Shown piece after piece: positions 1 through 64,000 of a stretch of DNA of 64,000 nucleotides. Where the stretch lies: assembly GCF_002216795.1 (NCBI RefSeq), contig NZ_CP022316.1, forward strand, positions 1,922,001 through 1,986,000, in the 5' to 3' direction. The notes below the pieces were generated by a model, which had not been told where the DNA came from, made no database searches, and worked only from the letters and a program-made list of their open reading frames with translations. The first letter of the stretch is position 1. Every line of letters begins with the position of its first letter. The position numbers and the translations under genes are program-made. The DNA comes from Brachybacterium avium. Lineage in GTDB: Bacteria; Actinomycetota; Actinomycetes; Actinomycetales; Dermabacteraceae.

Positions 1-1046
<1,046 letters not shown>

Positions 1047-1071
1047 TCAAGGGCCTTTCGGTCTCGAGTGG

Positions 1072-1087
1072 GCACTACATGTGGGCT
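1072..1087 (-). promoter_or_regulatory. NrdR-like box, promoter-proximal copy
   Basis: The 16-mer GCACTACATGTGGGCT keeps the CwA..AT..T..G core of the NrdR box and lies 26 bases upstream of the nrdI start. Its centre is 31 bases from the centre of the second copy, about three helical turns, as in known tandem NrdR sites. NrdR is the ATP/dATP-sensing repressor of ribonucleotide reductase genes. Confidence 0.6.
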
Positions 1088-1102
1088 GATAATCGGGTTG
1101 CC

Positions 1103-1118
1103 CGCCCACATCTAGTGG
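1103..1118 (-). promoter_or_regulatory. NrdR-like box, distal copy
   Basis: Minus-strand 16-mer CCACTAGATGTGGGCG, nearly identical in its core to the copy at 1072-1087 and in inverted orientation to it, so the pair also forms a long inverted repeat. Because the NrdR box is itself palindromic, both readings are possible; spacing and position in front of nrdI favour NrdR. Confidence 0.6.
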
Positions 1119-1212
1119 TATCACGACAGGGTTAGTCTACCCAAACATCGAACTACGTGATGACGAACTACGACGGCTCGCAGCCCCGCACTCAGGGCTG
1201 TATGCTCCATCA

Positions 1213-1230
1213 AGTTCGGCATGCCGAACT
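1213..1230. promoter_or_regulatory. Perfect 18-bp palindrome, candidate metal-regulator operator
   Basis: AGTTCGGCATGCCGAACT is an exact 18-base palindrome ending 27 bases before the start of the metal importer operon. A TATGCT hexamer at 1201-1206 could be the -10 element, placing the palindrome at the transcription start. Length and symmetry fit DtxR/MntR-family operators, and a DtxR-family gene lies at the other end of this cluster. A repeated CGAACTACG at about 1150-1172 lies just upstream. Confidence 0.6.
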
Positions 1231-1257
1231 CAGGCGACGCGACAGAAGGAAGATGCG

Positions 1258-2207
1258 GTGAGAACGGCGATGGGCAACCGGGCGGCGAGGACGAGAAGGG
1301 CGGTGGCAGGGGCGGTCGTGGCGCTCCTGGCACTGGTCGGCTGCGGGGGAGCCGGGACCTCGGCGAGCGGTGACGGGGACGTGCCCACCGTGCTGACCAC
1401 CTTCACCGTGCTGCAGGACATCGCCCAGAACGTCGCCGGGGAGCACCTGGAGATCGAGTCGATCACGAAGATCGGTGCGGAGATCCACGGCTACGAGCCG
1501 ACCCCCGCGATGTCGCGAAGGCCTCGGAGGCGGATCTGATCCTGGACAACGGGCTGCACCTCGAATCCTGGTTCGAGAAGTTCGTCGACTCCGCCGATGT
1601 CCCCCACGTGGTGGTCTCCGAGGGGATCGACGTCATGGACATCACCGGCGACGCCTACGACGGGACCCCGAACCCCCACGCCTGGATGAGCCCGGAGAAC
1701 GTCGCGATCTACGTGGACAACATGGTCACCGCCTTCAGCGACCTGGACCCCGAGAACGCCCAGGCGTACGAGGACAGCGCCGCCGCGTACAAGAGCGAGC
1801 TGCGCACCATCCAGGACGACCTCATCACCGAGATCGAGACCCTCCCCGAGAGCGAGAGGGCCCTGGTGACCTGCGAGGGCGCGTTCTCCTATCTCGCCCG
1901 CGACGTGGGGCTGGAGGAGCACTACATCTGGCCGGTCAACGCCGAGCAGCAGGCCACCCCGCAGCAGATCGCCGGCATCATCGAGACCGTGCGCGCGCAG
2001 GGCATCCCCGCGGTGTTCTGCGAATCCACCGTCTCGGACAAGCCGATGCAGCAGGTCGTCGAGGCGACCGACGCCCGCTTCGGCGGGACCCTCTACGTCG
2101 ACTCCCTCTCCGAGGCGGACGGCCCCGTTCCCACCTATCTCGAGCTGCTCCGCCACGATGCGGACGTCATCGTCACGGGCCTGACCGGTCAGGAGGCGGC
2201 AGCATGA
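1258..2207 (+). pseudogene. Mn/Zn ABC transporter substrate-binding lipoprotein, frameshifted
   Basis: TroA/ZnuA-type (cluster A-I) metal-binding lipoprotein. GTG start at 1258 follows AGAAGGAAG; a signal peptide ends in a lipobox LVGC with Cys29. The frame is broken at about 1507-1509: reading jumps from ...YEPTP to DVAKASEADLILDNG in another frame, repaired by adding one base, so about 316 residues would result. Expected metal ligands are all present: His in EIHGYEP, His in NPHAWMSPEN, Glu in CEGAFSY, and a late Asp. The stop overlaps the ATPase start (ATGA), so this is the first gene of the importer operon. The single missing base in a well-kept gene may be a sequencing error rather than true inactivation. 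Confidence 0.88.
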
Positions 2208-2938
2208 GCATCGAGGTCAGCGGGCTGACCGTGCGATACGGCTCGGTCACCGCCGTGGAGGAGGTCGACCTCTTCATCCGTTCCGGTGAGGTGACCGGCC
2301 TGGTCGGGATGAACGGCTCGGGGAAGTCGACCCTTTTCAAATCCATCATGGGCATGGTCACCCCGAGCGCCGGGGGCGTCCTGATGGACGGGAGCGATCC
2401 GGCCCGCGCCCGCCGCCGCGGCCTGGTGGGATACGTCCCCCAGAGCGAGGACGTGGACTGGGCCTTCCCCGTCTGCGTGCGCGATGTCGTGATGATGGGC
2501 CGGTACGGACAGCAGGGCCTGACCCGTCGGCCGCGCCGCGCCGATCACGAGGCCGTCGCCGACGCGCTCGAGCGCGTCGAGCTCACCGACCTCGCCGATC
2601 GACAGATCGGCCAGCTCTCCGGGGGGCAGAAGAAGCGGGCATTCGTCGCCCGCGGCCTGGCGCAGGGCGCCTCCATCCTGCTGCTGGACGAACCGTTCGC
2701 CGGCGTCGACAAGCGCAGCGAGGCCACGATCGTCGGGCTGCTGCGCGAACTCGCCGCCGACGGCTGCACCGTCCTGGTCTCCAGCCATGACCTGCATGCC
2801 CTGCCGCAGCTCGCCGATTCCGCGATCCTGCTGCGGCGCCGCGTGCTGTTCCACGGCGACGTGGCCGAGGCGCTCGCGCCGCAGATGCTGGGCCGCGCGT
2901 TCGGCCTGGACCCGATGACCCGCGAGGAGGCACGATGA
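2204..2938 (+). CDS. Metal ABC transporter ATP-binding protein
   Basis: ATPase of the Mn/Zn importer, 244 residues. Walker A GMNGSGKST near residues 35-43, signature LSGGQKKR, Walker B ILLLDEPFAGVD and the switch His in SSHDLH are all present. The sequence GYVPQSEDVDWAFP is typical of MntB/SitB/ZnuC-type ATPases. Its ATG overlaps the binding protein stop and its stop overlaps the permease start, both as ATGA, indicating translational coupling in a three-gene operon. Metal choice (Mn versus Zn) cannot be fixed from sequence alone. Confidence 0.95.
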   Translation: MSIEVSGLTVRYGSVTAVEEVDLFIRSGEVTGLVGMNGSGKSTLFKSIMGMVTPSAGGVLMDGSDPARARRRGLVGYVPQSEDVDWAFPVCVRDVVMMGRYGQQGLTRRPRRADHEAVADALERVELTDLADRQIGQLSGGQKKRAFVARGLAQGASILLLDEPFAGVDKRSEATIVGLLRELAADGCTVLVSSHDLHALPQLADSAILLRRRVLFHGDVAEALAPQMLGRAFGLDPMTREEAR

Positions 2939-3948
2939 ACCCGCTCGATCTGATCATGGAACCCCTGCAGTACGAGTTCATGGTGCGTGCGCTGGCCGCG
3001 ACGGTCGCCGCGGCGATCGTGTGCGCGCTGCTGTCGTGCTGGCTGGTGCTGGTGGGCTGGTCCCTGATGGGAGACGCCGTCTCGCACGCGGTGCTTCCCG
3101 GCGTGGTGCTCTCCTACATCGTCGGGGTGCCCTTCGCGGTCGGCGCGATCGTCTTCGGGGTGCTCGCCGTCGTGCTCATCGGGACCATCCGCGGCACCAG
3201 CCGGGTCAAGGAGGACGCCGCGATCGGGATCGTGTTCACCACCCTGTTCGCCCTCGGCCTGGTGCTGATCTCGGTCACGCCCAGTCACACCGACCTCGGC
3301 CACATCCTGTTCGGCAACGTCCTGGGCGTCTCCTCCAGCGACCTGATCCAGATCGGCATCCTCGCCGGGATCGCGTTCGTGGCACTGGTGCTGAAGCGAC
3401 GGGACCTCACGCTCTACGCCTTCGATCCCATCCACGCCCAGGCCATCGGGCTCTCGCCGCGCCGGCTGGGAGCGCTGCTGCTCGGCCTGCTGGCGGTGAC
3501 CGCCGTGGTCGCGCTGCAGATCGTGGGCGTGGTGCTGGTGGTGGCGATGCTGATCGTCCCCGGCGCCACCGCGCACCTGCTCACCGACCGCTTCGGGAGG
3601 ATGCTGCTGATCGCGCCGACGATCTCCGTGCTCGCCTCGGTGACGGGGATCTTCCTGAGCTACTGGGTCGATGCCTCCTCCGGAGGTCTCATCGTCCTGG
3701 TCCAGGGCGCCATCTTCACCGTGGTCTACCTGCTCGCCCCGCGCTACGGGATCCTCCCGCGACTGCTGACCTCGTGGCGCCGCAGCAGCGGCGGCGCGGG
3801 TGTTCCCACCGACGATCAGGCGGGCGCCGGAGATCCGGCAGCAGCGGCCGGCGCAGCAGGAGCGGTCGGCACCCCCGACCGGATGGGCAGGGCAGCAGCC
3901 GCCGAGACGAGGGACGAGGCGCAGATCCCGGCTGCACCGCGGGGCTGA
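2935..3948 (+). CDS. Metal ABC transporter permease (ABC-3 family)
   Basis: Membrane subunit of the same importer, 337 residues, with about eight hydrophobic segments between residues 15 and 280 and the family motif SWSLMGDAVSHAVLPG-like sequence at 40-56 (seen as GWSLMGDAVSHAVLPG). ABC-3 proteins carry divalent metal through the membrane. The last 50 residues form an Ala/Gly-rich hydrophilic tail not usual in the family. Start ATG 2935 overlaps the ATPase stop. Confidence 0.94.
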   Translation: MNPLDLIMEPLQYEFMVRALAATVAAAIVCALLSCWLVLVGWSLMGDAVSHAVLPGVVLSYIVGVPFAVGAIVFGVLAVVLIGTIRGTSRVKEDAAIGIVFTTLFALGLVLISVTPSHTDLGHILFGNVLGVSSSDLIQIGILAGIAFVALVLKRRDLTLYAFDPIHAQAIGLSPRRLGALLLGLLAVTAVVALQIVGVVLVVAMLIVPGATAHLLTDRFGRMLLIAPTISVLASVTGIFLSYWVDASSGGLIVLVQGAIFTVVYLLAPRYGILPRLLTSWRRSSGGAGVPTDDQAGAGDPAAAAGAAGAVGTPDRMGRAAAAETRDEAQIPAAPRG

Positions 3949-3963
3949 GCTCGAGGGACGCCG

Positions 3964-4641
3964 TCAGGCGGGGATGCTCGCCCAGATCGCGTCGGTCGCG
4001 GAGCGCCCCAGCGGCACCCCGGCCGAGGATCCGGGCACGGTGACCTCGAGGGAGTCGGAGAACGCCGGGCCGGTGCGCACCTCGAGGGTCGCACCGACGG
4101 TGATGCCGTGCTCGGCGCAGAAGGACAGCAGCCGCGGATCGGCGTCGGAGATGCGCTCGACGACCACGGAGGTCCCGGCCGGGACCTCGGACAGCAGGCG
4201 GGCGTCGGGGAGCTCGACCTCGCCGTCGGCGGTGGGGATCGGATCGCCGTGGGGGTCGCGCGCGGGGCGGCCCAGGAGCGCATCGATCCGGTCGACCAGC
4301 AGGTCGGAGACGGCGTGCTCGAGATGCTCGGCCTCGTCGTGGACCTCCTCCCAGCCGTAGCCGAGGGTCTCCACCAGGAACGTCTCGATCAGGCGGTGAC
4401 GGCGCACCATCGACAGCGCGTGCGCGCGGCCCGTCGCGCTGAGCCCGATCGCGCCGTACCGGGTGTGCTCGAGCAGGCCCTGGTCGGCGAGCTTGCGCAC
4501 CGCGTCGGAGACCGTCGACAGTCGCACCCCCACCCGTTCGGCGATGGCGGAGGTGGTCACCGGCTCCTTCGACCATTCCGCCAGGCTCCAGACCGCCTTG
4601 AGATAGTTCTGGGCGCTGGTGGAGAGCTCTGAGACCGACAT
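3964..4641 (-). CDS. DtxR-family metal-dependent transcriptional regulator (MntR-like)
   Basis: 225-residue repressor: winged helix at residues 8-70 (SAQNYLKAVW, VRLSTVSDAVRKL), metal-binding/dimer domain at 70-140 (ETLGYGWEEVHDEAEHLEHAVS) and a C-terminal FeoA/SH3-like domain at 160-222. Such proteins bind DNA with Mn(II) or Fe(II) and shut off uptake. Being convergent with the metal importer operon, it is the obvious candidate to bind the palindrome at 1213-1230. The ATG at 4641 lies six bases after TACGGT (4648-4653), suggesting a leaderless mRNA. An upstream open extension is an artefact of GC-rich DNA. Confidence 0.92.
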   Translation of the reverse strand: MSVSELSTSAQNYLKAVWSLAEWSKEPVTTSAIAERVGVRLSTVSDAVRKLADQGLLEHTRYGAIGLSATGRAHALSMVRRHRLIETFLVETLGYGWEEVHDEAEHLEHAVSDLLVDRIDALLGRPARDPHGDPIPTADGEVELPDARLLSEVPAGTSVVVERISDADPRLLSFCAEHGITVGATLEVRTGPAFSDSLEVTVPGSSAGVPLGRSATDAIWASIPA

Positions 4642-4707
4642 GCCCCCACCGTATCCAACTCTTCGCTTCGTCTCCTCGAACTCCGCGGAGGCACGTAGTC
4701 TTCGCCC

Positions 4708-5928
4708 ATGCATGAGTCCACGATCCTCATCGAGAACCTGCTGTCGATGTGGTGGATCGCCGCAGCGGCGGTGCTCGCCCCGGTCCTCGCACTGCTGACA
4801 CGCCGCACCATCCCGGACGTGGTGTGGCTGCTGGTGCTGGGCATGGTGATCGGCCCGCATGCGCTCGGCCTCGCCGACAGCACCGAGGCCGTCGCCTTCC
4901 TGCGCGAGCTCGGGCTCGGATTCCTGTTCCTGCTGGCCGGCTTCGAGGTGAACACCTCCGATATGCGCAGCCGGGCCGGGCGCAGCGCGGCCCTGACCTG
5001 GCTGCTGTGCGTCGGCCTCGGGGTGGGGGCCGGGCTGCTGATCGCCGGGGGCGACTGGCAGATCGCCGCCGTGCTCGGCATCGCCGCGACCTCCACCGCG
5101 CTGGGCACCCTGCTGCCGATCCTCAAGGACTCCGGTGTGCTCGGCGCCCCGCTGGGCAAGGCGACCATGATCCACGGCGCCTTCGGCGAGCTGCTGCCCG
5201 TGGTCGCGATGTCCCTGCTGCTGACCACGCGCGCCACCCTCCAGGCGGCGGCCGTGCTGGTGCTGTTCGCGGTGCTGGCAGTGGTGATCGTGGCCGTCCC
5301 GGCCCGGCTCTTCCGCAAGGTGCCGCTGCTGGGCCGGGCCTTCGCCGCCGCCTCCGACTCGACGATGCAGACCATCGTGCGGATCACGGTGTGGGTGATG
5401 ATCTCGCTGATGCTGCTGACCGCGGTGCTGGAGCTGGACGTCGCCCTCGGGGCCTTCGCCGCCGGCCTGCTGCTGCACGCCGCGCTGCGCGGCGGCGCAC
5501 CGGAGCACGTCGAGGAGATCATGCACAAGGTGGAGGTGCTCGGGTTCGGTCTGCTGATCCCGGTCTTCTTCCTCACCAGCGGGATGAGCATCGACGTGAT
5601 CGCCGTGCTCGGCGTCTGGCCGCTGCTGCTGGGGTTCGTGGGGATGATCGTGGTGGTGCGGGGCCTGCCGGTGCTCGCACGCGAGCTGTGGACGCCCACC
5701 GGGTCGGGCCTGGAGACCCCGCGGGAGAAGGTGGCGCTGGGCCTGTACGCCGCGACCGGGCTGCCGATCATCGTGGCGGTCACCCAGATCGCCGCGAGCT
5801 CGGGGCTGATCTCGGTCACCGTCGCCTCGGCGATGGTCACCGGCGGAGCGATCACGGTGCTGGTGTTCCCGCTGCTGGCCTCGCGGCTCTCCCGCAGCCC
5901 GGAGGAGGCGGGGAGAGCGCAGAGCTGA
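4708..5928 (+). CDS. CPA2-family cation:proton antiporter
   Basis: 406-residue membrane protein with about 11-12 hydrophobic segments, resembling the KefB/NapA Na+(K+)/H+ exchanger domain: early LVLGMVIGPHALG, then FLREGLG-like core (FLRELGLGFLFLLAGFEVN at 74-92) and repeated GIAATSTALGTLLP. No RCK/TrkA nucleotide domain is attached, so it is a bare exchanger. ATG 4708 lies six bases after TAGTCT (4696-4701), a leaderless arrangement; no Shine-Dalgarno site is near. Divergent from the DtxR gene. Confidence 0.92.
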   Translation: MHESTILIENLLSMWWIAAAAVLAPVLALLTRRTIPDVVWLLVLGMVIGPHALGLADSTEAVAFLRELGLGFLFLLAGFEVNTSDMRSRAGRSAALTWLLCVGLGVGAGLLIAGGDWQIAAVLGIAATSTALGTLLPILKDSGVLGAPLGKATMIHGAFGELLPVVAMSLLLTTRATLQAAAVLVLFAVLAVVIVAVPARLFRKVPLLGRAFAAASDSTMQTIVRITVWVMISLMLLTAVLELDVALGAFAAGLLLHAALRGGAPEHVEEIMHKVEVLGFGLLIPVFFLTSGMSIDVIAVLGVWPLLLGFVGMIVVVRGLPVLARELWTPTGSGLETPREKVALGLYAATGLPIIVAVTQIAASSGLISVTVASAMVTGGAITVLVFPLLASRLSRSPEEAGRAQS

Positions 5929-5929
5929 C

Positions 5930-5948
5930 GGGACGGCGTGGTCGTCCC
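5930..5948. terminator. Hairpin between convergent antiporter and RES genes
   Basis: Six-base-pair stem GGGACG / CGTCCC with a seven-base loop just after the antiporter stop, between two convergent genes. No T tract follows on either strand, as is common in high-GC Actinobacteria. Confidence 0.45.
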
Positions 5949-5975
5949 TGCGCCGCCTGTACCCGGGCTCGGGAT

Positions 5976-6524
5976 TCAGCGCACCGTGCGCACGATCAGC
6001 CGGGCGGCCTCGTCGATCTCGGGTGCGTCCATGCTCAGCGGACGGGTCTCGGTGCACGAGATGCCGTCCCTCAACCAGGTCGCGACCAGTGTGATGGCGG
6101 GGTGGTAATAGGACCACCAGGAGATGCCCTCCCACGAGCCCCGGTCATAGATCTTCGCTGCGAGGCGCTGGGTGCGTCGCTTATTGCGCTCGGTGACTTC
6201 GGTGACGCGCCCGACGCCCAGGTCGCGCAGCACGTTCGGGTCCGCGAGATCGGCGAATCGGGAGGCACCGGGGACCTCATAGGTGCTCAGCGCCCGGACT
6301 GCATCGGCGTCGCCCGGTACCAGCAGCATGCCGGGGGACCAGGTCGCCAGATGCCCGAAGGTCTCCGCGATCGCGCCGTCGGGAGTCGTCGAGAAGTACC
6401 GCAGGGCGTAGAGGTCGGGATTGTCCCAGCGGCCAGCACCCTGTCCGGGTGGGATGTGCAACGGACCGTACGGAGCGGTGGGATCCATGCCGTGGATCCA
6501 CGGATGGACGCGATACAGCAGCAT
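5976..6524 (-). CDS. RES-domain toxin (NAD-consuming family)
   Basis: 182-residue protein with the RES pattern: Arg32 in GRWDNPDLYA, Glu54 in AIAETFG and a Ser in EGISWWSYYHP near 135-138. RES toxins (MbcT type) break down NAD+ when not held by their antitoxin. The start codon shares one base with the antitoxin stop (TGATG), so the two are co-translated. The partner directly upstream has the matching Xre/MbcA/ParS type, making the toxin-antitoxin assignment strong. Confidence 0.92.
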   Translation of the reverse strand: MLLYRVHPWIHGMDPTAPYGPLHIPPGQGAGRWDNPDLYALRYFSTTPDGAIAETFGHLATWSPGMLLVPGDADAVRALSTYEVPGASRFADLADPNVLRDLGVGRVTEVTERNKRRTQRLAAKIYDRGSWEGISWWSYYHPAITLVATWLRDGISCTETRPLSMDAPEIDEAARLIVRTVR

Positions 6525-6889
6525 CAGGCGTAGACGCCGGCCTCGTCGCCGCTGATGGCGTCGAGGACCTCGGACGTACGTCCGCGGCGGATCATCGCCA
6601 GCGGGGTGGCACCGTCGAGGAACGCGTTTTGACCGTTCAGCCAGTCGAGGATCACCGAGTCATCCCAGACCATGCGGGCACGCGAGATGATGAACTCGAG
6701 GTCGGTGACGGCGCGGGCGGCGTCCGGTGACGGCACGGTGGTGCCTTCGGCCCACCTGGTCGTCTGGGAGCGGCTCACGCCGGCCCAGGTCGCGAGCTTC
6801 GCCTGACTGCCCAGGGCCCGAGAGGTCGAGCGGACCTTCAACGTGAACAGTTCCGAGTCGGGCCTCGCGGGCTGGTCGATGGTGCTCAC
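6524..6889 (-). CDS. Xre/MbcA/ParS-type antitoxin
   Basis: 121-residue antitoxin of the RES toxin. N-terminal helix-turn-helix (AKLATWAGVSRSQTTRW) and C-terminal toxin-binding block WLNGQNAFLDGATPLAMIRR, typical of the MbcA/ParS C-terminal domain. I chose GTG 6889 rather than GTG 6913: it lies six bases after TACCGT (6896-6901), a leaderless arrangement, and the earlier GTG falls inside the palindromic operator at 6906-6923. The protein probably represses its own promoter. Confidence 0.9.
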   Translation of the reverse strand: MSTIDQPARPDSELFTLKVRSTSRALGSQAKLATWAGVSRSQTTRWAEGTTVPSPDAARAVTDLEFIISRARMVWDDSVILDWLNGQNAFLDGATPLAMIRRGRTSEVLDAISGDEAGVYA

Positions 6890-6905
6890 GCCCCCACGGT
6901 ACTCG

Positions 6906-6923
6906 TGCAACACAAATGTTGCA
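6906..6923. promoter_or_regulatory. Operator-like inverted repeat of the RES/Xre module
   Basis: TGCAACA-CAAA-TGTTGCA, a perfect seven-base inverted repeat with a four-base spacer. It lies just upstream of the predicted -10 hexamer of the antitoxin gene, so a bound repressor would block RNA polymerase. Autoregulation through the antitoxin helix-turn-helix is the likely reading. Confidence 0.6.
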
Positions 6924-6953
6924 AGCTAGGGGGCGGGGTCGTCGTTCGCCGGC

Positions 6954-7457
6954 TCACCCCGCCATCACCGCCTGCTCCAGCGCCGCGAGCGACTCCTCGA
7001 GGAAGCTCGGCGGGAACGGCGGCAGCCCGAACTGCTCCCGCATCGGGTGCGGCACCGCGCTCCAGTCGTAGGTGAGCGTCACACGGGTGCCCTCGCCATC
7101 GGGCGCGAGGTCGTATCGCCAGGTCCAGCCGCCGCCGCCCCAGGTGCCGTCGGGTCCGTACTGGCCGGGCTGCCAGGCGATGGTGCGCTCGGGGACGAGG
7201 GCGATCACGCGGTTGTGCATGTCGTAGCGGCCGCCGGCGTTCTCGTGGAACATCTCGATGCCGAAGATCTGGTCGACCTCGGTCAGCGGGGCGGGGTCCG
7301 CCTCCAAGGAAGCGCGCACCCAGTCCCCTGGCTCGGTCTCGGAGTGCCGCGACGGATCGGCCAGCAGCGCGAACACCTCCGACGGGGAGGCGGCGACGGT
7401 GCGGGAGGCGATGTAGTGGTCCCGGCCCGGGACCGGTGCGGCGGCGTCGGTGGTCAT
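6954..7457 (-). CDS. SRPBCC-family (START-like) protein
   Basis: 167 residues with the SRPBCC ligand-pocket pattern: ASRTVAASPSEVFALLADPSRH at the N-terminus (first strand and helix), VPERTIAWQPG and a central GGWTWRYDL. Members bind small hydrophobic ligands or act in stress tolerance; the substrate cannot be read from sequence. The gene starts one base after the stop of the RibD-like gene, so both are one operon. Confidence 0.85.
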   Translation of the reverse strand: MTTDAAAPVPGRDHYIASRTVAASPSEVFALLADPSRHSETEPGDWVRASLEADPAPLTEVDQIFGIEMFHENAGGRYDMHNRVIALVPERTIAWQPGQYGPDGTWGGGGWTWRYDLAPDGEGTRVTLTYDWSAVPHPMREQFGLPPFPPSFLEESLAALEQAVMAG

Positions 7458-7458
7458 A

Positions 7459-8010
7459 TCAGTCCCTCCTGGGGGCCCAGCGGGTGTAGATGACGTGCGA
7501 GTCGAAGGCTCGGTGCTCGAGCAGCTCGAGCCGTTCGCGGTGACCTTCTGGGAACAGTCGGCGCCCGCGGCCCTGGACGTAGGGGTAGGTCCACAGCCGG
7601 TACTCGTCCACCAGCCCGGCCGCGATCAGGGGATGGCACAGGCTGATCGAGCCGGTCAGCGAGATCTCGGCGCCCTCGCCCTGCTTCAGGGCGCGCACGG
7701 CCTGGACGGGATCGCCGCTCAGCAGGGTGGAGTGCGCCCAGGCCGGGTCGGTCATGGTCGAGGTGACCACGTACTTGGTCAGCTGGTTCAGCTCGTCGGT
7801 GATGCCGGTGGTGTCGTCGGTCCGGGCCGGCCAGAAGCCGCGGAAGTCCTCGAAGGTCTGCCGGCCCAGCAGGATCGCGTCGCAGGCGGCGCTGTCCCGC
7901 TGCAGGATCGCGCGCTGATCGGCGGGGGAGTCGGTGGGGTCGAACCAGTCATCGAGCATCTCGATCGAGCCGTCGGCGGTGATGTTCTGGGTTATCACGA
8001 GCGGGCGCAC
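7459..8010 (-). CDS. Dihydrofolate reductase-family (RibD C-terminal) protein
   Basis: 183-residue reductase-fold protein. Seen: ITQNITADGSIEMLDDW at the start, DAILLGRQTFEDFRGFWP (cofactor loop region) at about 48-65 and LIAAGLVDEYRLWTYPYVQGRGRRLFP near 135-160, all hallmarks of the RibD-C/DHFR-like family that uses NADPH. GTG 8010 is chosen because an AGGAGG site lies six bases upstream; a longer frame exists but has no such site. Substrate unknown. Forms an operon with the SRPBCC gene downstream. Confidence 0.88.
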   Translation of the reverse strand: MRPLVITQNITADGSIEMLDDWFDPTDSPADQRAILQRDSAACDAILLGRQTFEDFRGFWPARTDDTTGITDELNQLTKYVVTSTMTDPAWAHSTLLSGDPVQAVRALKQGEGAEISLTGSISLCHPLIAAGLVDEYRLWTYPYVQGRGRRLFPEGHRERLELLEHRAFDSHVIYTRWAPRRD

Positions 8011-8385
8011 AGGGCCTCCTCGGTGGCCGTGGAGCGATGTCCTCTCACCCCGGCACGCGACCTCCACGAGCATCGTGGCGGGGTGGTGAAGTGTAGACCC
8101 CGGGGAGCCTCACCACCATGGGCGGGCCGGTGGATGCTGGGGACGATCCGGATGGGGAGTTCTCCCCGGGGACTTCTCCCCGGGCAGTTCACCCCATCGC
8201 TCTCCTGTTCAGGGGCCCGTAGATTTCAGGTGGCGGGTGCGGGACCCCCTCGGGGGAGGCGCCGGCACGAGGCTCACGCGGGCGGGAGCTGCGGGATCGA
8301 CGGTGGGGGCCGACGATCCGGCAGTGTCGATCGCTCCGCCCGGGGCCTCGTGTCCGGTGCGCGAGGGGCCGCACCGGGCAGCGGC
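8011..8385. other. Gene-free stretch with hairpin and direct repeat
   Basis: No convincing gene. It holds a GGGGAG-TT-CTCCCC hairpin (8154-8167) and a 14-base-period direct repeat of TTCTCCCCGGG (8160-8170 and 8174-8184). It lies between the end of the minus-strand TauE gene and the start of the minus-strand RibD-like gene, so it carries the latter's promoter region and perhaps a terminator. Nothing else stands out. Confidence 0.5.
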
Positions 8386-9123
8386 TCACAGCTGCACGAG
8401 ACCCTGGATGAGCGAGAGCGTCGCTCCGGCCATCGCGATCACGATCACCCACTGCATCGCCCGGGCGCCGTGGACCCGCCGGGCCAGCGCGTTGCCGCCG
8501 ATCAGCCCGACCACCAGCATCCCCAGCAGCAGCGCCCATCCGGTGACCGGCAGCGTGGGCAGCGCCCCCTTCGTGAGCAGGGCGGCGACACCGAGCACGG
8601 CGAAGTGCAGCTGGGCAGTGGCGGCGAAGCTCCGGTGCTCCCACTGGGTGGCCAGCGCATAGACGACCAGCCCCGGCCCACCCACACCGGCGGTCACGGT
8701 CATCAGCCCCGAGGCGAATCCGCCGCCGGCGCCCACCCAGAAGGAGTTGGGCACCTGCAGCGACCGCGACACGATGGTGAACAGCAGGCCGGCGATCACC
8801 AGCAGACTGATCGTGATGGCCAGCACCGGCGCGGGCAGCCACAGCACCAGCAGCGCCCCGGGGACGGTGCCCACGATCCCGGCCGGCACCACCTTCGCGG
8901 CGCGCCTCCAGTCCAGGTCCCGGTGGATCACGATGAGGTTCAGCAGCGCGGCCACGATCCCGCACACATTGGTGACCAGGATGCCCTCGAAGGGGCCCAG
9001 CGCCATCACCAGGAACGGTGAGGACAGCAGCGCGAAGCCCATCCCGGTGGTGCGCACCGACACCGCGCCGGCCAGGACGGCCAGCGCGGCCAGGCCCAGC
9101 GGCCACCACTGCGGATCGATCAT
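8386..9123 (-). CDS. TauE/SafE-family membrane exporter
   Basis: 245-residue protein with about eight hydrophobic segments in two repeats, typical of the TauE/SafE (DUF81) family, which moves sulfite, sulfoacetate or related anions. Motifs: GMGFALLSSPFLVMALGPFEG near 23-43 and the second-repeat GFASGLMTVTAGVGGP. ATG 9123 begins just before the first membrane segment; the upstream open extension is Arg-rich and unlikely to be translated. A second member of the family lies at 38245-39063. Confidence 0.88.
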   Translation of the reverse strand: MIDPQWWPLGLAALAVLAGAVSVRTTGMGFALLSSPFLVMALGPFEGILVTNVCGIVAALLNLIVIHRDLDWRRAAKVVPAGIVGTVPGALLVLWLPAPVLAITISLLVIAGLLFTIVSRSLQVPNSFWVGAGGGFASGLMTVTAGVGGPGLVVYALATQWEHRSFAATAQLHFAVLGVAALLTKGALPTLPVTGWALLLGMLVVGLIGGNALARRVHGARAMQWVIVIAMAGATLSLIQGLVQL

Positions 9124-9223
9124 TCGGGTCACGGTACGCGCCCGCCGCCGAGTCCGGGCCCGTCGAGCTGGCCGCCATCGAGCACCGCCCCGTACCCTGC
9201 CGTGCAGGGCTGGGAAATGTGAT

Positions 9224-9239
9224 CCCAGTGACCACTGGG
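9224..9239. promoter_or_regulatory. 16-bp palindrome between divergent genes
   Basis: CCCAGTG-AC-CACTGGG is a perfect inverted repeat in the 256-base divergent region between the TauE gene and the small membrane protein gene. Two copies of GGGTCACCA(C/G) follow at about 9237 and 9256. It looks like a repressor site, but no regulator gene is adjacent. Confidence 0.45.
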
Positions 9240-9379
9240 TCACCACCCTTTTCAGGGGGTCACCAGCGGCTCTACTCTTGTCATGAGCACAGAAGGCGCG
9301 CGTGGACTCCGCGTCTGGTCAGGCCGCGATCAGGCCTGTGCGATGTGCTCCTACCACTGTGAGAAGGAGGGACCCCCGT

Positions 9380-9562
9380 ATGGATTCGCGTCATGACGTC
9401 ACCGTCGGCCACGAACTGCAGGCCGCAGCCGAGACCGGACAGATTCCGGCGGTCCCTGCGAATGCCGACGCCGGCGAGCAGGCTCCCACCTGGCGCAGCA
9501 ACCTGGCTGTCACGCTGGCGCTCGTGCTGACCTTCGTGGTGGTCGCGCTCGTCAGCCTCTGA
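9380..9562 (+). CDS. Small single-span membrane protein, unknown function
   Basis: 60-residue protein. ATG 9380 is preceded by a strong AGAAGGAGGG ribosome site. The first 40 residues are acidic and hydrophilic; residues about 41-59 (LAVTLALVLTFVVVALVSL) form one membrane helix ending at the stop. The strong ribosome site and clean composition support a real gene. I do not recognise a family. Confidence 0.7.
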   Translation: MDSRHDVTVGHELQAAAETGQIPAVPANADAGEQAPTWRSNLAVTLALVLTFVVVALVSL

Positions 9563-9755
9563 GGCTGATCTCCTGAGGCCGGGTGGGGCTCCGGCCCCGC
9601 TCGGCTGTCCGCTCGTCGCCGCGGGGTGTCACTGCTCGCGCTGCCGCACGTCATCCCGCGTTCTCAGGAGATCCTGCTCCTGAGGAGCCGACCGGTCATG
9701 TCGGGGCCCGAACGCTGGTCTACCGCCGTCCCGATTTACGTTATACGATATTCGC

Positions 9756-9989
9756 ATGACGAGCGAGGAGCAGATCCAGCGTTGGGCCGACGAAGCCGAG
9801 GCCGGGTACGACGTCGAAGAGTTGAAGCGTCGCGGACGTGGACGTCCCGGGCGTGGCGCCGAGCCGATGCAGGTTGTGGCGGTCCGCCTGACGGCTGAGG
9901 AGGTTGCCGCCCTGGATGCGGTGGCCGAGCGGGAGCACCTGTCGCGTTCCGAGGCGATCCGGCGCGCGCTGGCTGACTTCGCCGCGTGA
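9756..9989 (+). CDS. Ribbon-helix-helix (CopG-like) antitoxin
   Basis: 77-residue protein with a basic middle (RRGRGRPGRG) and a C-terminal ribbon-helix-helix: VVAVRLTAEEVAALDAVAEREHLSRSEAIRRALADF. Such proteins are DNA-binding antitoxins. ATG 9756 lies six bases after TACGAT (9744-9749) with no Shine-Dalgarno site, so the mRNA is probably leaderless; the surrounding ACGTTATACGATATTCG is partly palindromic and could be the autoregulatory site. The stop overlaps the next gene. Confidence 0.85.
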   Translation: MTSEEQIQRWADEAEAGYDVEELKRRGRGRPGRGAEPMQVVAVRLTAEEVAALDAVAEREHLSRSEAIRRALADFAA

Positions 9990-10327
9990 AGGTTCACCAC
10001 AGCGCACTCAGACATGGGGTATTGAGCGAGGACGCGGTGCAGGCTGCCGACTGGTCGCAGTGGATCGAGCCTCTCGAGGACGACGACTGGCCCCATCGTG
10101 AGCTGCGGCTCGGCTTCGACACGCACGCTTGGCTGCTGGAGACAGTCGTGCTGATCCTCGAGGACGGTGTGGAGTCCCGATCGCAGTCATTCAGATGGCG
10201 TCCCAGTGTGGTGGCACCGCACACTCGCCTGCGACGTGGGGGCACCCAGACCCAGCCGGCCCCGGAGCCTGCTCCCACGCCCCACCTGCAACCGGGACGC
10301 GCGGGCGACGGCGTGGGCTGCGAATAG
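9986..10327 (+). CDS. Toxin-like partner of the RHH antitoxin, C-terminus probably frameshifted
   Basis: GTG 9986 overlaps the antitoxin stop (GTGA). The first 60 residues, VKVHHSALRHGV, EDAVQAADW and RELRLGFDTHAWLLETVVL, match a family of small proteins found beside ribbon-helix-helix antitoxins. After LEDGVES (about 10173) the reading frame becomes Arg/Pro-rich and lacks the usual VIHAMKAR-like end; an alternative frame gives VPIAVIQMA instead. So the tail looks disrupted, by mutation or sequencing error. Activity as a toxin is inferred, not shown. Confidence 0.55.
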   Translation: MKVHHSALRHGVLSEDAVQAADWSQWIEPLEDDDWPHRELRLGFDTHAWLLETVVLILEDGVESRSQSFRWRPSVVAPHTRLRRGGTQTQPAPEPAPTPHLQPGRAGDGVGCE

Positions 10328-10368
10328 ACGGGCCGCCCAAGGAGGACGGCCCTGAGAGGATGGCGTCC

Positions 10369-11139
10369 ATGAGGAGCACCGACCCCGGACCGGACACCGC
10401 CAGCGGCGAGCTCTTGATCGTGGGGCACCGCGGCGCCATGACCCACGCGCTGGAGAACACGCTCGCCTCGTTCCAGCTGGCAGAGCAGATGGGCTGCCGG
10501 GAGCTCGAGCTGGATCTCCGCCGAAGCGCCGATGACCGCATCGTGGTGATCCACGATGGGACGCTGGACCGCCTTGCGGGCGACGAGGACGGTCGCGGCC
10601 TCGGCCCCGTCGCCGATATGACCCTGGAGGAGATCCAGCGGGTGCCGCTGCGGGACGGGCACCGCCTGCACACCTTCGAGGAGGTCTGCGCGGCCACCAC
10701 CGCAGGCCTGGAGGTGGAGATCAAGGACCCGGCGGTGGTGCCGCTGCTGGCCCGGTTCCTCGAGGCCCGTCCCGAGGTGGTCCGGCGCATGCGCCTGACC
10801 AGCTTCCGCGCCGAGGCTCTCGTCCAGGCGCGCGAGCTGCTGCCGCAGATCCCTCGCGGCATGATCGTGCACCGCCTGCCGGTGGGGGAGAAGCACCCCG
10901 AGGGCCTGGACGCGCTGCTCGAGCGCACCGCCGCCTCGGCACTGCTCTGCGGCTGGAAGGGCCTCACCGCCGACGCGGTCGCGGCCCAGCACGCCGCAGG
11001 CCGGCGCGTGCACGGCTGGCCGCTGCGCACCGCCGAGCAGATGGCCCACGCCATCGCGATCGGCGTGGACGGCACCACGGTGGATGACCCGCAGGCCGCC
11101 TTCGAGTGGTACCGGCAGGCGCTCGCCGCGCAGGGCTGA
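10369..11139 (+). CDS. Glycerophosphodiester phosphodiesterase family protein
   Basis: 256-residue TIM-barrel phosphodiesterase that splits glycerophosphodiesters into sn-glycerol 3-phosphate and an alcohol. Motifs: GHRGAMTHALENT (first catalytic His), ELELDLRRSAD and VIHDGTLDR (second His and metal ligands), EVEIKD, and C-terminal VHGWPLRTAEQM with GVDGTTVDDP. No signal peptide, so cytosolic. ATG 10369 has GAGAGGA eight bases upstream; ATG 10360 in the same frame is an alternative. Confidence 0.92.
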   Translation: MRSTDPGPDTASGELLIVGHRGAMTHALENTLASFQLAEQMGCRELELDLRRSADDRIVVIHDGTLDRLAGDEDGRGLGPVADMTLEEIQRVPLRDGHRLHTFEEVCAATTAGLEVEIKDPAVVPLLARFLEARPEVVRRMRLTSFRAEALVQARELLPQIPRGMIVHRLPVGEKHPEGLDALLERTAASALLCGWKGLTADAVAAQHAAGRRVHGWPLRTAEQMAHAIAIGVDGTTVDDPQAAFEWYRQALAAQG

Positions 11140-11151
11140 ACGGGCTACGAG

Positions 11152-11189
11152 GCGGGGCGGGCGTCGGCGCGATCGATGCCCCGCCCCGC
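11152..11189. terminator. Strong GC hairpin between convergent genes
   Basis: Ten-base stem GCGGGGCGGG / CCCGCCCCGC with an 18-base loop, four bases before the end of the methyltransferase gene and just after the phosphodiesterase stop. Probable bidirectional terminator. Confidence 0.6.
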
Positions 11190-11193
11190 ACGA

Positions 11194-11853
11194 TCAGCGC
11201 CGGCGCAGCACCAGCAGCGCGTCCAGGTGCTCGCCCGCATGCCCCTCGGGGTCGAGCGCAGGGCGCTGACGCTCCTCGGCGGTGACCACATCCCAGTCCT
11301 CGGCGGGCTGGGCGAGCTGCTGGACCTCCTCGTCGATGCTGACCATCCTCGCGGGATGGTCGGAAGCCCAGGAGGGCGGGGCGGCGTGGGAGGTGACCAC
11401 CAGGTGCCCGCCCGGGCGCAGCGCTGAGGCCGCCCGGCGCAGGATCGCGGTGCGGTCCAGCGCCACGCTGGACTGGAAGAACGAGGCGGTGACGAGGTCG
11501 AGGCTGTGCGGCTCCGGCTCCCAGGTGCTGAGGTCCGTGGCAGTGAAAGTGGCGGCCTCGAGGCCTCGAGCCGTGGCGGCGGCGCGAGCGCGACCGACGG
11601 CGGTGGCGGAGATGTCCAGGCCCAGTGCCTGCCAGCCCTGCTCGGCCAGCCACAGCACGTCCCCACCCTCCCCGCAGCCGAGATCGAGCGCCGCGCCCGG
11701 GCTGAGGTCGCGGACGACGGACGCCATGGTCTCGTTGACCTTCCCGGACCAGATCGGCTCCCGGCCGGAGTAGCGCTGTTCCCAGTACTCGCTGGGGGAG
11801 AGGTCTTCGGAGGGGCCGGCGTGGGCGTGCTCTGCATGATGAGGTGCTGACAT
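11194..11853 (-). CDS. Class I SAM-dependent methyltransferase
   Basis: 219 residues. SAM-binding motif I ALDLGCGEGGDVLWLAEQGW near 55-74, motif II acidic GLDIS, and the later ALRPGGHLVVTSH. The N-terminal SPSEYWEQRYSGREPIWSG resembles thiopurine/tellurite-type (TehB-like) methyltransferases. Substrate unknown. ATG 11853 follows CAGGCT by six bases. Confidence 0.88.
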   Translation of the reverse strand: MSAPHHAEHAHAGPSEDLSPSEYWEQRYSGREPIWSGKVNETMASVVRDLSPGAALDLGCGEGGDVLWLAEQGWQALGLDISATAVGRARAAATARGLEAATFTATDLSTWEPEPHSLDLVTASFFQSSVALDRTAILRRAASALRPGGHLVVTSHAAPPSWASDHPARMVSIDEEVQQLAQPAEDWDVVTAEERQRPALDPEGHAGEHLDALLVLRRR

Positions 11854-12018
11854 GCGGCGAGCCTGGCAGATCCCGCCCCGGCACGGAAGCGCTCTTGCCC
11901 AGATGGCACAGCGGCGCCAAGAGGGCGTGCCGCTCGCGCCGCTCCGGTAGATTGCGGTCACAGCCAGCGGCCCCGTCCCGACCGGGATTGGTCGGGGCAC
12001 TGACGAGGGGACAGGTCG

Positions 12019-13329
12019 ATGACGAGCACCCGCCTGAGCCGCGCCGAGAAGGTCGATGCCGCCACCCCGGCCAGCCGGAACCGCGTGGTCGATTTCCTGC
12101 GCGCCGCCGCGATCACCGTGGTGGTGCTCGGGCACTGGACGATCATCGGGGTCGACGCGGACGGCGGCATCCAGCCCCACGGCGTGCTCGACGGTGCCGT
12201 CTGGATCCACCCGCTGACCTGGGTGTTCCAGGTGATGCCGATCTTCTTCCTGGTGGGCGGCTACTCCAACGCCCTCTCCTGGCGCTCCGCCCGCCGCAAG
12301 GACGTGGGCTACGCCCAGTGGCTGCGTGCGAGGCTGCGGCGCCTCGGGATCCCGCTGATCCCGCTGCTGCTGGCCTGGCTGGTGATCGGGGTGGTGGCCG
12401 TCGCCGCCGGGGCGCCGCACGCCACGGTGCAGCTCGCCTCCCAGATGGCGCTGATTCCCACCTGGTTCCTCGCCGCCTACCTGATGGTGATCCTGGTGGC
12501 CCCGCCCTGCCTGCTGCTGTGGGAGAGGTTCGGATGGTGGTCGATCATCGGCGTGCTCGCGCTCGCCGGGATCGTGGACGCGGTGAGTCTCGTGGCGGAT
12601 CAGCCGCTGCTGGGCTACCCGAACTATCTGCTGGTCTGGGCCGCGTTCCACCAGTTCGGGTACGCCTGGCTGGACGGCCGTCTCGCCGGTGCCGGCAGGC
12701 GTCTGCTGCTCGCCGGGGTCGGTCTTGCCGGTCTGCTGCTGCTGGTGATCGTGGGCCCGTACCCGGTCTCGATGATCACCTCCGCCGCTGATGACATCTC
12801 CAACTCGAGCCCCACCCGCATCACCATGGCGTTCCTTGGGATGATGCAGGCCGGCCTGGTGCTCTCCCTCGAGAAGCCGCTCACCGCGCTGCTGACGAGA
12901 CCCCGGCTGTGGTTCGTGACAGTGCTGGTGAACCAGCGGATCATGACCTGGTTCCTGTGGCACCTCACCGTGATGGTGGGCCTCGCGCACCTGCTGTTGG
13001 CTCTCGATGCAAGGGCGTTGCTGCCGGAGCCGCTCACCGGTGTGTGGTGGGCGACCCGGCCGCTGTGGGCTCTGGTGCTGCTGGCACTCACCGGGGCGGT
13101 GGTGCTGGTGCTGGGCCGGTTCGAGGATCCGCGGGCCGACGACAGGCCCGCACCGGCGATGTGGAAGCCGATACTTGCTGCCGTCACCGTGATCGCGGGG
13201 CTCGCCGTGATGGCCTCAGTGGGCGTAGTGGGGGAGAGCGGCGTGACCTGGTGGCCGCTACTGCCGGTGGTGGGGATGGTGGGGTTCGGGGTGGTGCGGG
13301 CTCCAGGTCGGGCGAAGCAGACGCATTAG
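12019..13329 (+). CDS. Acyltransferase-3 family membrane protein
   Basis: 436 residues with about ten hydrophobic segments. N-terminal RVVDFLRAAAITVVVLGHW carries the family Arg-x-x-Asp and His, and MPIFFLVGGYSNALSW follows at about 77-92. Such enzymes acylate sugars or cell-wall polymers at the membrane. ATG 12019 follows GAGGGGACAGG. No polysaccharide genes are next to it, so the substrate is open. It flanks the lower-GC island on the left. Confidence 0.88.
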   Translation: MTSTRLSRAEKVDAATPASRNRVVDFLRAAAITVVVLGHWTIIGVDADGGIQPHGVLDGAVWIHPLTWVFQVMPIFFLVGGYSNALSWRSARRKDVGYAQWLRARLRRLGIPLIPLLLAWLVIGVVAVAAGAPHATVQLASQMALIPTWFLAAYLMVILVAPPCLLLWERFGWWSIIGVLALAGIVDAVSLVADQPLLGYPNYLLVWAAFHQFGYAWLDGRLAGAGRRLLLAGVGLAGLLLLVIVGPYPVSMITSAADDISNSSPTRITMAFLGMMQAGLVLSLEKPLTALLTRPRLWFVTVLVNQRIMTWFLWHLTVMVGLAHLLLALDARALLPEPLTGVWWATRPLWALVLLALTGAVVLVLGRFEDPRADDRPAPAMWKPILAAVTVIAGLAVMASVGVVGESGVTWWPLLPVVGMVGFGVVRAPGRAKQTH

Positions 13330-13394
13330 AGAACGGTCTGAGGCTGCGCTGCAAGATGGCACATACGAGCTGCTGGTGCGAGTAGCCGCGCGTC

Positions 13395-16300
13395 TTATGC
13401 TGCCGCTTTGGCCTCCAGGAACAGATCGACAGGCATGGTTCGGTCCATCTTCCATACGATCTGCATAGGCCGCGAGCCCGTCGAATGTTCGAATGTTGCT
13501 GTGCCTAGGCAGGTGTAGGGCTCGGTGCCAAGGTCGCCAGTTTTCGCCCGGCGAACAAATAGCACCACGTTGCTACCTCGCTCGACGTGCGTGGTGTACC
13601 GCTGCCCGGTGGCGCTCTCGGTGCGCGTCGTGCTCTGCGATTCCCAATGGAAGTAGTCCTGGTTGATCGCGTAGTCGCGGTACATCGTGGTCGGCGAGTA
13701 GTCCGCTTCCGACTTCTTAAGCGTCACTAGCAGCGCATCTGTTCGTAGTGAAGGTAGCCATTTGACGCCCTCGCGGATCGAACCGGGGGTGCCTTTATCG
13801 AGTGTGCCAAGGCCAAGTCCTGCCAGAAGCTCTTCGCGGGAGAACTGTGCGTGCGAGCGGAGAGGCGTGGATGACAAGTTCCCACCGAGTGATCGAGGTA
13901 GTGAACGGGATGCCAGCTTGCGATAATCCAGCAAGTCGACAACCTCGGTCACCAGCTGAGGACGGGATCGAATCTGATCCAGGCCCGACCGAATGCCGAG
14001 GGTCCCCGAGGGCCAGAAGCTGAAGTAGAGCATCGCGGCGTACAGATCTGATTCGACTCCATGCGGGAGCGACGAAGTAGTGAGCAGATCACGGTAGGCG
14101 CGGATGCGGTCCGGATCGTCCACGTGAGTGAGGGCACTGACACGGCGCATGAGTGTCTCGTCGACTTCTGTGCCGACGGAGGAGCGTTCGGCAGGAAAGG
14201 CCCAGTCCACGAGGGTTGACCAGCTCGCAGCGCGCTTCTCTCCTTGGAATGTTCGGGACGACGAAGCGTAGATATCTGCGAGCGATCTTTCTGCTTCGTG
14301 AAGGTAGCTCCCCAGCGAATATTCGTCAGCGGTGACGTCCGCGGACTTGTGCTGGCGGACGTCCACCACGAGGTCCTTGGTTGATAACTTGAGTTGCTTG
14401 CGGATGTTCGTCAGAACGATGTCCTGTGACACTCGATCGAACACGATTTGAGATCCAGGAGGGAGGAATGGGAATCCGGTCCTGACGTTGCGTTCAAGCC
14501 TGTTGCGAGAGAGTCCGGTAAGGGCTCGGTACTTCAGGTCGAAGCGGAACTGTTCGTTCTGTAAGCCGACGAAGTCGAGCACCGTGAGAACGGCCTTGTC
14601 ATCAGCTCGTCGAAGGCCTCGTCCTAGCTGCTGCAGGAAAATCGTTGCGGATTGGGTGGGGCGGAGCATGAGCACGGTGTCGACCATGGGTATGTCGAGC
14701 CCTTCGTTGAAGAGATCGACAGCGAAGAGACACGTGAGCTCGCCTCGGCGCAGCTTCTCGAGCCCCTCACGGCGCTCATCACTATGGGAATCTCCGGACA
14801 GAGCAAGAGCGGGAAGTCCTGCGGCATTAAAGACCTGCGCCATGTAGCGGGCATGATCGACGCTTACGCAGAAGCCGAGTGCCCGCATTCGCGAGGGGTC
14901 AGTGACCTTGTTTTGAACGGTCGACAAGACCTTAGCTGCCCGTGCATCGTTGCCGGTGTAGACCTTGTCGAGCTCTCCGAGATCATACCGTCCACGAGAG
15001 AATCGGATGCCACTCAAATCGACCCCGTCGGCGATACCGAAGTAGTGGAATGGGACCAAGAGGTCAGCCCCGAGCGCGTCCCACAGGCGAAGCTCGCTGG
15101 CGATCCGTCCATCGAAGAAGGCGGCGGCAACGTCAACTCCGTCAGCACGCTCAGGAGTGGCGGTCAGGCCCAGAAGCTCTCGGGGCATGAAGTGGTCGAG
15201 AATGCGACGGTAGGTCGTCGCCTCAGCATGATGAAATTCGTCAATGATGACGACGTCGAAGTGGTCTTCTGCCCACCGGTGAAGTTCCTCGGCCCTTGCG
15301 ATGGACTGGATCGAGGCGAAGACGTGCTTTCCTCGAGTCGGCTTGAGCCCGCCGACGAAAAGCTCGCCGAAGCTGCCATCCTTGAGGACATCTCGGTAGG
15401 TACGCAGCGCCTGTTCGAGGATCTCCTTGCGGTGAGCGATGAAGAGCAGAGAAGGCTGATCGGCAGGGGAGGACCGCAATCGCTTGTAGTCCAGCGCTGC
15501 AATGACGGTCTTACCCGTGCCTGTGGCGGCGACGAGGAGATTGCGATGACGGTCATGGATGTCGCGCTCTGCGTCAAGGGCATCGAGCATTTCGCTCTGA
15601 TGGGGGTACGGGCGAACATCGAGCTGGCTCACGTCGAAAGTTCCGGCGCCGGTACGGCCGCCGTTTTTGGCCAGTAGCGCGTCGAGATACTCCGCGTCCT
15701 GGTCGGGATCGTAGGGAGCAAAAGCGGCATCGTCCCAGTACGTATCGAAGGTCGACTCGAACTTATCCAGCAGGCTCGGAGTGGCGTTGCGCGACAGCCG
15801 TACGTTCCACTCCAGCCCATCGACGAGCGCGGCGCGACTCATATTGGAACTGCCGACGTAGGCGGTGGTGTAGCCGCTCTTCCGATGGAACATCCATGCC
15901 TTGGCATGGAGGTGCGTGGACTGGGAGTCGTAGTTGACCCGTACCTCGGCACCAAGCGCCTTGACGAAGTGGTCGAGCGCCTTGCGGTCGGTGGCGCCGA
16001 TATACGTCGTGGTGAGCACACGGATCTTCGCACCGCGTTCCGCCGCGGCGCGAAGCGCGTCATCGAGAACACGGATGCCGCTCCACTGCACGAACGCGCA
16101 CAGTAAATCGATCTGATCCGCGCTGGCCATCTCTAGCCGAAGCTCTGAGCCCAGCTGCGGATCCAACCGGGAGTTCGTGAAGAGGGCGACGCCGCTCAAC
16201 GGTGTGGAGGGACGCGGGACCACGCTTCCGTGGGGTTCCGTCACGGAGGTGAGAAGGCGGGGGCCAGGAGCGACTGAGGCGTCTCGCTCGGCCGGAGGCA

Positions 16301-16535
16301 AACTACGCAGGATCTGATTGGCAAGATCAATCTGGCTCTCTTGCGGCGTGTCCTGCAACGCCTTGCTGACCGCACTTGAAATGTGCTGCGTCAGGACATG
16401 GGCAACATCCTCAGAGTCGACGTCAGAGGTCAGGGTAGTCAGCCCACCGGCATCAGTGTCGTCGAGAAGGCTGCTCAAACCAGCCGTGACGAGCAGTTCG
16501 TACAGCCCGGGATCAAGAGAGCGTGGTGCCGTCAC
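13395..16535 (-). CDS. PLD nuclease - DExH helicase - DUF3427 protein
   Basis: 1,046 residues in three parts. An N-terminal phospholipase-D-like nuclease domain (about 115-265) has one HxK motif (His210, Lys212 in HLHAKAW), then GSSNMSRAAL and Glu242. A superfamily 2 helicase core follows: Walker A ATGTGKT near 337-343, DEFHH at 432-436, TATPER, and QQLGRGLRR. The C-terminal 300 residues match the DUF3427 type. GTG 16535 overlaps the NUDIX stop as GTGA, so the genes are coupled. By eye the GC content is well below the neighbours. Nuclease plus helicase plus NUDIX suggests a DNA-targeting defence module; this is inference. Confidence 0.9.
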   Translation of the reverse strand: MTAPRSLDPGLYELLVTAGLSSLLDDTDAGGLTTLTSDVDSEDVAHVLTQHISSAVSKALQDTPQESQIDLANQILRSLPPAERDASVAPGPRLLTSVTEPHGSVVPRPSTPLSGVALFTNSRLDPQLGSELRLEMASADQIDLLCAFVQWSGIRVLDDALRAAAERGAKIRVLTTTYIGATDRKALDHFVKALGAEVRVNYDSQSTHLHAKAWMFHRKSGYTTAYVGSSNMSRAALVDGLEWNVRLSRNATPSLLDKFESTFDTYWDDAAFAPYDPDQDAEYLDALLAKNGGRTGAGTFDVSQLDVRPYPHQSEMLDALDAERDIHDRHRNLLVAATGTGKTVIAALDYKRLRSSPADQPSLLFIAHRKEILEQALRTYRDVLKDGSFGELFVGGLKPTRGKHVFASIQSIARAEELHRWAEDHFDVVIIDEFHHAEATTYRRILDHFMPRELLGLTATPERADGVDVAAAFFDGRIASELRLWDALGADLLVPFHYFGIADGVDLSGIRFSRGRYDLGELDKVYTGNDARAAKVLSTVQNKVTDPSRMRALGFCVSVDHARYMAQVFNAAGLPALALSGDSHSDERREGLEKLRRGELTCLFAVDLFNEGLDIPMVDTVLMLRPTQSATIFLQQLGRGLRRADDKAVLTVLDFVGLQNEQFRFDLKYRALTGLSRNRLERNVRTGFPFLPPGSQIVFDRVSQDIVLTNIRKQLKLSTKDLVVDVRQHKSADVTADEYSLGSYLHEAERSLADIYASSSRTFQGEKRAASWSTLVDWAFPAERSSVGTEVDETLMRRVSALTHVDDPDRIRAYRDLLTTSSLPHGVESDLYAAMLYFSFWPSGTLGIRSGLDQIRSRPQLVTEVVDLLDYRKLASRSLPRSLGGNLSSTPLRSHAQFSREELLAGLGLGTLDKGTPGSIREGVKWLPSLRTDALLVTLKKSEADYSPTTMYRDYAINQDYFHWESQSTTRTESATGQRYTTHVERGSNVVLFVRRAKTGDLGTEPYTCLGTATFEHSTGSRPMQIVWKMDRTMPVDLFLEAKAAA

Positions 16536-16966
16536 CGCGTGGGCCCCGGAGCAGCCCACGTTTCGGGAAGGGTCAGGATTAAGCGCTCGATGATGGGGAC
16601 GTCCCCCGGCGCCCACTCGAACTGATCCAGGTCGTTGAGATCTATCCAGGCCATGGCGTCATGATCCGTGCTCGATGTTGGCTCGGTATCAACGAGAGTT
16701 GCGGTGTAGCACGACAGCTCGATGACCACGCCGGCAACATCACTGATGCTCTTGTCGACGAACCTACCGACCGAGACATCAATGTCAAGCTCTTCGCGGA
16801 GCTCCCTCTTCAAAGCCTCTTCGGGAGTCTCTCCGGGCTCAACCTTGCCGCCAGGGAATTCCCATAAACCGCCAGCGCTACGATCGGTGTTGCGCCTCGC
16901 GGCGAAGACCGTGTTGCTCCGTCGGATGATCGCGCCGACCACACGGGTTCTCTTGCTGGTTACCAC
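16532..16966 (-). CDS. NUDIX hydrolase (MutT-like)
   Basis: 144-residue nucleotide pyrophosphatase with an intact NUDIX box, GGKVEPGETPEEALKRELRE followed by ELDI, at about 39-63. The opening RVVGAIIRRSNTVFAARR resembles MutT/CTP pyrophosphohydrolase proteins that cleave modified or non-canonical NTPs. GTG 16966 follows AGAGGAG at good spacing. It is the first gene of a two-gene operon with the PLD-helicase, so it probably serves that system (signal or modified-nucleotide removal) rather than housekeeping; this is inference. Confidence 0.92.
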   Translation of the reverse strand: MVTSKRTRVVGAIIRRSNTVFAARRNTDRSAGGLWEFPGGKVEPGETPEEALKRELREELDIDVSVGRFVDKSISDVAGVVIELSCYTATLVDTEPTSSTDHDAMAWIDLNDLDQFEWAPGDVPIIERLILTLPETWAAPGPTR

Positions 16967-16993
16967 TGCCGCTCCTCTGCCACTACGGAATCT

Positions 16994-17010
16994 CTGATCT
17001 TACGGATCAG
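16994..17010. promoter_or_regulatory. Inverted repeat upstream of the NUDIX-helicase operon
   Basis: CTGATC-TTACG-GATCAG, a perfect six-base inverted repeat, 28 bases upstream of the NUDIX start. It lies where a promoter would be expected and could be an operator. No regulator gene is in the island. Confidence 0.35.
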
Positions 17011-17020
17011 TGCCGACAAC

Positions 17021-17521
17021 GTGCGATTTCCGGCTGGATTAGAGAGCCAATGGTCGCAGGGGACCGTAGTACGTCCGGCCTCCTTGACACACTTTCGCCA
17101 TGGAGCCCCTCGTCTCTCTGACACCGTCTTCTTGCTCCAGATCTTCGAGGCCGTCACCGTGCTGCACCGGCGCGGCTACCACCGCATCCGCTTCGTGGCG
17201 ATGTCGTCGCCGAGCGGGCTCGGCGTGCGCATGTTCGTCCGCCGCCAGAGCGAGGTGCCGGGCGGCCACCCGCGCGAGGAGTTCCTCGACCAGGTCGCCC
17301 ACACCTCGCTGAACGATGCCGACGAGCCCGCCCGCGACTTCGCCGACACCTCGATCCCCGCATGGTGGAGCGCTGAGATGATCGCCGACCAGCTCCTCGC
17401 TGTGCTCCCGCCGATCTCACCGCTCGCGGATGACCCCGCCTATGCCGCTGAGCTCGAGGAGCTCTTCGAGCACCACAGAGCTGAGGGCACAGTCCCGCTC
17501 ACCGAGAGGGACGCTTACTGA
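17021..17521 (+). CDS. Hypothetical protein, possibly 5'-truncated at an island edge
   Basis: Open frame of 166 residues with an uncertain start (GTG 17021 has no ribosome site; GTG 17159 is another option). From about 17,150 the DNA is GC-rich and gene-like: VLHRRGYHRIRFVAMSSP, then FLDQVAHTSLNDADEPARDFADTS. The first 40 codons lie in lower-GC DNA like the island and look unlike the rest. It may be the remainder of an older gene cut by insertion of the helicase-NUDIX island. No family recognised. Confidence 0.45.
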   Translation: MRFPAGLESQWSQGTVVRPASLTHFRHGAPRLSDTVFLLQIFEAVTVLHRRGYHRIRFVAMSSPSGLGVRMFVRRQSEVPGGHPREEFLDQVAHTSLNDADEPARDFADTSIPAWWSAEMIADQLLAVLPPISPLADDPAYAAELEELFEHHRAEGTVPLTERDAY

Positions 17522-17662
17522 GGGTGCAGGGGGCGCGGCTGACTCCGTGCACCTCGGGGAACACTTCTGCCAACCGTACAATTGATGCTTCAACCTGTTT
17601 GTGTGTCGGCGTGTGCTCGGCACTCCTTGCCTGCTTGCTGGGCCCAATTCTGGGAGGAATAG

Positions 17663-18778
17663 ATGACTGTGACCACTATGGGCGGCCGGGCCGACTCTGC
17701 GCGCCGCCGCCTCGGTCATCGTGCGGGTGGCTTCATGCTTGCCGTCGTGTTCGCGGGAACGCTCGCTGCCTGCGGCTCGACGGATGCCCCGGAGGCTTCG
17801 GCCACCTCGGCCGCTGCAGGTGTGGGCGATGCGGGCGGAGCGGCCGAGCCCGCTGAGGTCAAGGTCGAGGCGCCCGACCTCACCGGTGTCTGGCATTCCA
17901 CCGAGGACAGCGTCTTCGTGCAGCGGGCGACCATCGCGGGTACCGCGATGACCATCGATTGGGTGCCGCAGGACGGGAGCCCGGATTCGAGGCTCTACTG
18001 GGTGGGGACGTACGAGGCTCCCGAGGCCGAGGGCTCGCATACATGGACCTCCACCAACGACCACAGCCGCACCGGCGCTGAGCTCCTGGCCTCCAGCGAC
18101 GACACCAAGGACTTCACCTACGAGGACGGGAAGATCAGCTACGAGGTCTCGGCACTGGGGGAGTCCGGGACCGTGACCCTCGAGCAGACGTCGTCGGAGG
18201 TCCCCGCCGATGCGGCCGACTCCGTCGAGGCCCCGGGCGACATCGAGGTGCTCGAGTCCGGGATCGCTGTCGACGGTGACTACGCCTGGGCGAGCGCGGT
18301 GGTGAAGCATGAGGGCCTGACGGGCGAGTTCGCCACCGTCCTCTTCAACGTCTACGACGACGAGGACGACCTCATCGTCTCCGAGGAGCAGGTCGAGGAG
18401 CTCGGGACAGAGGGCGCCACCTTCCCGGTCGGCACGCAGCTCGAGATCCCCGCAGGCAGCTCCCCGGCACGTGTCGAGGCCACGGTGAGCGCGAGCGACT
18501 ACGGAAGCAACAGCGAAGCCAGGGCGGGAATCGCCCCGATCGAAGCGTCGGCCGACGACCCGCAGTTCCTCATTCAGAACACGACCGACGAGAACTGGGA
18601 GGAGCCGCGCGTCCAGATCCTCTGTCGTGACGATGCGGGTGAGATCGCGGGTGGAGGCTCGGAGTACCCGAACATGATCCCGGCCGGCGGCGAGTTGCTG
18701 CTGTCGGACGCATACCTGATCACCAGCGACGAGGCTGCCAGCTGTGAGGCGTACGTCCTGCTTCCGCTGGAGATGTGA
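17663..18778 (+). CDS. Secreted lipoprotein, unknown function
   Basis: 371 residues. ATG 17663 is preceded by GGGAGGAATAG. A signal peptide ends in the lipobox LAAC with Cys near 37, then an Ala/Gly/Glu linker. Residues about 70-160 resemble a lipocalin-like or sugar-shell domain (LTGVWHSTEDSVFVQRATIAG) and residues 170-370 a beta-rich domain like FxLYD proteins. Acidic overall, fitting an extracytoplasmic protein anchored to the membrane. Function not known. Confidence 0.85.
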   Translation: MTVTTMGGRADSARRRLGHRAGGFMLAVVFAGTLAACGSTDAPEASATSAAAGVGDAGGAAEPAEVKVEAPDLTGVWHSTEDSVFVQRATIAGTAMTIDWVPQDGSPDSRLYWVGTYEAPEAEGSHTWTSTNDHSRTGAELLASSDDTKDFTYEDGKISYEVSALGESGTVTLEQTSSEVPADAADSVEAPGDIEVLESGIAVDGDYAWASAVVKHEGLTGEFATVLFNVYDDEDDLIVSEEQVEELGTEGATFPVGTQLEIPAGSSPARVEATVSASDYGSNSEARAGIAPIEASADDPQFLIQNTTDENWEEPRVQILCRDDAGEIAGGGSEYPNMIPAGGELLLSDAYLITSDEAASCEAYVLLPLEM

Positions 18779-18813
18779 CGGCTGGTCAGCTCCGCCGCTG
18801 AGCATTCCGCAAG

Positions 18814-18844
18814 GCCCTCCCTTCGGTTCTGCCTGAGGGAGGGC
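18814..18844 (+). terminator. Terminator hairpin after the lipoprotein gene
   Basis: Nine-base perfect stem GCCCTCCCT / AGGGAGGGC with a 13-base loop, 36 bases after the stop codon. No T tract. Confidence 0.6.
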
Positions 18845-18913
18845 GTGCGTCTGCCTCGCCCGGCAGCCCTCAGCCCTGTACCTCATCGCGGCACCGTGCG
18901 TATCGTGAGTCCC

Positions 18914-19830
18914 ATGAAGGCCTACCTCCTGACCGACGCAGATTCCGAGACCATCGCCCTCACCAACGTCCCCGTCCCCACGCCCGGCCCCGGAGAGCTG
19001 CTGGTGCGCCTCCAGGCGATCGGGGTCGGGATCCACGACTCCTACTTCCTCCCGCCGGGCGCCGCCGGCGCCCTCCCCATCGGGATCGAGGGCGCCGGAG
19101 TGGTCGAGGAGATCGGCGGCGAGGTGCCGGGATATCACCCGGGGACCGGATCGCGTTCGTCAACGTCATGCAGCCCAAGGGTGGGACCTGGGCCGAGTTC
19201 GCGGTGGTCGATGCGCACTCGCTGATCCTGCCGCTCCCCGACGGGCTCGACATGGAACAGGCGGCGGCGCTGCCGGTGGCCGGCAACACGGTGCTGCGCG
19301 CCCTCGCCCCGCTCGGCGACCTGCCCGCGGGCGCGACGCTCTTCATCGCCGGAGGCGCCGGAGCCATCGGCACGCTCGCGGTGCAGGTCGCGCGGCGCCG
19401 CGGATGGCGGGTCGCGGCCTCTGCGTCGGCCCACAACCACGAGTATCTGCGCTCGCTGGGCGCGGAGATGACAGTGGACTATCACGATGATGGGTGGATC
19501 GAGGAGATCCGTGGCTGGGCACCGCACGGCGTCGATGCGGCCCTGGCCGTGCACCCCGGCACCAGCGCAGACGCCCTGCGCGTCGTCGCCGACAACGGGA
19601 GCGTCATCACCATCTCGGGCGACTCCGAGCCCTCCGAGCGGGGCATCACGCTGTCGATGATCGACTACGCCGCCGACGTGCGCGGTGAGCTGCTGGCGAT
19701 GATGGAGGGGGTGGTCTCGGGCGCGGTGCATCTGGAGATCGAGCACGTCCACCCGTTCGCGGAGGCCGCCGAGGCGCTCGACCGGGTGCGCACCCGGCAC
19801 GTGCGCGGGAAGCTCGTGCTGCGCCTCTGA
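18914..19830 (+). pseudogene. Quinone oxidoreductase-like (MDR family) enzyme, frameshifted
   Basis: Medium-chain dehydrogenase/reductase without the usual catalytic zinc cysteines, so probably an NADPH:quinone-reductase type. N-terminal GroES-like domain (VPTPGPGELLVRLQAIGVG; PIGIEGAGVVEEIGG), Rossmann domain with AGGAGAIGTLAVQVARRRGW. The frame breaks at about 19140-19144: ...PGYHPG should continue DRIAFVNVMQPKGGTWAEF, needing one extra base in a G run. Repaired length is about 305 residues, normal for the family. ATG 18914 lies seven bases after TATCGT, suggesting a leaderless mRNA. Sequencing error is a fair alternative to true loss. Confidence 0.87.
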
Positions 19831-19887
19831 GGCGCAGGCGCCACGGACTGAGTGCTCTGTCGGGTCCCGCGAGACGCCGCAGGAGGC

Positions 19888-19908
19888 TGTAAAGCGATTT
19901 GCTACGGT
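19888..19908 (+). promoter_or_regulatory. Possible LacI-type operator and -10 of the GH35 gene
   Basis: TGTAAAGCGATTTGCT (19888-19903) is an imperfect palindrome around a central CG pair, as in LacI-family operators, and is followed by TACGGT (19903-19908), a good -10 hexamer 37 bases before the glycosidase start. No LacI gene is nearby, so this is tentative. Confidence 0.35.
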
Positions 19909-19944
19909 CGGGGTCACGACAGCCCGCTCGATGAGGAGTCCCGA

Positions 19945-22900
19945 ATGCCGCAGTCCCACCAGTCCGCCTCCACTCTGAGCCGTCAGAGCTTCCTGCGGTT
20001 GGGGGCCTGCACCGCCGGAGCGGCCGTCGCGGCTCCGGCCGCCCTCGCTGCGGTCCCCGGCGATGCGCTCGGGCCGACCGCTCCGCAGGGCCGGGAGGCG
20101 ACGGACGGCCTGCTGCACGGCACCTCGTCCTTCCCCGGCAACGACGGCCGCGCGCACACCGTCACCTGGGACGAGCACTCCTTTGTCGTCGACGACCAGC
20201 GCCTGCTGATCTACTCCGGCGAGATCCACCCCTGGCGGGTGCCCGCACCGGCCCAGTGGCGCGACCTGCTGCAGATCGTGAAGGCCGCCGGCTTCACCGC
20301 GGTCTCCTTCTACTTCTTCTGGGGCCTGCACCAGAGCGCCCCGGGCGGCGATTTCGACTTCAGCGGGATCCGGGACCTCGACCTGCTGCTGACCATGGCG
20401 GCGGAGGAGGGGCTGTACGTCATCGCGCGGCCCGGGCCCTACGTCAACGCCGAGATCTCGATGGGCGGGCTGCCCGCGTACCTGACGAACCGGGCGGCAC
20501 CGCTGCGCTCGACGGACCCGGAGAACTTCGCGGACTCCTGTGCGTGGCTGAGCGCCGTCAACGAGATCATCGCCCGCCACCAGGTGACCGACGGCGGTGG
20601 CAGCGTGCTGATGTACCAGGTCGAGAACGAGCTGTTCGCCGAGAACCCGGAGAGCTCCGCGTTCCTGCGCGGCCTGGCCGATCACGTGCGCTCCACCGGC
20701 ATCACCGTGCCGATGTTCCACAACGACTACAACCTCGGCGGGCGCTTTATCGATGTCGAGAAGCACCACACCGACTTCTACGCCTACGACCACTACCCGC
20801 TGGGATTCAACGCCGGCGGTTCCCGGGCGCGGATCGGCGAGTCCGAGCAGACCTACCGCGAGATCAGCCCCGACACCCCGCAGTTCATCACCGAGTCCCA
20901 GGGCGGGGCGTTCACCCCCTGGGGCGCCTCCTTCGACTCCCACCAGGCCTATGAGTTCACCGACCCCGCCTTCACCCGCCAATGGGGGGTGCGGAACCTC
21001 GCGGGCGGCGTCACCGCCTTCAACTACTACATGGTCTTCGGCGGCACCAACTGGGGATACACCGGCTCCCCGTCCTCGGGATTCACCAGCTACGACTACG
21101 GCGCGGCGATCACGGAGGATCGCGAGCTGACCGAGAAGCTCGCCGTCCAGAAGGAGCTCGGCTACCTGCAGCAGGCCCTGCCGCAGATCGCGTCGATGGC
21201 GCCCGTCGCCCCGCAGGCCCTGCGCGAGGTCGACGGCGGCCAGATCCAGGCCTACCAGCGCGCGAGCACCGGCGACGAGGGCTCGGCGACGGACGACGGC
21301 CGGCCCCGGCTGCTCGCCTTCCGCCTGGCCGACTCCAACGACGAGACCGACACCCGCTTCGCGACCGCGCTGGTGCTCGGGGATCCCGAGGAGGCCGGTG
21401 GGCAGGCCCCGACGGCCGACGACCGCGACCCCGCGATCACGTATGCGGGGGACTGGTCACAGGTCGAGGACTCCACCGCGTCCGGGTCCACCCTGACCCG
21501 CACCGAGACGGCCGGCGCCACCGCCAGCTGGACCTTCACCGGCACCGCGGTCGACGTCATCACCGCCACCGGCACCGATCACGGCCGGGCCCGCGTCCTC
21601 GTGGACGGGCAGGAGCACGGCACCTTCACCAGCCACGTCGACACCGAGCAGAACAAGCCCTCCCAGGTCGTCAGCTACCAGGTCCAGGGCCTGAGCGCGG
21701 GGGAGCACACGATCGTCGTCGAGGCCCTCGGTGAGCCGGCCGAGGGAGCGGAGGGCACCGTCATCGCCCTCGACGGATTCGACGTCCCCACCGGCGGCGA
21801 GGACGGGAGCGTCGAGATCCCCGAGGGCGTGGTCGGCTGGGCCCGAGTGCCCCAGGACGAGTCCACCTTCCTGCAGCTGCACGGCCGGGATGCGCTGACC
21901 GTCGTCGCCGACACCGTGATCGGCGGCCATGGCCTGCTCTATTCGACCAGCGCCCTGTTCGGCCCGGCCCTGCCGCGGCGGAAGGGCCACCTGCAGTACC
22001 TGATCGGCCACGACGGGGACCCGGGCGAGATCGTGCTGCGCTACGCCGCCGAGCCCGAGGTCACCGCCCCCGAGTCCGTGAGCACCACCTGGGACGAGGG
22101 GACCGGGCAGCTGCGGATCAACCTCGTCCACAGCGACGAGCCCGTGCAGGTCGAGATCGCCGGCCGCCCCCTGACCTCGGCGGGCAACGATGGCACGAGC
22201 CGCCTGGTGCTGCGCGCGATCTCCCGCACCGCGGCCACCACCACCTGGTTCCTCGGCGGCCGCCCGGTGAACCAGAGCACCGTCACTCCCGGCGGCACCG
22301 ATGCGCACGTCGTCGTCGAGGGCGCGGAGCTGGCTCGCACCGTCGCCTTCTCCCGGGCCGACGCCGAACTCGTCCTCGGCTCGACGGACCGGGCCGAGGT
22401 GCGTCTCGACGTGCCCGACGGGGTCCGTCGCGTCATCGTCAACGGGAAGAGCCGGCCGGTCTCCGACGGCATCGCCACGCACCGGCTGGCGGCGCCGGCC
22501 GAGCCGGCGGTCCCGGATCTGGCCTTCCGGGTCGCAGAGGGTGCGCCGGAGGCCGCGGCGGACTTCGACGACTCGGCGTGGACGGTCGCCGACTCCACGG
22601 AGGGGTCCAACAGCTTCCAGGGCCCCGGGCGCGGAGGCATCGTGCTCGACTCCAACCACTACGGCTTCTTCGAGGGCAGCATCTGGTACCGCGCCGTCTT
22701 CACCGCCGGGAAGAGCCGAGAGCTCGTGCTGCGCGGCAACGGGGGCACCGGCCAGCCGGCCCAGGGCCAGGAACCGGCGTTCCTGCAGGCCTGGGCCGAC
22801 GGCTCCTACCTCGGCGCGGCGCCCGCCGTGGGGAAGGACCAGACCTTCACGCTGCCCGAGGCCGTCGCCGTCCCGGGCGCGGAGACGGTGCTCAGCGTGC

Positions 22901-23487
22901 TGGTGCACAACCTCGGCCAGAACCTCGACTGGAGCGACAACGGCCTCTCGAAGCAGAACCGCGGTCTGTTCGATGCGGTGCTGCCCGCCACCGGGGAGAT
23001 CACCTGGCGGGTGCAGGGCGCCGCGGAGATCGACGCCCGGCGCACGCTCTTTAACACCGGCGGTCTGCACGGGGAGCGCCACGGCTGGCATCTGCCCGAC
23101 CATGACGACTCCGCCTGGGAGGAGGCCTCGTCCCTGGTGGCGGACGCGCCCGGGGTGCGGTGGTACCGCACGAGCTTCGAGCTCTCCACGCCCGACGGCG
23201 TGGATGTCGCCTGGCGCCTCGCGCTGCGTTCTCCGCGCTTCGAGGACGGCCGCCGCGATGCCTGCCAAGCGGTGCTGTACGTCAACGGCTGGAACACCGG
23301 GATCTATATCGGGGACATCGGCCCCCAGAGCGAGTTCACGATCCCCTCCGGTTTCCTCGACCACAACGGGCCCAACACGCTCGCCGTCTGGGTCGCGGCG
23401 AAGGAGGCGGGGGCCGGGCCGGAGGGCATCGAGCTGGTCCCGGTCTTCGCCCGCACCGGATCGATCGGGGCGGCGCCGCTGGTGTGA
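19945..23487 (+). CDS. Secreted GH35 beta-galactosidase
   Basis: 1,180 residues, large for GH35 and similar in layout to fungal-type LacA enzymes. A signal peptide spans about 1-36 with SRQSFLRLG, close to a Tat motif but with Arg-Gln instead of Arg-Arg. The catalytic TIM barrel (75-420) has IYSGEIHPWR, acid/base Glu229 in YQVENEL, nucleophile Glu317 in FITESQGGAF, and FGGTNWGYTG. Beta-sandwich domains follow, including two jelly-roll modules near the C-terminus. It removes terminal beta-galactose from oligo- or polysaccharides outside the cell. ATG 19945 follows GAGGAG by eight bases. Confidence 0.93.
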   Translation: MPQSHQSASTLSRQSFLRLGACTAGAAVAAPAALAAVPGDALGPTAPQGREATDGLLHGTSSFPGNDGRAHTVTWDEHSFVVDDQRLLIYSGEIHPWRVPAPAQWRDLLQIVKAAGFTAVSFYFFWGLHQSAPGGDFDFSGIRDLDLLLTMAAEEGLYVIARPGPYVNAEISMGGLPAYLTNRAAPLRSTDPENFADSCAWLSAVNEIIARHQVTDGGGSVLMYQVENELFAENPESSAFLRGLADHVRSTGITVPMFHNDYNLGGRFIDVEKHHTDFYAYDHYPLGFNAGGSRARIGESEQTYREISPDTPQFITESQGGAFTPWGASFDSHQAYEFTDPAFTRQWGVRNLAGGVTAFNYYMVFGGTNWGYTGSPSSGFTSYDYGAAITEDRELTEKLAVQKELGYLQQALPQIASMAPVAPQALREVDGGQIQAYQRASTGDEGSATDDGRPRLLAFRLADSNDETDTRFATALVLGDPEEAGGQAPTADDRDPAITYAGDWSQVEDSTASGSTLTRTETAGATASWTFTGTAVDVITATGTDHGRARVLVDGQEHGTFTSHVDTEQNKPSQVVSYQVQGLSAGEHTIVVEALGEPAEGAEGTVIALDGFDVPTGGEDGSVEIPEGVVGWARVPQDESTFLQLHGRDALTVVADTVIGGHGLLYSTSALFGPALPRRKGHLQYLIGHDGDPGEIVLRYAAEPEVTAPESVSTTWDEGTGQLRINLVHSDEPVQVEIAGRPLTSAGNDGTSRLVLRAISRTAATTTWFLGGRPVNQSTVTPGGTDAHVVVEGAELARTVAFSRADAELVLGSTDRAEVRLDVPDGVRRVIVNGKSRPVSDGIATHRLAAPAEPAVPDLAFRVAEGAPEAAADFDDSAWTVADSTEGSNSFQGPGRGGIVLDSNHYGFFEGSIWYRAVFTAGKSRELVLRGNGGTGQPAQGQEPAFLQAWADGSYLGAAPAVGKDQTFTLPEAVAVPGAETVLSVLVHNLGQNLDWSDNGLSKQNRGLFDAVLPATGEITWRVQGAAEIDARRTLFNTGGLHGERHGWHLPDHDDSAWEEASSLVADAPGVRWYRTSFELSTPDGVDVAWRLALRSPRFEDGRRDACQAVLYVNGWNTGIYIGDIGPQSEFTIPSGFLDHNGPNTLAVWVAAKEAGAGPEGIELVPVFARTGSIGAAPLV

Positions 23488-23493
23488 GGTGGA

Positions 23494-23521
23494 GGGGGTC
23501 CGGGATGCTCGCCGGGCCCCC
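23494..23521 (+). terminator. Terminator hairpin after the GH35 gene
   Basis: Stem GGGGG-T-CCGG pairing with CCGG-G-CCCCC, loop of eight bases, six bases after the GH35 stop. Confidence 0.6.
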
Positions 23522-23635
23522 AGCCGATGCCGGTGGCGCCCCGGATTGAGCAATCTTTCACGTTCCGTGAGCATTCGCCCAGGTGGGTCGATGCACGGGG
23601 TGCGCATCCCGGAAGGGCCGTGATACTGATCGATC

Positions 23636-24205
23636 ATGCTCACATCACGCACCCTCCGCACCAGCGCGGCCGCCGCCGCCCTCATCCTCTCCCTCGCCGC
23701 CTGTGGCGCCTCGCAGGATGAGAGCCCGACGGCGAGCGACGACGGCGGCGTGGAGGCCTCGGAGACCACGCAGGCTGCGCCGGAGTCGACCGAGGAGGAC
23801 AGCGAGGCTGCCGAGGACGAGGACGAGTCCTCGCCCGCCGAGGAGGAGACCTCCGAGCAGGAGGACGCGACCGAGGACGCCGCCGCAGACGCGGAGGCCG
23901 GCACCCTGACCATCACGCTGGATGGTGAGGAGACCACCTTCACGCCGGACATCGTGCGCTGCAGCGGTGAGCCCGGCACGATCCGCAACGTCATCATCAA
24001 GATGGAGGAGGACGAGCTCCCGCTGGTCAAGGTGACGCCGGGCGAGTTCGCCATGGTGAAGCTCGGTAATCAGGGCGAGCCGGAGAAGAGCTCCTCGACG
24101 AAGAACATCACCGCCGAGGACGAGACGGTCAGCTTCGACGACGCGAAGATCGGTGACGCCGTGGTCGACGGCACCCTCCCGTGCCTGCAGGTCGAGGACG
24201 ACTGA
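23636..24205 (+). CDS. Acidic lipoprotein, unknown function
   Basis: 189 residues. Lipobox LAAC with Cys23 after a short signal peptide. Residues 25-90 are a long Glu/Asp/Ser/Ala low-complexity linker; residues 90-185 form a compact domain (TLTITLDGEETTFTPDIVRCSG ... LPCLQVED) with two Cys that could pair. This domain type occurs in many actinobacterial surface lipoproteins of unknown role. No clear ribosome site; TGATACTG lies close upstream. Confidence 0.8.
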   Translation: MLTSRTLRTSAAAAALILSLAACGASQDESPTASDDGGVEASETTQAAPESTEEDSEAAEDEDESSPAEEETSEQEDATEDAAADAEAGTLTITLDGEETTFTPDIVRCSGEPGTIRNVIIKMEEDELPLVKVTPGEFAMVKLGNQGEPEKSSSTKNITAEDETVSFDDAKIGDAVVDGTLPCLQVEDD

Positions 24206-24222
24206 ACGTCCACCGCGGGGAC

Positions 24223-24246
24223 GATCGCGCCGCGCGGCGCGTGATC
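24223..24246. terminator. 16-bp GC palindrome after the lipoprotein gene
   Basis: CGCGCCGCGCGGCGCG (24226-24241) is a perfect 16-base palindrome flanked by GATC on both sides. It lies 18 bases after the lipoprotein stop and just before the predicted -10 (TAGGCT, 24251-24256) of the GH31 gene, so it may end transcription or act as an operator. Confidence 0.45.
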
Positions 24247-24262
24247 CTCGTAGGCTTCCGGG

Positions 24263-26035
24263 GTGACTTGCGACCCCACCAGTACTGACCGTTCGCCCGA
24301 GCCCGCCTCGACGCTGCTGATCCCTCTGCGGGATCAGGAGCGCTGGTGGGGCGGTCGGGTTGCCGACGCGCTCGCCATGCCTTACGGCGCCGCGGAGTTC
24401 GCTCGCGATCTCGCCGGTGCCGAGCCCGTCCCGGGCGGTGCCGCCGAGGGCAGCAACCAGGCTTCCCCGCTGCTGCTGTCCAGCAGGGGGCGCCGGGTGC
24501 AGGCCGATGGCCCCTTCCGCTTCCGGTTCAGCGAGAGTGCGCTCGAGGTCACCGGTGCGGGCGTGCGCCTGGAGACCAGCGGGGAGAGCCTGCGCTCGGC
24601 GCTGCAAGGCGCGCTGGAGGCCGTCGGCCCGCTCGACAGCGCCGCCACCTCGGCCGACGGCCCCGCCCACCCGCCCGGCGACGCCACCTCAGCCGACGGG
24701 GCTGCCCATCCGGCCGGTGGCGCTGCCCATCCGGCCGACGCCGCCCAACCGGCCGATACCGCCATGCGCCGTGGCGGCACCATCCGGATCGGCGGCCCGC
24801 TGCCGGACCGTGCGCTGTTCACCGGCCCGCAGTACAACTCGTGGATCGAGCAGCCCTTCCTGCCCACCCAGGACGGGGTGCTCGCCTATGTGCGGCGCCT
24901 GTTGGACGCCGGCATGCCGCCCGGGGTCGTGATGATCGACGACATGTGGTCGGCCGACTACGGCAACTGGACCTTCGACGCGGCCCGCTTCCCCGACCCC
25001 GCCAAGCTGGCGCGCACCCTGCACGACTGGGGATGCCGCCTGATGCTCTGGATGGTGCCCTACATCAGCCCCGATTCCCCCGCCTTCCGTCGGCTCGAGG
25101 GCGCGGGCCTGCTGCTGCGCGGGGCCGACGGCCACACTGCCCTGCGCCGCTGGTGGAACGGGGTCAGCGCCGTCCTGGACCTCTCGGAGCCGCGGGCCGT
25201 GCAGTGGTTCCACGAGCAGGCAGATGCGCTGCGGGCGCTCGGCGTGGACGGCTTCAAGTTCGACGGCGCCGACGTCGGCGACTTCCGGGACGACGACCTC
25301 ACCGGCGGGCTGAGACCCGTGGACATGTGCCGCCAGTGGTCGCGCCTGGCGGCGCGCTACCCGCTCAGCGAGATGCGCGCCAGCTGGGACATGGGCGGGC
25401 AGCCGCTCGCGCAGCGGGTCCAGGACACCCCGCCCGCCTGGGGCGACGCCGGAATCGGCAGCCTGATCCCGCGGATGATCGCCCAGTCCCTGATGGGCTA
25501 CCACTACTGCTGCCCGGACATGGTCGGCGGCGGCGAGATCAGCGCCATGCAGGGACAGGCCACCATCGACCAGGAGTTCTTCGTCCGCTACGCGCAGGTC
25601 GCGGCGCTGGCGCCGATGATCCAGTTCTCCGCCTCCCCGGCCCGGGTGCTGGACGCGGAGCACCTCACCGCGGTGCGGGCCGCCCTCCGGCTGCGCGAGC
25701 ATCACCTGGGCCGCCTCCTGGACCTCGCCGAGCACGCCGCCCGCACCGGGGAGCCGATCCTGCGCCCCATGGCCTACCACCAGCCCGGCCTGGAGGACGT
25801 CGTCGACCAGTTCATGCTCGGCGAGGACCTCGTGGTCGCCCCGGTGCTCGAGCGGGGTGCGCGCTCGCGCCGCGTCGTCCTGCCCGCCGGCACCTGGGCC
25901 GAGGCTGATGGGCGCCGCCACCAGGGGCCGACGACGATCGAGGTCGACGCCCCGCTGACAGCGCTGCCCGTCCTCACCCGGGTCCGAGAGCGTCGGCCCG
26001 CAGCCCCGCACAAGGGCGGCGCCGGACCGCGCTGA
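24263..26035 (+). CDS. GH31 family alpha-glycosidase
   Basis: 590 residues, no signal peptide. GTG 24263 lies six bases after TAGGCT, a leaderless arrangement. The catalytic barrel starts near 187 (GPQYNSWIEQPF) and holds VMIDDMWSADYG, LMLWMVPYIS, nucleophile Asp334 in KFDGADVGDF, and RASWDMGGQ. The C-terminal part (DLVVAPVLERGARSRRVVLPAGTW) is the usual GH31 beta domain. Between 125 and 168 there is a low-complexity insert of repeated ATSADG and AAHPA units. Likely cytosolic, acting on imported alpha-glycosides; exact substrate open. Confidence 0.9.
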   Translation: MTCDPTSTDRSPEPASTLLIPLRDQERWWGGRVADALAMPYGAAEFARDLAGAEPVPGGAAEGSNQASPLLLSSRGRRVQADGPFRFRFSESALEVTGAGVRLETSGESLRSALQGALEAVGPLDSAATSADGPAHPPGDATSADGAAHPAGGAAHPADAAQPADTAMRRGGTIRIGGPLPDRALFTGPQYNSWIEQPFLPTQDGVLAYVRRLLDAGMPPGVVMIDDMWSADYGNWTFDAARFPDPAKLARTLHDWGCRLMLWMVPYISPDSPAFRRLEGAGLLLRGADGHTALRRWWNGVSAVLDLSEPRAVQWFHEQADALRALGVDGFKFDGADVGDFRDDDLTGGLRPVDMCRQWSRLAARYPLSEMRASWDMGGQPLAQRVQDTPPAWGDAGIGSLIPRMIAQSLMGYHYCCPDMVGGGEISAMQGQATIDQEFFVRYAQVAALAPMIQFSASPARVLDAEHLTAVRAALRLREHHLGRLLDLAEHAARTGEPILRPMAYHQPGLEDVVDQFMLGEDLVVAPVLERGARSRRVVLPAGTWAEADGRRHQGPTTIEVDAPLTALPVLTRVRERRPAAPHKGGAGPR

Positions 26036-26151
26036 CGTCGGGAGCCCGATTGACCCCCGTCAGGTTCGAGATGATCATGGAGCCAGCCGCCACGATGGCG
26101 GCGTGACCAGCTGATCCCTGATCGCGCACCGGTCCCCGCAGCGCGCTCTCC

Positions 26152-28083
26152 ATGCTCATGACGAAGAACGGGGGTGCCGCGGTGCCGGACCAGGCCACCA
26201 CCACGCGCACCCGCACCTCGCGCTCCGCGACGTCACCGGTGGTGGAGCAGCTCCGCGACCGCGCGATGATGCTCTTCGTGATCGCCGGGCTGGCTGCCGG
26301 GGTGATCCTGTGGGCGACCGGCCTGACCACGGCCCTCGCCGTCATCGCGTACCTGGTGCTCGGCATCGTGATCGTGGTGACGGCGATCGAGATGGCGTGG
26401 GATCTGCTGCGCGGGCACTGGGGCCTCGACATCCTCGCGGTGATCGCCATGATCGCCACCCTGGCGGTGCAGGAGTACGTCGCGGGGCTGATCATCGCGC
26501 TGATGCTCACCGGCGGTGAGGCGCTCGAGGACCTCGCCGCGCGTCGGGCGAGCCGCGAGCTGGACCAGCTGATGAGCCGCGCCCCGGCATTCGCGCAGCG
26601 GATCCACCCCGGCACCGGGCAGGTCGAGAGCATCGGGGTCGACGAGGTCCAGGTCGGCGACGAGCTGCTGGTGCGCTCCTCGGAGATCCTGCCCGTGGAC
26701 GGCGTGCTGCTGTCCGAGCACGCGACCATCGACGAATCCTCGGTCACCGGCGAACCGCTGCCCGCGAGCTATCACGCAGGCGACGGGCTCCTCTCGGGCA
26801 CCGTGAACAGCACCGCCAGCTTCACGATCCGCGCGCAGAAGGTCGCGGCCGAATCGCACTACGCCTCGATCGTGCGACTGGTCGAGGAGGCGGTCGGCTC
26901 CCGCGCCCCGATGGTGCGACTGGCCGACCGGTACGCCGTGCCGTTCACGGTGGTGTCGCTGCTCATCGCCGGCCTCGCCTGGTTCCTCAGCGGCGACCCG
27001 GTGCGCTTCGCCGAGGTGCTCGTGGTGGCGACGCCCTGCCCGCTGCTCATCGCCGCTCCGGTCGCCTTCATGGGAGGCATGAGCTCCGCCGCCCGGCTGA
27101 ACGTCATCATCAAGGACGGCAGCGTCCTGGAGACCCTCGCCCAGGTCCGCTCCGCCGCCTTCGACAAGACGGGCACCCTCACGCAGGGCCGGGCCGACGT
27201 GGTGGAGGTCCGCCCCGGAGCCCGCACCGCCGAGGAGACGCTGCGGCTCGCCGCCGCTGCGGAGCAGTACTCCGTGCACGTCTTCGCCGAGGCGGTCATC
27301 GCGGCGGCCCGAGCCCGGCAGCTCGCCCTGCCCGAGGTGACGGAGGCGGAGGAGGTCGCCACCCACGGGGTGCGCGCCTCCCTGACCGGGGGCACCGTGG
27401 TGCGGGTCGGGAAACCCGCGTTCATCGAGGAGGTGGCCGGACCGATCGACCGCCCCGCCCTCCGCGCCGGGGAGACCGCCGTGTACGTGTCGGTCGATGA
27501 CGAGCTGGCCGGCCTCCTCATCGTCTCCGACCCGATCCGTCCGCACGCCGCCGAGACCATCGCCCGCCTGCGGGCCGCCGGAGTGGCGGAGATCGCGATA
27601 GTCACCGGGGACGTCGCACCGACCGCCGAGTCCGTCGCGCAGCTGGTGGGTATCGGGACGGTCCACGCCGAGACCACCCCGCAGACCAAGGTCGAGATCA
27701 TCCGCGCGATCCGGCCCCGGCCCGTGCTCATGGTCGGCGACGGGATCAACGATGCCCCCGTGCTGGCCGCCGCGGACGTCGGCATCGCCATGGCGGGCAG
27801 GGGCTCGACCGTCGCGAGCGAATCGGCCGCAGCCGTCATCACCTCGAACGACATCGCACGCGTGGCCGACGTCGCCCACGTCTCGCGCCGCACCGTGCAC
27901 ATCGCGCTGCAGTCGATCTGGATGGGCATCATCATCTCGGTGGGCCTGATGCTCGTCGCCGCTTTCGGCTTTCTGCCCGCCGTGGTCGGCGCCCTGCTGC
28001 AGGAGGTCGTCGACGTCGTCGCCATCGTCTCGGCGCTGCGCGCGCTCCAGGCCTTCAAAGGGGCGCAGCGGGATCGTCCCTGA
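26152..28083 (+). CDS. Heavy-metal P-type ATPase (P1B)
   Basis: 643 residues; exports or imports a transition metal using ATP. No N-terminal metal-binding HMA domain. Seen: actuator TGE in SSVTGEPLP (199-201), membrane motif TPC (294-296, ATPCPLLIAAP) where CPC or SPC is more usual, phosphorylation Asp338 in DKTGTLT and hinge GDGINDAPV. The usual His-Pro of the ATP-binding domain is His-Val (YSVHVFAEA). The TPC motif places it outside the well-known Cu/Zn groups; the metal cannot be assigned. Start uncertain: ATG 26152 has no ribosome site, GTG 26182 is an alternative. Confidence 0.9.
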   Translation: MLMTKNGGAAVPDQATTTRTRTSRSATSPVVEQLRDRAMMLFVIAGLAAGVILWATGLTTALAVIAYLVLGIVIVVTAIEMAWDLLRGHWGLDILAVIAMIATLAVQEYVAGLIIALMLTGGEALEDLAARRASRELDQLMSRAPAFAQRIHPGTGQVESIGVDEVQVGDELLVRSSEILPVDGVLLSEHATIDESSVTGEPLPASYHAGDGLLSGTVNSTASFTIRAQKVAAESHYASIVRLVEEAVGSRAPMVRLADRYAVPFTVVSLLIAGLAWFLSGDPVRFAEVLVVATPCPLLIAAPVAFMGGMSSAARLNVIIKDGSVLETLAQVRSAAFDKTGTLTQGRADVVEVRPGARTAEETLRLAAAAEQYSVHVFAEAVIAAARARQLALPEVTEAEEVATHGVRASLTGGTVVRVGKPAFIEEVAGPIDRPALRAGETAVYVSVDDELAGLLIVSDPIRPHAAETIARLRAAGVAEIAIVTGDVAPTAESVAQLVGIGTVHAETTPQTKVEIIRAIRPRPVLMVGDGINDAPVLAAADVGIAMAGRGSTVASESAAAVITSNDIARVADVAHVSRRTVHIALQSIWMGIIISVGLMLVAAFGFLPAVVGALLQEVVDVVAIVSALRALQAFKGAQRDRP

Positions 28084-28234
28084 GGCGCAGGGACTTTCCT
28101 GAGACGCAGGGCCCCGGTGCCTCGGCGGCCGCCCGGCGGCTGCGCGCCGGGCCTCCCGGCTCACTCAGAGCGACATCTGGGAGACTGGGGAGCAGTGCCG
28201 CCCGGTCCCGGGCAGCCGGAGAGAGGCAAGGTCG

Positions 28235-29256
28235 ATGATGTCCATGCAGTACCGCACCCCGTCCCGTCTGAGCCGCCCGCTGTCCGTGATCGGGCAGGGC
28301 TGCTGGCAGATCGGCGCGGACTGGGGCGAGGTCACGGACGCCTCCGCCCGCAACGTGCTCGATGCGGCGCTCGAGGCCGGGATCACCTTCTTCGACACGG
28401 CCGACGTCTACGGCGACGGCCGCAGCGAGCAGCTGGTCGGCGCGATGCGCACCCGGCTCGCCGCGGCCGGGGAGCGGAGGCGCCGTTCGTCGCCACCAAG
28501 GCCTCCCGCCGCGCCGACCCCTTCGCCCCGGAGACCTTCACCGAGGAGAATCTGCGTGCCTGGGTCGAGCGCTCCCGGCAGAACCTCGCCATGGACACCC
28601 TGGACCTGGTGCAGCTGCACTGCCCGCCGCCGGCGATCTACCGCGAGGACCGCGTGTTCGACGTGCTCGACGCGCTCGCCGAGGAGAAGAAGATCGCCGC
28701 CTGGGGCGTCAGCGTCGAGACCTGCGAGGAGGCGCTGATCGGCCTCGAGCGCGAGCATCTCGCCTCGATCCAGCTCATCCTGAACCCCTTCCGCCTCAAG
28801 CCCCTGGACGAGGTGCTGCCCGCGGCCGCGGAGAAGGGCGTGGCGATCATCGCCCGCGTGCCGCTGGCCTCCGGGCTGCTCACCGGCAAGTTCTCCCCCG
28901 GCAGCCGGTTCGCCGCGGACGACCACCGCAGCTTCAACCGCCACGGCGAGGCCTTCGACCAGGGCGAGACGTTCTCCGGCGTGGAGTACGAGACCGGCCT
29001 GACCGCCGTGGCCCGGCTCGAGCAGGCGCTCGACGGTGCGATGTCGCTGGCGGAGGCCAGCCTGCGCTGGATCCTCGCGCAGAAGGGCGTCACCGCCGCC
29101 ATCCCCGGCGCCAGCAGCGGCGAGCAGGCCCGCCGCAACGCCGCCGCCGGCAGCATCCCCACCGCCGAGCAGGCGGCCGTGCTCGAGCGCTTCGACGCCG
29201 CCGTGCACGAGACCTACGACGAGCTGCTGCGCGAGAGCATCCACCCGCGCTGGTGA
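28235..29256 (+). pseudogene. Aldo/keto reductase, frameshifted
   Basis: NADPH-dependent aldo/keto reductase. N-terminal SVIGQGCWQIGADWGEV, catalytic Asp and Tyr in ITFFDTADVYGDGRSEQLVG, then after the break PFVATKASRRADP (Lys), LDLVQLHCPP (His) and GVTAAIPGASS. The frame breaks at about 28475-28477 (GAGCGGAGG should read GAG CGN GAG), one base short; repaired length is about 340 residues. ATG 28235 follows GAGAGG. All catalytic residues remain, so a sequencing error is plausible. Confidence 0.87.
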
Positions 29257-29375
29257 GCGGAGCGGTAATCGTGCAGGTCAGAGGGGTTCGTGAGGTGGCG
29301 CCGTGAGGGGTCCCGAGCGGGCCCCTCTCCCCGGCGCCACCGTATCGACGGCCGCCGGGCACACGATGAACTGAT

Positions 29376-29397
29376 TTCTGTCGAACTCTGGACGGAA
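29376..29397. promoter_or_regulatory. Possible operator of the ROK regulon
   Basis: TTCTGTC-N8-GACGGAA is a seven-base inverted repeat with one mismatch, 15 bases upstream of a TATCGT hexamer (29412-29417) that precedes the ROK gene by eight bases. Lower-GC DNA here also suggests a promoter. Autoregulation is the likely reading. Confidence 0.4.
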
Positions 29398-29425
29398 TTA
29401 ATCCGGGTGGATATCGTGCCACCTC

Positions 29426-30670
29426 ATGGGACGGCAACGAAGCGCCAAGGACCAGCACCGCGACGCGGTGCTGGCTCTTCTGCATCGCGGCCATGAGCTC
29501 ACCCGCGGAGAGATCGCCGAGCAGCTCGGCCTGACCCGCACCACCGTCTCCGACCTGCTCGTCTCGCTGCGCGGCGACGGCATCGTCACCGTCAGCCATG
29601 ACCGCCCGTCGGACGGCCGCGGACGCCCCGCCGAGGTGCTGCGGATCCACCCGGGCGCAGTGCGCTACATCGGTATCGAGTTCACCCACATCGCCGTGAC
29701 CGTGTGCCTCGCCAACGCCGCGGCCGAGATCGTCGCCTCCGGCACCACCCGCTACGAGCACGGGACCGGCTGGGAGTCCCGGGTGCAGGCCGGGGTCGCT
29801 CTCGTGCATGCACTGACCATCGACGACGTGCACCTGGCACAGCTGGCGGGCATCGGCATCGGCCTGCCCGGCCCCAACTCCGCCAGCTGGCAGGGCTTCC
29901 ACCGCAGCGATCGGATCGCCGAGCCGTTCCATCTCGTGCGGGCCCGGATCCGTGAGGTGTTCGGCGAGGAGTTCGCCGCCCCCGTGCTCGTGGACCACCA
30001 CATCCGCTTCGCCGCGCAGGAAGTGGCGGCCGCCGAGGGCCGGGTCGACTGCAGCCTCGTCTACCTGCGGCTGTCCACCGGTTCCGGAGGCGCGGTGCTG
30101 GGGGACGGCAGCGCTTGGCGCGGCAGGAATCTGCTGGCCGGCGAGATCGGGCACATGATCGTGGATCACTCCGAGAGCGCGCAGATGTGCCGCTGCGGCC
30201 GTCGCGGGTGCCTGGAGACCGTCGCCTCCCACGAGGCGGTGCTGACCCGCTGGCGCTCCCTGAACCCGGCCGCCGTGCCCGCCGCTGACGACGCCTGCTT
30301 CGAGCAGCTCCGCGCCGCCGTCGCGGCCGGCGAGGAGCCGGCGATCTCGCTGGTGGGCGAGCTCGCCGAGACCGTCGGCCGAGTCGTGGGCATCGCCTCG
30401 CTGGTCATGGATCCGGACCAGATCGTCATCGCCGGCGAAGTCGGCGCACTGCTCGCCCCCGTCCTGCCCGTCCTGCGCGAGGCCGCCTGCCGAGAGACCC
30501 TCGGCGGCGAGACGCTGCAGATCCGCATCGTCACCACCGATACCGAACAGGGGGCTCGAGGAGCGATCACCGTATTGCGCGCCCAGGACTCCCTCTTCGA
30601 TCTCCGCACCCCTGACCGGCTCAGTCCCGTCAGATCCGTCGACCTCGCTGGAGGAACCCGTGTCCGCTGA
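29426..30670 (+). CDS. ROK-family transcriptional regulator
   Basis: 414 residues. N-terminal winged helix ([25 protein letters not shown]) and a sugar-kinase-like ROK domain with [15 protein letters not shown] and the zinc motif [10 protein letters not shown] near 260. ROK repressors bind sugars or sugar phosphates. It overlaps the start of the permease gene, so it probably controls the ABC-sulfatase operon downstream and is co-transcribed with it. Confidence 0.9.
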
Positions 30671-31496
30671 TCCGAACTCCACCGTGGCGGAGGCACCCGG
30701 GTCCGACCCGGCGGCCAAGACCGCCGCCGCACCGACCACTGCCAGACGTCGCCGGCCGCCCAGCATCCTCGCCCTGAACATCACCACGGTGTTCCTGGGC
30801 CTCGCGATCTGGTGGGCGATCTCCCTGACCGGGCTGCAGATCCCCAGCCCCTTCGCCGTGGTCGCCTCCGCGATCGACCTCGCCCAGCGCGGGATCCTGC
30901 TCGAGGACGTCGTCGCCTCCCTGCGCCGCGTGCTCATCGGCTTCCTGCTGGGCTCCGCCCTCGCCATCCCCGTCGGCTTCCTGATGGGCTGGTACGGCTG
31001 GGCGCGCGGACTGCTCGAGCCCTGGGTGCAGTTCTTCCGCACCATCCCGCCGCTGGCGATCATCCCGCTGGCCATCGTGCTGATGGGGATCGGCGAGCAG
31101 CCCAAGATCTTCGTGATCTTCCTGGCCGCGTTCCTCTCCTGCGTGATCTCGACCTTCCAGGGCGTGGTGCAGGTGGACCGCACCCTGATCAACGCCGCCC
31201 GCGTGCTGGGCGCCAAGGACGGCACCATCTTCGTCCGGGTGGTCATCCCCGCCTCCACCCCGTTCATCCTCGTGGGCATGCGGGTGGGGCTCGGTGCCGC
31301 CTGGGCCACCGTGGTCGCTGCCGAGCTGATCGCCGCCCAGGAGGGCCTGGGCTACCGGATGCAGCACGCGCAGATCTACTACGACCTGCCCACCATCTTC
31401 GTCGGCATCATCACGATCGGCATCTTCGGCCTGCTCATGGACCGCACCCTGCTGCTGATCGAAGCGAAGCTGACCTCCTGGCAGGAGCGCCGATGA
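30660..31496 (+). CDS. ABC transporter permease, sulfonate/taurine/nitrate type
   Basis: 278 residues with a 40-residue hydrophilic N-terminus and about six membrane segments. Matches SsuC/TauC-type permeases: [21 protein letters not shown] near 122-142, the EAA-like loop [21 protein letters not shown] and [16 protein letters not shown] 30660 overlaps the ROK gene by 11 bases; its stop overlaps the ATPase start as ATGA. Confidence 0.92.
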
Positions 31497-32281
31497 ACCA
31501 GCGACAGAGAGCAGCATCGATGACCGACCAGAAGATCCAGGTCCAGAACGTCTCCAAGACCTTCGAGGTCGGCGGGGAACGCTTCGACGCGCTGGGCGAC
31601 GTCAGCCTGACGGTGCGGGAGAACGAGTTCGTCACGGTCGTGGGCCCCTCCGGCTGTGGCAAGTCCACGCTGATGAACATCCTCGCCGGCCTCGAGGAGC
31701 CCACCGGCGGCACCGCCCATGTGGACGGCATCGAGGTCGATGGGCCCAGCCCCGAGCGCGGCGTGATCTTCCAGCAGTACGCCCTGTTCCCCTGGCTCAC
31801 TGTGCGGCAGAACGTCGAATTCGGGCTGAAGACCGCCAAGGTTCCCGCCGCGGAGCGTCGACAGCGCGCCCAGCACTTCATCGACATGGTCGACCTGAGC
31901 CACTTCGCCGACGCCCTGCCCAAGACCCTCTCCGGCGGCATGAAGCAGCGCTGCGCCATCGCCCGCGCTTACGCCATGAACCCCTCGATCCTGCTCATGG
32001 ACGAACCCTTCGGAGCGCTCGACGCCCTCACCCGCGTGCGGATGCAGGAGCACCTGCTGCAGACCTGGGAGCAGGAGAAGCGCACGATCATGTTCATCAC
32101 CCATGACGTCGACGAAGCGGCGTTCCTCGCCAACCGCGTCGTGGTGATGGCCGCCAGGCCCGGTCGCATCGACCGCATCATCGACGTGGATCTGCCCTAC
32201 CCGCGCACCGAGCAGGTGCGCCTCAGCCCGGAGTTCAACACCATCCGCAACGAGATCTGGACTTCCGTCTATCACCAGTGA
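31493..32281 (+). CDS. ABC transporter ATP-binding protein, sulfonate/taurine type
   Basis: 262 residues. Walker [11 protein letters not shown]-loop [12 protein letters not shown], signature LSGGMKQR, Walker [17 protein letters not shown] and switch His in [15 protein letters not shown], all typical of SsuB/TauB. Two starts are possible: ATG 31493, coupled to the permease stop with AGGAG seven bases upstream, or ATG 31520 nine codons later; I prefer the first. Confidence 0.93.
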
Positions 32282-32348
32282 GGGTGCGGCACCGACGCCG
32301 CGCCCTCAGCCCCTGACCAGTACCCCAACCCCAATGGAGTGGATCATC

Positions 32349-33350
32349 ATGAACGTTTCTCGTCGCACCCTGCTCGGCGGCCTCGCCGCCCTTCCCGCCG
32401 TCGGCGCCCTCGCCTCCTGCGGCTCCTCGGACTCCGGAGGCTCCGGGGACACCACCAAGATCACCTTCGGCTACACCCCGGACTTCAACGGGGCCAGCCT
32501 GCTCGCGGTCGCCGAGGAGAACGGCCTGTGGGAGAAGGAGGGACTCACCGCCGAACCGAAGTCGTTCACCAACGGTCCGCTGCAGGTGCAGGCACTGGGC
32601 ACCGGTGACCTCGACTTCGGGTACATCGGCCCCGGCGCGATGTGGCTGCCCGCCTCGGGCAAGGCCTCCGTGCTCACCGTCAGCGGCGTCGGCCAGGCCG
32701 ACCGCGTGATCGCCCAGCCCGGGATCACCTCGATCGAGGACCTCGCCGGCAAGAAGGTCGCGATCCCCGAAGGCACCTCGGGGGACATGATCGTCCAGCT
32801 CGCCCTGAAGGAGGCGGGCATGAGCATCGAGGACATCGAGAAGGTGGCGATGGACCCCGCGACGGTGGTCTCCGCCTTCGCCTCGGGCCAGGTCGAGGCC
32901 GCCGGCATCTGGTACCCCATGATCGACACGATCAAGGAGCAGGTCCCGGACCTCGTCGAGCTCGCGCAGAACTCGGACTTCTCCGATGTCATGCAGTTCC
33001 CGAACGTCATGCTCACCGGCAAGGACACCCCGTCCGAGGACGAGGAGACGACCCTGAAGGTGCTGCGCGTGCTGCGCGCCGCGATGGACTTCCGGGTCGA
33101 GAACCTCGACCAGACCATCGAGCTCACCGCGGCCATGATCGACAGCGATACGGAGGCCGTGGCCACCGATGCGAACAATGCGCAGTACTTCTCCGCCACG
33201 GAGCTCGACGACCTCATCGCCGACGGCACCGTGGAGACCTGGCTGCAGTCCATGAACGACTACTTCGAGGAGAACGGGAAGGTCGAGGGGGACCCCGTCG
33301 CCCCGGCGGACTACTACACCTTCGACCTGTTCACCAAGGCCGGCGAATGA
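32349..33350 (+). CDS. ABC transporter substrate-binding lipoprotein, sulfonate/NMT1 type
   Basis: 333 residues. ATG 32349 has GGAG nine bases upstream. A twin-arginine signal SRRTLLGG is followed by a lipobox LASC, so it is probably exported folded and lipid-anchored. The SsuA/TauA/NMT1 fold is shown by GYTPDFNGASLLAVAEENGLWEKEGL, DFGYIGPGAMWL and EDLAGKKVAIPEGTSGDM. It gives the importer its specificity; a sulfur-containing ligand fits with the sulfatase downstream. Confidence 0.9.
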   Translation: MNVSRRTLLGGLAALPAVGALASCGSSDSGGSGDTTKITFGYTPDFNGASLLAVAEENGLWEKEGLTAEPKSFTNGPLQVQALGTGDLDFGYIGPGAMWLPASGKASVLTVSGVGQADRVIAQPGITSIEDLAGKKVAIPEGTSGDMIVQLALKEAGMSIEDIEKVAMDPATVVSAFASGQVEAAGIWYPMIDTIKEQVPDLVELAQNSDFSDVMQFPNVMLTGKDTPSEDEETTLKVLRVLRAAMDFRVENLDQTIELTAAMIDSDTEAVATDANNAQYFSATELDDLIADGTVETWLQSMNDYFEENGKVEGDPVAPADYYTFDLFTKAGE

Positions 33351-33429
33351 CCTGCTCCCCGAGCTCGTGCGCCATGTCGCACGATGAGGTCCGCAGCACG
33401 ACACCGCACACCTGCAGGAGCATGCCCCG

Positions 33430-34881
33430 ATGACCCGTCCCAACATCGTGTTCGTGATGAGCGACGACCACGCCGCCCACTCGATCTCCGCCTACGGCAG
33501 CCGGGTCAACACCACCCCGCACCTGGACCGGCTCGCCACCGAGGGGGCGCGGATGGACGCGGTGTACTGCACCAACGCCATCTGCACCCCCTCGCGCGCC
33601 TCGATCCTCACCGGCACCTACAGCCACATCAACCGGGCCCCGTCGATCTACTCCGAGTTCGACTACCGGGTGCGCACCTTCCCCGAGGTGCTGCAGGAGT
33701 GCGGCTACCAGACGGCGCTGTACGGCAAATGGCACCTGGGCCGCTCCGAGCGCTCCCGGCCGCGCGGCTTCGACGACTGGCGGATCTACCCCGACCAGGG
33801 CGCGTACGTGGACCCGGTGATGATCGGGCCCGACGGCGAGGAGCGGATCCCCGGCTACGCCACCGACATCGTCACCCGGCAGAGCCTGGACTTCCTGGAC
33901 CAGCGCGATCCCGAGCAGCCGTTCTGCCTGCTGGTCCACCACAAGGCCCCGCACCGGCCGTGGGTCCCGCACCCCCGCTACGACGGGATGTACGAGGCGG
34001 GAACCATCCCCGAGCCGGAGACCATGTGGGATGACCACTCCTCCCGCGCCCAGGTGGTGCGCGAGGTGGCCATGCAGCTCGACGACCTGCGCGAGAGCGA
34101 CTACAAGGAGACGCTGCCGCCCGAGCTCGAGGGGGACGGCGAGGCTTCATGGCGTGCCAGATCCTCGTGGAAGTACCAGCGCTACATGCGCGACTACCTG
34201 CGCTGCGTGCAGGCGGTCGACGACTCCGTGGGCGAGATCCTCGATCACCTCGAGGAGAACGGCCTGGCCGAGAACACGATCGTCATCTACACCTCCGACC
34301 AGGGCTTCTTCCTCGGCGACCACGGCTGGTTCGACAAGCGCCTGATGCTGGACGAGTCGCTGACCATGCCGATGCTGGTGCGCTGGCCCGCGCAGGTCGC
34401 CGCCGGCTCCCGCATCACCGACACCATCTCCAACGTGGACTTCGCCGCGACCCTGCTCGAGGCCGCCAGCGCGGAGACGTCGGAGCTGCCCGAGCAGCAG
34501 GGGCGCAGCTTCCTTCCCCAGCTGCGCGGCGAAGAGGTCGAGGACTGGCGCCAGGCCGTCTACTACCGTTACTGGGAGCACGACGACCCCGAGCACCACG
34601 CCCCCGCCCACTACGGCGTGCGCACCCCCACCCACAAGTACATCCGGTACTACAACGACGGCCTGGGCAGCCCCGGCTCGTCGGACCGGATCATGCCCGT
34701 CGAGGACGAGCTGTACGACCTGGTCGCGGATCCGCACGAGATGACCAATGTGGCGGGCGACCCCGCCTACGCGGAGGTGCTCGGGGCGCTGAAGTCCCTC
34801 ACCGCCGAGCTGCAGGCCGAGTACGGGGACGCCCCCTACGAGGGCCCGGACACCCCGCGGCTGGAGTGGCCGACGGGCTGA
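33430..34881 (+). CDS. Sulfatase, formylglycine type
   Basis: 483 residues, cytosolic (no signal peptide). Metal ligands Asp12-Asp13 in VMSDDH; the signature CTPSR with Cys52, converted to formylglycine in active enzymes; GYQTALYGKWHLG with Lys and His; YTSDQGFFLGDHGWFDKR with further ligands. It hydrolyses a sulfate ester. Position after a sulfonate-type importer and a sugar-sensing ROK regulator suggests a sulfated sugar or organic sulfate is imported and desulfated inside. No formylglycine-generating enzyme is in the window. Confidence 0.93.
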   Translation: MTRPNIVFVMSDDHAAHSISAYGSRVNTTPHLDRLATEGARMDAVYCTNAICTPSRASILTGTYSHINRAPSIYSEFDYRVRTFPEVLQECGYQTALYGKWHLGRSERSRPRGFDDWRIYPDQGAYVDPVMIGPDGEERIPGYATDIVTRQSLDFLDQRDPEQPFCLLVHHKAPHRPWVPHPRYDGMYEAGTIPEPETMWDDHSSRAQVVREVAMQLDDLRESDYKETLPPELEGDGEASWRARSSWKYQRYMRDYLRCVQAVDDSVGEILDHLEENGLAENTIVIYTSDQGFFLGDHGWFDKRLMLDESLTMPMLVRWPAQVAAGSRITDTISNVDFAATLLEAASAETSELPEQQGRSFLPQLRGEEVEDWRQAVYYRYWEHDDPEHHAPAHYGVRTPTHKYIRYYNDGLGSPGSSDRIMPVEDELYDLVADPHEMTNVAGDPAYAEVLGALKSLTAELQAEYGDAPYEGPDTPRLEWPTG

Positions 34882-34890
34882 GCAGGTCGC

Positions 34891-35565
34891 TCAGACGACG
34901 GCGTCGGCGTGCTGGTCGCCGGTGACGTCGTGCGCCATGCCGCGGAGCAGATGGTCGCCGCCGATCGGCATGCTCACCCAGTCCTCCAGCTGCCAGCCCT
35001 CCTCGGGGTGGCCGGTGAGGGTGACCATGCCGGTGTTGAACAGCGGCCGATCCTCGAGCGAGGCGGCGCCGAGCCCGGCGACCACCGCGGCGAACACCCG
35101 GATCGCGGCGCCGTGGCTGACCACCGCGACGGTCGCATCCTGCGCATGGAGCGCCGCGATGTGGCGCAGCGCCCCGGTGTACCGCGCCCAGAACTGGTCG
35201 CCGCTCTCACCGCCGGGCACCCCGTCGGTGAACTCGCCCGCGCTCCAGCGGGAATGGTTGTCCTGGTAGGCCGCGACGGCCTCCGCATCCCTGCGCTGCT
35301 CGAGCTGCCCGGCGCTGATCTCCTCGAGACCCGCGGTGAGCTGTGGGCTGATCCCGCGTGCGGCCGCCAGCGGGGCCGCGGTCTCATGGGTGCGCAGCAG
35401 GCGTGAGACGTGCACCGCGGCGATGTCCTCACGCCGCAGCGCTTCCGGAACCGCCGCGGCCTGGGCGCGGCCCAGCGCGGTGAGCCCGGGCCCGGGATAG
35501 GCGGCATCGAGGATGCCGTCCACATTGCTGGGGGTCTGGCCGTGACGGATCAGGAGCAGTCGCAT
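34891..35565 (-). CDS. Histidine phosphatase superfamily protein
   Basis: 224 residues. RHG motif LLLIRHGQTPSNVDG at the N-terminus, second His in VVSHGAAIRVF and Glu in GLEEISAGQLEQR, as in phosphoglycerate-mutase-like phosphatases. ATG 35565 lies seven bases after TACGGT (35573-35578), a leaderless arrangement, which is preferred over the GTG nine bases earlier. Substrate unknown. Confidence 0.9.
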   Translation of the reverse strand: MRLLLIRHGQTPSNVDGILDAAYPGPGLTALGRAQAAAVPEALRREDIAAVHVSRLLRTHETAAPLAAARGISPQLTAGLEEISAGQLEQRRDAEAVAAYQDNHSRWSAGEFTDGVPGGESGDQFWARYTGALRHIAALHAQDATVAVVSHGAAIRVFAAVVAGLGAASLEDRPLFNTGMVTLTGHPEEGWQLEDWVSMPIGGDHLLRGMAHDVTGDQHADAVV

Positions 35566-35662
35566 GGCTCGCACCGTACGCGATCCTGCGCCGACCCTCT
35601 GCGGCGTGCCTCACAGAGGGATAGCGTGGGGGCATCGGCCCGCCCGGAAGGAGCGCACCACC

Positions 35663-36661
35663 ATGCGTCGCAGCATCGTCAACAATCCCGAGGATCTGGT
35701 CCCCGAGGCCCTCGAGGGGCTCATGCTCAGCCATCCGCTGATGCTCGACCTCCACGAGGAGCACCGCTTCATCACCCGTCGCCGTCCCGCCACCGACAAG
35801 GTGGGCCTGGTCTCCGGCGGCGGCTCCGGCCACGAGCCGCTGCACGCCGGATTCGTGGGCACCGGCATGCTCGACGTCGCGGTCGCCGGTGCCGTCTTCG
35901 CCAGCCCCACCGCCCTGCAGGTGCTCGAGGCCACCAGAGCGGCCGACGCCGGCCGCGGCGTGGTCCAGATCGTCAAGAACTACACCGGCGACGTGCTGAA
36001 CTTCCGCATCGCCGGGGAGATCAGCGGCGACGACGACGTCGAGACCGAGATGGTGCTGGTCGACGACGACCTCGCCACCGACACCGGGGGAGAGGACGGG
36101 CCGGGCCGTCGCGGCACCGCCGCCACCGTCATCGTCGAGAAGCTGTGCGGCGCCGCCGCCGAGGCCGGAGCGAGCCTGGCGGAGGTCGCCGCCATCGGCC
36201 GCCGCGCCGCCGGCCGCGCCCGCACCATGAGCCTCGCCCTCTCCGCCGGGACCCACCCCGGCGACACCGAGCCCCAGTTCACCCTCGGCGACGACGAGGT
36301 CGAGCTGGGCGTCGGCATCCACGGCGAACGCGGCCGGGACCGCGTCCCCTTCCGCGACGCCGACGGCCTCACCGAGCTGCTGCTGGAGCCGCTGCGCGCC
36401 GAGCTCGAGCTGCACCGCGGCGACGAGGTGCTCGCGATCGTCAACGGGCTCGGCGGCACCTATCCGCTCGAGCTGAACCTGGTGGCCCGCTCCCTGCACC
36501 ACCACCTCGCCGATGCGGGGGTCGCGATCCAGCGCTCCCTGGTCGGCTCCTATGTGACCAGCCTCGACATGCACGGCATCTCGATCACCCTGATGCCGCT
36601 GGACGACGAGCAGGCCCGACTCTGGGACGCGCCCGTCCGCACCCCTGCCCTGACCTGGTGA
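35663..36661 (+). CDS. dhaK: Dihydroxyacetone kinase subunit DhaK
   Basis: 332 residues; binds dihydroxyacetone covalently and is phosphorylated with DhaL. Seen: GLVSGGGSGHEPLHAGFVG near 47-65, IVKNYTGDVLNF, and VGIHGERGR with the substrate-binding His near 218. ATG 35663 follows GGAAGGAG. Directly followed by dhaL. Confidence 0.94.
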   Translation: MRRSIVNNPEDLVPEALEGLMLSHPLMLDLHEEHRFITRRRPATDKVGLVSGGGSGHEPLHAGFVGTGMLDVAVAGAVFASPTALQVLEATRAADAGRGVVQIVKNYTGDVLNFRIAGEISGDDDVETEMVLVDDDLATDTGGEDGPGRRGTAATVIVEKLCGAAAEAGASLAEVAAIGRRAAGRARTMSLALSAGTHPGDTEPQFTLGDDEVELGVGIHGERGRDRVPFRDADGLTELLLEPLRAELELHRGDEVLAIVNGLGGTYPLELNLVARSLHHHLADAGVAIQRSLVGSYVTSLDMHGISITLMPLDDEQARLWDAPVRTPALTW

Positions 36662-36671
36662 GGAGACCGAG

Positions 36672-37340
36672 ATGACCAGCAACGAGACCCTGCCCGACGA
36701 CTTCGGCCGCGACTTCATCCGCGGCGTGCACGAGCACCTCGGCGGCGCCGCCGACGCGCTCGGCGACCTCGACCGCCGCTCCGGGGACGGTGACTTCGGC
36801 GCGAACATCCGCACCGCCCTGAAGCTCGCCGCCGAGAACATCGAGGCCGACGCTCCCTCCACCTACCGTCAGTGGGGCAGTGCGATGTACATGGCCTGGC
36901 TCGGGGTGGGCGGCACCAGCGGGCCCCTGTTCGGCATGTTCTTCCGCGACCTCGCCAAGGCCGCCGACGACCAGGCCGAACCAACCCTCGCCCAGTTCGC
37001 CGAGGCGCTCGCGGCCGGGCAGGCCACCATCCAGAAGTACGGCGAGGCGAAGGTGGGGGACAAGACCATGGTCGACGCCCTCGACCCGGCCGTCGCCGCG
37101 CTGCGCTCGGCCGTAGAGTCGAGCACGTCGGCGGGCGAGGCGCTCGCCGCCGCGGAGAAGGCCGCCGTCGAGGCCGCCCGGGCGACGGCGGAGACCACCG
37201 CGCGCCGCGGCCGCGCCAGCTACGTCGGCGATGCGGCCAAGGGCGTGATCGACCCCGGCGCCGCGGCGATGGCCCTGGTCATCGGTGCCGCCCGCGCCGC
37301 TGTCGACGGGGAAGAGGTGGACGCGGGCTGGATCGGGTGA
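36672..37340 (+). CDS. dhaL: Dihydroxyacetone kinase subunit DhaL
   Basis: 222 residues; holds ADP/ATP and passes phosphate to the DhaK-bound substrate. Motifs: LDRRSGDGDFGANI (Mg-ADP binding), GTSGPLFGMFF, GDKTMVDALDPA and ARRGRASYVGDAAKGVIDPGAA. Starts ten bases after dhaK with GAGGAGACCGAG upstream. No dhaM phosphotransferase gene follows, unlike in PTS-linked operons. Confidence 0.94.
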   Translation: MTSNETLPDDFGRDFIRGVHEHLGGAADALGDLDRRSGDGDFGANIRTALKLAAENIEADAPSTYRQWGSAMYMAWLGVGGTSGPLFGMFFRDLAKAADDQAEPTLAQFAEALAAGQATIQKYGEAKVGDKTMVDALDPAVAALRSAVESSTSAGEALAAAEKAAVEAARATAETTARRGRASYVGDAAKGVIDPGAAAMALVIGAARAAVDGEEVDAGWIG

Positions 37341-37349
37341 GCCGAGGCC

Positions 37350-37379
37350 GCGCCTCCCGCGACGGATCGTGGGAGACGC
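37350..37379. terminator. Hairpin between dhaL and the convergent gene
   Basis: Stem GCG-C-CTCCC / GGGAG-A-CGC with a 12-base loop in the 42-base gap between convergent genes. Probable bidirectional terminator. Confidence 0.55.
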
Positions 37380-37382
37380 GGA

Positions 37383-37586
37383 TCAGCGGGCGGCGTTCTC
37401 GGGGCGCCGGTCCTCGGGCGCCTCTTCGATGATCGCCCGGGCCTTCATCTGAAAGGCATCTGCGAGCTCGAGGAACTGCACGTCCAAAGGATCACGTACG
37501 AGCACCCGCTGGTTGTCGCGGGACCTCATGACGACTGTGTACGGCTTTCGAGCGCGTGCGCGCCGGGGCGGATTGTCGATGCTCAT
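37383..37586 (-). CDS. Hypothetical small basic protein
   Basis: 67 residues, preceded by a very strong AAGGAGGT ribosome site inside the end of the upstream gene; start and upstream stop overlap as ATGA. Basic N-terminus (PRRARARKPYTVV), then SRDNQRVLVRDPLDVQFLELADAFQ. No family recognised. Paired with the membrane protein upstream in a two-gene unit of lower GC content. Confidence 0.7.
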   Translation of the reverse strand: MSIDNPPRRARARKPYTVVMRSRDNQRVLVRDPLDVQFLELADAFQMKARAIIEEAPEDRRPENAAR

Positions 37587-38017
37587 TTAGACCTCCTTCG
37601 GGTGGCCTGATACCAGAGTCTACGGAACAGACCTGGTGGACCGGTAGAGGGCCTCGGCTCCGCGGCGGCGAGCGTCAGCTTGTCGACGAGCTCGCTGATC
37701 AGAATCTCGTTCGCATCCGAGAGCATCTTGACGTCGGCCTCGTCCCATCGCTCGTCGTCGAGAAGATGATTGAGGAGCTGCATTCCCGTGTTCCGCCCTA
37801 CCTTGTCTTCTTCTCGAGTCAGATCCATCGCGTATTCGACACGACGCCACCACTCGGCTCGGCTGTCGGCTTGTCGCCGGTGGTGCAGGTTCAGCAAAGC
37901 GATCGCCGCAGCGACGAATGCCACGACAGCTGTCGCGTACGGGGCGAACGGCTCCAGAAGGCCCAAGAGGTGCGCGATGCCGTCAGCGGTGTCCCGCAGC
38001 CATTCTCCCACTCTCAT
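37583..38017 (-). CDS. Hypothetical membrane protein
   Basis: 144 residues with one clear membrane helix near 27-45 (PYATAVVAFVAAAIALLNL) followed by a charged cytoplasmic region (RRQADSRAEWWRRVEYAMDL ... NHLLDDERWDEADVKML). The layout resembles small one-helix proteins with a phage or accessory distribution, but I do not recognise a family. Coupled to the small gene downstream. Confidence 0.7.
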   Translation of the reverse strand: MRVGEWLRDTADGIAHLLGLLEPFAPYATAVVAFVAAAIALLNLHHRRQADSRAEWWRRVEYAMDLTREEDKVGRNTGMQLLNHLLDDERWDEADVKMLSDANEILISELVDKLTLAAAEPRPSTGPPGLFRRLWYQATRRRSK

Positions 38018-38244
38018 TTCGTCTCGCCTCTGTAGTCAGAGCGGCTCCTCGCCTCCTTGGTGAGCCGTGCGCCTATCGAAGGTGTTCGGCCAGCGTAGGG
38101 GCAGAGACCGTGCGACACAGCTGCATCGCTGTGATTGTGGATGCGCCTCGGGGCGCCGCCGCCCATGTGTTCGCGATGTGATCCCGCCGCCGTCACCGCG
38201 GACACCTCCGCAGATCCGACAGGGCGCTGATAGGTTCACCCACC

Positions 38245-39063
38245 ATGTCCGACCTCGCCGCGCTCATCCCTGCTCTGGGCGTCGGTCCCTGGATGCTGGT
38301 GGCCCTCGGCGCGCTGATCGTCGGCTTCTCCAAGACGGCGCTGCCCGGTGCCGGCACCATCGCCGTGGGTATCTTCGCCTTCGCCATGCCCGCCAAGGAG
38401 TCCACCGCCGCACTGCTGCTCCTGTTGATCGTGGGAGACATGACCGCGCTGTGGGTCTACCGGCGCGAGCCCGACGTGCGCACCCTGGTGCGCCTGCTGC
38501 CCAGCGCCATGATCGGGGTGGTGATCGGCGCGCTCTACTTCTCGCGGGTCGACGGAGACGCAGTGCGGCTGACCATCGGTGTCATCCTGCTGACCCTGGT
38601 GATCCTCACCCTGTGGCGCCGGAACCTCACCCGGCGCCGCGCCGCTGCCGCTGCCCGGGCCGGTGAAGAGCAGACGCCCGTCGCGGCAGGTTCCCAGCCC
38701 GGTTTCGCGGCGACCGCGCAGGGCATGGGATTCGGGCTGCTCGGCGGCTTCACCACCATGGTCGCCAACGCCGCCGGGCCCGTGATGTCGCTGTACTTCT
38801 ACGCGATGCGGATGCCGGTGCTGACCTTCCTCGGCACCTCCGCCTGGTACTTCGCGATCGTGAACCTGTTCAAGGTGCCGTTCTCCGCAGGGCTGGGGCT
38901 GATCACCCGCGACACCCTGGTGATGGACGCGATGCTGGTGCCCGCCGTGCTGATCGGCGCGTTCGCCGGCTCGAAGGTCGCCCGGCGGATCCCGCAGAAG
39001 GTGTTCGAGAACCTGATCCTGGTGCTCACCGTCGCCGCCGCGCTGGGCCTGCTGCTGCTGTGA
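38245..39063 (+). CDS. TauE/SafE-family membrane exporter
   Basis: 272 residues, eight hydrophobic segments in two halves: GALIVGFSKTALPGAGTIAVG in the first and GLLGGFTTMVANAAGPVMSLY in the second, the family duplication. Related in kind to the protein at 8386-9123 but clearly different in sequence. A hydrophilic loop lies at about 130-155. TAGGTT lies eight bases before ATG 38245, so the mRNA may be leaderless. Sulfite or organosulfonate export is the family role; substrate unproven. Confidence 0.9.
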   Translation: MSDLAALIPALGVGPWMLVALGALIVGFSKTALPGAGTIAVGIFAFAMPAKESTAALLLLLIVGDMTALWVYRREPDVRTLVRLLPSAMIGVVIGALYFSRVDGDAVRLTIGVILLTLVILTLWRRNLTRRRAAAAARAGEEQTPVAAGSQPGFAATAQGMGFGLLGGFTTMVANAAGPVMSLYFYAMRMPVLTFLGTSAWYFAIVNLFKVPFSAGLGLITRDTLVMDAMLVPAVLIGAFAGSKVARRIPQKVFENLILVLTVAAALGLLLL

Positions 39064-39097
39064 CGCACCCTCCGCGGGCAGCCGTCCGTGGAAACCC

Positions 39098-39119
39098 GCT
39101 GAGCTGTCCCTCGCTCAGC
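39098..39119. terminator. Hairpin between TauE and WYL genes
   Basis: Seven-base stem GCTGAGC / GCTCAGC with an eight-base loop between convergent genes. Confidence 0.5.
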
Positions 39120-39150
39120 TGGTGCTGCTGGGTCGCGGCTCCCGCTGCGT

Positions 39151-40110
39151 CTACCGGTCCGGCGCTGTCCGCACCGAGCCGGCCCACTGCCCCAGCCGCT
39201 CGATCACGCCCAGCAGCTCGGGAGGATCGATCACCTCGATCGGGGCACCGACCCAGGCCAGATGCATCACCACCCAGTGCAGCTCATCAGCACCGGCACG
39301 CAGGATGCAGGCATCCGGCCCGTCGGTCGTGACCGTGCCGGCCCGAGCCGGCACCTGCGGGGCGATCTCCGCCAGCGGGGCGAGGATCCGCACCGTGATC
39401 GCCGTGCGATACCCGCCCACCGTGATCGATTCGCGCACGGTCGCCTCGATGTCCGGGGTAGGACGCTCGGTGATGGCGAAGGTCGAGGCGTGCACCTCAT
39501 GCATCCGGTCCAGTCGGAAGGTGCGCCAGTCCTCGCGCTGCAGATCCCAGGCGAACAGATACCAGCGACTCTCGACCGACAGCACCCGGTAGGGCTCCAG
39601 TCGGCGCTCGCCGCGTTCGCCGTCCGGCTTCTCGTAATCCACCCGGATCCGTCGTCGATCACGCACCGCCGTGGCCAGGGCCAGCAGCACCTCCGCCCGG
39701 GCGGAGGGCAGGGGGCGAGCGACCACCCCCAGGGCGCCCGTGACTGCGGAGACCTCCGCCCGCACCTCCGGCGGCAGGATCCGATCCAGTGCGGCCAGCG
39801 CCCGCAGGGCCTCGACGTCCAGGCCCTCGATCCCGGAGGAGGCCGTCAGCCGCAGCCCGACGGCCACGGCGACCGCCTCATGCGCGCCCAGCAGCAGCGG
39901 CGGCAGCTCCTGCCCCGCACCCAGCTGGTATCCGCCGCCGTGCCCCGCGGAGGTCAGCACCGGATAGCCCATCGCACGCAGGCGGTCCACATCCCGCCGC
40001 ACCGTCCGCACGGTCACCCCGAGCTCGCCGGCCAGCTCGGGGCCGCTCCACACGGTGCGCGACTGCAGCAGCGCGAGCAGCCGCAGGGCTCTTCGGGTCA
40101 CATCGCTCAT
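39151..40110 (-). CDS. WYL-domain transcriptional regulator (YafY type)
   Basis: 319 residues: N-terminal helix-turn-helix (WSGPELAGELGVTVRTVRRDVDRLRAMGYPV), WYL domain at about 135-215 (RRIRVDYEKPDGERGERRLEPYRVLSVESRWYLFAWD) and a WCX-like C-terminal part. WYL domains sense nucleotides or other ligands. Divergent from two DinB-like genes, which it may control. ATG 40110 is preferred to an upstream open extension. Confidence 0.92.
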   Translation of the reverse strand: MSDVTRRALRLLALLQSRTVWSGPELAGELGVTVRTVRRDVDRLRAMGYPVLTSAGHGGGYQLGAGQELPPLLLGAHEAVAVAVGLRLTASSGIEGLDVEALRALAALDRILPPEVRAEVSAVTGALGVVARPLPSARAEVLLALATAVRDRRRIRVDYEKPDGERGERRLEPYRVLSVESRWYLFAWDLQREDWRTFRLDRMHEVHASTFAITERPTPDIEATVRESITVGGYRTAITVRILAPLAEIAPQVPARAGTVTTDGPDACILRAGADELHWVVMHLAWVGAPIEVIDPPELLGVIERLGQWAGSVRTAPDR

Positions 40111-40232
40111 GCACACACTCTGCCCGACTTCGAGGACAGGAACTGTCCGCCCAGGCGGCAACAGTGGTTCCTGCACGCACCGACCGGTCGCCGTGAACCC
40201 CGGTCGGCACTCGAGCAGAAACAGAGAACACC

Positions 40233-40808
40233 ATGCCCTTCCTGACCGCAGAGACCACCGACGAGCGCGACAGCCTCGCCACCTTCGCCCAGCAGCAGAT
40301 CGAGCAGATCGCCACCACCCTCCACGGCCTCGACCGCGAGCAGCTCGCGCAGATCCCGAGCGCCTCCGGGATGAGCCTCGGCGCGCTGGCCCGGCACGTG
40401 CTGCTGGTCGTCGAGCGCGCCTCCGGGACCATCACCGCCGCCCCCGAGGCACCCCCGGCGCCCGCCCGCGCCCCCCAGCAGCTCCAGGCCGAGGGCACCA
40501 TCGCTCCCGACGCCCTGCGCGCAGAGGACACCGCCGACTCGCTGAGCACGGAGCTCCACCGCGCCGGGAAGGAGCTCGCCGCCGCGATCCACGCCGCCGC
40601 TCCGGAGACCCGCGGCCCCGTTCCCGGCCAGCCCTGGTTCGAGGGGCGCCAGACCTGGACGATGCGCTGGTACGCACTGCACCTGATCGAGGAGAACGCC
40701 CGCCACGCCGGCCACGCGGACATCCTGCGCGAGTCCCTGGACGGCAAGGGCGCCTACGAGCTCAACGCCCTCGTGGCCGGGCAGACCTGGCCACCGCCCG
40801 GATGGTGA
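40233..40808 (+). CDS. DinB-superfamily protein
   Basis: 191 residues. Four-helix DinB/YfiT-like fold: EQIATTLHGLDREQLAQIPSAS, LGALARHVLLVVERASG (first His) and WYALHLIEENARHAGHADILRE (two His) give the metal-binding His triad typical of the family. Such proteins act as thiol- or metal-dependent transferases; the role here is unknown. Followed after 48 bases by a second DinB-like gene. Confidence 0.86.
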   Translation: MPFLTAETTDERDSLATFAQQQIEQIATTLHGLDREQLAQIPSASGMSLGALARHVLLVVERASGTITAAPEAPPAPARAPQQLQAEGTIAPDALRAEDTADSLSTELHRAGKELAAAIHAAAPETRGPVPGQPWFEGRQTWTMRWYALHLIEENARHAGHADILRESLDGKGAYELNALVAGQTWPPPGW

Positions 40809-40856
40809 ACGCACCCCCCCCGGACCCGAACCGCACAACTCTTCCAGGAGAACCAC

Positions 40857-41474
40857 ATGACCAGTGATGAGACGACCCAGAACGAGCAGCTCCGCGGCAC
40901 CGGCGGCGACCTGCCCACCGTGCTGCTCGACCAGATCGAGCTCCATGTCCGCGAGCACCTGCGCCCTCGGCTCGAGGGGCTCACCGACGAGGAGTACTTC
41001 TTCGACCCCTCCGGCTCCGGCCGTGCCTGGACGATCCATCCGCGCACCCCGGAGGGGGAGCAGCCGCCCACCCCGTTCCAGGGCGGCTCCGGGGCGATGG
41101 CGATCGACTTCGAGATCCCCGAGCCCGAACCCGCGCCGCTGACCACGATCGCCTGGCGGCTCGGCCACATCATCGTGGGCCTGCTCGCGATGCGCAGCCA
41201 CGACCACCTCGGCGGCCCGCCCGCGGACTACATGAGCTGGGACTACGCCGCGACCGCGACGGAGGCGCTGGCCCAGTTCGATACGGAGTACGAGCGCTGG
41301 ATCACCGGTGTGCGCAGCTGGGACGCGGAGGACCTCCAGGTCGCCGTCGGCGAGGCGGAGGGTCCGTGGGCCGAGCACTCCCGCGCCACGCTCGTCGCCC
41401 ATCTGAACCGTGAGCTCATCCATCACCTCGCCGAGATCGCGCTGCTGCGCGACCTGTGGGCACACCGGGGGTGA
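40857..41474 (+). CDS. DinB-superfamily protein
   Basis: 205 residues. LRPRLEGLTDEEYFFDP near 36-53, TIAWRLGHIIVGLLAMRSHDHLG (first His) and LVAHLNRELIHHLAEIALLRDLW (His pair), again a DinB-type triad. ATG 40857 follows CAGGAG. Adjacent to another DinB-like gene of different sequence, suggesting a functional pair under the divergent WYL regulator. Confidence 0.86.
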   Translation: MTSDETTQNEQLRGTGGDLPTVLLDQIELHVREHLRPRLEGLTDEEYFFDPSGSGRAWTIHPRTPEGEQPPTPFQGGSGAMAIDFEIPEPEPAPLTTIAWRLGHIIVGLLAMRSHDHLGGPPADYMSWDYAATATEALAQFDTEYERWITGVRSWDAEDLQVAVGEAEGPWAEHSRATLVAHLNRELIHHLAEIALLRDLWAHRG

Positions 41475-41558
41475 GCCGCAGGGCCCGGCCCGGGGCTGGG
41501 CCGCACGGAGCCGGGGTGAGCCGAAGCAGATGCCCGGACCCTGATCGACCCTGCCTCA

Positions 41559-41775
41559 GCTGTCGCCATGGGGGTGCTGTGGCGACAGCGGGGGCCTTCT
41601 CGGCGGATGGGCGCTGGCTGAGCCTGATCGAGTCTGTGTGAGCTGTCGGCGTGCGAGCGCTGTGGCGACAGCTGGGGCGTGCTCGGCGGCGCGGAGCTGG
41701 GGCGAGCCGGAGCGGGTGCTCGGGCCCGGGTCGACCCTGCCTGAGCTGTCGCCGTGCGGGTGCTGTGGCGACAGC
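41559..41775. repeat. Three copies of an intergenic hairpin repeat
   Basis: Three related units, each GCTGTCGCC - 13 bases - GGCGACAGC, at 41559-41589, 41642-41672 (first arm GCTGTCGGC, one mismatch) and 41745-41775. Loops share GTGCGxGxGCTGT. Flanking sequence (GAGC before, TGGGGCGTGCTCGGC after) is also shared. Starts are 83 and 103 bases apart. They fill most of the 412-base gap at 41475-41886, which has no gene. Possibly a REP-like family or an array of terminator/RNA hairpins. Confidence 0.75.
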
Positions 41776-41886
41776 TGGGGCGTGCTCAGCCGCGCGGGGC
41801 AGTGAGATGGCTGCGCACGATCCCGAGTAGATCCCGATTCGGTGAACACTTGCCCGCCCCGGGCCCGCAGGGGGGACGATAAGAGC

Positions 41887-42600
41887 ATGTCCTTCGACCT
41901 GGTCCCCGCCGAGCTCCTCGCGAGCGCGCTGACCGCCGTGCTGCTGTCCATCCCGTTCTCCTTCGTGCTCGCCGGCGCCGCCATCTCCGGCCCGCGCCGC
42001 ACCTGGAACCGGGCCGGGCTGGCGATGGGCATCGGCCTGCTGATCGGCGTGCTGCTCGCCGCGGCGACACTGTTCGCCCTGCCCCTGGGGCCCACCTCGG
42101 CGCTCTTGGACATCGGCATGCTGCTGGGGCTGGCCTGCGCGATCGTCGCCGCGGTGCTGGTGATCATCCAGGATGACGGCACGACCGTCTCCACCGTCCT
42201 GGGCGTCATCGCCTGCGTGCTGATCGGCCTCGCCGTGCCGGCGGATGCGATGCGCGCGATCCTCAGCCTCAGCTCCTCCGTGCTGGTGCTGATCGCCGCC
42301 ATGGTGATCGAAGCGGTCGCACTGGCGGCGATCGTCGGCTTCCTGGTCGCCGGTGCGGGCCGTGTGCGGGCGCTGCAGATCGGGGTGGCGGCCGCCGGCA
42401 TCGTCTCCGCAGTGCTGATCGGGGAGGGGGTGCTGGCGATCCTGCTCCGCGACGCCGCGGGGGTCGCGCTTCCGCAGGCCTCGCTCACCGCCATGCTCAT
42501 CACGGCGCTGGTCGCACTGGTGATCGGCAGTGTGGTGGGCGGCGTGCTGGACACGGTCCGCAGCCGGCGACAGGTCGAACCGATCCGCGAGCCGCGCTGA
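41887..42600 (+). CDS. Hypothetical multi-span membrane protein
   Basis: 237 residues with about seven hydrophobic segments and little else; short charged loops such as SGPRRTWNRAG and a basic C-terminus TVRSRRQVEPIREPR. No conserved motif I recognise. The ATG at 41887 follows GGGGGGACGATAAGAGC. Could be an orphan channel or transporter-like protein. Confidence 0.75.
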   Translation: MSFDLVPAELLASALTAVLLSIPFSFVLAGAAISGPRRTWNRAGLAMGIGLLIGVLLAAATLFALPLGPTSALLDIGMLLGLACAIVAAVLVIIQDDGTTVSTVLGVIACVLIGLAVPADAMRAILSLSSSVLVLIAAMVIEAVALAAIVGFLVAGAGRVRALQIGVAAAGIVSAVLIGEGVLAILLRDAAGVALPQASLTAMLITALVALVIGSVVGGVLDTVRSRRQVEPIREPR

Positions 42601-42643
42601 GCGGAGCGGGCTCGCGCCTCCGCGTCAGCCTCGCGCCTCTGCG

Positions 42644-43474
42644 TCAGCCCCGCGGGGGCAGCGCGTAGCCCTGCGGCGCGAGCCGGGTGAGCTCCTCGCG
42701 CAGCAGCTGCCCGATCGCTGCGCGACGTGCCGTGCCCATCCGCTCGATCGGACCGGTCACGCTCACCGCGATCGAGCGCCCGCTGCTGCGCGTCAGGGCG
42801 ACGCCCACGCAGGCGATGCCCGCCTCGTTCTCCTCGACCTCCGCGGACCAGCCGCGACCGGCGGTCTGCTCGAGGACCTCGGCGAGATGCGCCGCAGAGA
42901 TCACGGTCCCGGTCTCCTCGCCCTCGGTGGCCTGCGCGTACGCGGCCAGCGCCTCGGCACGCACGCCGTCGGCCGCGAGCATCGCGCGCCCCATCGCGGT
43001 GCGCGCCGCCGGGGCCCGACTGCCGATCCGCGACCACACCCGCACCGTGCGCTCGGGCTCGACCTTGTCCAGGTAGAGCACCCTCGTGCCGTCCATCTGC
43101 CCCAGGTGCACCAGCTCCTGGGTGCGCTGGGAGATGCTCGCCAGCACCGGGGCGAACAGGGTCTGCAGGTTCTCGCCGGCACCGAAGGCCGGGGTGAGGT
43201 CCAGCGCGGCCGAGCCCAGGTGGTACTGCTGGTCGCTCGCGGACTGGTCGGCGAAGCCGCGGTGCATGAGCGCCCGCAACAGCCGATGCACCGAGGCCTT
43301 GTTCAGCCCGCTCTCCGCAGCGATGTCGCGCAGGGACATCCCCTCGGGGCCGGCCGCGGCGAGGATCTGCAGCAGCATCAGCGCCTTGTCCACGCTGCCG
43401 ACGGGGCTGGAGCCCGAGGCCGGGTCCGTCGGCCCGGTGATCGATCCGGGAGTTCTCGATTCTGCGGCGGTCAT
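42644..43474 (-). CDS. IclR-family transcriptional regulator
   Basis: 276 residues. Winged helix at about 27-90 ([28 protein letters not shown]) and IclR effector domain at 100-265 ([53 protein letters not shown]). Divergent from D-mannonate dehydratase, which it probably regulates; IclR proteins of hexuronate pathways sense keto-deoxy sugar acids. Confidence 0.92.
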
Positions 43475-43547
43475 CTCGGGTGCCCCTCCTGCGGTGGAAC
43501 CGTGTTGCCGGGGTGCCGGCGGATGTCTAGACTCATCACGAACCGCA

Positions 43548-43572
43548 GAATACGCGTTCCATCATATAAAAC
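43548..43572 (+). promoter_or_regulatory. Candidate IclR operator upstream of manD
   Basis: GAATACGCGTTCC followed by an AT-rich ATCATATAAAAC. The same layout, GAA-N4-CGTTCC (13 bases, here CG before TTCC) then an AT-rich run with TATAA, lies in front of the KDPG aldolase gene (51296-51320) at a similar distance and orientation. It sits in the divergent region between IclR and manD. Confidence 0.55.
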
Positions 43573-43616
43573 ACCAGTGGCGTCGTGCGGTCCGTCGCCC
43601 GCACCGGAGGACCCGC

Positions 43617-44864
43617 ATGGCCATCGAACGCCTCGACGTGAACGTCACCAGCCCCGGCCGCAACTTCGTCACCGCGAGGATCACCACCTCCGACGGTCTC
43701 ACCGGCCTCGGCGACGCCACCCTGAACGGGCGTGAGCTCGCGGTCGCCTCCTATCTGCGCGACCACGTCGCCCCCACCCTGATCGGCCGTGACGAGTCGC
43801 AGATCGAATCGATCTGGCAGTACCTCTACCGCAGCCCGTACTGGCGCCGTGGCCCGGTCACCATGGCGGCCGTTGCCGCGATCGACATGGCGCTGTGGGA
43901 TATCGCCGCGAAGAAGGCCGGCGAGCCGCTGTACAAGCTGCTCGGCGGCGCCTCCCGCACCGGGCTGCTCAGCTACGCCCACGCCTCCGGCACCACGATC
44001 GATACGCTCAACGATGCGATCCGCGGCTATCTGGACCAGGGCTTCCAGGCGGTGCGGATCCAGGCCGGGGTGCCCGGCCTCGGCCAGATCTACGGTGTCC
44101 ACGATGCCGCCCCGGGCGGGAAGTACGAGTACGAGCCGGCGGGTCGCGCGACAGTGAGGGCCGGGGGTGCGGCGATGCGGCCGACGGAGGAGACCTGGGA
44201 TACCGCCGCCTACCTCCGCCACCTGCCCACCGTCTTCGCCGGGGTGCGCGAGGAGTTCGGTCCCGAGCTGCACCTGCTGCATGACGGCCACCATCGGATG
44301 ACCCCGCTCGAGGCCGCGAAGCTCGCCAAGCGGATCGAGCCCTTCGATCCGTTCTGGCTCGAGGACTGCACCCCCGGGGAGGACCAGGCGGCGCTGCGCC
44401 TGGTGCGCCACCACTCGGTGACGCCGCTCGCGATCGGCGAGGTGTTCAACTCCGTCTACGACTACCAGACGCTGATCACGGAGCGGCTGATCGACTACGT
44501 GCGCTCCTCGGCCACCCACGCCGGCGGCATCACCGGGCTGCGCCAGATCATGAGCTTCGCCGCGATCTACGGCATCCGCTCCGGCTTCCACGGCCCCACC
44601 GACGTCTCCCCGGTGGGTATGGCCGCGAACCTGCACCTGGGGCTCGCGATCCACAACTTCGGGATCCAGGAGTACATGCCGCACTCCGAGACCACACTGT
44701 CCGTGTTCCGCACCAGCTACCGCTTCGCGGACGGTCTGCTGCATCCGGGGGAGAACCCGGGCCTCGGGGTCGAGCTCGACGAGGAGGCGGCGGCCCGGCA
44801 CGCGTACCAGCCCGCCTATCTGCCGGTGAACCGGCTGCGGGACGGGACCGTGCACGACTGGTGA
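43617..44864 (+). CDS. manD: D-mannonate dehydratase family enzyme (ManD/RspA)
   Basis: 415 residues, enolase superfamily, mandelate-racemase subgroup. N-terminal capping domain to about 115; then [17 protein letters not shown], metal ligands in [16 protein letters not shown] and IGEVFNS. It matches ManD, which dehydrates D-mannonate (and D-gluconate in some) to 2-keto-3-deoxygluconate. ATG 43617 follows GGAGG. KDG would then go to the KdgK and aldolase encoded 5 kb away. Confidence 0.9.
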
Positions 44865-44888
44865 GCGCCCTGGGGCCGGGGTGCCCGG

Positions 44889-45395
44889 TCAGGCCGCGGG
44901 GCCGGCCGTGGCGTGGCGCACCTCGACCAGGCGCAGCACCGCCACGGTGAGGAGCGCGGTCTCTGCGGCGGCGAGCAGCATGAGGGACGGCGTCGCGACG
45001 GGGTCGAAGGCGGCCAGCAGCGCCCAGCTGAGCAGCATCGAGAACACCGAGACCAGGCCGGTTCCCATGCCGACCACCGCCAGCACCGGTCGGTGCAGCG
45101 CGAGCACGGCGAGGATCGTCGTGGCCAGTGCGGTGAGGAATGCTTGCATCGGCAGCAGCGTGAGCAGGTTGCCGAGGTCGATCGTGGCGGGATTCGGCCA
45201 GGACTCGACCGTGATGTCGTCGGTGCGCAGCTTGCCGTCGAACCACGCCATGCGCCGGGTGGGCAACGCGAGTCCCACCGTGGCCAGCCCGCTCGTCACG
45301 ATCGCGCCCCACGTCGCCAGCCTGCGCGCCCGGGCCGGCCGTCCCCCGGCTGCCCTGACGCTCGACGTCGCCGCCATCCCCTCCGTCGCTGTCAT
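44889..45395 (-). CDS. Hypothetical membrane protein
   Basis: 168 residues with four hydrophobic segments at about 27-47, 75-95, 99-125 and 132-155. After the first helix an extracytoplasmic loop (RRMAWFDGKLRTDDITVESWPNPATIDLG) follows. ATG 45395 is chosen; ATG 45377 in frame is possible. No family recognised. Confidence 0.7.
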   Translation of the reverse strand: MTATEGMAATSSVRAAGGRPARARRLATWGAIVTSGLATVGLALPTRRMAWFDGKLRTDDITVESWPNPATIDLGNLLTLLPMQAFLTALATTILAVLALHRPVLAVVGMGTGLVSVFSMLLSWALLAAFDPVATPSLMLLAAAETALLTVAVLRLVEVRHATAGPAA

Positions 45396-45551
45396 GCCCC
45401 GAGGATCGCCTCCCCTCCGCAAGATCGCAAGGCGAGCGCACCGGACCTGCGCAGAAGGCACCATGGGAGTGCCCTCCGCCGCGCACGACGAGAAGGGACC
45501 GCAGCCGCCCCCGCCACAACGCGAGGCTCCGGCACCTCGAGAGGAGCCCCG

Positions 45552-47411
45552 GTGAGCGCCCACCCCACCACCTCGTTCATCGTCCCGCCCGGCCCGACCA
45601 CCCGGCCCACCCTCGAGGGCACCTTCGGGATGTCCGCCTCGACCCACTGGATCGCGACGGCCTGCATGCAGAGCGTGCTCGAGCGCGGCGGGAACGCCTT
45701 CGATGCCGCCACCGCGGGCGGCTTCGTGCTGCATGTGGTGGAACCGCATCTGAACGGCCCCGGCGGGGACATGACCGCGCTCCTGGCGACCGCCGAGGAC
45801 CCCGCCCCCGTGGTGGTGATGGGGCAGGGCCCCGCCCCGGCCGGCGCGAGCATCGAGCACTTCCGCGCCGAGGGGCTCACCGCCGTGCCCGGCACCGGCG
45901 CCCTCGCCGCCGCCGTGCCGCAGGCGGTGGACGCCTGGCTGCTGGTGCTCGAGGAGAAGGGGACCTGGGAGCTCGCGGACGTCCTGGCCTACGCGATCGA
46001 CTGCGCAGAGAACGGACACCCCGTGCTCGCCCGGGTCAGTGCCCAGATCGAGACGGTCGCACAGACCTTCACCGAGCACTGGCCGAGCTCCGCCGCGCTG
46101 TGGATGCCGGACGGCACACCACCGCAGCCCGGCCAGCTGCTGCGCAACCCCAAGTATGCGGCTGTGCTGCGGGACCTGGTCGCCGCCGGTGACGGCATCG
46201 GCGAGGACACCGCCGACGGGTCCGCCGCCCGGGACGGCCGCGGGGCACGGATCGCCGCCGCCCGGGAGCGCTGGCGCACCGGGCCCGTCGCCCGCGCCAT
46301 CGCCGAGTTCGTGCGCACCCCGCACCGCCACTCCGACGGGGCCGACCACGCCGGGGTGCTGACGATGGAGGATCTGGCCGGGGCCGTGGCCCGCTTCGAG
46401 CCCGCGGCCACCACCACCTTCCGCGGCTGGACGGTCGCGAAGACCGCCGCCTGGGGGCAGGGCCCCGCCCTGCTCGAGACCCTCGGCATCCTCGACGGTC
46501 TCCCGGACGACCAGCTCGATCCCTCCACCGAGCGCGGCGCCCACACCGTCCTCGAGACCCTCAAGCTGGCGCTCGCCGACCGCGACGCCCACTTCGGGGA
46601 CGCGGACGTGGACCTCGAGCAGCTGCTGTCCCCGGAGCACCTCGCCGCCCGGCGCGCCCTGCTCACCGAGGAGGCCTCCCACCAGTTCCGCCCGAGCCCG
46701 CTCGGTGGCGGCCCGTCGGCCCTGCCGCCGCTGCTGACCGCGGAGGAACACGCCCTGGCCAGCGGCGGCACCGTCGACCACGGCGGCTCCGGGGAGCCGA
46801 CGGTCAGGGCGACAGGGGAGGCGCGCGGGGACACCTGCCATCTCGACGTGGTGGACCGGTGGGGCAACCTCATCAGCGCCACCCCCTCCGGCGGCTGGCT
46901 CCAGTCCTCACCCGCCATCCCCGGCCTCGGCTTCTGCCTCGGCACCCGCCTGCAGATGATGTGGCTGGACGAGCAGCTGCCGTCGGCGCTGCGTCCCGGC
47001 CGCCGACCGCGCACCACGCTCACCCCGACCCTGGTGCTCCGCGACGGCGAGCCCGTCCTCGCCTGCGGCTCGCCGGGCGGTGACCAGCAGGATCAGTGGC
47101 AGCTGCTGTTCCTGCTGCGGGTGCTGGTGGGCGGGCTCGAGCTCCAGCAGGCGATCGACGCCCCGGCCCTGCACACCCTCTCGATGCCCGGCTCCTTCTG
47201 GCCCCGCACCTGGTCCCCGGGCCGAGCGGTGGTCGAGGACCGCCTCGGCGACGAGGTCATCGCCGCACTGGAGGCACGCGGCCACGAGGTGGTCCGCGCC
47301 GGGGACTGGTCCCTGGGGCGGGTGTCGTGCGTGATGCGTGACCCCGCGACCGGGATCCTCCGCGCCGCCGCGAACTCCCGCGGAGCCCAGGGCTACGCCG
47401 CCGGGCGCTGA
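45552..47411 (+). CDS. Gamma-glutamyltransferase family protein
   Basis: 619 residues without a signal peptide. N-terminal ACMQSVLERGGNAFDAATAGGFVLHVVEPHLNGPGGDM is the family opening. The self-cleavage and catalytic Thr is Thr428 in RGDTCHLDVVDRWGNLIS, followed by SGGWLQSSPAIPG and CGSPGGDQQDQ. Such enzymes split or transfer gamma-glutamyl groups, or act as acylases; the cytosolic form here may act on imported gamma-glutamyl compounds. GTG 45552 follows GAGGAG by five bases. Confidence 0.92.
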   Translation: MSAHPTTSFIVPPGPTTRPTLEGTFGMSASTHWIATACMQSVLERGGNAFDAATAGGFVLHVVEPHLNGPGGDMTALLATAEDPAPVVVMGQGPAPAGASIEHFRAEGLTAVPGTGALAAAVPQAVDAWLLVLEEKGTWELADVLAYAIDCAENGHPVLARVSAQIETVAQTFTEHWPSSAALWMPDGTPPQPGQLLRNPKYAAVLRDLVAAGDGIGEDTADGSAARDGRGARIAAARERWRTGPVARAIAEFVRTPHRHSDGADHAGVLTMEDLAGAVARFEPAATTTFRGWTVAKTAAWGQGPALLETLGILDGLPDDQLDPSTERGAHTVLETLKLALADRDAHFGDADVDLEQLLSPEHLAARRALLTEEASHQFRPSPLGGGPSALPPLLTAEEHALASGGTVDHGGSGEPTVRATGEARGDTCHLDVVDRWGNLISATPSGGWLQSSPAIPGLGFCLGTRLQMMWLDEQLPSALRPGRRPRTTLTPTLVLRDGEPVLACGSPGGDQQDQWQLLFLLRVLVGGLELQQAIDAPALHTLSMPGSFWPRTWSPGRAVVEDRLGDEVIAALEARGHEVVRAGDWSLGRVSCVMRDPATGILRAAANSRGAQGYAAGR

Positions 47412-47450
47412 CCTGGGATCCCGCCTTGCAGCACGCCCCTGACGTGCGCC

Positions 47451-47497
47451 GATTCCCCCGATCTGCCCCCTGTGCGCCATGGGGAGATCGGGGAATC
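47451..47497. terminator. Long hairpin between convergent genes
   Basis: GATTCCCC(C)GATCT(G)CCCC pairs with GGGGAGATCGGGGAATC over 17 bases with two single-base bulges; loop of 11 bases. It lies between the gamma-glutamyltransferase and MFS stops, a strong bidirectional terminator. Confidence 0.7.
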
Positions 47498-47527
47498 AAT
47501 GCTTGGACCTCGGTGCGTCTTAGCCGT

Positions 47528-47582
47528 CGCTGCGGTCTCAGACCTCGGCGCGACTTCGCTGACGCTGCGGCCTCAGACCTCG
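47528..47582. repeat. 20-base direct repeat at the MFS gene end
   Basis: CGCTGCGGTCTCAGACCTCG at 47528-47547 and the same with one change at 47563-47582, 35 bases apart. The second copy contains the MFS stop codon, so the downstream copy may be a duplication of the gene end. Confidence 0.6.
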
Positions 47583-48904
47583 TCGCCAGCGGTGATCGCC
47601 TCGGCCTCCTCGACCTCGGTCAGCTCCTCGTGCGAGCCGACGGCGGCCAGGTGCTTCCGCCCCAGGATCAGCATCAGGATCGACAGCACCAGTGCTCCTG
47701 CGGCCAGCGCATACGGGGCGCCGACGGTGGTCGCCGCGGCGAGCGGACCGGCCACGGCCGGGGCGATCGCACCGCCGAGGAAGCGCACGCCCGAGTAGGC
47801 GGAGCTCGCGACGCCGCGCGGGAGGTCGGTGGCCTCCATGACCGTCTCGGTGAGGGCGGTGTTCATGATGCCCAGCAGGAGCCCGCCGATCACGATCAGC
47901 ACGATCAGGCCGGTCATCGAGGAGTGGGCGAGGCTCATCACCACCATCAGCACGGTGAGCAGCCCCAGCGTGGTCACCAGTGTGCGGATCAGCCCCAGGC
48001 GGCGCGTGAGCAGCGGTGCGACGAACACCGAGGTGATCGCGAGCCCCGTGCCCCAGCCGAAGAACACGCCCCCGATGCCCAGCGCCCCGAACTCCATCCC
48101 GTGCGCAGCGGCGGCCGCCTCGAGCGGGAACGGCGAGTAGGCCAGCAGGGTGAAGAACGCGAAGTTGTAGAAGACCGCTGTCAGCGCGAGGGTGCGCAGC
48201 GCCGGGTGGCCCAGGGCGCGCAGCGCGGCGAGCGGCGAGACGTGAGCGGGCTTCGCTTCCTTCCGCAGCAGCACGACGATCGCCAGGACCCCGATGCCCA
48301 TGAGCACGGCGGTGCCGGCGAAGGGGGCGCGCCAGGAGATGGCGCCGAGCAGCCCGCCCAGCAGCGGGCCGACGGCCAGGCCGATGCCGAGCGCGGTCTC
48401 GTAGAGGATGATCGCGCCCGCGCTGGGGCCGGTGGTGGCGCCGACGATCGCGGCCAGCGCGGTGGAGATGAACAGGGCATTGCCCAGACCCCAGCCGGCG
48501 CGCAGCCCGATGATCTGTTCAACGCTCCCGGCGCCGGAGGCCAGCGCCGCGAACAGCACCACCAGCAGCAGACCCACCAGCAGGGTGCGCTTGACCCCGA
48601 CCTTCGAGGCGAACCAGCTGGTGAAGAACATGGCGATCGCGGTGATGAACAGGTAGCTGGTGAACAGCAGCATCGCTTGCGACGGGGTGGCGTCCAGCTG
48701 GCTGCTGATCGCGGGCAGGATCGGGTCCACCAGGCCAATGCCCATGAAGGACACGGTCGCGGCGAAGGCGATGGCCCACACGGACTTCGGCTGGTGGAAC
48801 GCCTCGCGCAGGGTGGGTGCGGTGTTCTTCGCGGTGTTCTTCGTGGTGCTCGGCGCGGGGCCCGGGGTGGGCGGCGTCGAGGGTTCGGTGAGCTGTGAGG
48901 TCAT
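47573..48904 (-). CDS. MFS efflux transporter
   Basis: 443 residues with about 12 membrane segments. Opening VSFMGIGLVDPILPAISSQLDATPSQ and SKVGVKRTLLVGLLLV (motif A region) match drug-efflux MFS of the DHA1 type. ATG 48904 follows GAAGGA. Next to a MarR regulator on the same strand, which suggests inducible export of a toxic compound. Substrate unknown. Confidence 0.9.
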   Translation of the reverse strand: MTSQLTEPSTPPTPGPAPSTTKNTAKNTAPTLREAFHQPKSVWAIAFAATVSFMGIGLVDPILPAISSQLDATPSQAMLLFTSYLFITAIAMFFTSWFASKVGVKRTLLVGLLLVVLFAALASGAGSVEQIIGLRAGWGLGNALFISTALAAIVGATTGPSAGAIILYETALGIGLAVGPLLGGLLGAISWRAPFAGTAVLMGIGVLAIVVLLRKEAKPAHVSPLAALRALGHPALRTLALTAVFYNFAFFTLLAYSPFPLEAAAAAHGMEFGALGIGGVFFGWGTGLAITSVFVAPLLTRRLGLIRTLVTTLGLLTVLMVVMSLAHSSMTGLIVLIVIGGLLLGIMNTALTETVMEATDLPRGVASSAYSGVRFLGGAIAPAVAGPLAAATTVGAPYALAAGALVLSILMLILGRKHLAAVGSHEELTEVEEAEAITAGDEV

Positions 48905-49012
48905 GCGCGGGGTCCTTCGTTCGGAGCGAGGTGGTGGAGTGCGGGTGGGGCGGGAGGTCACGGTGCGGGGGCCGACGGCGATCGGCGGGAGCGGCGCCGG
49001 GCAGCGCCCGCC

Positions 49013-49453
49013 TCATCCGTCGTGGGCGTCGACGAGGCGCGAGAGGATCTCGGCGGCCCGCTCGAGGGCGGCGAAGTCCTCGGCGGGAAGCTGATCGAGC
49101 AGCCCGCCCACGCCGTGTGCCAGCTGCTGCCGCCAGGCGGCGAGCTGGGCGGAGCCCTGGGTGGTGGTGCTGATCAGCGAGGAGCGGGAGTCGGTGGGAT
49201 CGGGGGTGCGCCCCACGAGCCCCTCCTCCTCGAGGCGCTTGATCACGGTGGTGGCCGTGGGGCGGGAGACCCGCTCGCGGTCCGCGATCTCGCTCAGGCG
49301 CAGCGGCCCGTGCCGCTCGATAGTGGCGACCACGCGCCAGGACACGGTCCCTACGCCCACGTCGGAGCGCCGCGCGGCCAGGCGTGAGAACTGGGAGCAC
49401 ACCAGCGCCAGGTGCTGGGGGAGCTCGGCGGGAGCGGCGGGAGTGGTCGTCAT
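49013..49453 (-). CDS. MarR-family transcriptional regulator
   Basis: 146 residues. Winged helix at about 45-110: LRLSEIADRERVSRPTATTVIKRLEEEGLVGRTPDPTDSRSSLIS. ATG 49453 lies seven bases after TATAGT (49461-49466), a leaderless arrangement. An almost perfect palindrome covers the promoter. It probably represses itself and the MFS gene downstream on the same strand. Confidence 0.93.
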   Translation of the reverse strand: MTTTPAAPAELPQHLALVCSQFSRLAARRSDVGVGTVSWRVVATIERHGPLRLSEIADRERVSRPTATTVIKRLEEEGLVGRTPDPTDSRSSLISTTTQGSAQLAAWRQQLAHGVGGLLDQLPAEDFAALERAAEILSRLVDAHDG

Positions 49454-49466
49454 GCCCTCCACTATA

Positions 49467-49481
49467 GTGAGCATTGCTAAC
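49467..49481. promoter_or_regulatory. MarR-type operator
   Basis: GTGAGCATTGCTAAC matches its own reverse complement at 12 of 15 positions (GT.AGCA.TGCT.AC on the minus strand). It abuts the -10 hexamer of the MarR gene, ideal for autorepression. Confidence 0.6.
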
Positions 49482-49624
49482 CATCGCAAAGTGTGTGTGA
49501 CCCATGGATCGCCCCGGGGGTGCGATCGGCTCTTCGGCTCTTCGGCTCTGCGCCCCGGCTGCTCGGCGGCCGACGGGCTCGGCGGCCCGCGGGCTCAGGC
49601 CCTACGGACTGGTGGTCGACGGAT

Positions 49625-50590
49625 TCAGCGGCTCACCGGATCCGCGCTGCCGCCGGCGAGCAGGGCCGCGAGCTCATGCGGGCGGGGCGCTCCCTCCCAA
49701 TCCCCGGGAACGGTGCAGGCCAGGGCCCCGCAGGCGTTCGCCCGCTCCAGCTGCTGCGGGACCCCCAGCCCCTCGAGGTGGGCGCTGAGGTAGCCCGCGA
49801 CGAAGGCGTCTCCCGCGCCGACGGTGTCCACCACGTCCACGACGTGGCCCGCCGCCTCATGGAGTCGGCCCTCGGCGAGCGCGGCGGCGCCGTCGGGCCC
49901 GAGCTTCGCCACCACCTGCCGTCCCGGCCGGGTCAGGGCCTCCAGCAGCTCGGAGGGTGCTGAGGCGTCGATCTCCGGGGCGAGCAGCGCGAGCTCCTCG
50001 GGGCCGCCGATGAGGATGTCGACATGCTCGAGGATCTCGCCCAGCAGCTCGGCGAGGTGGTCGCGGGATCCGAGTCGGGAGCGGTGGTTCACGTCCAAGC
50101 TCACCGTCGCCCCCGTCGCGACCGCGCGCCGCACGGCGGTCAGGACGGTGGCATGCGCGCTCGCCGAGAGCAGCGGGGTGATCCCGCTGATGTGCAGGAG
50201 CTCTGCCCGCTCGATGAGCTGCTCGGGGAGATCGGCTGGGGCGATGGCGGAGGCGGCAGAGCCGCTGCGGTAATAGTCCACGCGAGTGGTGGCGCCGGTG
50301 GGGCGCGACTTGATCATCAGGCCCGTCGGCCGCTGCGGATCGACTGCGCAATGGACCTCGACGCCCTCGCCGCGGATCTCCCGCACCACCCGCATCCCCA
50401 GCGGATCGTCGCCCACCCGGCCCACCCATGCCGTGGGCACCCCGAGCCGGCTCAGCCCGATCGCCAGATTCGATTCCGCACCGCCGATCGCGAGCTCCAC
50501 GGACGGCAGGTGGGCGAGGGAGCCGATGGTGCCGCTGTGCATCAGCGCCATGGTCTCGCCGAGGGTGACCACGCGCGGTGCGGCGCTCAT
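49625..50590 (-). CDS. kdgK: PfkB-family sugar kinase, probable 2-keto-3-deoxygluconate kinase
   Basis: 321 residues. PfkB opening VVTLGETMALMHSGTIGSL, IGGAESNLAIGLSRLG, and C-terminal ATP/catalytic motif VDTVGAGDAFVAGYL. TTRVDYYRSGSAASAI resembles KdgK substrate contacts. Its start overlaps the KDPG aldolase stop (ATGA), so KDG phosphorylation and KDPG cleavage are coupled in one operon, which supports the kinase assignment. Confidence 0.88.
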   Translation of the reverse strand: MSAAPRVVTLGETMALMHSGTIGSLAHLPSVELAIGGAESNLAIGLSRLGVPTAWVGRVGDDPLGMRVVREIRGEGVEVHCAVDPQRPTGLMIKSRPTGATTRVDYYRSGSAASAIAPADLPEQLIERAELLHISGITPLLSASAHATVLTAVRRAVATGATVSLDVNHRSRLGSRDHLAELLGEILEHVDILIGGPEELALLAPEIDASAPSELLEALTRPGRQVVAKLGPDGAAALAEGRLHEAAGHVVDVVDTVGAGDAFVAGYLSAHLEGLGVPQQLERANACGALACTVPGDWEGAPRPHELAALLAGGSADPVSR

Positions 50591-51239
50591 GCCTCCGCCC
50601 CGCGCGCGGTCACGTCGACGAACTGCGCGGCGCGCTCGGCGAGCGCCTGGAGGCTGCCGCCCCGCAGCGCATCGCCGACCAGGGGCCCGCCCACGGAGAC
50701 GGCCTCGGCCCCGGCCCGCAGCCAGTCCCTTGCGGCTTCGAGGTCCACCCCGCCCGAGGGGACCACCCGGATGCCGGGGAAGGGCCGCGCAGATCCTTGA
50801 CGTAGCCGGGGCCCACCACGGAGGCGGGGAACACCTTGACCGCCGCAGCGCCGGCGGACCAGCCCGCATGCAGCTCGCTCGGGGTCAGGCCGCCGGGCAC
50901 GATCGGGATGCCGGCGGCCGCCGCCTCATCGAGCAGGTCCGCGCGGGTGATCGGGGTGACGATGAAGTCCGCGCCGTGCGCGGCGGCGGTGCGGAGATCA
51001 GCGGGATCCGTGACGGTGCCGACGCCGATGTCCATCCGGGTGCCGAACCGCTCATGCAGCCTCGCCAGCTCTGCGAGGGTGCCGGGGGTGGACAGGGTCA
51101 GCTCCACCGAACGGATGCCGGCGTCGGCGAGCGCCTCGAGGACCGGAGCGTACTGCTCGGCGCGCTCACCGCGGATCACGACGATCAGCCGGGCGGCGGC
51201 GGTGCGTTCGGGCAGGGACGGGCGGTGCGTGGCGGCCAT
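50587..51239 (-). pseudogene. KDPG/KHG aldolase, frameshifted
   Basis: Bifunctional 2-keto-3-deoxy-6-phosphogluconate/4-hydroxy-2-oxoglutarate aldolase (Eda type). LIVVIRGERAEQYAPVLEAL, Glu in IRSVELTLSTPG and Schiff-base Lys in AAVKVFPASVVGP are present. The frame breaks at about 50782-50784: ...KDLRGP should continue FPGIRVVPSGGVDLEAA; one base is missing in a C run (minus strand). Repaired length about 217 residues, normal. ATG 51239. The 3' end overlaps kdgK. Sequencing error is as likely as real inactivation. Confidence 0.88.
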
Positions 51240-51295
51240 GAGGGTCTCCTGGATGGTGGGAGCGATGGCGAGAGGGGCGGGCGCCCCCTGTCCTG

Positions 51296-51320
51296 ATTTT
51301 GTTATACGGAACGGTAGTTC
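51296..51320 (-). promoter_or_regulatory. Candidate operator of the eda-kdgK operon
   Basis: Minus strand GAACTACCGTTCC followed by GTATAACAAAAT, 57 bases or more upstream of the aldolase start. It matches the manD upstream site in GAA-N4/5-GTTCC plus AT-rich tail and orientation. Shared control by the IclR regulator at 42644-43474 is inferred. Confidence 0.5.
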
Positions 51321-51440
51321 TGCTCCGCGCAACAGCGTAGCAAGTGGTGATCGCCGGCGGGGCGAGCGCGAGGGGGACTGCGGGGCGTCCGCCCGATGGG
51401 TCTGCGTGCCGGCAGCGGCCCGGTCGGTCACAATGAGACG

Positions 51441-52799
51441 GTGACCAGTACCCGCGTGACCACCGAGACCGTCCTCTCCCTGCTGCGCAGCGACCCTCAG
51501 AGCGAGGCGCAGCTGGAGCAGCTCGCCCGCGAGGCGCAGAAGCTGCCGGTGCCCGAGCTCGTCTATCTGGTCGAGACCCGGGCGTCCACCGAGGCCGCGA
51601 TCCTGTTCCGAGTCCTGGGCAAGGTCACGGCGCTCGCCGTCTTCGAGGCGCTCCCGGCACCGCACCAGGCCGAGCTGATCTCGGCGCTGCGCACCCAGCA
51701 GGTCGCCGACATCATCGGCGATCTCGACCCCGACGACCGTGCCTCCCTGTTCGACGAGCTCCCGGCCTCGGTCGCCGAGCGGCTGATGCACGGGCTCGAC
51801 GCCGAGCAGCGAGAGATGACCACGGCGGTCCTCGGCTACTCCCGGGAATCGATCGGGCGGTACATGTCGCCCGAGGTGCTCACGCTCAGCCCCGGGTGGA
51901 GCGTCCGCGAGGCCCTCGCCTACGTGCGTGCCCACGCCGTGGGGCCCGAGACGATCTATCTGCTGCCCGTCGTCGACGAGTCCCGCATCCTGCTCGGCGT
52001 GGTGGGGCTGCGACGGCTGCTGGTGGCCGAGGAGGACAGCCTCGTCGGCGAGATCGCCCACCTGGCGGTCTCCGCCACGGCCACCGATGACCGTGAGCTC
52101 GTCGCCCGGCGCTTCTCCGCCGCCAAACTCCTGGCGATGCCGATCGTGGATGGGGAGGGCCGCCTGGTCGGCATCCTGACCGTCGACGACGCCGTCGGCA
52201 TCCTCGAGGAGGAGGACCACGAGGACACCGCCCGCACCGGCGGCGCGGAGCCGCTGCCCAGCTCCTACCTCTCCACCCCGGTCCTGCGTGTGGTGCGCAG
52301 CCGCATCGTCTGGCTGCTGGTGCTCGCGATCTCGGCGATCCTCACCGTGCAGGTGCTCGAGGTCTTCGAGGACAAGCTCGACGAGGTCGTGATCCTGGCC
52401 CTGTTCATCCCGCTGCTGACGGGCACCGGCGGCAACACCGGCAACCAGGCGGCCACCACCGTCACCCGCGCGCTCGCCGTGGGCGAGGTGCGAGTGCGGG
52501 ACCTGCCCCGGGTGGTGTGGCAGGAGCTGCGCGTCGGGATGGTGCTCGGCGTGGTGCTGGGCTCCCTCGGCTTCATCGTCGCCGGGCTCGTCTACGGCCC
52601 GGCGATCGGCATGGTGATGGGGACGACGCTGCTGTCCATCTGCACCATGGCAGCGATCGTGGGCGGCCTGATGCCGCTGGTCGCGAAGCGGGTCGGCGCG
52701 GATCCCGCAGTGTTCTCCAACCCCTTCATCTCCACCTTCTGCGACGCCACCGGTCTGATCATCTACTTCACGATCGCGACGGCCGTGCTGGGGTTGTGA
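51441..52799 (+). CDS. mgtE: Magnesium transporter MgtE
   Basis: 452 residues: N-terminal superhelical domain (to about 130; RTQQVADIIGDLDPDDRASLFDELP), two CBS domains (about 140-265; YMSPEVLTLSPGWSVREAL, MPIVDGEGRLVGILTVDDA) and five membrane helices with the pore motif PLLTGTGGNTGNQAATTVTRALA. A Mg2+-gated Mg2+ channel. GTG 51441 lies six bases after CACAAT, so the mRNA may be leaderless. Confidence 0.95.
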   Translation: MTSTRVTTETVLSLLRSDPQSEAQLEQLAREAQKLPVPELVYLVETRASTEAAILFRVLGKVTALAVFEALPAPHQAELISALRTQQVADIIGDLDPDDRASLFDELPASVAERLMHGLDAEQREMTTAVLGYSRESIGRYMSPEVLTLSPGWSVREALAYVRAHAVGPETIYLLPVVDESRILLGVVGLRRLLVAEEDSLVGEIAHLAVSATATDDRELVARRFSAAKLLAMPIVDGEGRLVGILTVDDAVGILEEEDHEDTARTGGAEPLPSSYLSTPVLRVVRSRIVWLLVLAISAILTVQVLEVFEDKLDEVVILALFIPLLTGTGGNTGNQAATTVTRALAVGEVRVRDLPRVVWQELRVGMVLGVVLGSLGFIVAGLVYGPAIGMVMGTTLLSICTMAAIVGGLMPLVAKRVGADPAVFSNPFISTFCDATGLIIYFTIATAVLGL

Positions 52800-52821
52800 G
52801 GGGTGCTGTCGGAGGCCGCGC

Positions 52822-53910
52822 TCAGGCGGTGCGGCCGGTCAGCTCCCGGGCCTGCTCCTGCGCGATGAGCGCCAGCTCGACGGCCTTGAAGGCGTGCTCC
52901 TGGGTCATGGCGTCCTCGGTGCGGTGCAGCACGTCGAGGATCAGTTGGCCGAAGAACGGGTAGCCCACCTCGCCGGTCGCGTTGATGCGATGCTCGCCCT
53001 CGCCATCGACCAGGATCACCTGGCCGCCGCCGTTGTCGGTGGTGACGTCGATGTACTTGCGCAGCTCGAGGTAGCCCTCGGTGCCGAGGATGAACGTGCG
53101 GCCGTCGCCCCAGGTGCGCAGGCCGGCCGGGGTGAACCAGTCCACGCGCACGAAGCCGGTCGCCCCGGAGGACAGCGCGATGTGCGCATCGCCGTAGTCG
53201 TCGAGCTCCGGATGCTCGGGATTGCCGAAGTTGCCGATCGAGCTGGAGAGGATCTCGGCGTCCTCGGAACCGGTGAAGGCGAGCATCTGCTCGAAGTTGT
53301 GGCTGCCGATATCGGTGAGGATGCCGCCGTAGCTGGCACGCTCGAAGAACCAGTCCGGGCGGGTGGAAGGATCGCCCATGCGATGCGGGCCCATGCCCTG
53401 GACCTGCAGGACCTTCCCGATCGCACCGCGCTCGATGAGCTGACCGGCCAGCACCGCCGCCTCGACGTGGATCCGCTCGGAGTAGTAGACGGCGTACTTC
53501 CGGCCGGTGCGCTCCACCGCGGCCTTCGCCTCGGCGAGCTGCTCGCGGGAGATCAGCGGGGTCTTGTCGGTGAAGTAGTCCTTGCCGGCCTCCATCACGC
53601 GGATGCCCAGCGGCGCGCGATCCACCGGCACCGCCGCGGCGGCGACCAGGTGCACCTCGGGGTCGGCGAGCACTTCCTCCTCGCTGGAGGCGATCCTGAC
53701 CTGCGGGAACTTCTCCTGGAAAGCGGCGGCACGCTCGGGCTGGGTGTCGTAGACCCACTTCAGGGTGCCGCCCGCGTCGAGCAGCCCCTGGGTCATGCCC
53801 CCGATGTGGCCGTGGTCGAGATGCATCGCGGCGAAGACGAGCTCGCCGGGTTCGACGACCGGCTTCGGCATCGAGTCCGGCGCGTAGTCGGCTCCTTCGG
53901 AGACAGCCAT
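52822..53910 (-). CDS. Gfo/Idh/MocA-family oxidoreductase
   Basis: 362 residues. N-terminal Rossmann part (FAAMHLDHGHIGGMTQGLLDAGG) with an unusual HLDHGHIGG in place of the usual GxGxxG, then DYFTDKTPLISREQ (EKP-like, Lys kept) and ILTDIGSHNFEQML. NAD(P)-dependent sugar or sugar-acid dehydrogenase family. This altered cofactor loop is typical of a distinct subgroup. Stands alone, convergent with mgtE. Confidence 0.88.
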   Translation of the reverse strand: MAVSEGADYAPDSMPKPVVEPGELVFAAMHLDHGHIGGMTQGLLDAGGTLKWVYDTQPERAAAFQEKFPQVRIASSEEEVLADPEVHLVAAAAVPVDRAPLGIRVMEAGKDYFTDKTPLISREQLAEAKAAVERTGRKYAVYYSERIHVEAAVLAGQLIERGAIGKVLQVQGMGPHRMGDPSTRPDWFFERASYGGILTDIGSHNFEQMLAFTGSEDAEILSSSIGNFGNPEHPELDDYGDAHIALSSGATGFVRVDWFTPAGLRTWGDGRTFILGTEGYLELRKYIDVTTDNGGGQVILVDGEGEHRINATGEVGYPFFGQLILDVLHRTEDAMTQEHAFKAVELALIAQEQARELTGRTA

Positions 53911-54129
53911 GGGGGTCCTCTCAACAGGTGATCGGGGGCGATCAGGGTGAACGGGAACTGCAGCGGCGTGGCGCAACGCGGGGGAGAGGCGGCGCTGCTG
54001 CCGCTGGTTACGGCCGCGCCATCGCGGGCTGGGCACCCGGGTCCCCTCGGCGCACTGCACAGCAGTCTCCTGCACCCCGCGGCCGACGGCAGGGGAGTGC
54101 CGGATGTTGCCAGTTGCTACCGTGCCTGC

Positions 54130-54852
54130 GTGGACCTCTTCACCCTCAGCTGGACGGCGCTGCGCACCGCGGCGGCCGGTCTCCCCGACTCGGCCCTGAC
54201 CCGCCCCTCCGGCTGCCGGGGCTGGCTGGTGCGAGACCTGCTCTGCCACGTCGTCTTCGACGCGCAGGATGTGCTGATCACCCTGTCCACCCCGGCGGAG
54301 ACGACCCCCTCCGCCGATGCCCTCAGCTTCTGGACCCCGCGCCCCGCCCCGCCCGAGGGGAGCGACCCGCTGGGCGGGCTCACCGTGCGCCTGGCCGCCG
54401 CCTACGAGGACCCCGCCCTGCTGCGCCAGCATCTCGAGAACGTGGGCGCCGCCGCCGGCCGCGCCGCGCTGCTCGCCCACCCCGACCTGCCCGTCTCCAC
54501 CCGGGACATGACCCTCACCGTGCGGGACTACCTCAGCGCCCACGTTCTCGAGTGGACGCTGCACCACCTGGACCTCGTAGCTCACCTGGGGGATGGGGAG
54601 GAAGCGACCGTCGACCCTCCTGTGGGCGGCCCTCGCGCCGACGATCCGCCCGCAGCCGGCCCGCCCGCGGAGGGCCTGGCCGCTGCCCGGGACATGGTCG
54701 AACGACGACTGCGGCTCCGACTGCCAGTGGCCTGGACGGACGCCGACGCACTGCGGGTCGCGACCGGGCGTCGCCCGGCGACCCCGGCCGAGCGCGCCGA
54801 GCTGGATGCTCTCGGCCCGCGCGGGCAGATGCTCCCGCTCTCCTTCGGCTGA
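54130..54852 (+). CDS. Maleylpyruvate isomerase-like mycothiol-dependent family protein
   Basis: 240 residues, DinB-like four-helix N-terminus: LTRPSGCRGWLVRDLLCHVVFDAQDVL (first His), YLSAHVLEWTLHHLDLVAHLG (second and third His), the MDMPI-type metal site. Members use mycothiol, in keeping with an actinobacterium. GTG 54130 lies six bases after TACCGT (54118-54123); a longer start at GTG 54097 is possible. Substrate unknown. Confidence 0.82.
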   Translation: MDLFTLSWTALRTAAAGLPDSALTRPSGCRGWLVRDLLCHVVFDAQDVLITLSTPAETTPSADALSFWTPRPAPPEGSDPLGGLTVRLAAAYEDPALLRQHLENVGAAAGRAALLAHPDLPVSTRDMTLTVRDYLSAHVLEWTLHHLDLVAHLGDGEEATVDPPVGGPRADDPPAAGPPAEGLAAARDMVERRLRLRLPVAWTDADALRVATGRRPATPAERAELDALGPRGQMLPLSFG

Positions 54853-54996
54853 GCTCTGTCGCCGCCGTGACCTCGCACAACTCCACTTCCTGAGCACCTC
54901 GGCCCGGGGCTAGGGTGGAGCACAGTCCACACAGCGGTGCCCGCGCACACCGCCTCCGGACCCGGTGCCCTGCCGCGGGCGCAGGAAAGGTTCACC

Positions 54997-56568
54997 GTGA
55001 TCGAGGCCCTCGAGGGGAGCCCGCTCCTCACGCTCTTCCTGGTCGTCGCCACCGGTGCCGTGCTGGGCGCGATCCCCTTCGGTCGGATCCGTCTCGGAGC
55101 CGCCGGCGCCCTGTTCACCGGCCTCGCCCTCTCCGCGATCGCCCCGCACCTCGGCACGGGTATGGAGATCGTACAGACCCTGGGGCTGGCCCTGTTCGTC
55201 TACACCGTCGGGATCTCCGCCGGCGCCGCCTTCTTCAGCTCCCTGCACCGTCAGCTGCCGCTGCTCGCCGCAGCCACTCTCAGCACCGCCCTCGCCGCCG
55301 CCCTCACCCTGGTCCTCGGAGAGGCGCTGGGCCTGGCCCGGGACCTGTCGCTGGGGCTGTTCACCGGGGCGCTCACCGCCGCCCCCGCCCTGGACGCCGC
55401 CTCCCGCCTCACCGGTACCCCGGGTCCCTCGGTGGGCTATGCCTTCGGCTATCCGATCGGCGTGATCGTCGGGATCGTGCTGGTCTCGAGCATCGTCAGC
55501 CGCACCTGGCCGGGCCGGAAGGACACCGCATCCCTGGCCGGCACCAGCTTGGCCTCGACCACCGTGCACGTGCAGCGCTCGGTGAACCTGCGCGACGTCC
55601 CGCAGTGGCACCACCAGCAGGTGCGCTTCTCCTACCTGCGCCGTGACGGCAGGGTGCGGGTGATCGTGCCGGGGGAGGACCTCCTGGCCGGGGACGAGGT
55701 GGTCGCCGTCGGCATGCCCGAGCAGGTCGCGGCGGTGACCGAAGCGTTGGGCGAGACCAGCGACCGGCATATCGCTCACGACCGCTCGCTGGTGGAGTTC
55801 ACCCGCCTCACCGTCTCCAACCCCGACCTCTCCTCCCGCTCCATCGCCGAGCTGAACCTGCCGGTGCGCTTCGGCGCGGTGGTCACCCGGGTGCGGCGCG
55901 GCGACCTCGAGCTGCTGGCCCGCGACGACCTGGTCCTCGAACCCGGGGACCGCCTTGCCGTGGTGGTGGAGCGCCGCCGGCTCGACGCCGTGCACACCTT
56001 CCTCGGCGACTCGGACCGCCAGGCCGGCGAGCTCGACGTGCTCTCCCTCGGACTGGGCCTCATGCTCGGCGTCGCGCTGGGACTCGTCAGCCTCCCGATG
56101 CCCGGCGGCGGCAGCTTCTCCCTGGGACCGGCCGCCGGCCCGCTGCTGGTGGGCATGGTCCTGGGCGCCCTGCGCCGCACCGGACCGGTGGTGTGGAGCC
56201 TTCCGGGCAGCGCCAACCGCACACTGCGCCAGCTGGGGCTGCTGCTCTTCCTCGCCGGACTGGGCCTCACCGCCGGGCCGGAGGTCGCCTCCATGCTCGC
56301 CTCACCGACGGCCTGGCGTGCGGCCGTGCTCTCCGCGGCGGTCGCCGCGCTAAGCTGCCTCGCTCTGGTCGTGGCCGGACGCTGGGTGCTGGACCTCTCC
56401 GCCCCGCGGGCGGCAGGTGCGGTGGCCGGCTTCCTCGGGCAGCCGGCGGTGCTCGAGGCCGCGAACGCCCGACGGGCCGACGAGCGCATCGAGGCCGCCT
56501 ACGCCACGCTCTTCGCCTTCTCCATCGTGGTGAAGATCCTTCTGGTCCCCGTCATCTGGAACCTCTGA
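54997..56568 (+). CDS. AspT/YidE-family transporter
   Basis: 523 residues: five to six membrane helices, a central region with two TrkA-C-like domains (residues about 205-350; LTVSNPDLSSRSIAEL, VVTRVRRGDLELLARDDLVLEPGD), then five to six more helices with GGGSFSLGPAAGPLLVGMVLG, the family duplication. Aspartate:alanine exchanger-type or putative permease. GTG 54997 follows GGAAAGG. Confidence 0.9.
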   Translation: MIEALEGSPLLTLFLVVATGAVLGAIPFGRIRLGAAGALFTGLALSAIAPHLGTGMEIVQTLGLALFVYTVGISAGAAFFSSLHRQLPLLAAATLSTALAAALTLVLGEALGLARDLSLGLFTGALTAAPALDAASRLTGTPGPSVGYAFGYPIGVIVGIVLVSSIVSRTWPGRKDTASLAGTSLASTTVHVQRSVNLRDVPQWHHQQVRFSYLRRDGRVRVIVPGEDLLAGDEVVAVGMPEQVAAVTEALGETSDRHIAHDRSLVEFTRLTVSNPDLSSRSIAELNLPVRFGAVVTRVRRGDLELLARDDLVLEPGDRLAVVVERRRLDAVHTFLGDSDRQAGELDVLSLGLGLMLGVALGLVSLPMPGGGSFSLGPAAGPLLVGMVLGALRRTGPVVWSLPGSANRTLRQLGLLLFLAGLGLTAGPEVASMLASPTAWRAAVLSAAVAALSCLALVVAGRWVLDLSAPRAAGAVAGFLGQPAVLEAANARRADERIEAAYATLFAFSIVVKILLVPVIWNL

Positions 56569-56623
56569 CACCGCTGTGAGCCCGGGGACCGGGCAGAGCC
56601 GGGGCCAGACCCGGCACCGCCCG

Positions 56624-56651
56624 CCGCCGGGGCCAGCTCCGGCCCCGGCGG
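56624..56651. terminator. Perfect 11-bp hairpin between convergent genes
   Basis: CCGCCGGGGCC - AGCTCC - GGCCCCGGCGG, a perfect 11-base stem with a six-base loop between AspT and the oxidoreductase. Confidence 0.7.
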
Positions 56652-56677
56652 CAATCGTGCGTCCCGGCCGGGTGACC

Positions 56678-57757
56678 TCAAGCGGTCGCGCGCACGTCCT
56701 CCAGCGCCACGGCCTCGGGCCGGGCCACGTGGCTCGCGATCTCGATCCGGGCACCGCTGTGCGCGGATTCGAGCACCGCGTTCATCACCTCGAGCGCATG
56801 CTGACCCAGCTCGCCGCTGGCCCGCAGCTCCGGGCCGCGCACCGCCATGTCGTGCAGGCCGATGCCGCGCCCGGCCTCCTCGTAGCCGCCGGCCGTCGGC
56901 ACCGGCTCCCACCCCTCTCCGCCCAGCCGGTGCACCGTCACGTCGCCGGAGAAGTGGTTCGGATCGGGGACCGCGAGCGTGCCCTCGGTGCCGTGGATCT
57001 CGATCGGATGGGCCGAGGTGGCGACCGCGTCGAAGCTCATCACCAGGGTGGACAGCACTCCGCTCTCGTGCACCAGAACCCCCGAGACGTGGGTGTCGGT
57101 GCTGACCGGGATGCTCTCCCCGGCCCGGGGCCCGGAGCCGATGGTGCGCGCATCCCTTGTGCGACTGGCCGCGCCGATGACCGAGGTGATCGGGCCCAGC
57201 AGGGTGATCAGGGCATGGAGGTAGTACGGGCCCATGTCCAGCAGCGGGCCGCCGCCGGGCACGTAGTAGAAGTCCGGCTGCGGATGCCAGCGCTCGTGGC
57301 CGGGGGTGACCATGGTCGCGGTCGCCGCGATCGGGGTGCCGATCAGGCCCTCGTCGATCGCCGCGCGTGCGGTCTGGGTGCCGGTGCCGAGCACCGTGTC
57401 CGGCGCGGAGCCGACGAGCACCCCCGCCGCCAGGGCCGCGACCAGCACCTCGGCGCCCTCCTGCGTGGTGACCGCGAACGGCTTCTCCGAGTACACGTTC
57501 TTGCCCGCCGCGATCGCGCGCAGATCCACGTCGGCATGCGCCGCGGGGATGGTGAGGTTCAGGATCGTGTCCACCTCGGGGTCGGCGATGAGCTCGTCGA
57601 CGCTCAGCGCACGCACCCCCTCCCGGCCCTCGGCGGCGGCCGCGGCGCGGGCGGGGTCCAGGTCCGCGACGGCCACCAGCTGCACGTCCGGCAGCTGGTC
57701 GAAGCTCGCCAGATACTGCTGGGAGATGACACCGCAGCCGATCATGCCGATCCTCAT
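56678..57757 (-). CDS. Gfo/Idh/MocA-family oxidoreductase
   Basis: 359 residues. Rossmann GMIGCGVISQQYLASF, NVYSEKPFAVTTQEG (EKP motif), GGGPLLDMGPYYLHALITLLG (catalytic His region). NAD(P)-dependent sugar oxidoreductase. ATG 57757 overlaps the ThuA stop (ATGA), so it is the last gene of a ThuA-centred operon with the ABC importer. Confidence 0.92.
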   Translation of the reverse strand: MRIGMIGCGVISQQYLASFDQLPDVQLVAVADLDPARAAAAAEGREGVRALSVDELIADPEVDTILNLTIPAAHADVDLRAIAAGKNVYSEKPFAVTTQEGAEVLVAALAAGVLVGSAPDTVLGTGTQTARAAIDEGLIGTPIAATATMVTPGHERWHPQPDFYYVPGGGPLLDMGPYYLHALITLLGPITSVIGAASRTRDARTIGSGPRAGESIPVSTDTHVSGVLVHESGVLSTLVMSFDAVATSAHPIEIHGTEGTLAVPDPNHFSGDVTVHRLGGEGWEPVPTAGGYEEAGRGIGLHDMAVRGPELRASGELGQHALEVMNAVLESAHSGARIEIASHVARPEAVALEDVRATA

Positions 57758-58518
57758 CGGGTCGCCTCCTCAGCGCTGGCGGTGGTTCTCGGACCATGAT
57801 CGCCATAGGGTTGCCCGGAGCCGCGGGCGGCCCACAGCAGGCCGCGCTCGATCACCGTGCGCACAGACGGATCCTCGAGCACCTCGACCCGGTGGCCGGG
57901 GGTGGAGACGAAGATGCGCCCCTCGCCCCACTGGCGGGTCCACAGCGCCGGCGAGGTCACCTCCCGATGCCACGGATCCCAGTCCCGCACCTTCTGGGTG
58001 GTGGTGGCGAGCACGTCGATGTAGTCGTCCGACAGCACCCAGTACTGCTCGGTGACCAGGTCGAAGTCGCCGATCCCCGCAGTGATGGGGTGCTCGGCGG
58101 CGGCGGGCAGCATGTTCACCGTGTAGGGGACGTAGTTGTCCGCCTGCTCGCCCTTGCGCTCATCGGGGTGCTTGCCCGGATGGCAGCCGAACTGGCCGCC
58201 GATGAGGGTGAGGTAGTCGGATTCGTTCCGGTAGGAGTCGGCGATGCCGCCGTGCCAGCCGGCCATGCCCGTGCCCGCCTCGATCGCGGCGCGGAGGCCC
58301 TCGAACTGGGGCCGCTCGATCGTGTTCATGGTGTTGCACTGGAGGATCAGATCGACCGTGGCCATGTACTCGGCGTCGGCGTAGATCGCGGGGGAGTCCT
58401 CGATCCGCACTGCGAAGCCGTTCTCCTCGAGGAACGGGATGAACAGGTCGGTGGCTTCGATGGGCTGGTGCCCGTCCCAGCCGCCGCGGACGACGAGGCA
58501 GGTGCGAGGGGTGGTCAT
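57754..58518 (-). CDS. ThuA-family protein
   Basis: 254 residues with a glutamine-amidotransferase-like fold: LVVRGGWDGHQPIEATDLF, GMAGWHGGIADSYRN, and late RIFVSTPGHRVEVLEDPSVR. ThuA/ThuA-like proteins act in disaccharide catabolism through 3-keto-glycosides. Its start overlaps the upstream oxidoreductase stop and its stop the downstream one (ATGA both), so the three form one coupled unit. Confidence 0.9.
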   Translation of the reverse strand: MTTPRTCLVVRGGWDGHQPIEATDLFIPFLEENGFAVRIEDSPAIYADAEYMATVDLILQCNTMNTIERPQFEGLRAAIEAGTGMAGWHGGIADSYRNESDYLTLIGGQFGCHPGKHPDERKGEQADNYVPYTVNMLPAAAEHPITAGIGDFDLVTEQYWVLSDDYIDVLATTTQKVRDWDPWHREVTSPALWTRQWGEGRIFVSTPGHRVEVLEDPSVRTVIERGLLWAARGSGQPYGDHGPRTTASAEEATR

Positions 58519-59744
58519 CGGGTGCTCTCCTGGGTGGTATCGGGATCGGTGCTTCTCCAGCTGCTGCCCTCGCCCGCGCTGGTCTCGACGGCGGCGAGGA
58601 CGCGCTGGACCTGCAGCGCCTCCTCGAAGGAGGGCGAGGGGTCGGTGCCCTCGCCGATCGCCGTGACGAGGTCGGCGATCTGGTGGGTGAAGGTGTGCTC
58701 GTAGCCCAGCCCGTGGCCGGTGGGCCACCAGTGCGCCGCGTAGGGGTGCTCGGGCTCGGTGGTGAGGATGCGGGTGAAGCCCTGGCGGCCCGCCGGGGCG
58801 GTGGCGTCGTAGACCTCCAGCTCGTTCATCCGCTCGAAGTCGAAGGCGATCGAGCCGGCCGAGCCGTTGATCTCCACGCGCATCGCGTTCTTGCGTCCCT
58901 GCGCCATGCGGGTGGCCTCGAAGGAGCCGAGCACCCCGGAGTCGAAGCGGGCGGTGAACAGGGCGAGATCGTCCACCGTCACGTCACGGCGCTCGCCGGA
59001 GGCATCGCCCGTGCCGCCGAGGCCCTGCGCCGTGCCGGCCGCCGGACGGGTGGGGACCACGGTCTGCAGGGTGCCGGAGACCGAGTCGATCCGCTGGCCG
59101 GTGATCCACTGGGTGAGGTCGACGATGTGGGCGCCGATGTCGCCGAGCGCTCCGGAGCCGGCCTTGTCCCGGTCCAGGCGCCAGGTCATCGGGGCGTCGG
59201 CGTCGGAGAGCCAGTCCTGCAGGTACTGGGCGCGGACCTGCCGGATCTCGCCCACGGCGCCCTCGGCGACGAGCTGACGCGCATACGCCAGCGCCGGGGT
59301 GCGGCGGTAGGAGAAGCCGCAGATGCTGCGCGTGCCCTGGGCGCGGGCCTCGATCGCTGCGGCGGTCATCTGCTCGGACTCCTCCACAGAGTTGGCCAGC
59401 GGCTTCTCGCACAGCACGTGCTTGCCGGCCGCGAGCGCTGCCATCGCGATCTCGAAGTGCGAGTCACCGGGGGTGCAGATGTCGATGACATCGATCTCGG
59501 GATCCTCGACGAGGTCCTGCCAGCGGGTGGTGGTCTGCGCGAATCCGTAGCGCTCGGCGGCCGCGACCAGGGTGGCCTCGGTGCGCCCGGCGAGGGTCGC
59601 CAGCACCGGTGTCAGCGGCAGCTCGAAGAAGCGGTGGGCGGTGCGCCAGGCATGGGAGTGGGCGGCGCCCATGAAGCCATAGCCGACCATGCCGATGCGC
59701 AGCGGTCGGGGGGACGTGGAGGGGGTGGTCACGGTGGGTCTCAC
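58515..59744 (-). CDS. Gfo/Idh/MocA-family oxidoreductase
   Basis: 409 residues. GMVGYGFMGAAHSHAWR (Rossmann loop), HVLCEKPLANSVEESE (EKP), ALGDIGAHIVDLTQWITG (catalytic region). Probable NAD(P)-dependent sugar dehydrogenase working with ThuA and the second oxidoreductase. GTG 59744 has GAGGAG three bases upstream; GTG 59732 is an alternative. Confidence 0.91.
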   Translation of the reverse strand: MRPTVTTPSTSPRPLRIGMVGYGFMGAAHSHAWRTAHRFFELPLTPVLATLAGRTEATLVAAAERYGFAQTTTRWQDLVEDPEIDVIDICTPGDSHFEIAMAALAAGKHVLCEKPLANSVEESEQMTAAAIEARAQGTRSICGFSYRRTPALAYARQLVAEGAVGEIRQVRAQYLQDWLSDADAPMTWRLDRDKAGSGALGDIGAHIVDLTQWITGQRIDSVSGTLQTVVPTRPAAGTAQGLGGTGDASGERRDVTVDDLALFTARFDSGVLGSFEATRMAQGRKNAMRVEINGSAGSIAFDFERMNELEVYDATAPAGRQGFTRILTTEPEHPYAAHWWPTGHGLGYEHTFTHQIADLVTAIGEGTDPSPSFEEALQVQRVLAAVETSAGEGSSWRSTDPDTTQESTR

Positions 59745-59808
59745 GACTCCTCGGAGAGTGGATGGGGTGCGGGTCTGGGTCGGGCGCTGGCAGGGGTTCC
59801 TGGCGGTG

Positions 59809-60621
59809 TCACTTGCCGGAGCCTGCGGTCATGCCGCTGACCAGGTAGCGGCGGCCGAAGGCGTACAGGACGATGATCGGGATCGAGGACAGGATGACGG
59901 CGGCCATGACCACCGGCACGTTGGTGGCGTACTCGCCCTGGAAGTTCCACAGTGCCAGGGGCAGGGTGCGCTTGTCAGGGCTCTGGGTCAGGATCAGCGG
60001 GAACAGGAAGCCGTTCCAGGACATCAGCGCCTGGTAGACGGCCACCGTGACGATCGCGGGCTGGCAGATGGGGAACGCGAGGCGCCACATCTTCTGCCAT
60101 TCGGTGCAGCCGTCGATGTCCATCGCCTCGAAGAGCTCCTTGGGCACATCGCGCATGGCGTTGGAGATGATCAGGACGCTCAGCGGCAGGCCGAAGGCGA
60201 TGCCGGGGAGCATCAGCGCGACCAGCGAGTCGTACATGTGCATCTGGATGATGATCAGGTAGATCGGCACGATCGTGGCCTGCACCGGGATCGCCAGGCC
60301 CAGCAGGAACAGGCTGCGCACCGGGCTGAAGAACCGGTGCCCGCTGCGCACCACCGCGAACGAGGCCATGAAGGCCATGATCACCAATGGGACCACGGTG
60401 CCCAGCGCCACCAGCACGCTGTTGAGCAGGTACATCGTGAAGTCCGCCTCGAGCACGGCGGTGAAGTTCTCGAAGGCGAGCTGCGGGGAGGGCAGCACGG
60501 GGTTCGAGCCGAAGTAGGTGCTGATCGACTTCAGGCTGGTGACCGCGACGAAGTAGAGGGGGAGGAGGACGAGCAGCAGCCACAGCCAGCCGAAGGCGCC
60601 TCCGAGCCAGTTCCGCCTCAT
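59809..60621 (-). CDS. CUT1 sugar ABC transporter permease (MalG type)
   Basis: 270 residues, six membrane segments. EAA loop EAMDIDGCTEWQKMWRLAFPICQPA near 165-190. Imports oligosaccharides with the MalF-type partner, whose stop ends one base before this start. No ATPase is in the operon, so a shared MsiK-like ATPase from elsewhere is probably used, as is common in Actinobacteria. Confidence 0.94.
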   Translation of the reverse strand: MRRNWLGGAFGWLWLLLVLLPLYFVAVTSLKSISTYFGSNPVLPSPQLAFENFTAVLEADFTMYLLNSVLVALGTVVPLVIMAFMASFAVVRSGHRFFSPVRSLFLLGLAIPVQATIVPIYLIIIQMHMYDSLVALMLPGIAFGLPLSVLIISNAMRDVPKELFEAMDIDGCTEWQKMWRLAFPICQPAIVTVAVYQALMSWNGFLFPLILTQSPDKRTLPLALWNFQGEYATNVPVVMAAVILSSIPIIVLYAFGRRYLVSGMTAGSGK

Positions 60622-60622
60622 G

Positions 60623-61603
60623 TCAGGCTCCTTCCATCTGGCTGGCCGTGGCGTCCTTGCCGGCGAAGGACTGCACGCCCAGGGCGAGGCCCAGGCCGAT
60701 CACCACGAGGATGACGGCGAGAGCGCTGGAGATGCCCATTTCGTTGCCGCGGAATCCGGTGAGGTACATGTCCAGCGGCAGGATCCGGGTGGAGACCCCG
60801 GGCCCACCCCCGGTGAGCACGAAGATGATGTCGAAGTAGGTGAGGGCACCGACGACCATCAGCGTCGAGCTGGTGATCATCGTGTATTTCAGCTGCGGCA
60901 GGGTGATCGAGAAGAACTGCCGCACCCGGCCCGCCCCGTCGATCTGCGCGGCCTCGTACATGGTCTGCGGGATCTGCCGCACCGCCCCCTGGTAGATGAG
61001 GGTGTGGAAGGGGATGAACTGCCAGGCGATGATCGACAGCAGCACGACCCACACCAGCGTCGAGTCCCCGAGCCAGTTCTGCTGGAGGATCGGCATGTTC
61101 AGGCCGTTGGCCAGGCCGAAGTTGGGGTCCAGCAGCGACTTGAAGGTGATCGCGATCGCGGCCGAGCTGAGCAGCAGCGGCAGGAAGTACAGCACGGCGA
61201 GCACGTTGCGGTACTTCTGCTGGCCGGCCAGGAACGTGCCCAGCAGGATGCTGAGCGGTGTCTGCATCAGCCAGGTCGCCGCGATCATCAGCAGGACGAG
61301 CAGGAGGCCATGCCAGGTCGAATCGCGGGAGAGCGTCTCCTTCCAGCTGAGCAGTCCCGTGAACTCGATGGAGCCGATGCCGTTCCAGGTGGTGAACGAC
61401 AGGGCCACCACGGCGATCAGCGGCAGGATCGCGAAGACCAGGAAGAACGCCAGCGCCGGGAGCGCGAACAGCACGTGCGAGAGCTGCAGCGGCTCCCGAC
61501 GGGCGGGCGTGGGCGGGGAGGTGCCGGCGACACCCTCGTGGCCGGCCACCAGAGGATGGCCGGGCCCGACGGGCGCCGCCGTGGGGCCGGAGACGGAGAC
61601 CAC
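60623..61603 (-). CDS. CUT1 sugar ABC transporter permease (MalF type)
   Basis: 326 residues, about six membrane segments after a hydrophilic N-terminus. EAA loop EAAQIDGAGRVRQFFSITLPQLK near 225-247 and FVLTGGGPGVSTRILPLDMY. GTG 61603 lies two bases after the binding protein stop, with GAGGG upstream. Confidence 0.93.
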   Translation of the reverse strand: MVSVSGPTAAPVGPGHPLVAGHEGVAGTSPPTPARREPLQLSHVLFALPALAFFLVFAILPLIAVVALSFTTWNGIGSIEFTGLLSWKETLSRDSTWHGLLLVLLMIAATWLMQTPLSILLGTFLAGQQKYRNVLAVLYFLPLLLSSAAIAITFKSLLDPNFGLANGLNMPILQQNWLGDSTLVWVVLLSIIAWQFIPFHTLIYQGAVRQIPQTMYEAAQIDGAGRVRQFFSITLPQLKYTMITSSTLMVVGALTYFDIIFVLTGGGPGVSTRILPLDMYLTGFRGNEMGISSALAVILVVIGLGLALGVQSFAGKDATASQMEGA

Positions 61604-61605
61604 GA

Positions 61606-62937
61606 TCAGCCCTCGAGAGTGGCGTTCATGTTCTCGGCGAACTGCTCCGGGGTGACCTTCCCCAGGAACAGCTGCTCGGTGTTCACCAGCAGCTCCTCGG
61701 CGGCCGTGGGCTGCAGCGCCTGGTCCCAGGACTGGGTGAACGCGGGGGCCTCCTGGATCGCGCCGTAGACCCACTGCAGGTACTCGGCGTCATCGCTCGC
61801 GGCGAGAGAGTCATCCTGGCCCTGGATGACGGGGACGGAGCCGGAGTCCACGAAGGCGGCGGCCACGTCGTCGGTCATCATCCCGTCGAGGAAGAACGAC
61901 TTGGCGACCTCCTTCTCGGAATCGGAGGCCACAGCGGACAGCGAGAGGTAGTTGCAGGGGTTGCCGACGAGGTTCTCGAGATCGCCCTTGCCGCCCTCGA
62001 TGGTGGGGAACGGACCGAAGCCGAGCAGGCCGTCCTGCACGAAGCTGCCCCCTCCGGACTTCATGCTGCCGTAGGTCCAACCGCCGTGGAGCATGAGAGC
62101 GGCCTTGTTCGACCACAGCAGCGCCTGGTCGGTGTTGGAATCCGCGGCCATGGACTCGAACCCCTTCGCGAAGGCGTTCTCCGAGATCAGCTCCTCGACC
62201 TTCCGGCCCATCTCGACCACGGAGTCATCCAGCCATGCGTCCTTTTCGCCGGCGGCGATCCGATCGAACACCTCGGCGCCGCCGATGCGGTCCAGCAGGT
62301 ACTCCAGCCACATCATCGACGTCCACCGGGACTGCCCGGCGAGGGAGATCGGGGCGACGCCGGCCGAGTTCGCCTTCTCGACCACGGCCATCAGGTCTTC
62401 CCAGGTCTCGGGTGCCTCGGCGCCGAGATCCTCGAGCACCTTCTTGTTGTTGAACATGATGATCGGCTGGGTCGCGCCGATGGGGAGGGCGTAGATCTTC
62501 TCGTCGACCGTCGCTGCGTTCCACACGGAGTCGACGAAACGGTCCTTGAAGTCGGAGTTCTCCTCCAGCCAGTCGGTGAGGTCCTCGACCTGTGACTCCT
62601 GGGCGTAGGTGCGCAGGCCGCCACCGCCCCAGCCGTAGATGATCGTGGGCGCCTCACCGGCACCGATCGCGGTGCGGATCTTCTGCTTGTACGCATCGTT
62701 CTGGAAGAAGGTGACGTCCAGGGTGCCCTCGTCGAGCTCGTTGAACGCGTCGATCGAGTTCTGGTAGATGTCCTCATTGGGCTGGCCGCTGAGCTGCCAG
62801 ATGCTGGCCGAGTCGCCGCCGCCCCCGCCACCGCTGCCGCCGCCGGGACCGGAGGTGCCGCAGGCGGCGAGGGTGAGCGCGGAGAGGCCGGCTGTGGCCC
62901 CCAGCATGGAACGGCGGGAAAGTGTGTGAGTGTTCAT
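61606..62937 (-). CDS. Sugar ABC transporter substrate-binding lipoprotein
   Basis: 443 residues. Twin-arginine signal SRRSMLGATAG then lipobox LAAC (Cys26), Gly-rich linker, and a MalE-type fold (YGWGGGGLRTYAQESQVEDLTDWLEEN; GQSRWTSMMWLEYLLDRIGG). ATG 62937 follows AGGAG. First gene of the operon; defines the imported sugar, probably an oligo- or disaccharide given the GH3 gene opposite. Confidence 0.93.
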   Translation of the reverse strand: MNTHTLSRRSMLGATAGLSALTLAACGTSGPGGGSGGGGGGDSASIWQLSGQPNEDIYQNSIDAFNELDEGTLDVTFFQNDAYKQKIRTAIGAGEAPTIIYGWGGGGLRTYAQESQVEDLTDWLEENSDFKDRFVDSVWNAATVDEKIYALPIGATQPIIMFNNKKVLEDLGAEAPETWEDLMAVVEKANSAGVAPISLAGQSRWTSMMWLEYLLDRIGGAEVFDRIAAGEKDAWLDDSVVEMGRKVEELISENAFAKGFESMAADSNTDQALLWSNKAALMLHGGWTYGSMKSGGGSFVQDGLLGFGPFPTIEGGKGDLENLVGNPCNYLSLSAVASDSEKEVAKSFFLDGMMTDDVAAAFVDSGSVPVIQGQDDSLAASDDAEYLQWVYGAIQEAPAFTQSWDQALQPTAAEELLVNTEQLFLGKVTPEQFAENMNATLEG

Positions 62938-63003
62938 GACCTACTCCTGATGTCGACGGTGACGGGGTGCAGCGGCTAGGTGGGGTCCACGAGGCTCACC
63001 TTG

Positions 63004-63044
63004 GTAAGTGCTATTAACTTACAAACTGAAAGTGTTGCGGTCAA
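63004..63044 (-). promoter_or_regulatory. Promoter and operator of the sugar importer operon
   Basis: Minus strand TTGACC (63039-63044), 17 bases, TAAGTT (63016-63021), a good sigma-70 promoter. The -10 is embedded in GTAAGT-N7-ACTTAC (63004-63022), a perfect inverted repeat that should be a repressor site for sugar induction. Confidence 0.65.
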
Positions 63045-63155
63045 GCCGTGTGGAGTTTCGGAATGGCAACGATCTGTCGACCACTCCAGTTGGGTGCGCC
63101 GATTCGCTCGGCGCGACGGCGGTCGCACCGCCGAGAGCTCGCTCCCTACGGGGTG

Positions 63156-63217
63156 TTGACCAGTGGTCATCGCCTGGCCTAGCCTGTCACCCATCGAAAG
63201 TATGCAGAAAGCTTTCT
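63156..63217 (+). promoter_or_regulatory. Promoter and palindrome of the GH3 gene
   Basis: TTGACC (63156-63161), 18 bases, TAGCCT (63180-63185), then about 13 bases after the expected start the perfect palindrome AGAAAGCTTTCT (63206-63217). Its AAAGCTTT core is LacI-like. No regulator gene is visible in the window. Confidence 0.55.
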
Positions 63218-63285
63218 AAAACTGCCTGAAACGATTGGGCGGGACGGGTGCCTGCACCCTCGAGCGACGTGCGAAGGAGCACCTC

Positions 63286-64000
63286 ATGACCGTTGCCCCG
63301 TGGAGAGACCCCTCGTTGAGCGTCGACGAGCGCGTCGACACGCTGCTCGCCGACCTCGAGCCGAAGGAGAAGATCGCCCAGCTCGGGAGCTATTGGAAGC
63401 GTCCTGAGATCGGTGACGCCGAGGGCTTCGCGCCCATGCAGTCCACTTTCGACGAAGGGCGTGATCCCTTCGAGGAGGCGGTCCGGAACGGGCTCGGGCA
63501 CATCACCCGCGCCTACGGGAGTGCCCCGCTCAGCTCCCAGGAAGGCGTGGAGAACCTGCGTCGGATGCAGGTCGCCGTCACGGCGGGCTCCCCGCACGGC
63601 ATTCCGGCAATAGCGCATGAGGAATGCCTGACCGGGATCATGGCCCATGAAGCCACCACCTACCCGGCGGCGATCGCCTGGGGCGCCTCCTTCGCGCCGG
63701 AGCTGATCCACGAGATGGCCGCTCGCATCGGCGCGGACATGCAAGCGATCGGCACCCACCACGGACTGTCGCCGGTCCTCGACGTCGTGCGCGACTACCG
63801 CTGGGGCCGCATCGAAGAGACCATGGGCGAGGATCCATACCTCACAGGCATCCTCGCCACCGAGTACGTCAAGGGACTGCAGAGCAGCGGGGTCATCGCG
63901 ACTCTCAAGCACTTCGCCGGCCACGCCGCCTCCCGCGCAGGCCGCAACCACGCGCCAGTCTCCATCGGCATGCGGGAGCTGCAGGAGATCGATCTGGTGC
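63286..64000 (+). CDS. GH3 family beta-glycosidase (partial)
   Basis: First 238 residues only; cut by the window end. ATG 63286 follows GAAGGAG. N-terminal domain of a GH3 enzyme: SVDERVDTLLADLEPKEKIAQLG, then IPAIAHEECLTGIMAHEATTYP, GLSPVLDVVRDYRWGRIEETMGEDPYL, and ATLKHFAGH with the conserved Lys-His. No signal peptide, so cytosolic, acting on sugars brought in by the divergent importer. Confidence 0.93.
   Translation, partial: MTVAPWRDPSLSVDERVDTLLADLEPKEKIAQLGSYWKRPEIGDAEGFAPMQSTFDEGRDPFEEAVRNGLGHITRAYGSAPLSSQEGVENLRRMQVAVTAGSPHGIPAIAHEECLTGIMAHEATTYPAAIAWGASFAPELIHEMAARIGADMQAIGTHHGLSPVLDVVRDYRWGRIEETMGEDPYLTGILATEYVKGLQSSGVIATLKHFAGHAASRAGRNHAPVSIGMRELQEIDLV

What the first reader, a model, noticed from the sequence alone, without database searches (positions are those of the whole stretch)
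13395..16966. Lower-GC NUDIX + PLD-helicase-DUF3427 operon: candidate defence system
Two genes coupled by GTGA; the large protein combines a one-HxK PLD nuclease, an SF2 DExH helicase and DUF3427, all motifs intact. Composition differs from both flanks. It is not DISARM (no DrmA/DrmB) nor Mokosh (not an SF1 helicase with that partner). The role of a NUDIX enzyme beside a nuclease-helicase is not explained: it could clear a nucleotide signal or sanitise modified nucleotides.
Basis: partly seen in the sequence, partly recalled or inferred. Interest (0 to 1): 0.7.

Follow-up and report, generated by a model that had tools for sequence, protein, structure and literature searches.

The report
Restriction enzyme with nucleotide-cleaning partner
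Two overlapping genes encode a known kind of enzyme that shreds DNA carrying methylated cytosine, and a small partner that probably destroys free methylated-cytosine building blocks; the same pairing recurs from Brachybacterium to Staphylococcus aureus, which may explain how cells with such enzymes avoid cutting their own DNA.

Summary
In detail: a two-gene, 60% G+C unit with a GTGA overlap in a Brachybacterium chromosome. The large protein is not unclassified. [quoted passage not shown] The NUDIX protein is closest to the NUDIX encoded just before SauUSI itself in S. aureus (PDB 5X1X), then to NudG and MutT2, which hydrolyse 5-methyl-dCTP. The pairing recurs in Actinomycetota, Bacillota and Bacteroidota but is not universal: about a quarter of SauUSI homologues in the order have it, and no Streptomyces or Nonomuraea locus inspected does. 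The same NUDIX lineage also pairs with an unrelated HNH endonuclease, with repeated partner exchange. Two Lactobacillaceae SauUSI operons add a relative of DCTPP1, a 5-methyl-dCTPase of a different fold. Best explanation (inferred, not shown): the NUDIX removes 5-methyl- or 5-hydroxymethyl-dCTP so that host DNA does not acquire the base its own restriction enzyme attacks. The enzyme family is known and MutT-SauUSI adjacency has been noted in Streptococcus; the breadth, partner exchange and substrate hypothesis appear new.

The parts
16532..16966 (-). NUDIX hydrolase gene (144 aa), NudG/MutT2-like, first gene of the pair
   Evidence: Pfam NUDIX E 1.5e-21; best PDB hits 5X1X and NudG 2RRK
16781..16849 (-). 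Nudix box G40x5Ex7RExxEE; catalytic residues intact, last Gly of the motif is Asp (variable in the family)
16532..16535 (-). GTGA overlap: TGA stop of the NUDIX gene and GTG start of the restriction gene
   Evidence: sequence
13395..16535 (-). SauUSI-family type IV restriction enzyme (1046 aa)
   Evidence: PADLOC mREase_IV 1066 bits; profile against SauUSI 7clg E 2.5e-124 over residues 31-919
16221..16535 (-). N-terminal extension (about residues 1-105, 'GLYE' segment) found in the actinobacterial branch; the SauUSI alignment starts only after it
15711..16196 (-). PLD nuclease domain with one HxK motif (H210, K212, N231, E242)
   Evidence: structural match to PLD nucleases NucT and Zucchini
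14436..15629 (-). SF2 translocase/ATPase (Walker A K342, DEFH motif II, motif VI R639/R642)
13404..13886 (-). C-terminal DUF3427 domain = SRA-fold modified-cytosine reader (pocket W926, D954, W964)
   Evidence: predicted model mb1a1daa556f4: SauUSI Z 13.7, then SUVH5/6, AbaSI, MspJI, TagI and UHRF1 SRA domains; pocket conservation
12019..13329 (+). flanking acyltransferase; boundary of a slot that holds different defence genes in different species

Best explanation
The pair is a modification-dependent restriction module. The large enzyme uses its SRA domain to recognise 5-methyl- or 5-hydroxymethyl-cytosine in incoming DNA, moves along the DNA with its SF2 motor and cuts it with PLD nuclease domains, as shown for SauUSI. 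The NUDIX hydrolase acts on the same chemical mark in the nucleotide pool: it hydrolyses 5-methyl-dCTP and/or 5-hydroxymethyl-dCTP to the monophosphate. Such nucleotides arise when methylated foreign DNA is degraded, or are made by phages. Removing them stops host polymerase from placing modified cytosine into the chromosome, where it would become a target of the cell's own restriction enzyme. A phage that builds its genome from such nucleotides would also be hindered. Shown here: gene coupling, family membership, SRA fold and pocket, recurrence of the pair, partner exchange. Inferred: the substrate of this NUDIX and the self-protection role.
For: (1) SauUSI membership and SRA reader; SauUSI biochemistry from PMC7913695 and PMC3874153. 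(2) The archetypal SauUSI in S. aureus is preceded, after 1 bp, by a NUDIX gene; its product is PDB 5X1X, the best PDB hit of the window's NUDIX. (3) Same order in Latilactobacillus, Lactiplantibacillus, Limosilactobacillus and Hymenobacter, in 15 of 64 genomes of the order, and in Agromyces. (4) Profile scores of the NUDIX group: 5X1X 119 bits, NudG 114, MutT2 99, MutT 64. NudG is listed as a 5-methyl-dCTP pyrophosphatase in PMC5389931. MutT2 also cleaves 5-methyl-dCTP, polymerase inserts 5-methyl-dCTP as well as dCTP, degraded methylated DNA is its likely source, and phage kinases make it (PMC10742078). The base-side Asp of NudG (position 118) is kept in all 44 NUDIX rows. (5) Two Lactobacillaceae SauUSI operons also carry a MazG-like gene; the one tested matches DCTPP1/RS21-C6, a 5-methyl-dCTPase of a different fold. 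(6) The NUDIX lineage swaps between SauUSI and an HNH endonuclease.
Against: No activity was measured. The NUDIX scores below the curated NudG cut-off (102 against 156 bits). MutT2 also cleaves dCTP and other dNTPs, so specificity for the modified form cannot be assumed. Most SauUSI homologues of the phylum have no such neighbour (28 of 28; Streptomyces and Nonomuraea), so the NUDIX is not required for the enzyme. The window's genome has a second MutT-like paralogue (48% identity) and also an NgoMIV-type R-M system with a C5-methyltransferase, whose expected site GCCGGC fits the S. aureus SauUSI motif; this enzyme's sequence preference must then differ, or it does not act on that mark. The HNH partner's N-terminal half matched nothing, so that it reads modified cytosine is not shown.
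Confidence: 0.55

Rival explanations
1. Direct anti-phage nucleotide arm: the NUDIX mainly destroys phage-made 5-hydroxymethyl-dCTP or 5-methyl-dCTP (or depletes dCTP), starving phages that build modified genomes, while the SauUSI homologue cuts finished modified DNA.
For: Same substrate logic as the best explanation; mobile, defence-type distribution; phage kinases make the modified precursors (PMC10742078).
Against: It would need to outpace phage synthesis; no infection data; NudG and MutT2 relatives are known as housekeeping enzymes.
Confidence: 0.2
2. General mutation-avoidance hitchhiker: an ordinary MutT-like enzyme for oxidised nucleotides (8-oxo-dGTP, 5-hydroxy-dCTP) that travels in the operon or counters oxidative stress during infection.
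For: NudG and MutT2 have broad substrate ranges; some close NUDIX relatives lie outside any restriction locus (L026, L028).
Against: Recurrent close coupling to SauUSI in three phyla; repeated switching between two unrelated nucleases; a second 5-methyl-dCTPase-type fold in two operons.
Confidence: 0.15
3. Regulatory or antitoxin-like partner: the NUDIX binds the enzyme or a nucleotide signal and controls when it is active.
For: Translational coupling; NUDIX and Macro domains occur as nucleotide-signal parts in other conflict systems (PMC7159879).
Against: Catalytic residues are conserved, and the same lineage serves two unrelated nucleases; SauUSI acts alone in vitro and in E. coli (PMC3874153); no signal synthase recognised in the pair.
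Confidence: 0.1

Closest known systems
SauUSI (S. aureus type IV restriction enzyme, PDB 7clg)
   Same: PLD-SF2-SRA order, catalytic and pocket residues, and an immediately upstream NUDIX gene
   Different: Actinobacterial branch has an extra N-terminal segment of about 105 residues; sequence preference unknown and probably not identical
NudG (Orf135) of E. coli and mycobacterial MutT2
   Same: Nudix fold and box, base-side Asp, closest characterised relatives of known substrate
   Different: Those are treated as stand-alone housekeeping enzymes; this one is operon-linked, and below the curated NudG cut-off
PADLOC PDC-S07 (candidate single-gene defence) beside RM type IV
   Same: Window NUDIX matches PDC-S07 at 151 bits; in S. 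suis PDC-S07 and RM type IV were co-localised in 23 of 23 cases (PMC12813430)
   Different: The profile also takes ordinary MutT-like paralogues; no mechanism was offered there
MutT homologues beside SauUSI homologues in Streptococcus (PMC7641849, Fig. 9 legend)
   Same: Same gene neighbourhood, noted as 'DNA repair' genes
   Different: Only a legend remark for Streptococcus; no link to 5-methyl-dCTP, S. aureus, Actinomycetota or the HNH partner
DCTPP1/RS21-C6 (5-methyl-dCTP pyrophosphatase, MazG fold)
   Same: A relative sits downstream of SauUSI in Lactobacillaceae plasmids
   Different: Unrelated fold; not seen in the window

Membership tests
SauUSI-type type IV restriction enzyme | PLD nuclease with catalytic H, K, N, E | tested here: met
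   H210, K212, N231, E242 in 22 of 22 rows
SauUSI-type type IV restriction enzyme | SF2 helicase-like motor motifs | tested here: met
   K342, D432, E433, R639, R642 in 22 of 22
SauUSI-type type IV restriction enzyme | C-terminal SRA domain | tested here: met
   SauUSI Z 13.7 (134 residues, 2.8 A), then dozens of SRA entries
SauUSI-type type IV restriction enzyme | Flipped-base pocket (Asp858, Trp868, aromatic at Tyr831) | tested here: met
   D954 and W964 invariant; W, Y or F at 926 in 22 rows
SauUSI-type type IV restriction enzyme | ATP-dependent cleavage of 5mC/5hmC DNA, Sm5CNGS preference | not testable with these tools
   needs enzymology; an NgoMIV-type R-M in the same genome suggests a different preference
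NudG (pyrimidine dNTP diphosphatase) | Nudix box with catalytic Glu/Arg residues | tested here: met
NudG (pyrimidine dNTP diphosphatase) | NCBIfam equivalog cut-off (NF007834, 156 bits) | tested here: not met
   102 bits: related, not filed as NudG
NudG (pyrimidine dNTP diphosphatase) | Hydrolysis of 5-methyl-dCTP | not testable with these tools
   inferred from kinship only
PADLOC PDC-S07 | profile match | tested here: met
   151 bits; but 129 bits for the housekeeping paralogue, so not discriminating
DISARM | DrmA and DrmB | tested here: not met
   neither gene of the pair matches DrmA or DrmB; DrmA/DrmB sit in the same slot of another species
Mokosh | MkoA/MkoB architecture | tested here: not met
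   only a partial PLD-region match to MkoB, 28 bits

The most novel reading that the evidence does not exclude
A general two-tier immune module in which one modified base is policed at two levels: an exchangeable endonuclease (SauUSI type or HNH type) cuts it in DNA, and an exchangeable nucleotide pyrophosphatase (NUDIX or DCTPP1-like MazG) removes it from the nucleotide pool, preventing both phage use and self-targeting by recycled methylated nucleotides.
Probability: 0.35. Interest if true: 0.8.

Novelty: new variant of a known kind. Interest (0 to 1): 0.58.

Why it matters
Type IV restriction enzymes have no protecting methyltransferase; how their hosts avoid acquiring the target base, for example by recycling methylated DNA they have just shredded, is rarely asked. 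A conserved partner related to 5-methyl-dCTPases, present beside SauUSI in S. aureus itself, turns this into a simple enzyme and genetics test, and could also affect how well methylated plasmids or hydroxymethylated phages get through.

Tried and rejected
DISARM and Mokosh: no matching partners. PADLOC PDC-S07 as proof of a defence role: rejected, since the profile also takes the housekeeping paralogue. HNH partner as an SRA reader: no PDB sequence match and no profile similarity of its N-terminal half to the SRA domain (hhalign); only its HNH half resembles a phosphorothioate-DNA restriction enzyme (NF045808, below cut-off); its structure was not predicted because its loci fall outside the stated rule of the folding tool. 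A strict NUDIX requirement: rejected, as 28 of 28 broader-phylum loci lack it. Incompatibility with C5-methyltransferases in the genus: 3 of 13 SauUSI-bearing genomes have one against 14 of 25 others; Fisher p 0.054 one-sided, 0.086 two-sided, no correction for kinship, so only suggestive. GCCGGC and SCNGS are not clearly avoided in the window. Viral contig scans found no relatives. Bacillota whole genomes could not be sampled. Literature was searched only in an open-access library without preprints; no paper found links SauUSI to 5-methyl-dCTP.
Full report
What is there. Two genes on the - strand: NUDIX (16966-16532, 144 aa) and a 1046-aa protein (16535-13395) that overlaps it by GTGA. The mechanical ORF of the large gene starts further upstream (16616), but relatives align from the GTG at 16535. 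Both genes have about 60% G+C between neighbours at 68-70%. The genome is a Brachybacterium: relatives of the same genus carry that name.

The large protein is a SauUSI-family enzyme. PADLOC's type IV methyl-directed enzyme model matches with 1066 bits. A profile of 22 relatives aligns to SauUSI (PDB 7clg) over SauUSI residues 31-919, E 2.5e-124. PLD residues H210, K212, N231, E242 and motor residues K342, D432, E433, R639, R642 are invariant. The C-terminal 'DUF3427' region, predicted alone (pLDDT 87), matches SauUSI (Z 13.7, 134 residues, 2.8 A) and then dozens of SRA domains: SUVH5/6, KRYPTONITE, AbaSI, ScoMcrA, MspJI, LpnPI, TagI, UHRF1. SauUSI's base-pocket residues Asp858, Trp868 and Tyr831 (PMC7913695) correspond to D954, W964 and W926; the first two are invariant and the third is always aromatic. 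SauUSI cleaves 5mC and 5hmC DNA with ATP (PMC3874153) and translocates (PMC7913695). That this homologue does the same is inference from family membership.

The NUDIX protein. Its best PDB match is 5X1X, then NudG (2RRK) and MutT2 (5zrc); with the group profile the scores are 119, 114 and 99 bits, against 64 for MutT. The S. aureus gene directly upstream of SauUSI, one base apart, encodes exactly the 5X1X sequence over the aligned region. By my recollection SauUSI is SAUSA300_2431; SAUSA300_2432 appears in the literature found here only as 'MutT/NUDIX family hydrolase'. NudG is listed as a 5-methyl-dCTP pyrophosphatase (PMC5389931). NudG's Asp118, at the position of MutT's base-contacting Asn (my recollection of that literature), is kept in all 44 NUDIX sequences examined. 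The NUDIX does not reach the curated NudG cut-off, so it is called a relative, not NudG.

How general is the pair? In the genus, 13 of 38 genomes carry the SauUSI homologue in substantially intact form, and wherever the upstream DNA is available the NUDIX is there. In 396 genomes of the order, 64 have the enzyme and at least 15 have the NUDIX 20-78 bp upstream on the same strand, in three families; Agromyces adds another. In named plasmid records the close SauUSI group shows it in Lactiplantibacillus, Latilactobacillus, Limosilactobacillus, S. aureus and Hymenobacter (Bacteroidota), but not in Fusobacterium. The S. aureus and Fusobacterium records look like chromosomal pieces filed as plasmids. 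Among 50,697 phage records only six hold such a NUDIX, and four of these also hold a SauUSI homologue on the same strand; several look like bacterial contigs. Published work agrees: a figure legend notes MutT homologues beside SauUSI homologues in Streptococcus (PMC7641849), and in S. suis PDC-S07 and RM type IV were co-localised in 23 of 23 cases (PMC12813430). But 28 of 28 broader-phylum loci and the Streptomyces and Nonomuraea loci have no NUDIX, so it is an optional partner.

A second nuclease partner. In five Brachybacterium genomes an HNH endonuclease (PF13391) lies beside the same NUDIX type, once together with SauUSI. In another genus NUDIX and HNH form a tight two-gene unit in seven loci. 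On the NUDIX tree the SauUSI- and HNH-linked copies interleave: well-supported branches force at least 6 and 3 label changes; on the enzyme tree NUDIX linkage needs 8 changes, at least 4 forced (quick method; one L. fermentum row that does have the NUDIX was labelled 'no' there because its gene is broken into pieces). Partner exchange between unrelated nucleases points to a shared function. The HNH half resembles a phosphorothioate-DNA restriction enzyme below the cut-off; its N-terminal half is unassigned. Distant HNH relatives on proteobacterial plasmids have no NUDIX.

A second nucleotide partner. In the L. plantarum and L. fermentum operons the gene after SauUSI is a MazG-like pyrophosphatase; the L. 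plantarum one matches DCTPP1/RS21-C6 (E 4.5e-7), an enzyme with 5-methyl-dCTP hydrolase activity (PMC10742078). Two unrelated folds, both with 5-methyl-dCTPase relatives, in one type of restriction operon is the strongest pointer to the substrate.

Site. Next to the acyltransferase gene the slot holds SauUSI-NUDIX (four genomes, one of them at a contig edge), HNH-NUDIX (two), or HNH plus SauUSI-NUDIX (one). In other species it holds DrmA/DrmB with a C5-methyltransferase, a C5-methyltransferase with Vsr, or a C5-methyltransferase with a GHKL ATPase. Other Brachybacterium genomes have the pair elsewhere. In G022 a NaeI-type R-M lies between the NUDIX and a remnant of the SauUSI gene, as if gaining a 5mC methyltransferase went with loss of the 5mC-cutting enzyme. 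The genus-wide trend is weak (p 0.054 one-sided), and the window's own genome keeps an NgoMIV-type R-M, so the sequence preference of this homologue must differ from SauUSI's or spare that mark.

Mechanism. Established elsewhere: 5-methyl-dCTP is incorporated as well as dCTP, probably arises from degraded methylated DNA, and phages have kinases for the monophosphate (PMC10742078). Proposed: shredding methylated DNA, or infection by a phage with modified cytosine, loads the pool with 5-methyl- or 5-hydroxymethyl-dCTP; without the NUDIX these enter the chromosome and expose it to the cell's own enzyme. The alternative weight, hindering phage synthesis, uses the same chemistry. Neither has been tested.

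Verdict. The large gene is a new member of a known family. The conserved coupling to a 5-methyl-dCTPase-like enzyme, its spread over three phyla and its exchange between nucleases make the pair a new variant of a known kind, with a cheap decisive experiment.

Noticed in passing
L032:6726-10628 (G022): NUDIX ORF joined to a PfkB-type kinase ORF, then a NaeI-type R-M (REase 8161-9087, C5-MTase 9156-10289) and a 75-aa remnant of the SauUSI C-terminus at 10401-10628: a natural loss event.
   Followed up: partly
L260:666-8000 (G003): Same acyltransferase-adjacent slot holds DrmA, DrmB and a C5-methyltransferase (DISARM-like) in a sister species.
   Followed up: partly
L025:6106-9810 (G016): Close NUDIX relative directly after a DUF6308 gene, with an IS21-like insertion (istA/istB) behind it; DUF6308 may be a further partner.
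   Followed up: no
L217:6284-6604 and L216:6421-6732: DCTPP1-like MazG pyrophosphatase downstream of SauUSI in Lactobacillaceae plasmids.
   Followed up: partly
L121:2332-3480 (Agromyces): Gene overlapping the start of the NUDIX gene has weak similarity to endonuclease NucS (E 0.00093).
   Followed up: no
L030:2224-4797 (G037): Reverse transcriptase (RVT_1) and NOV_C-domain genes near the HNH-NUDIX pair in the same slot.
   Followed up: no
L023, L195, L198, L199: Housekeeping MutT-like paralogue of Brachybacterium has an N-terminal cysteine-rich zinc-ribbon-like extension (CPRCGS..ECxxC).
   Followed up: no
L259:4164-6076 (own genome C1:1067163-1069075): NgoMIV-type R-M with C5-methyltransferase in the same genome as the 5mC-dependent enzyme: an apparent conflict worth a methylome.
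   Followed up: partly
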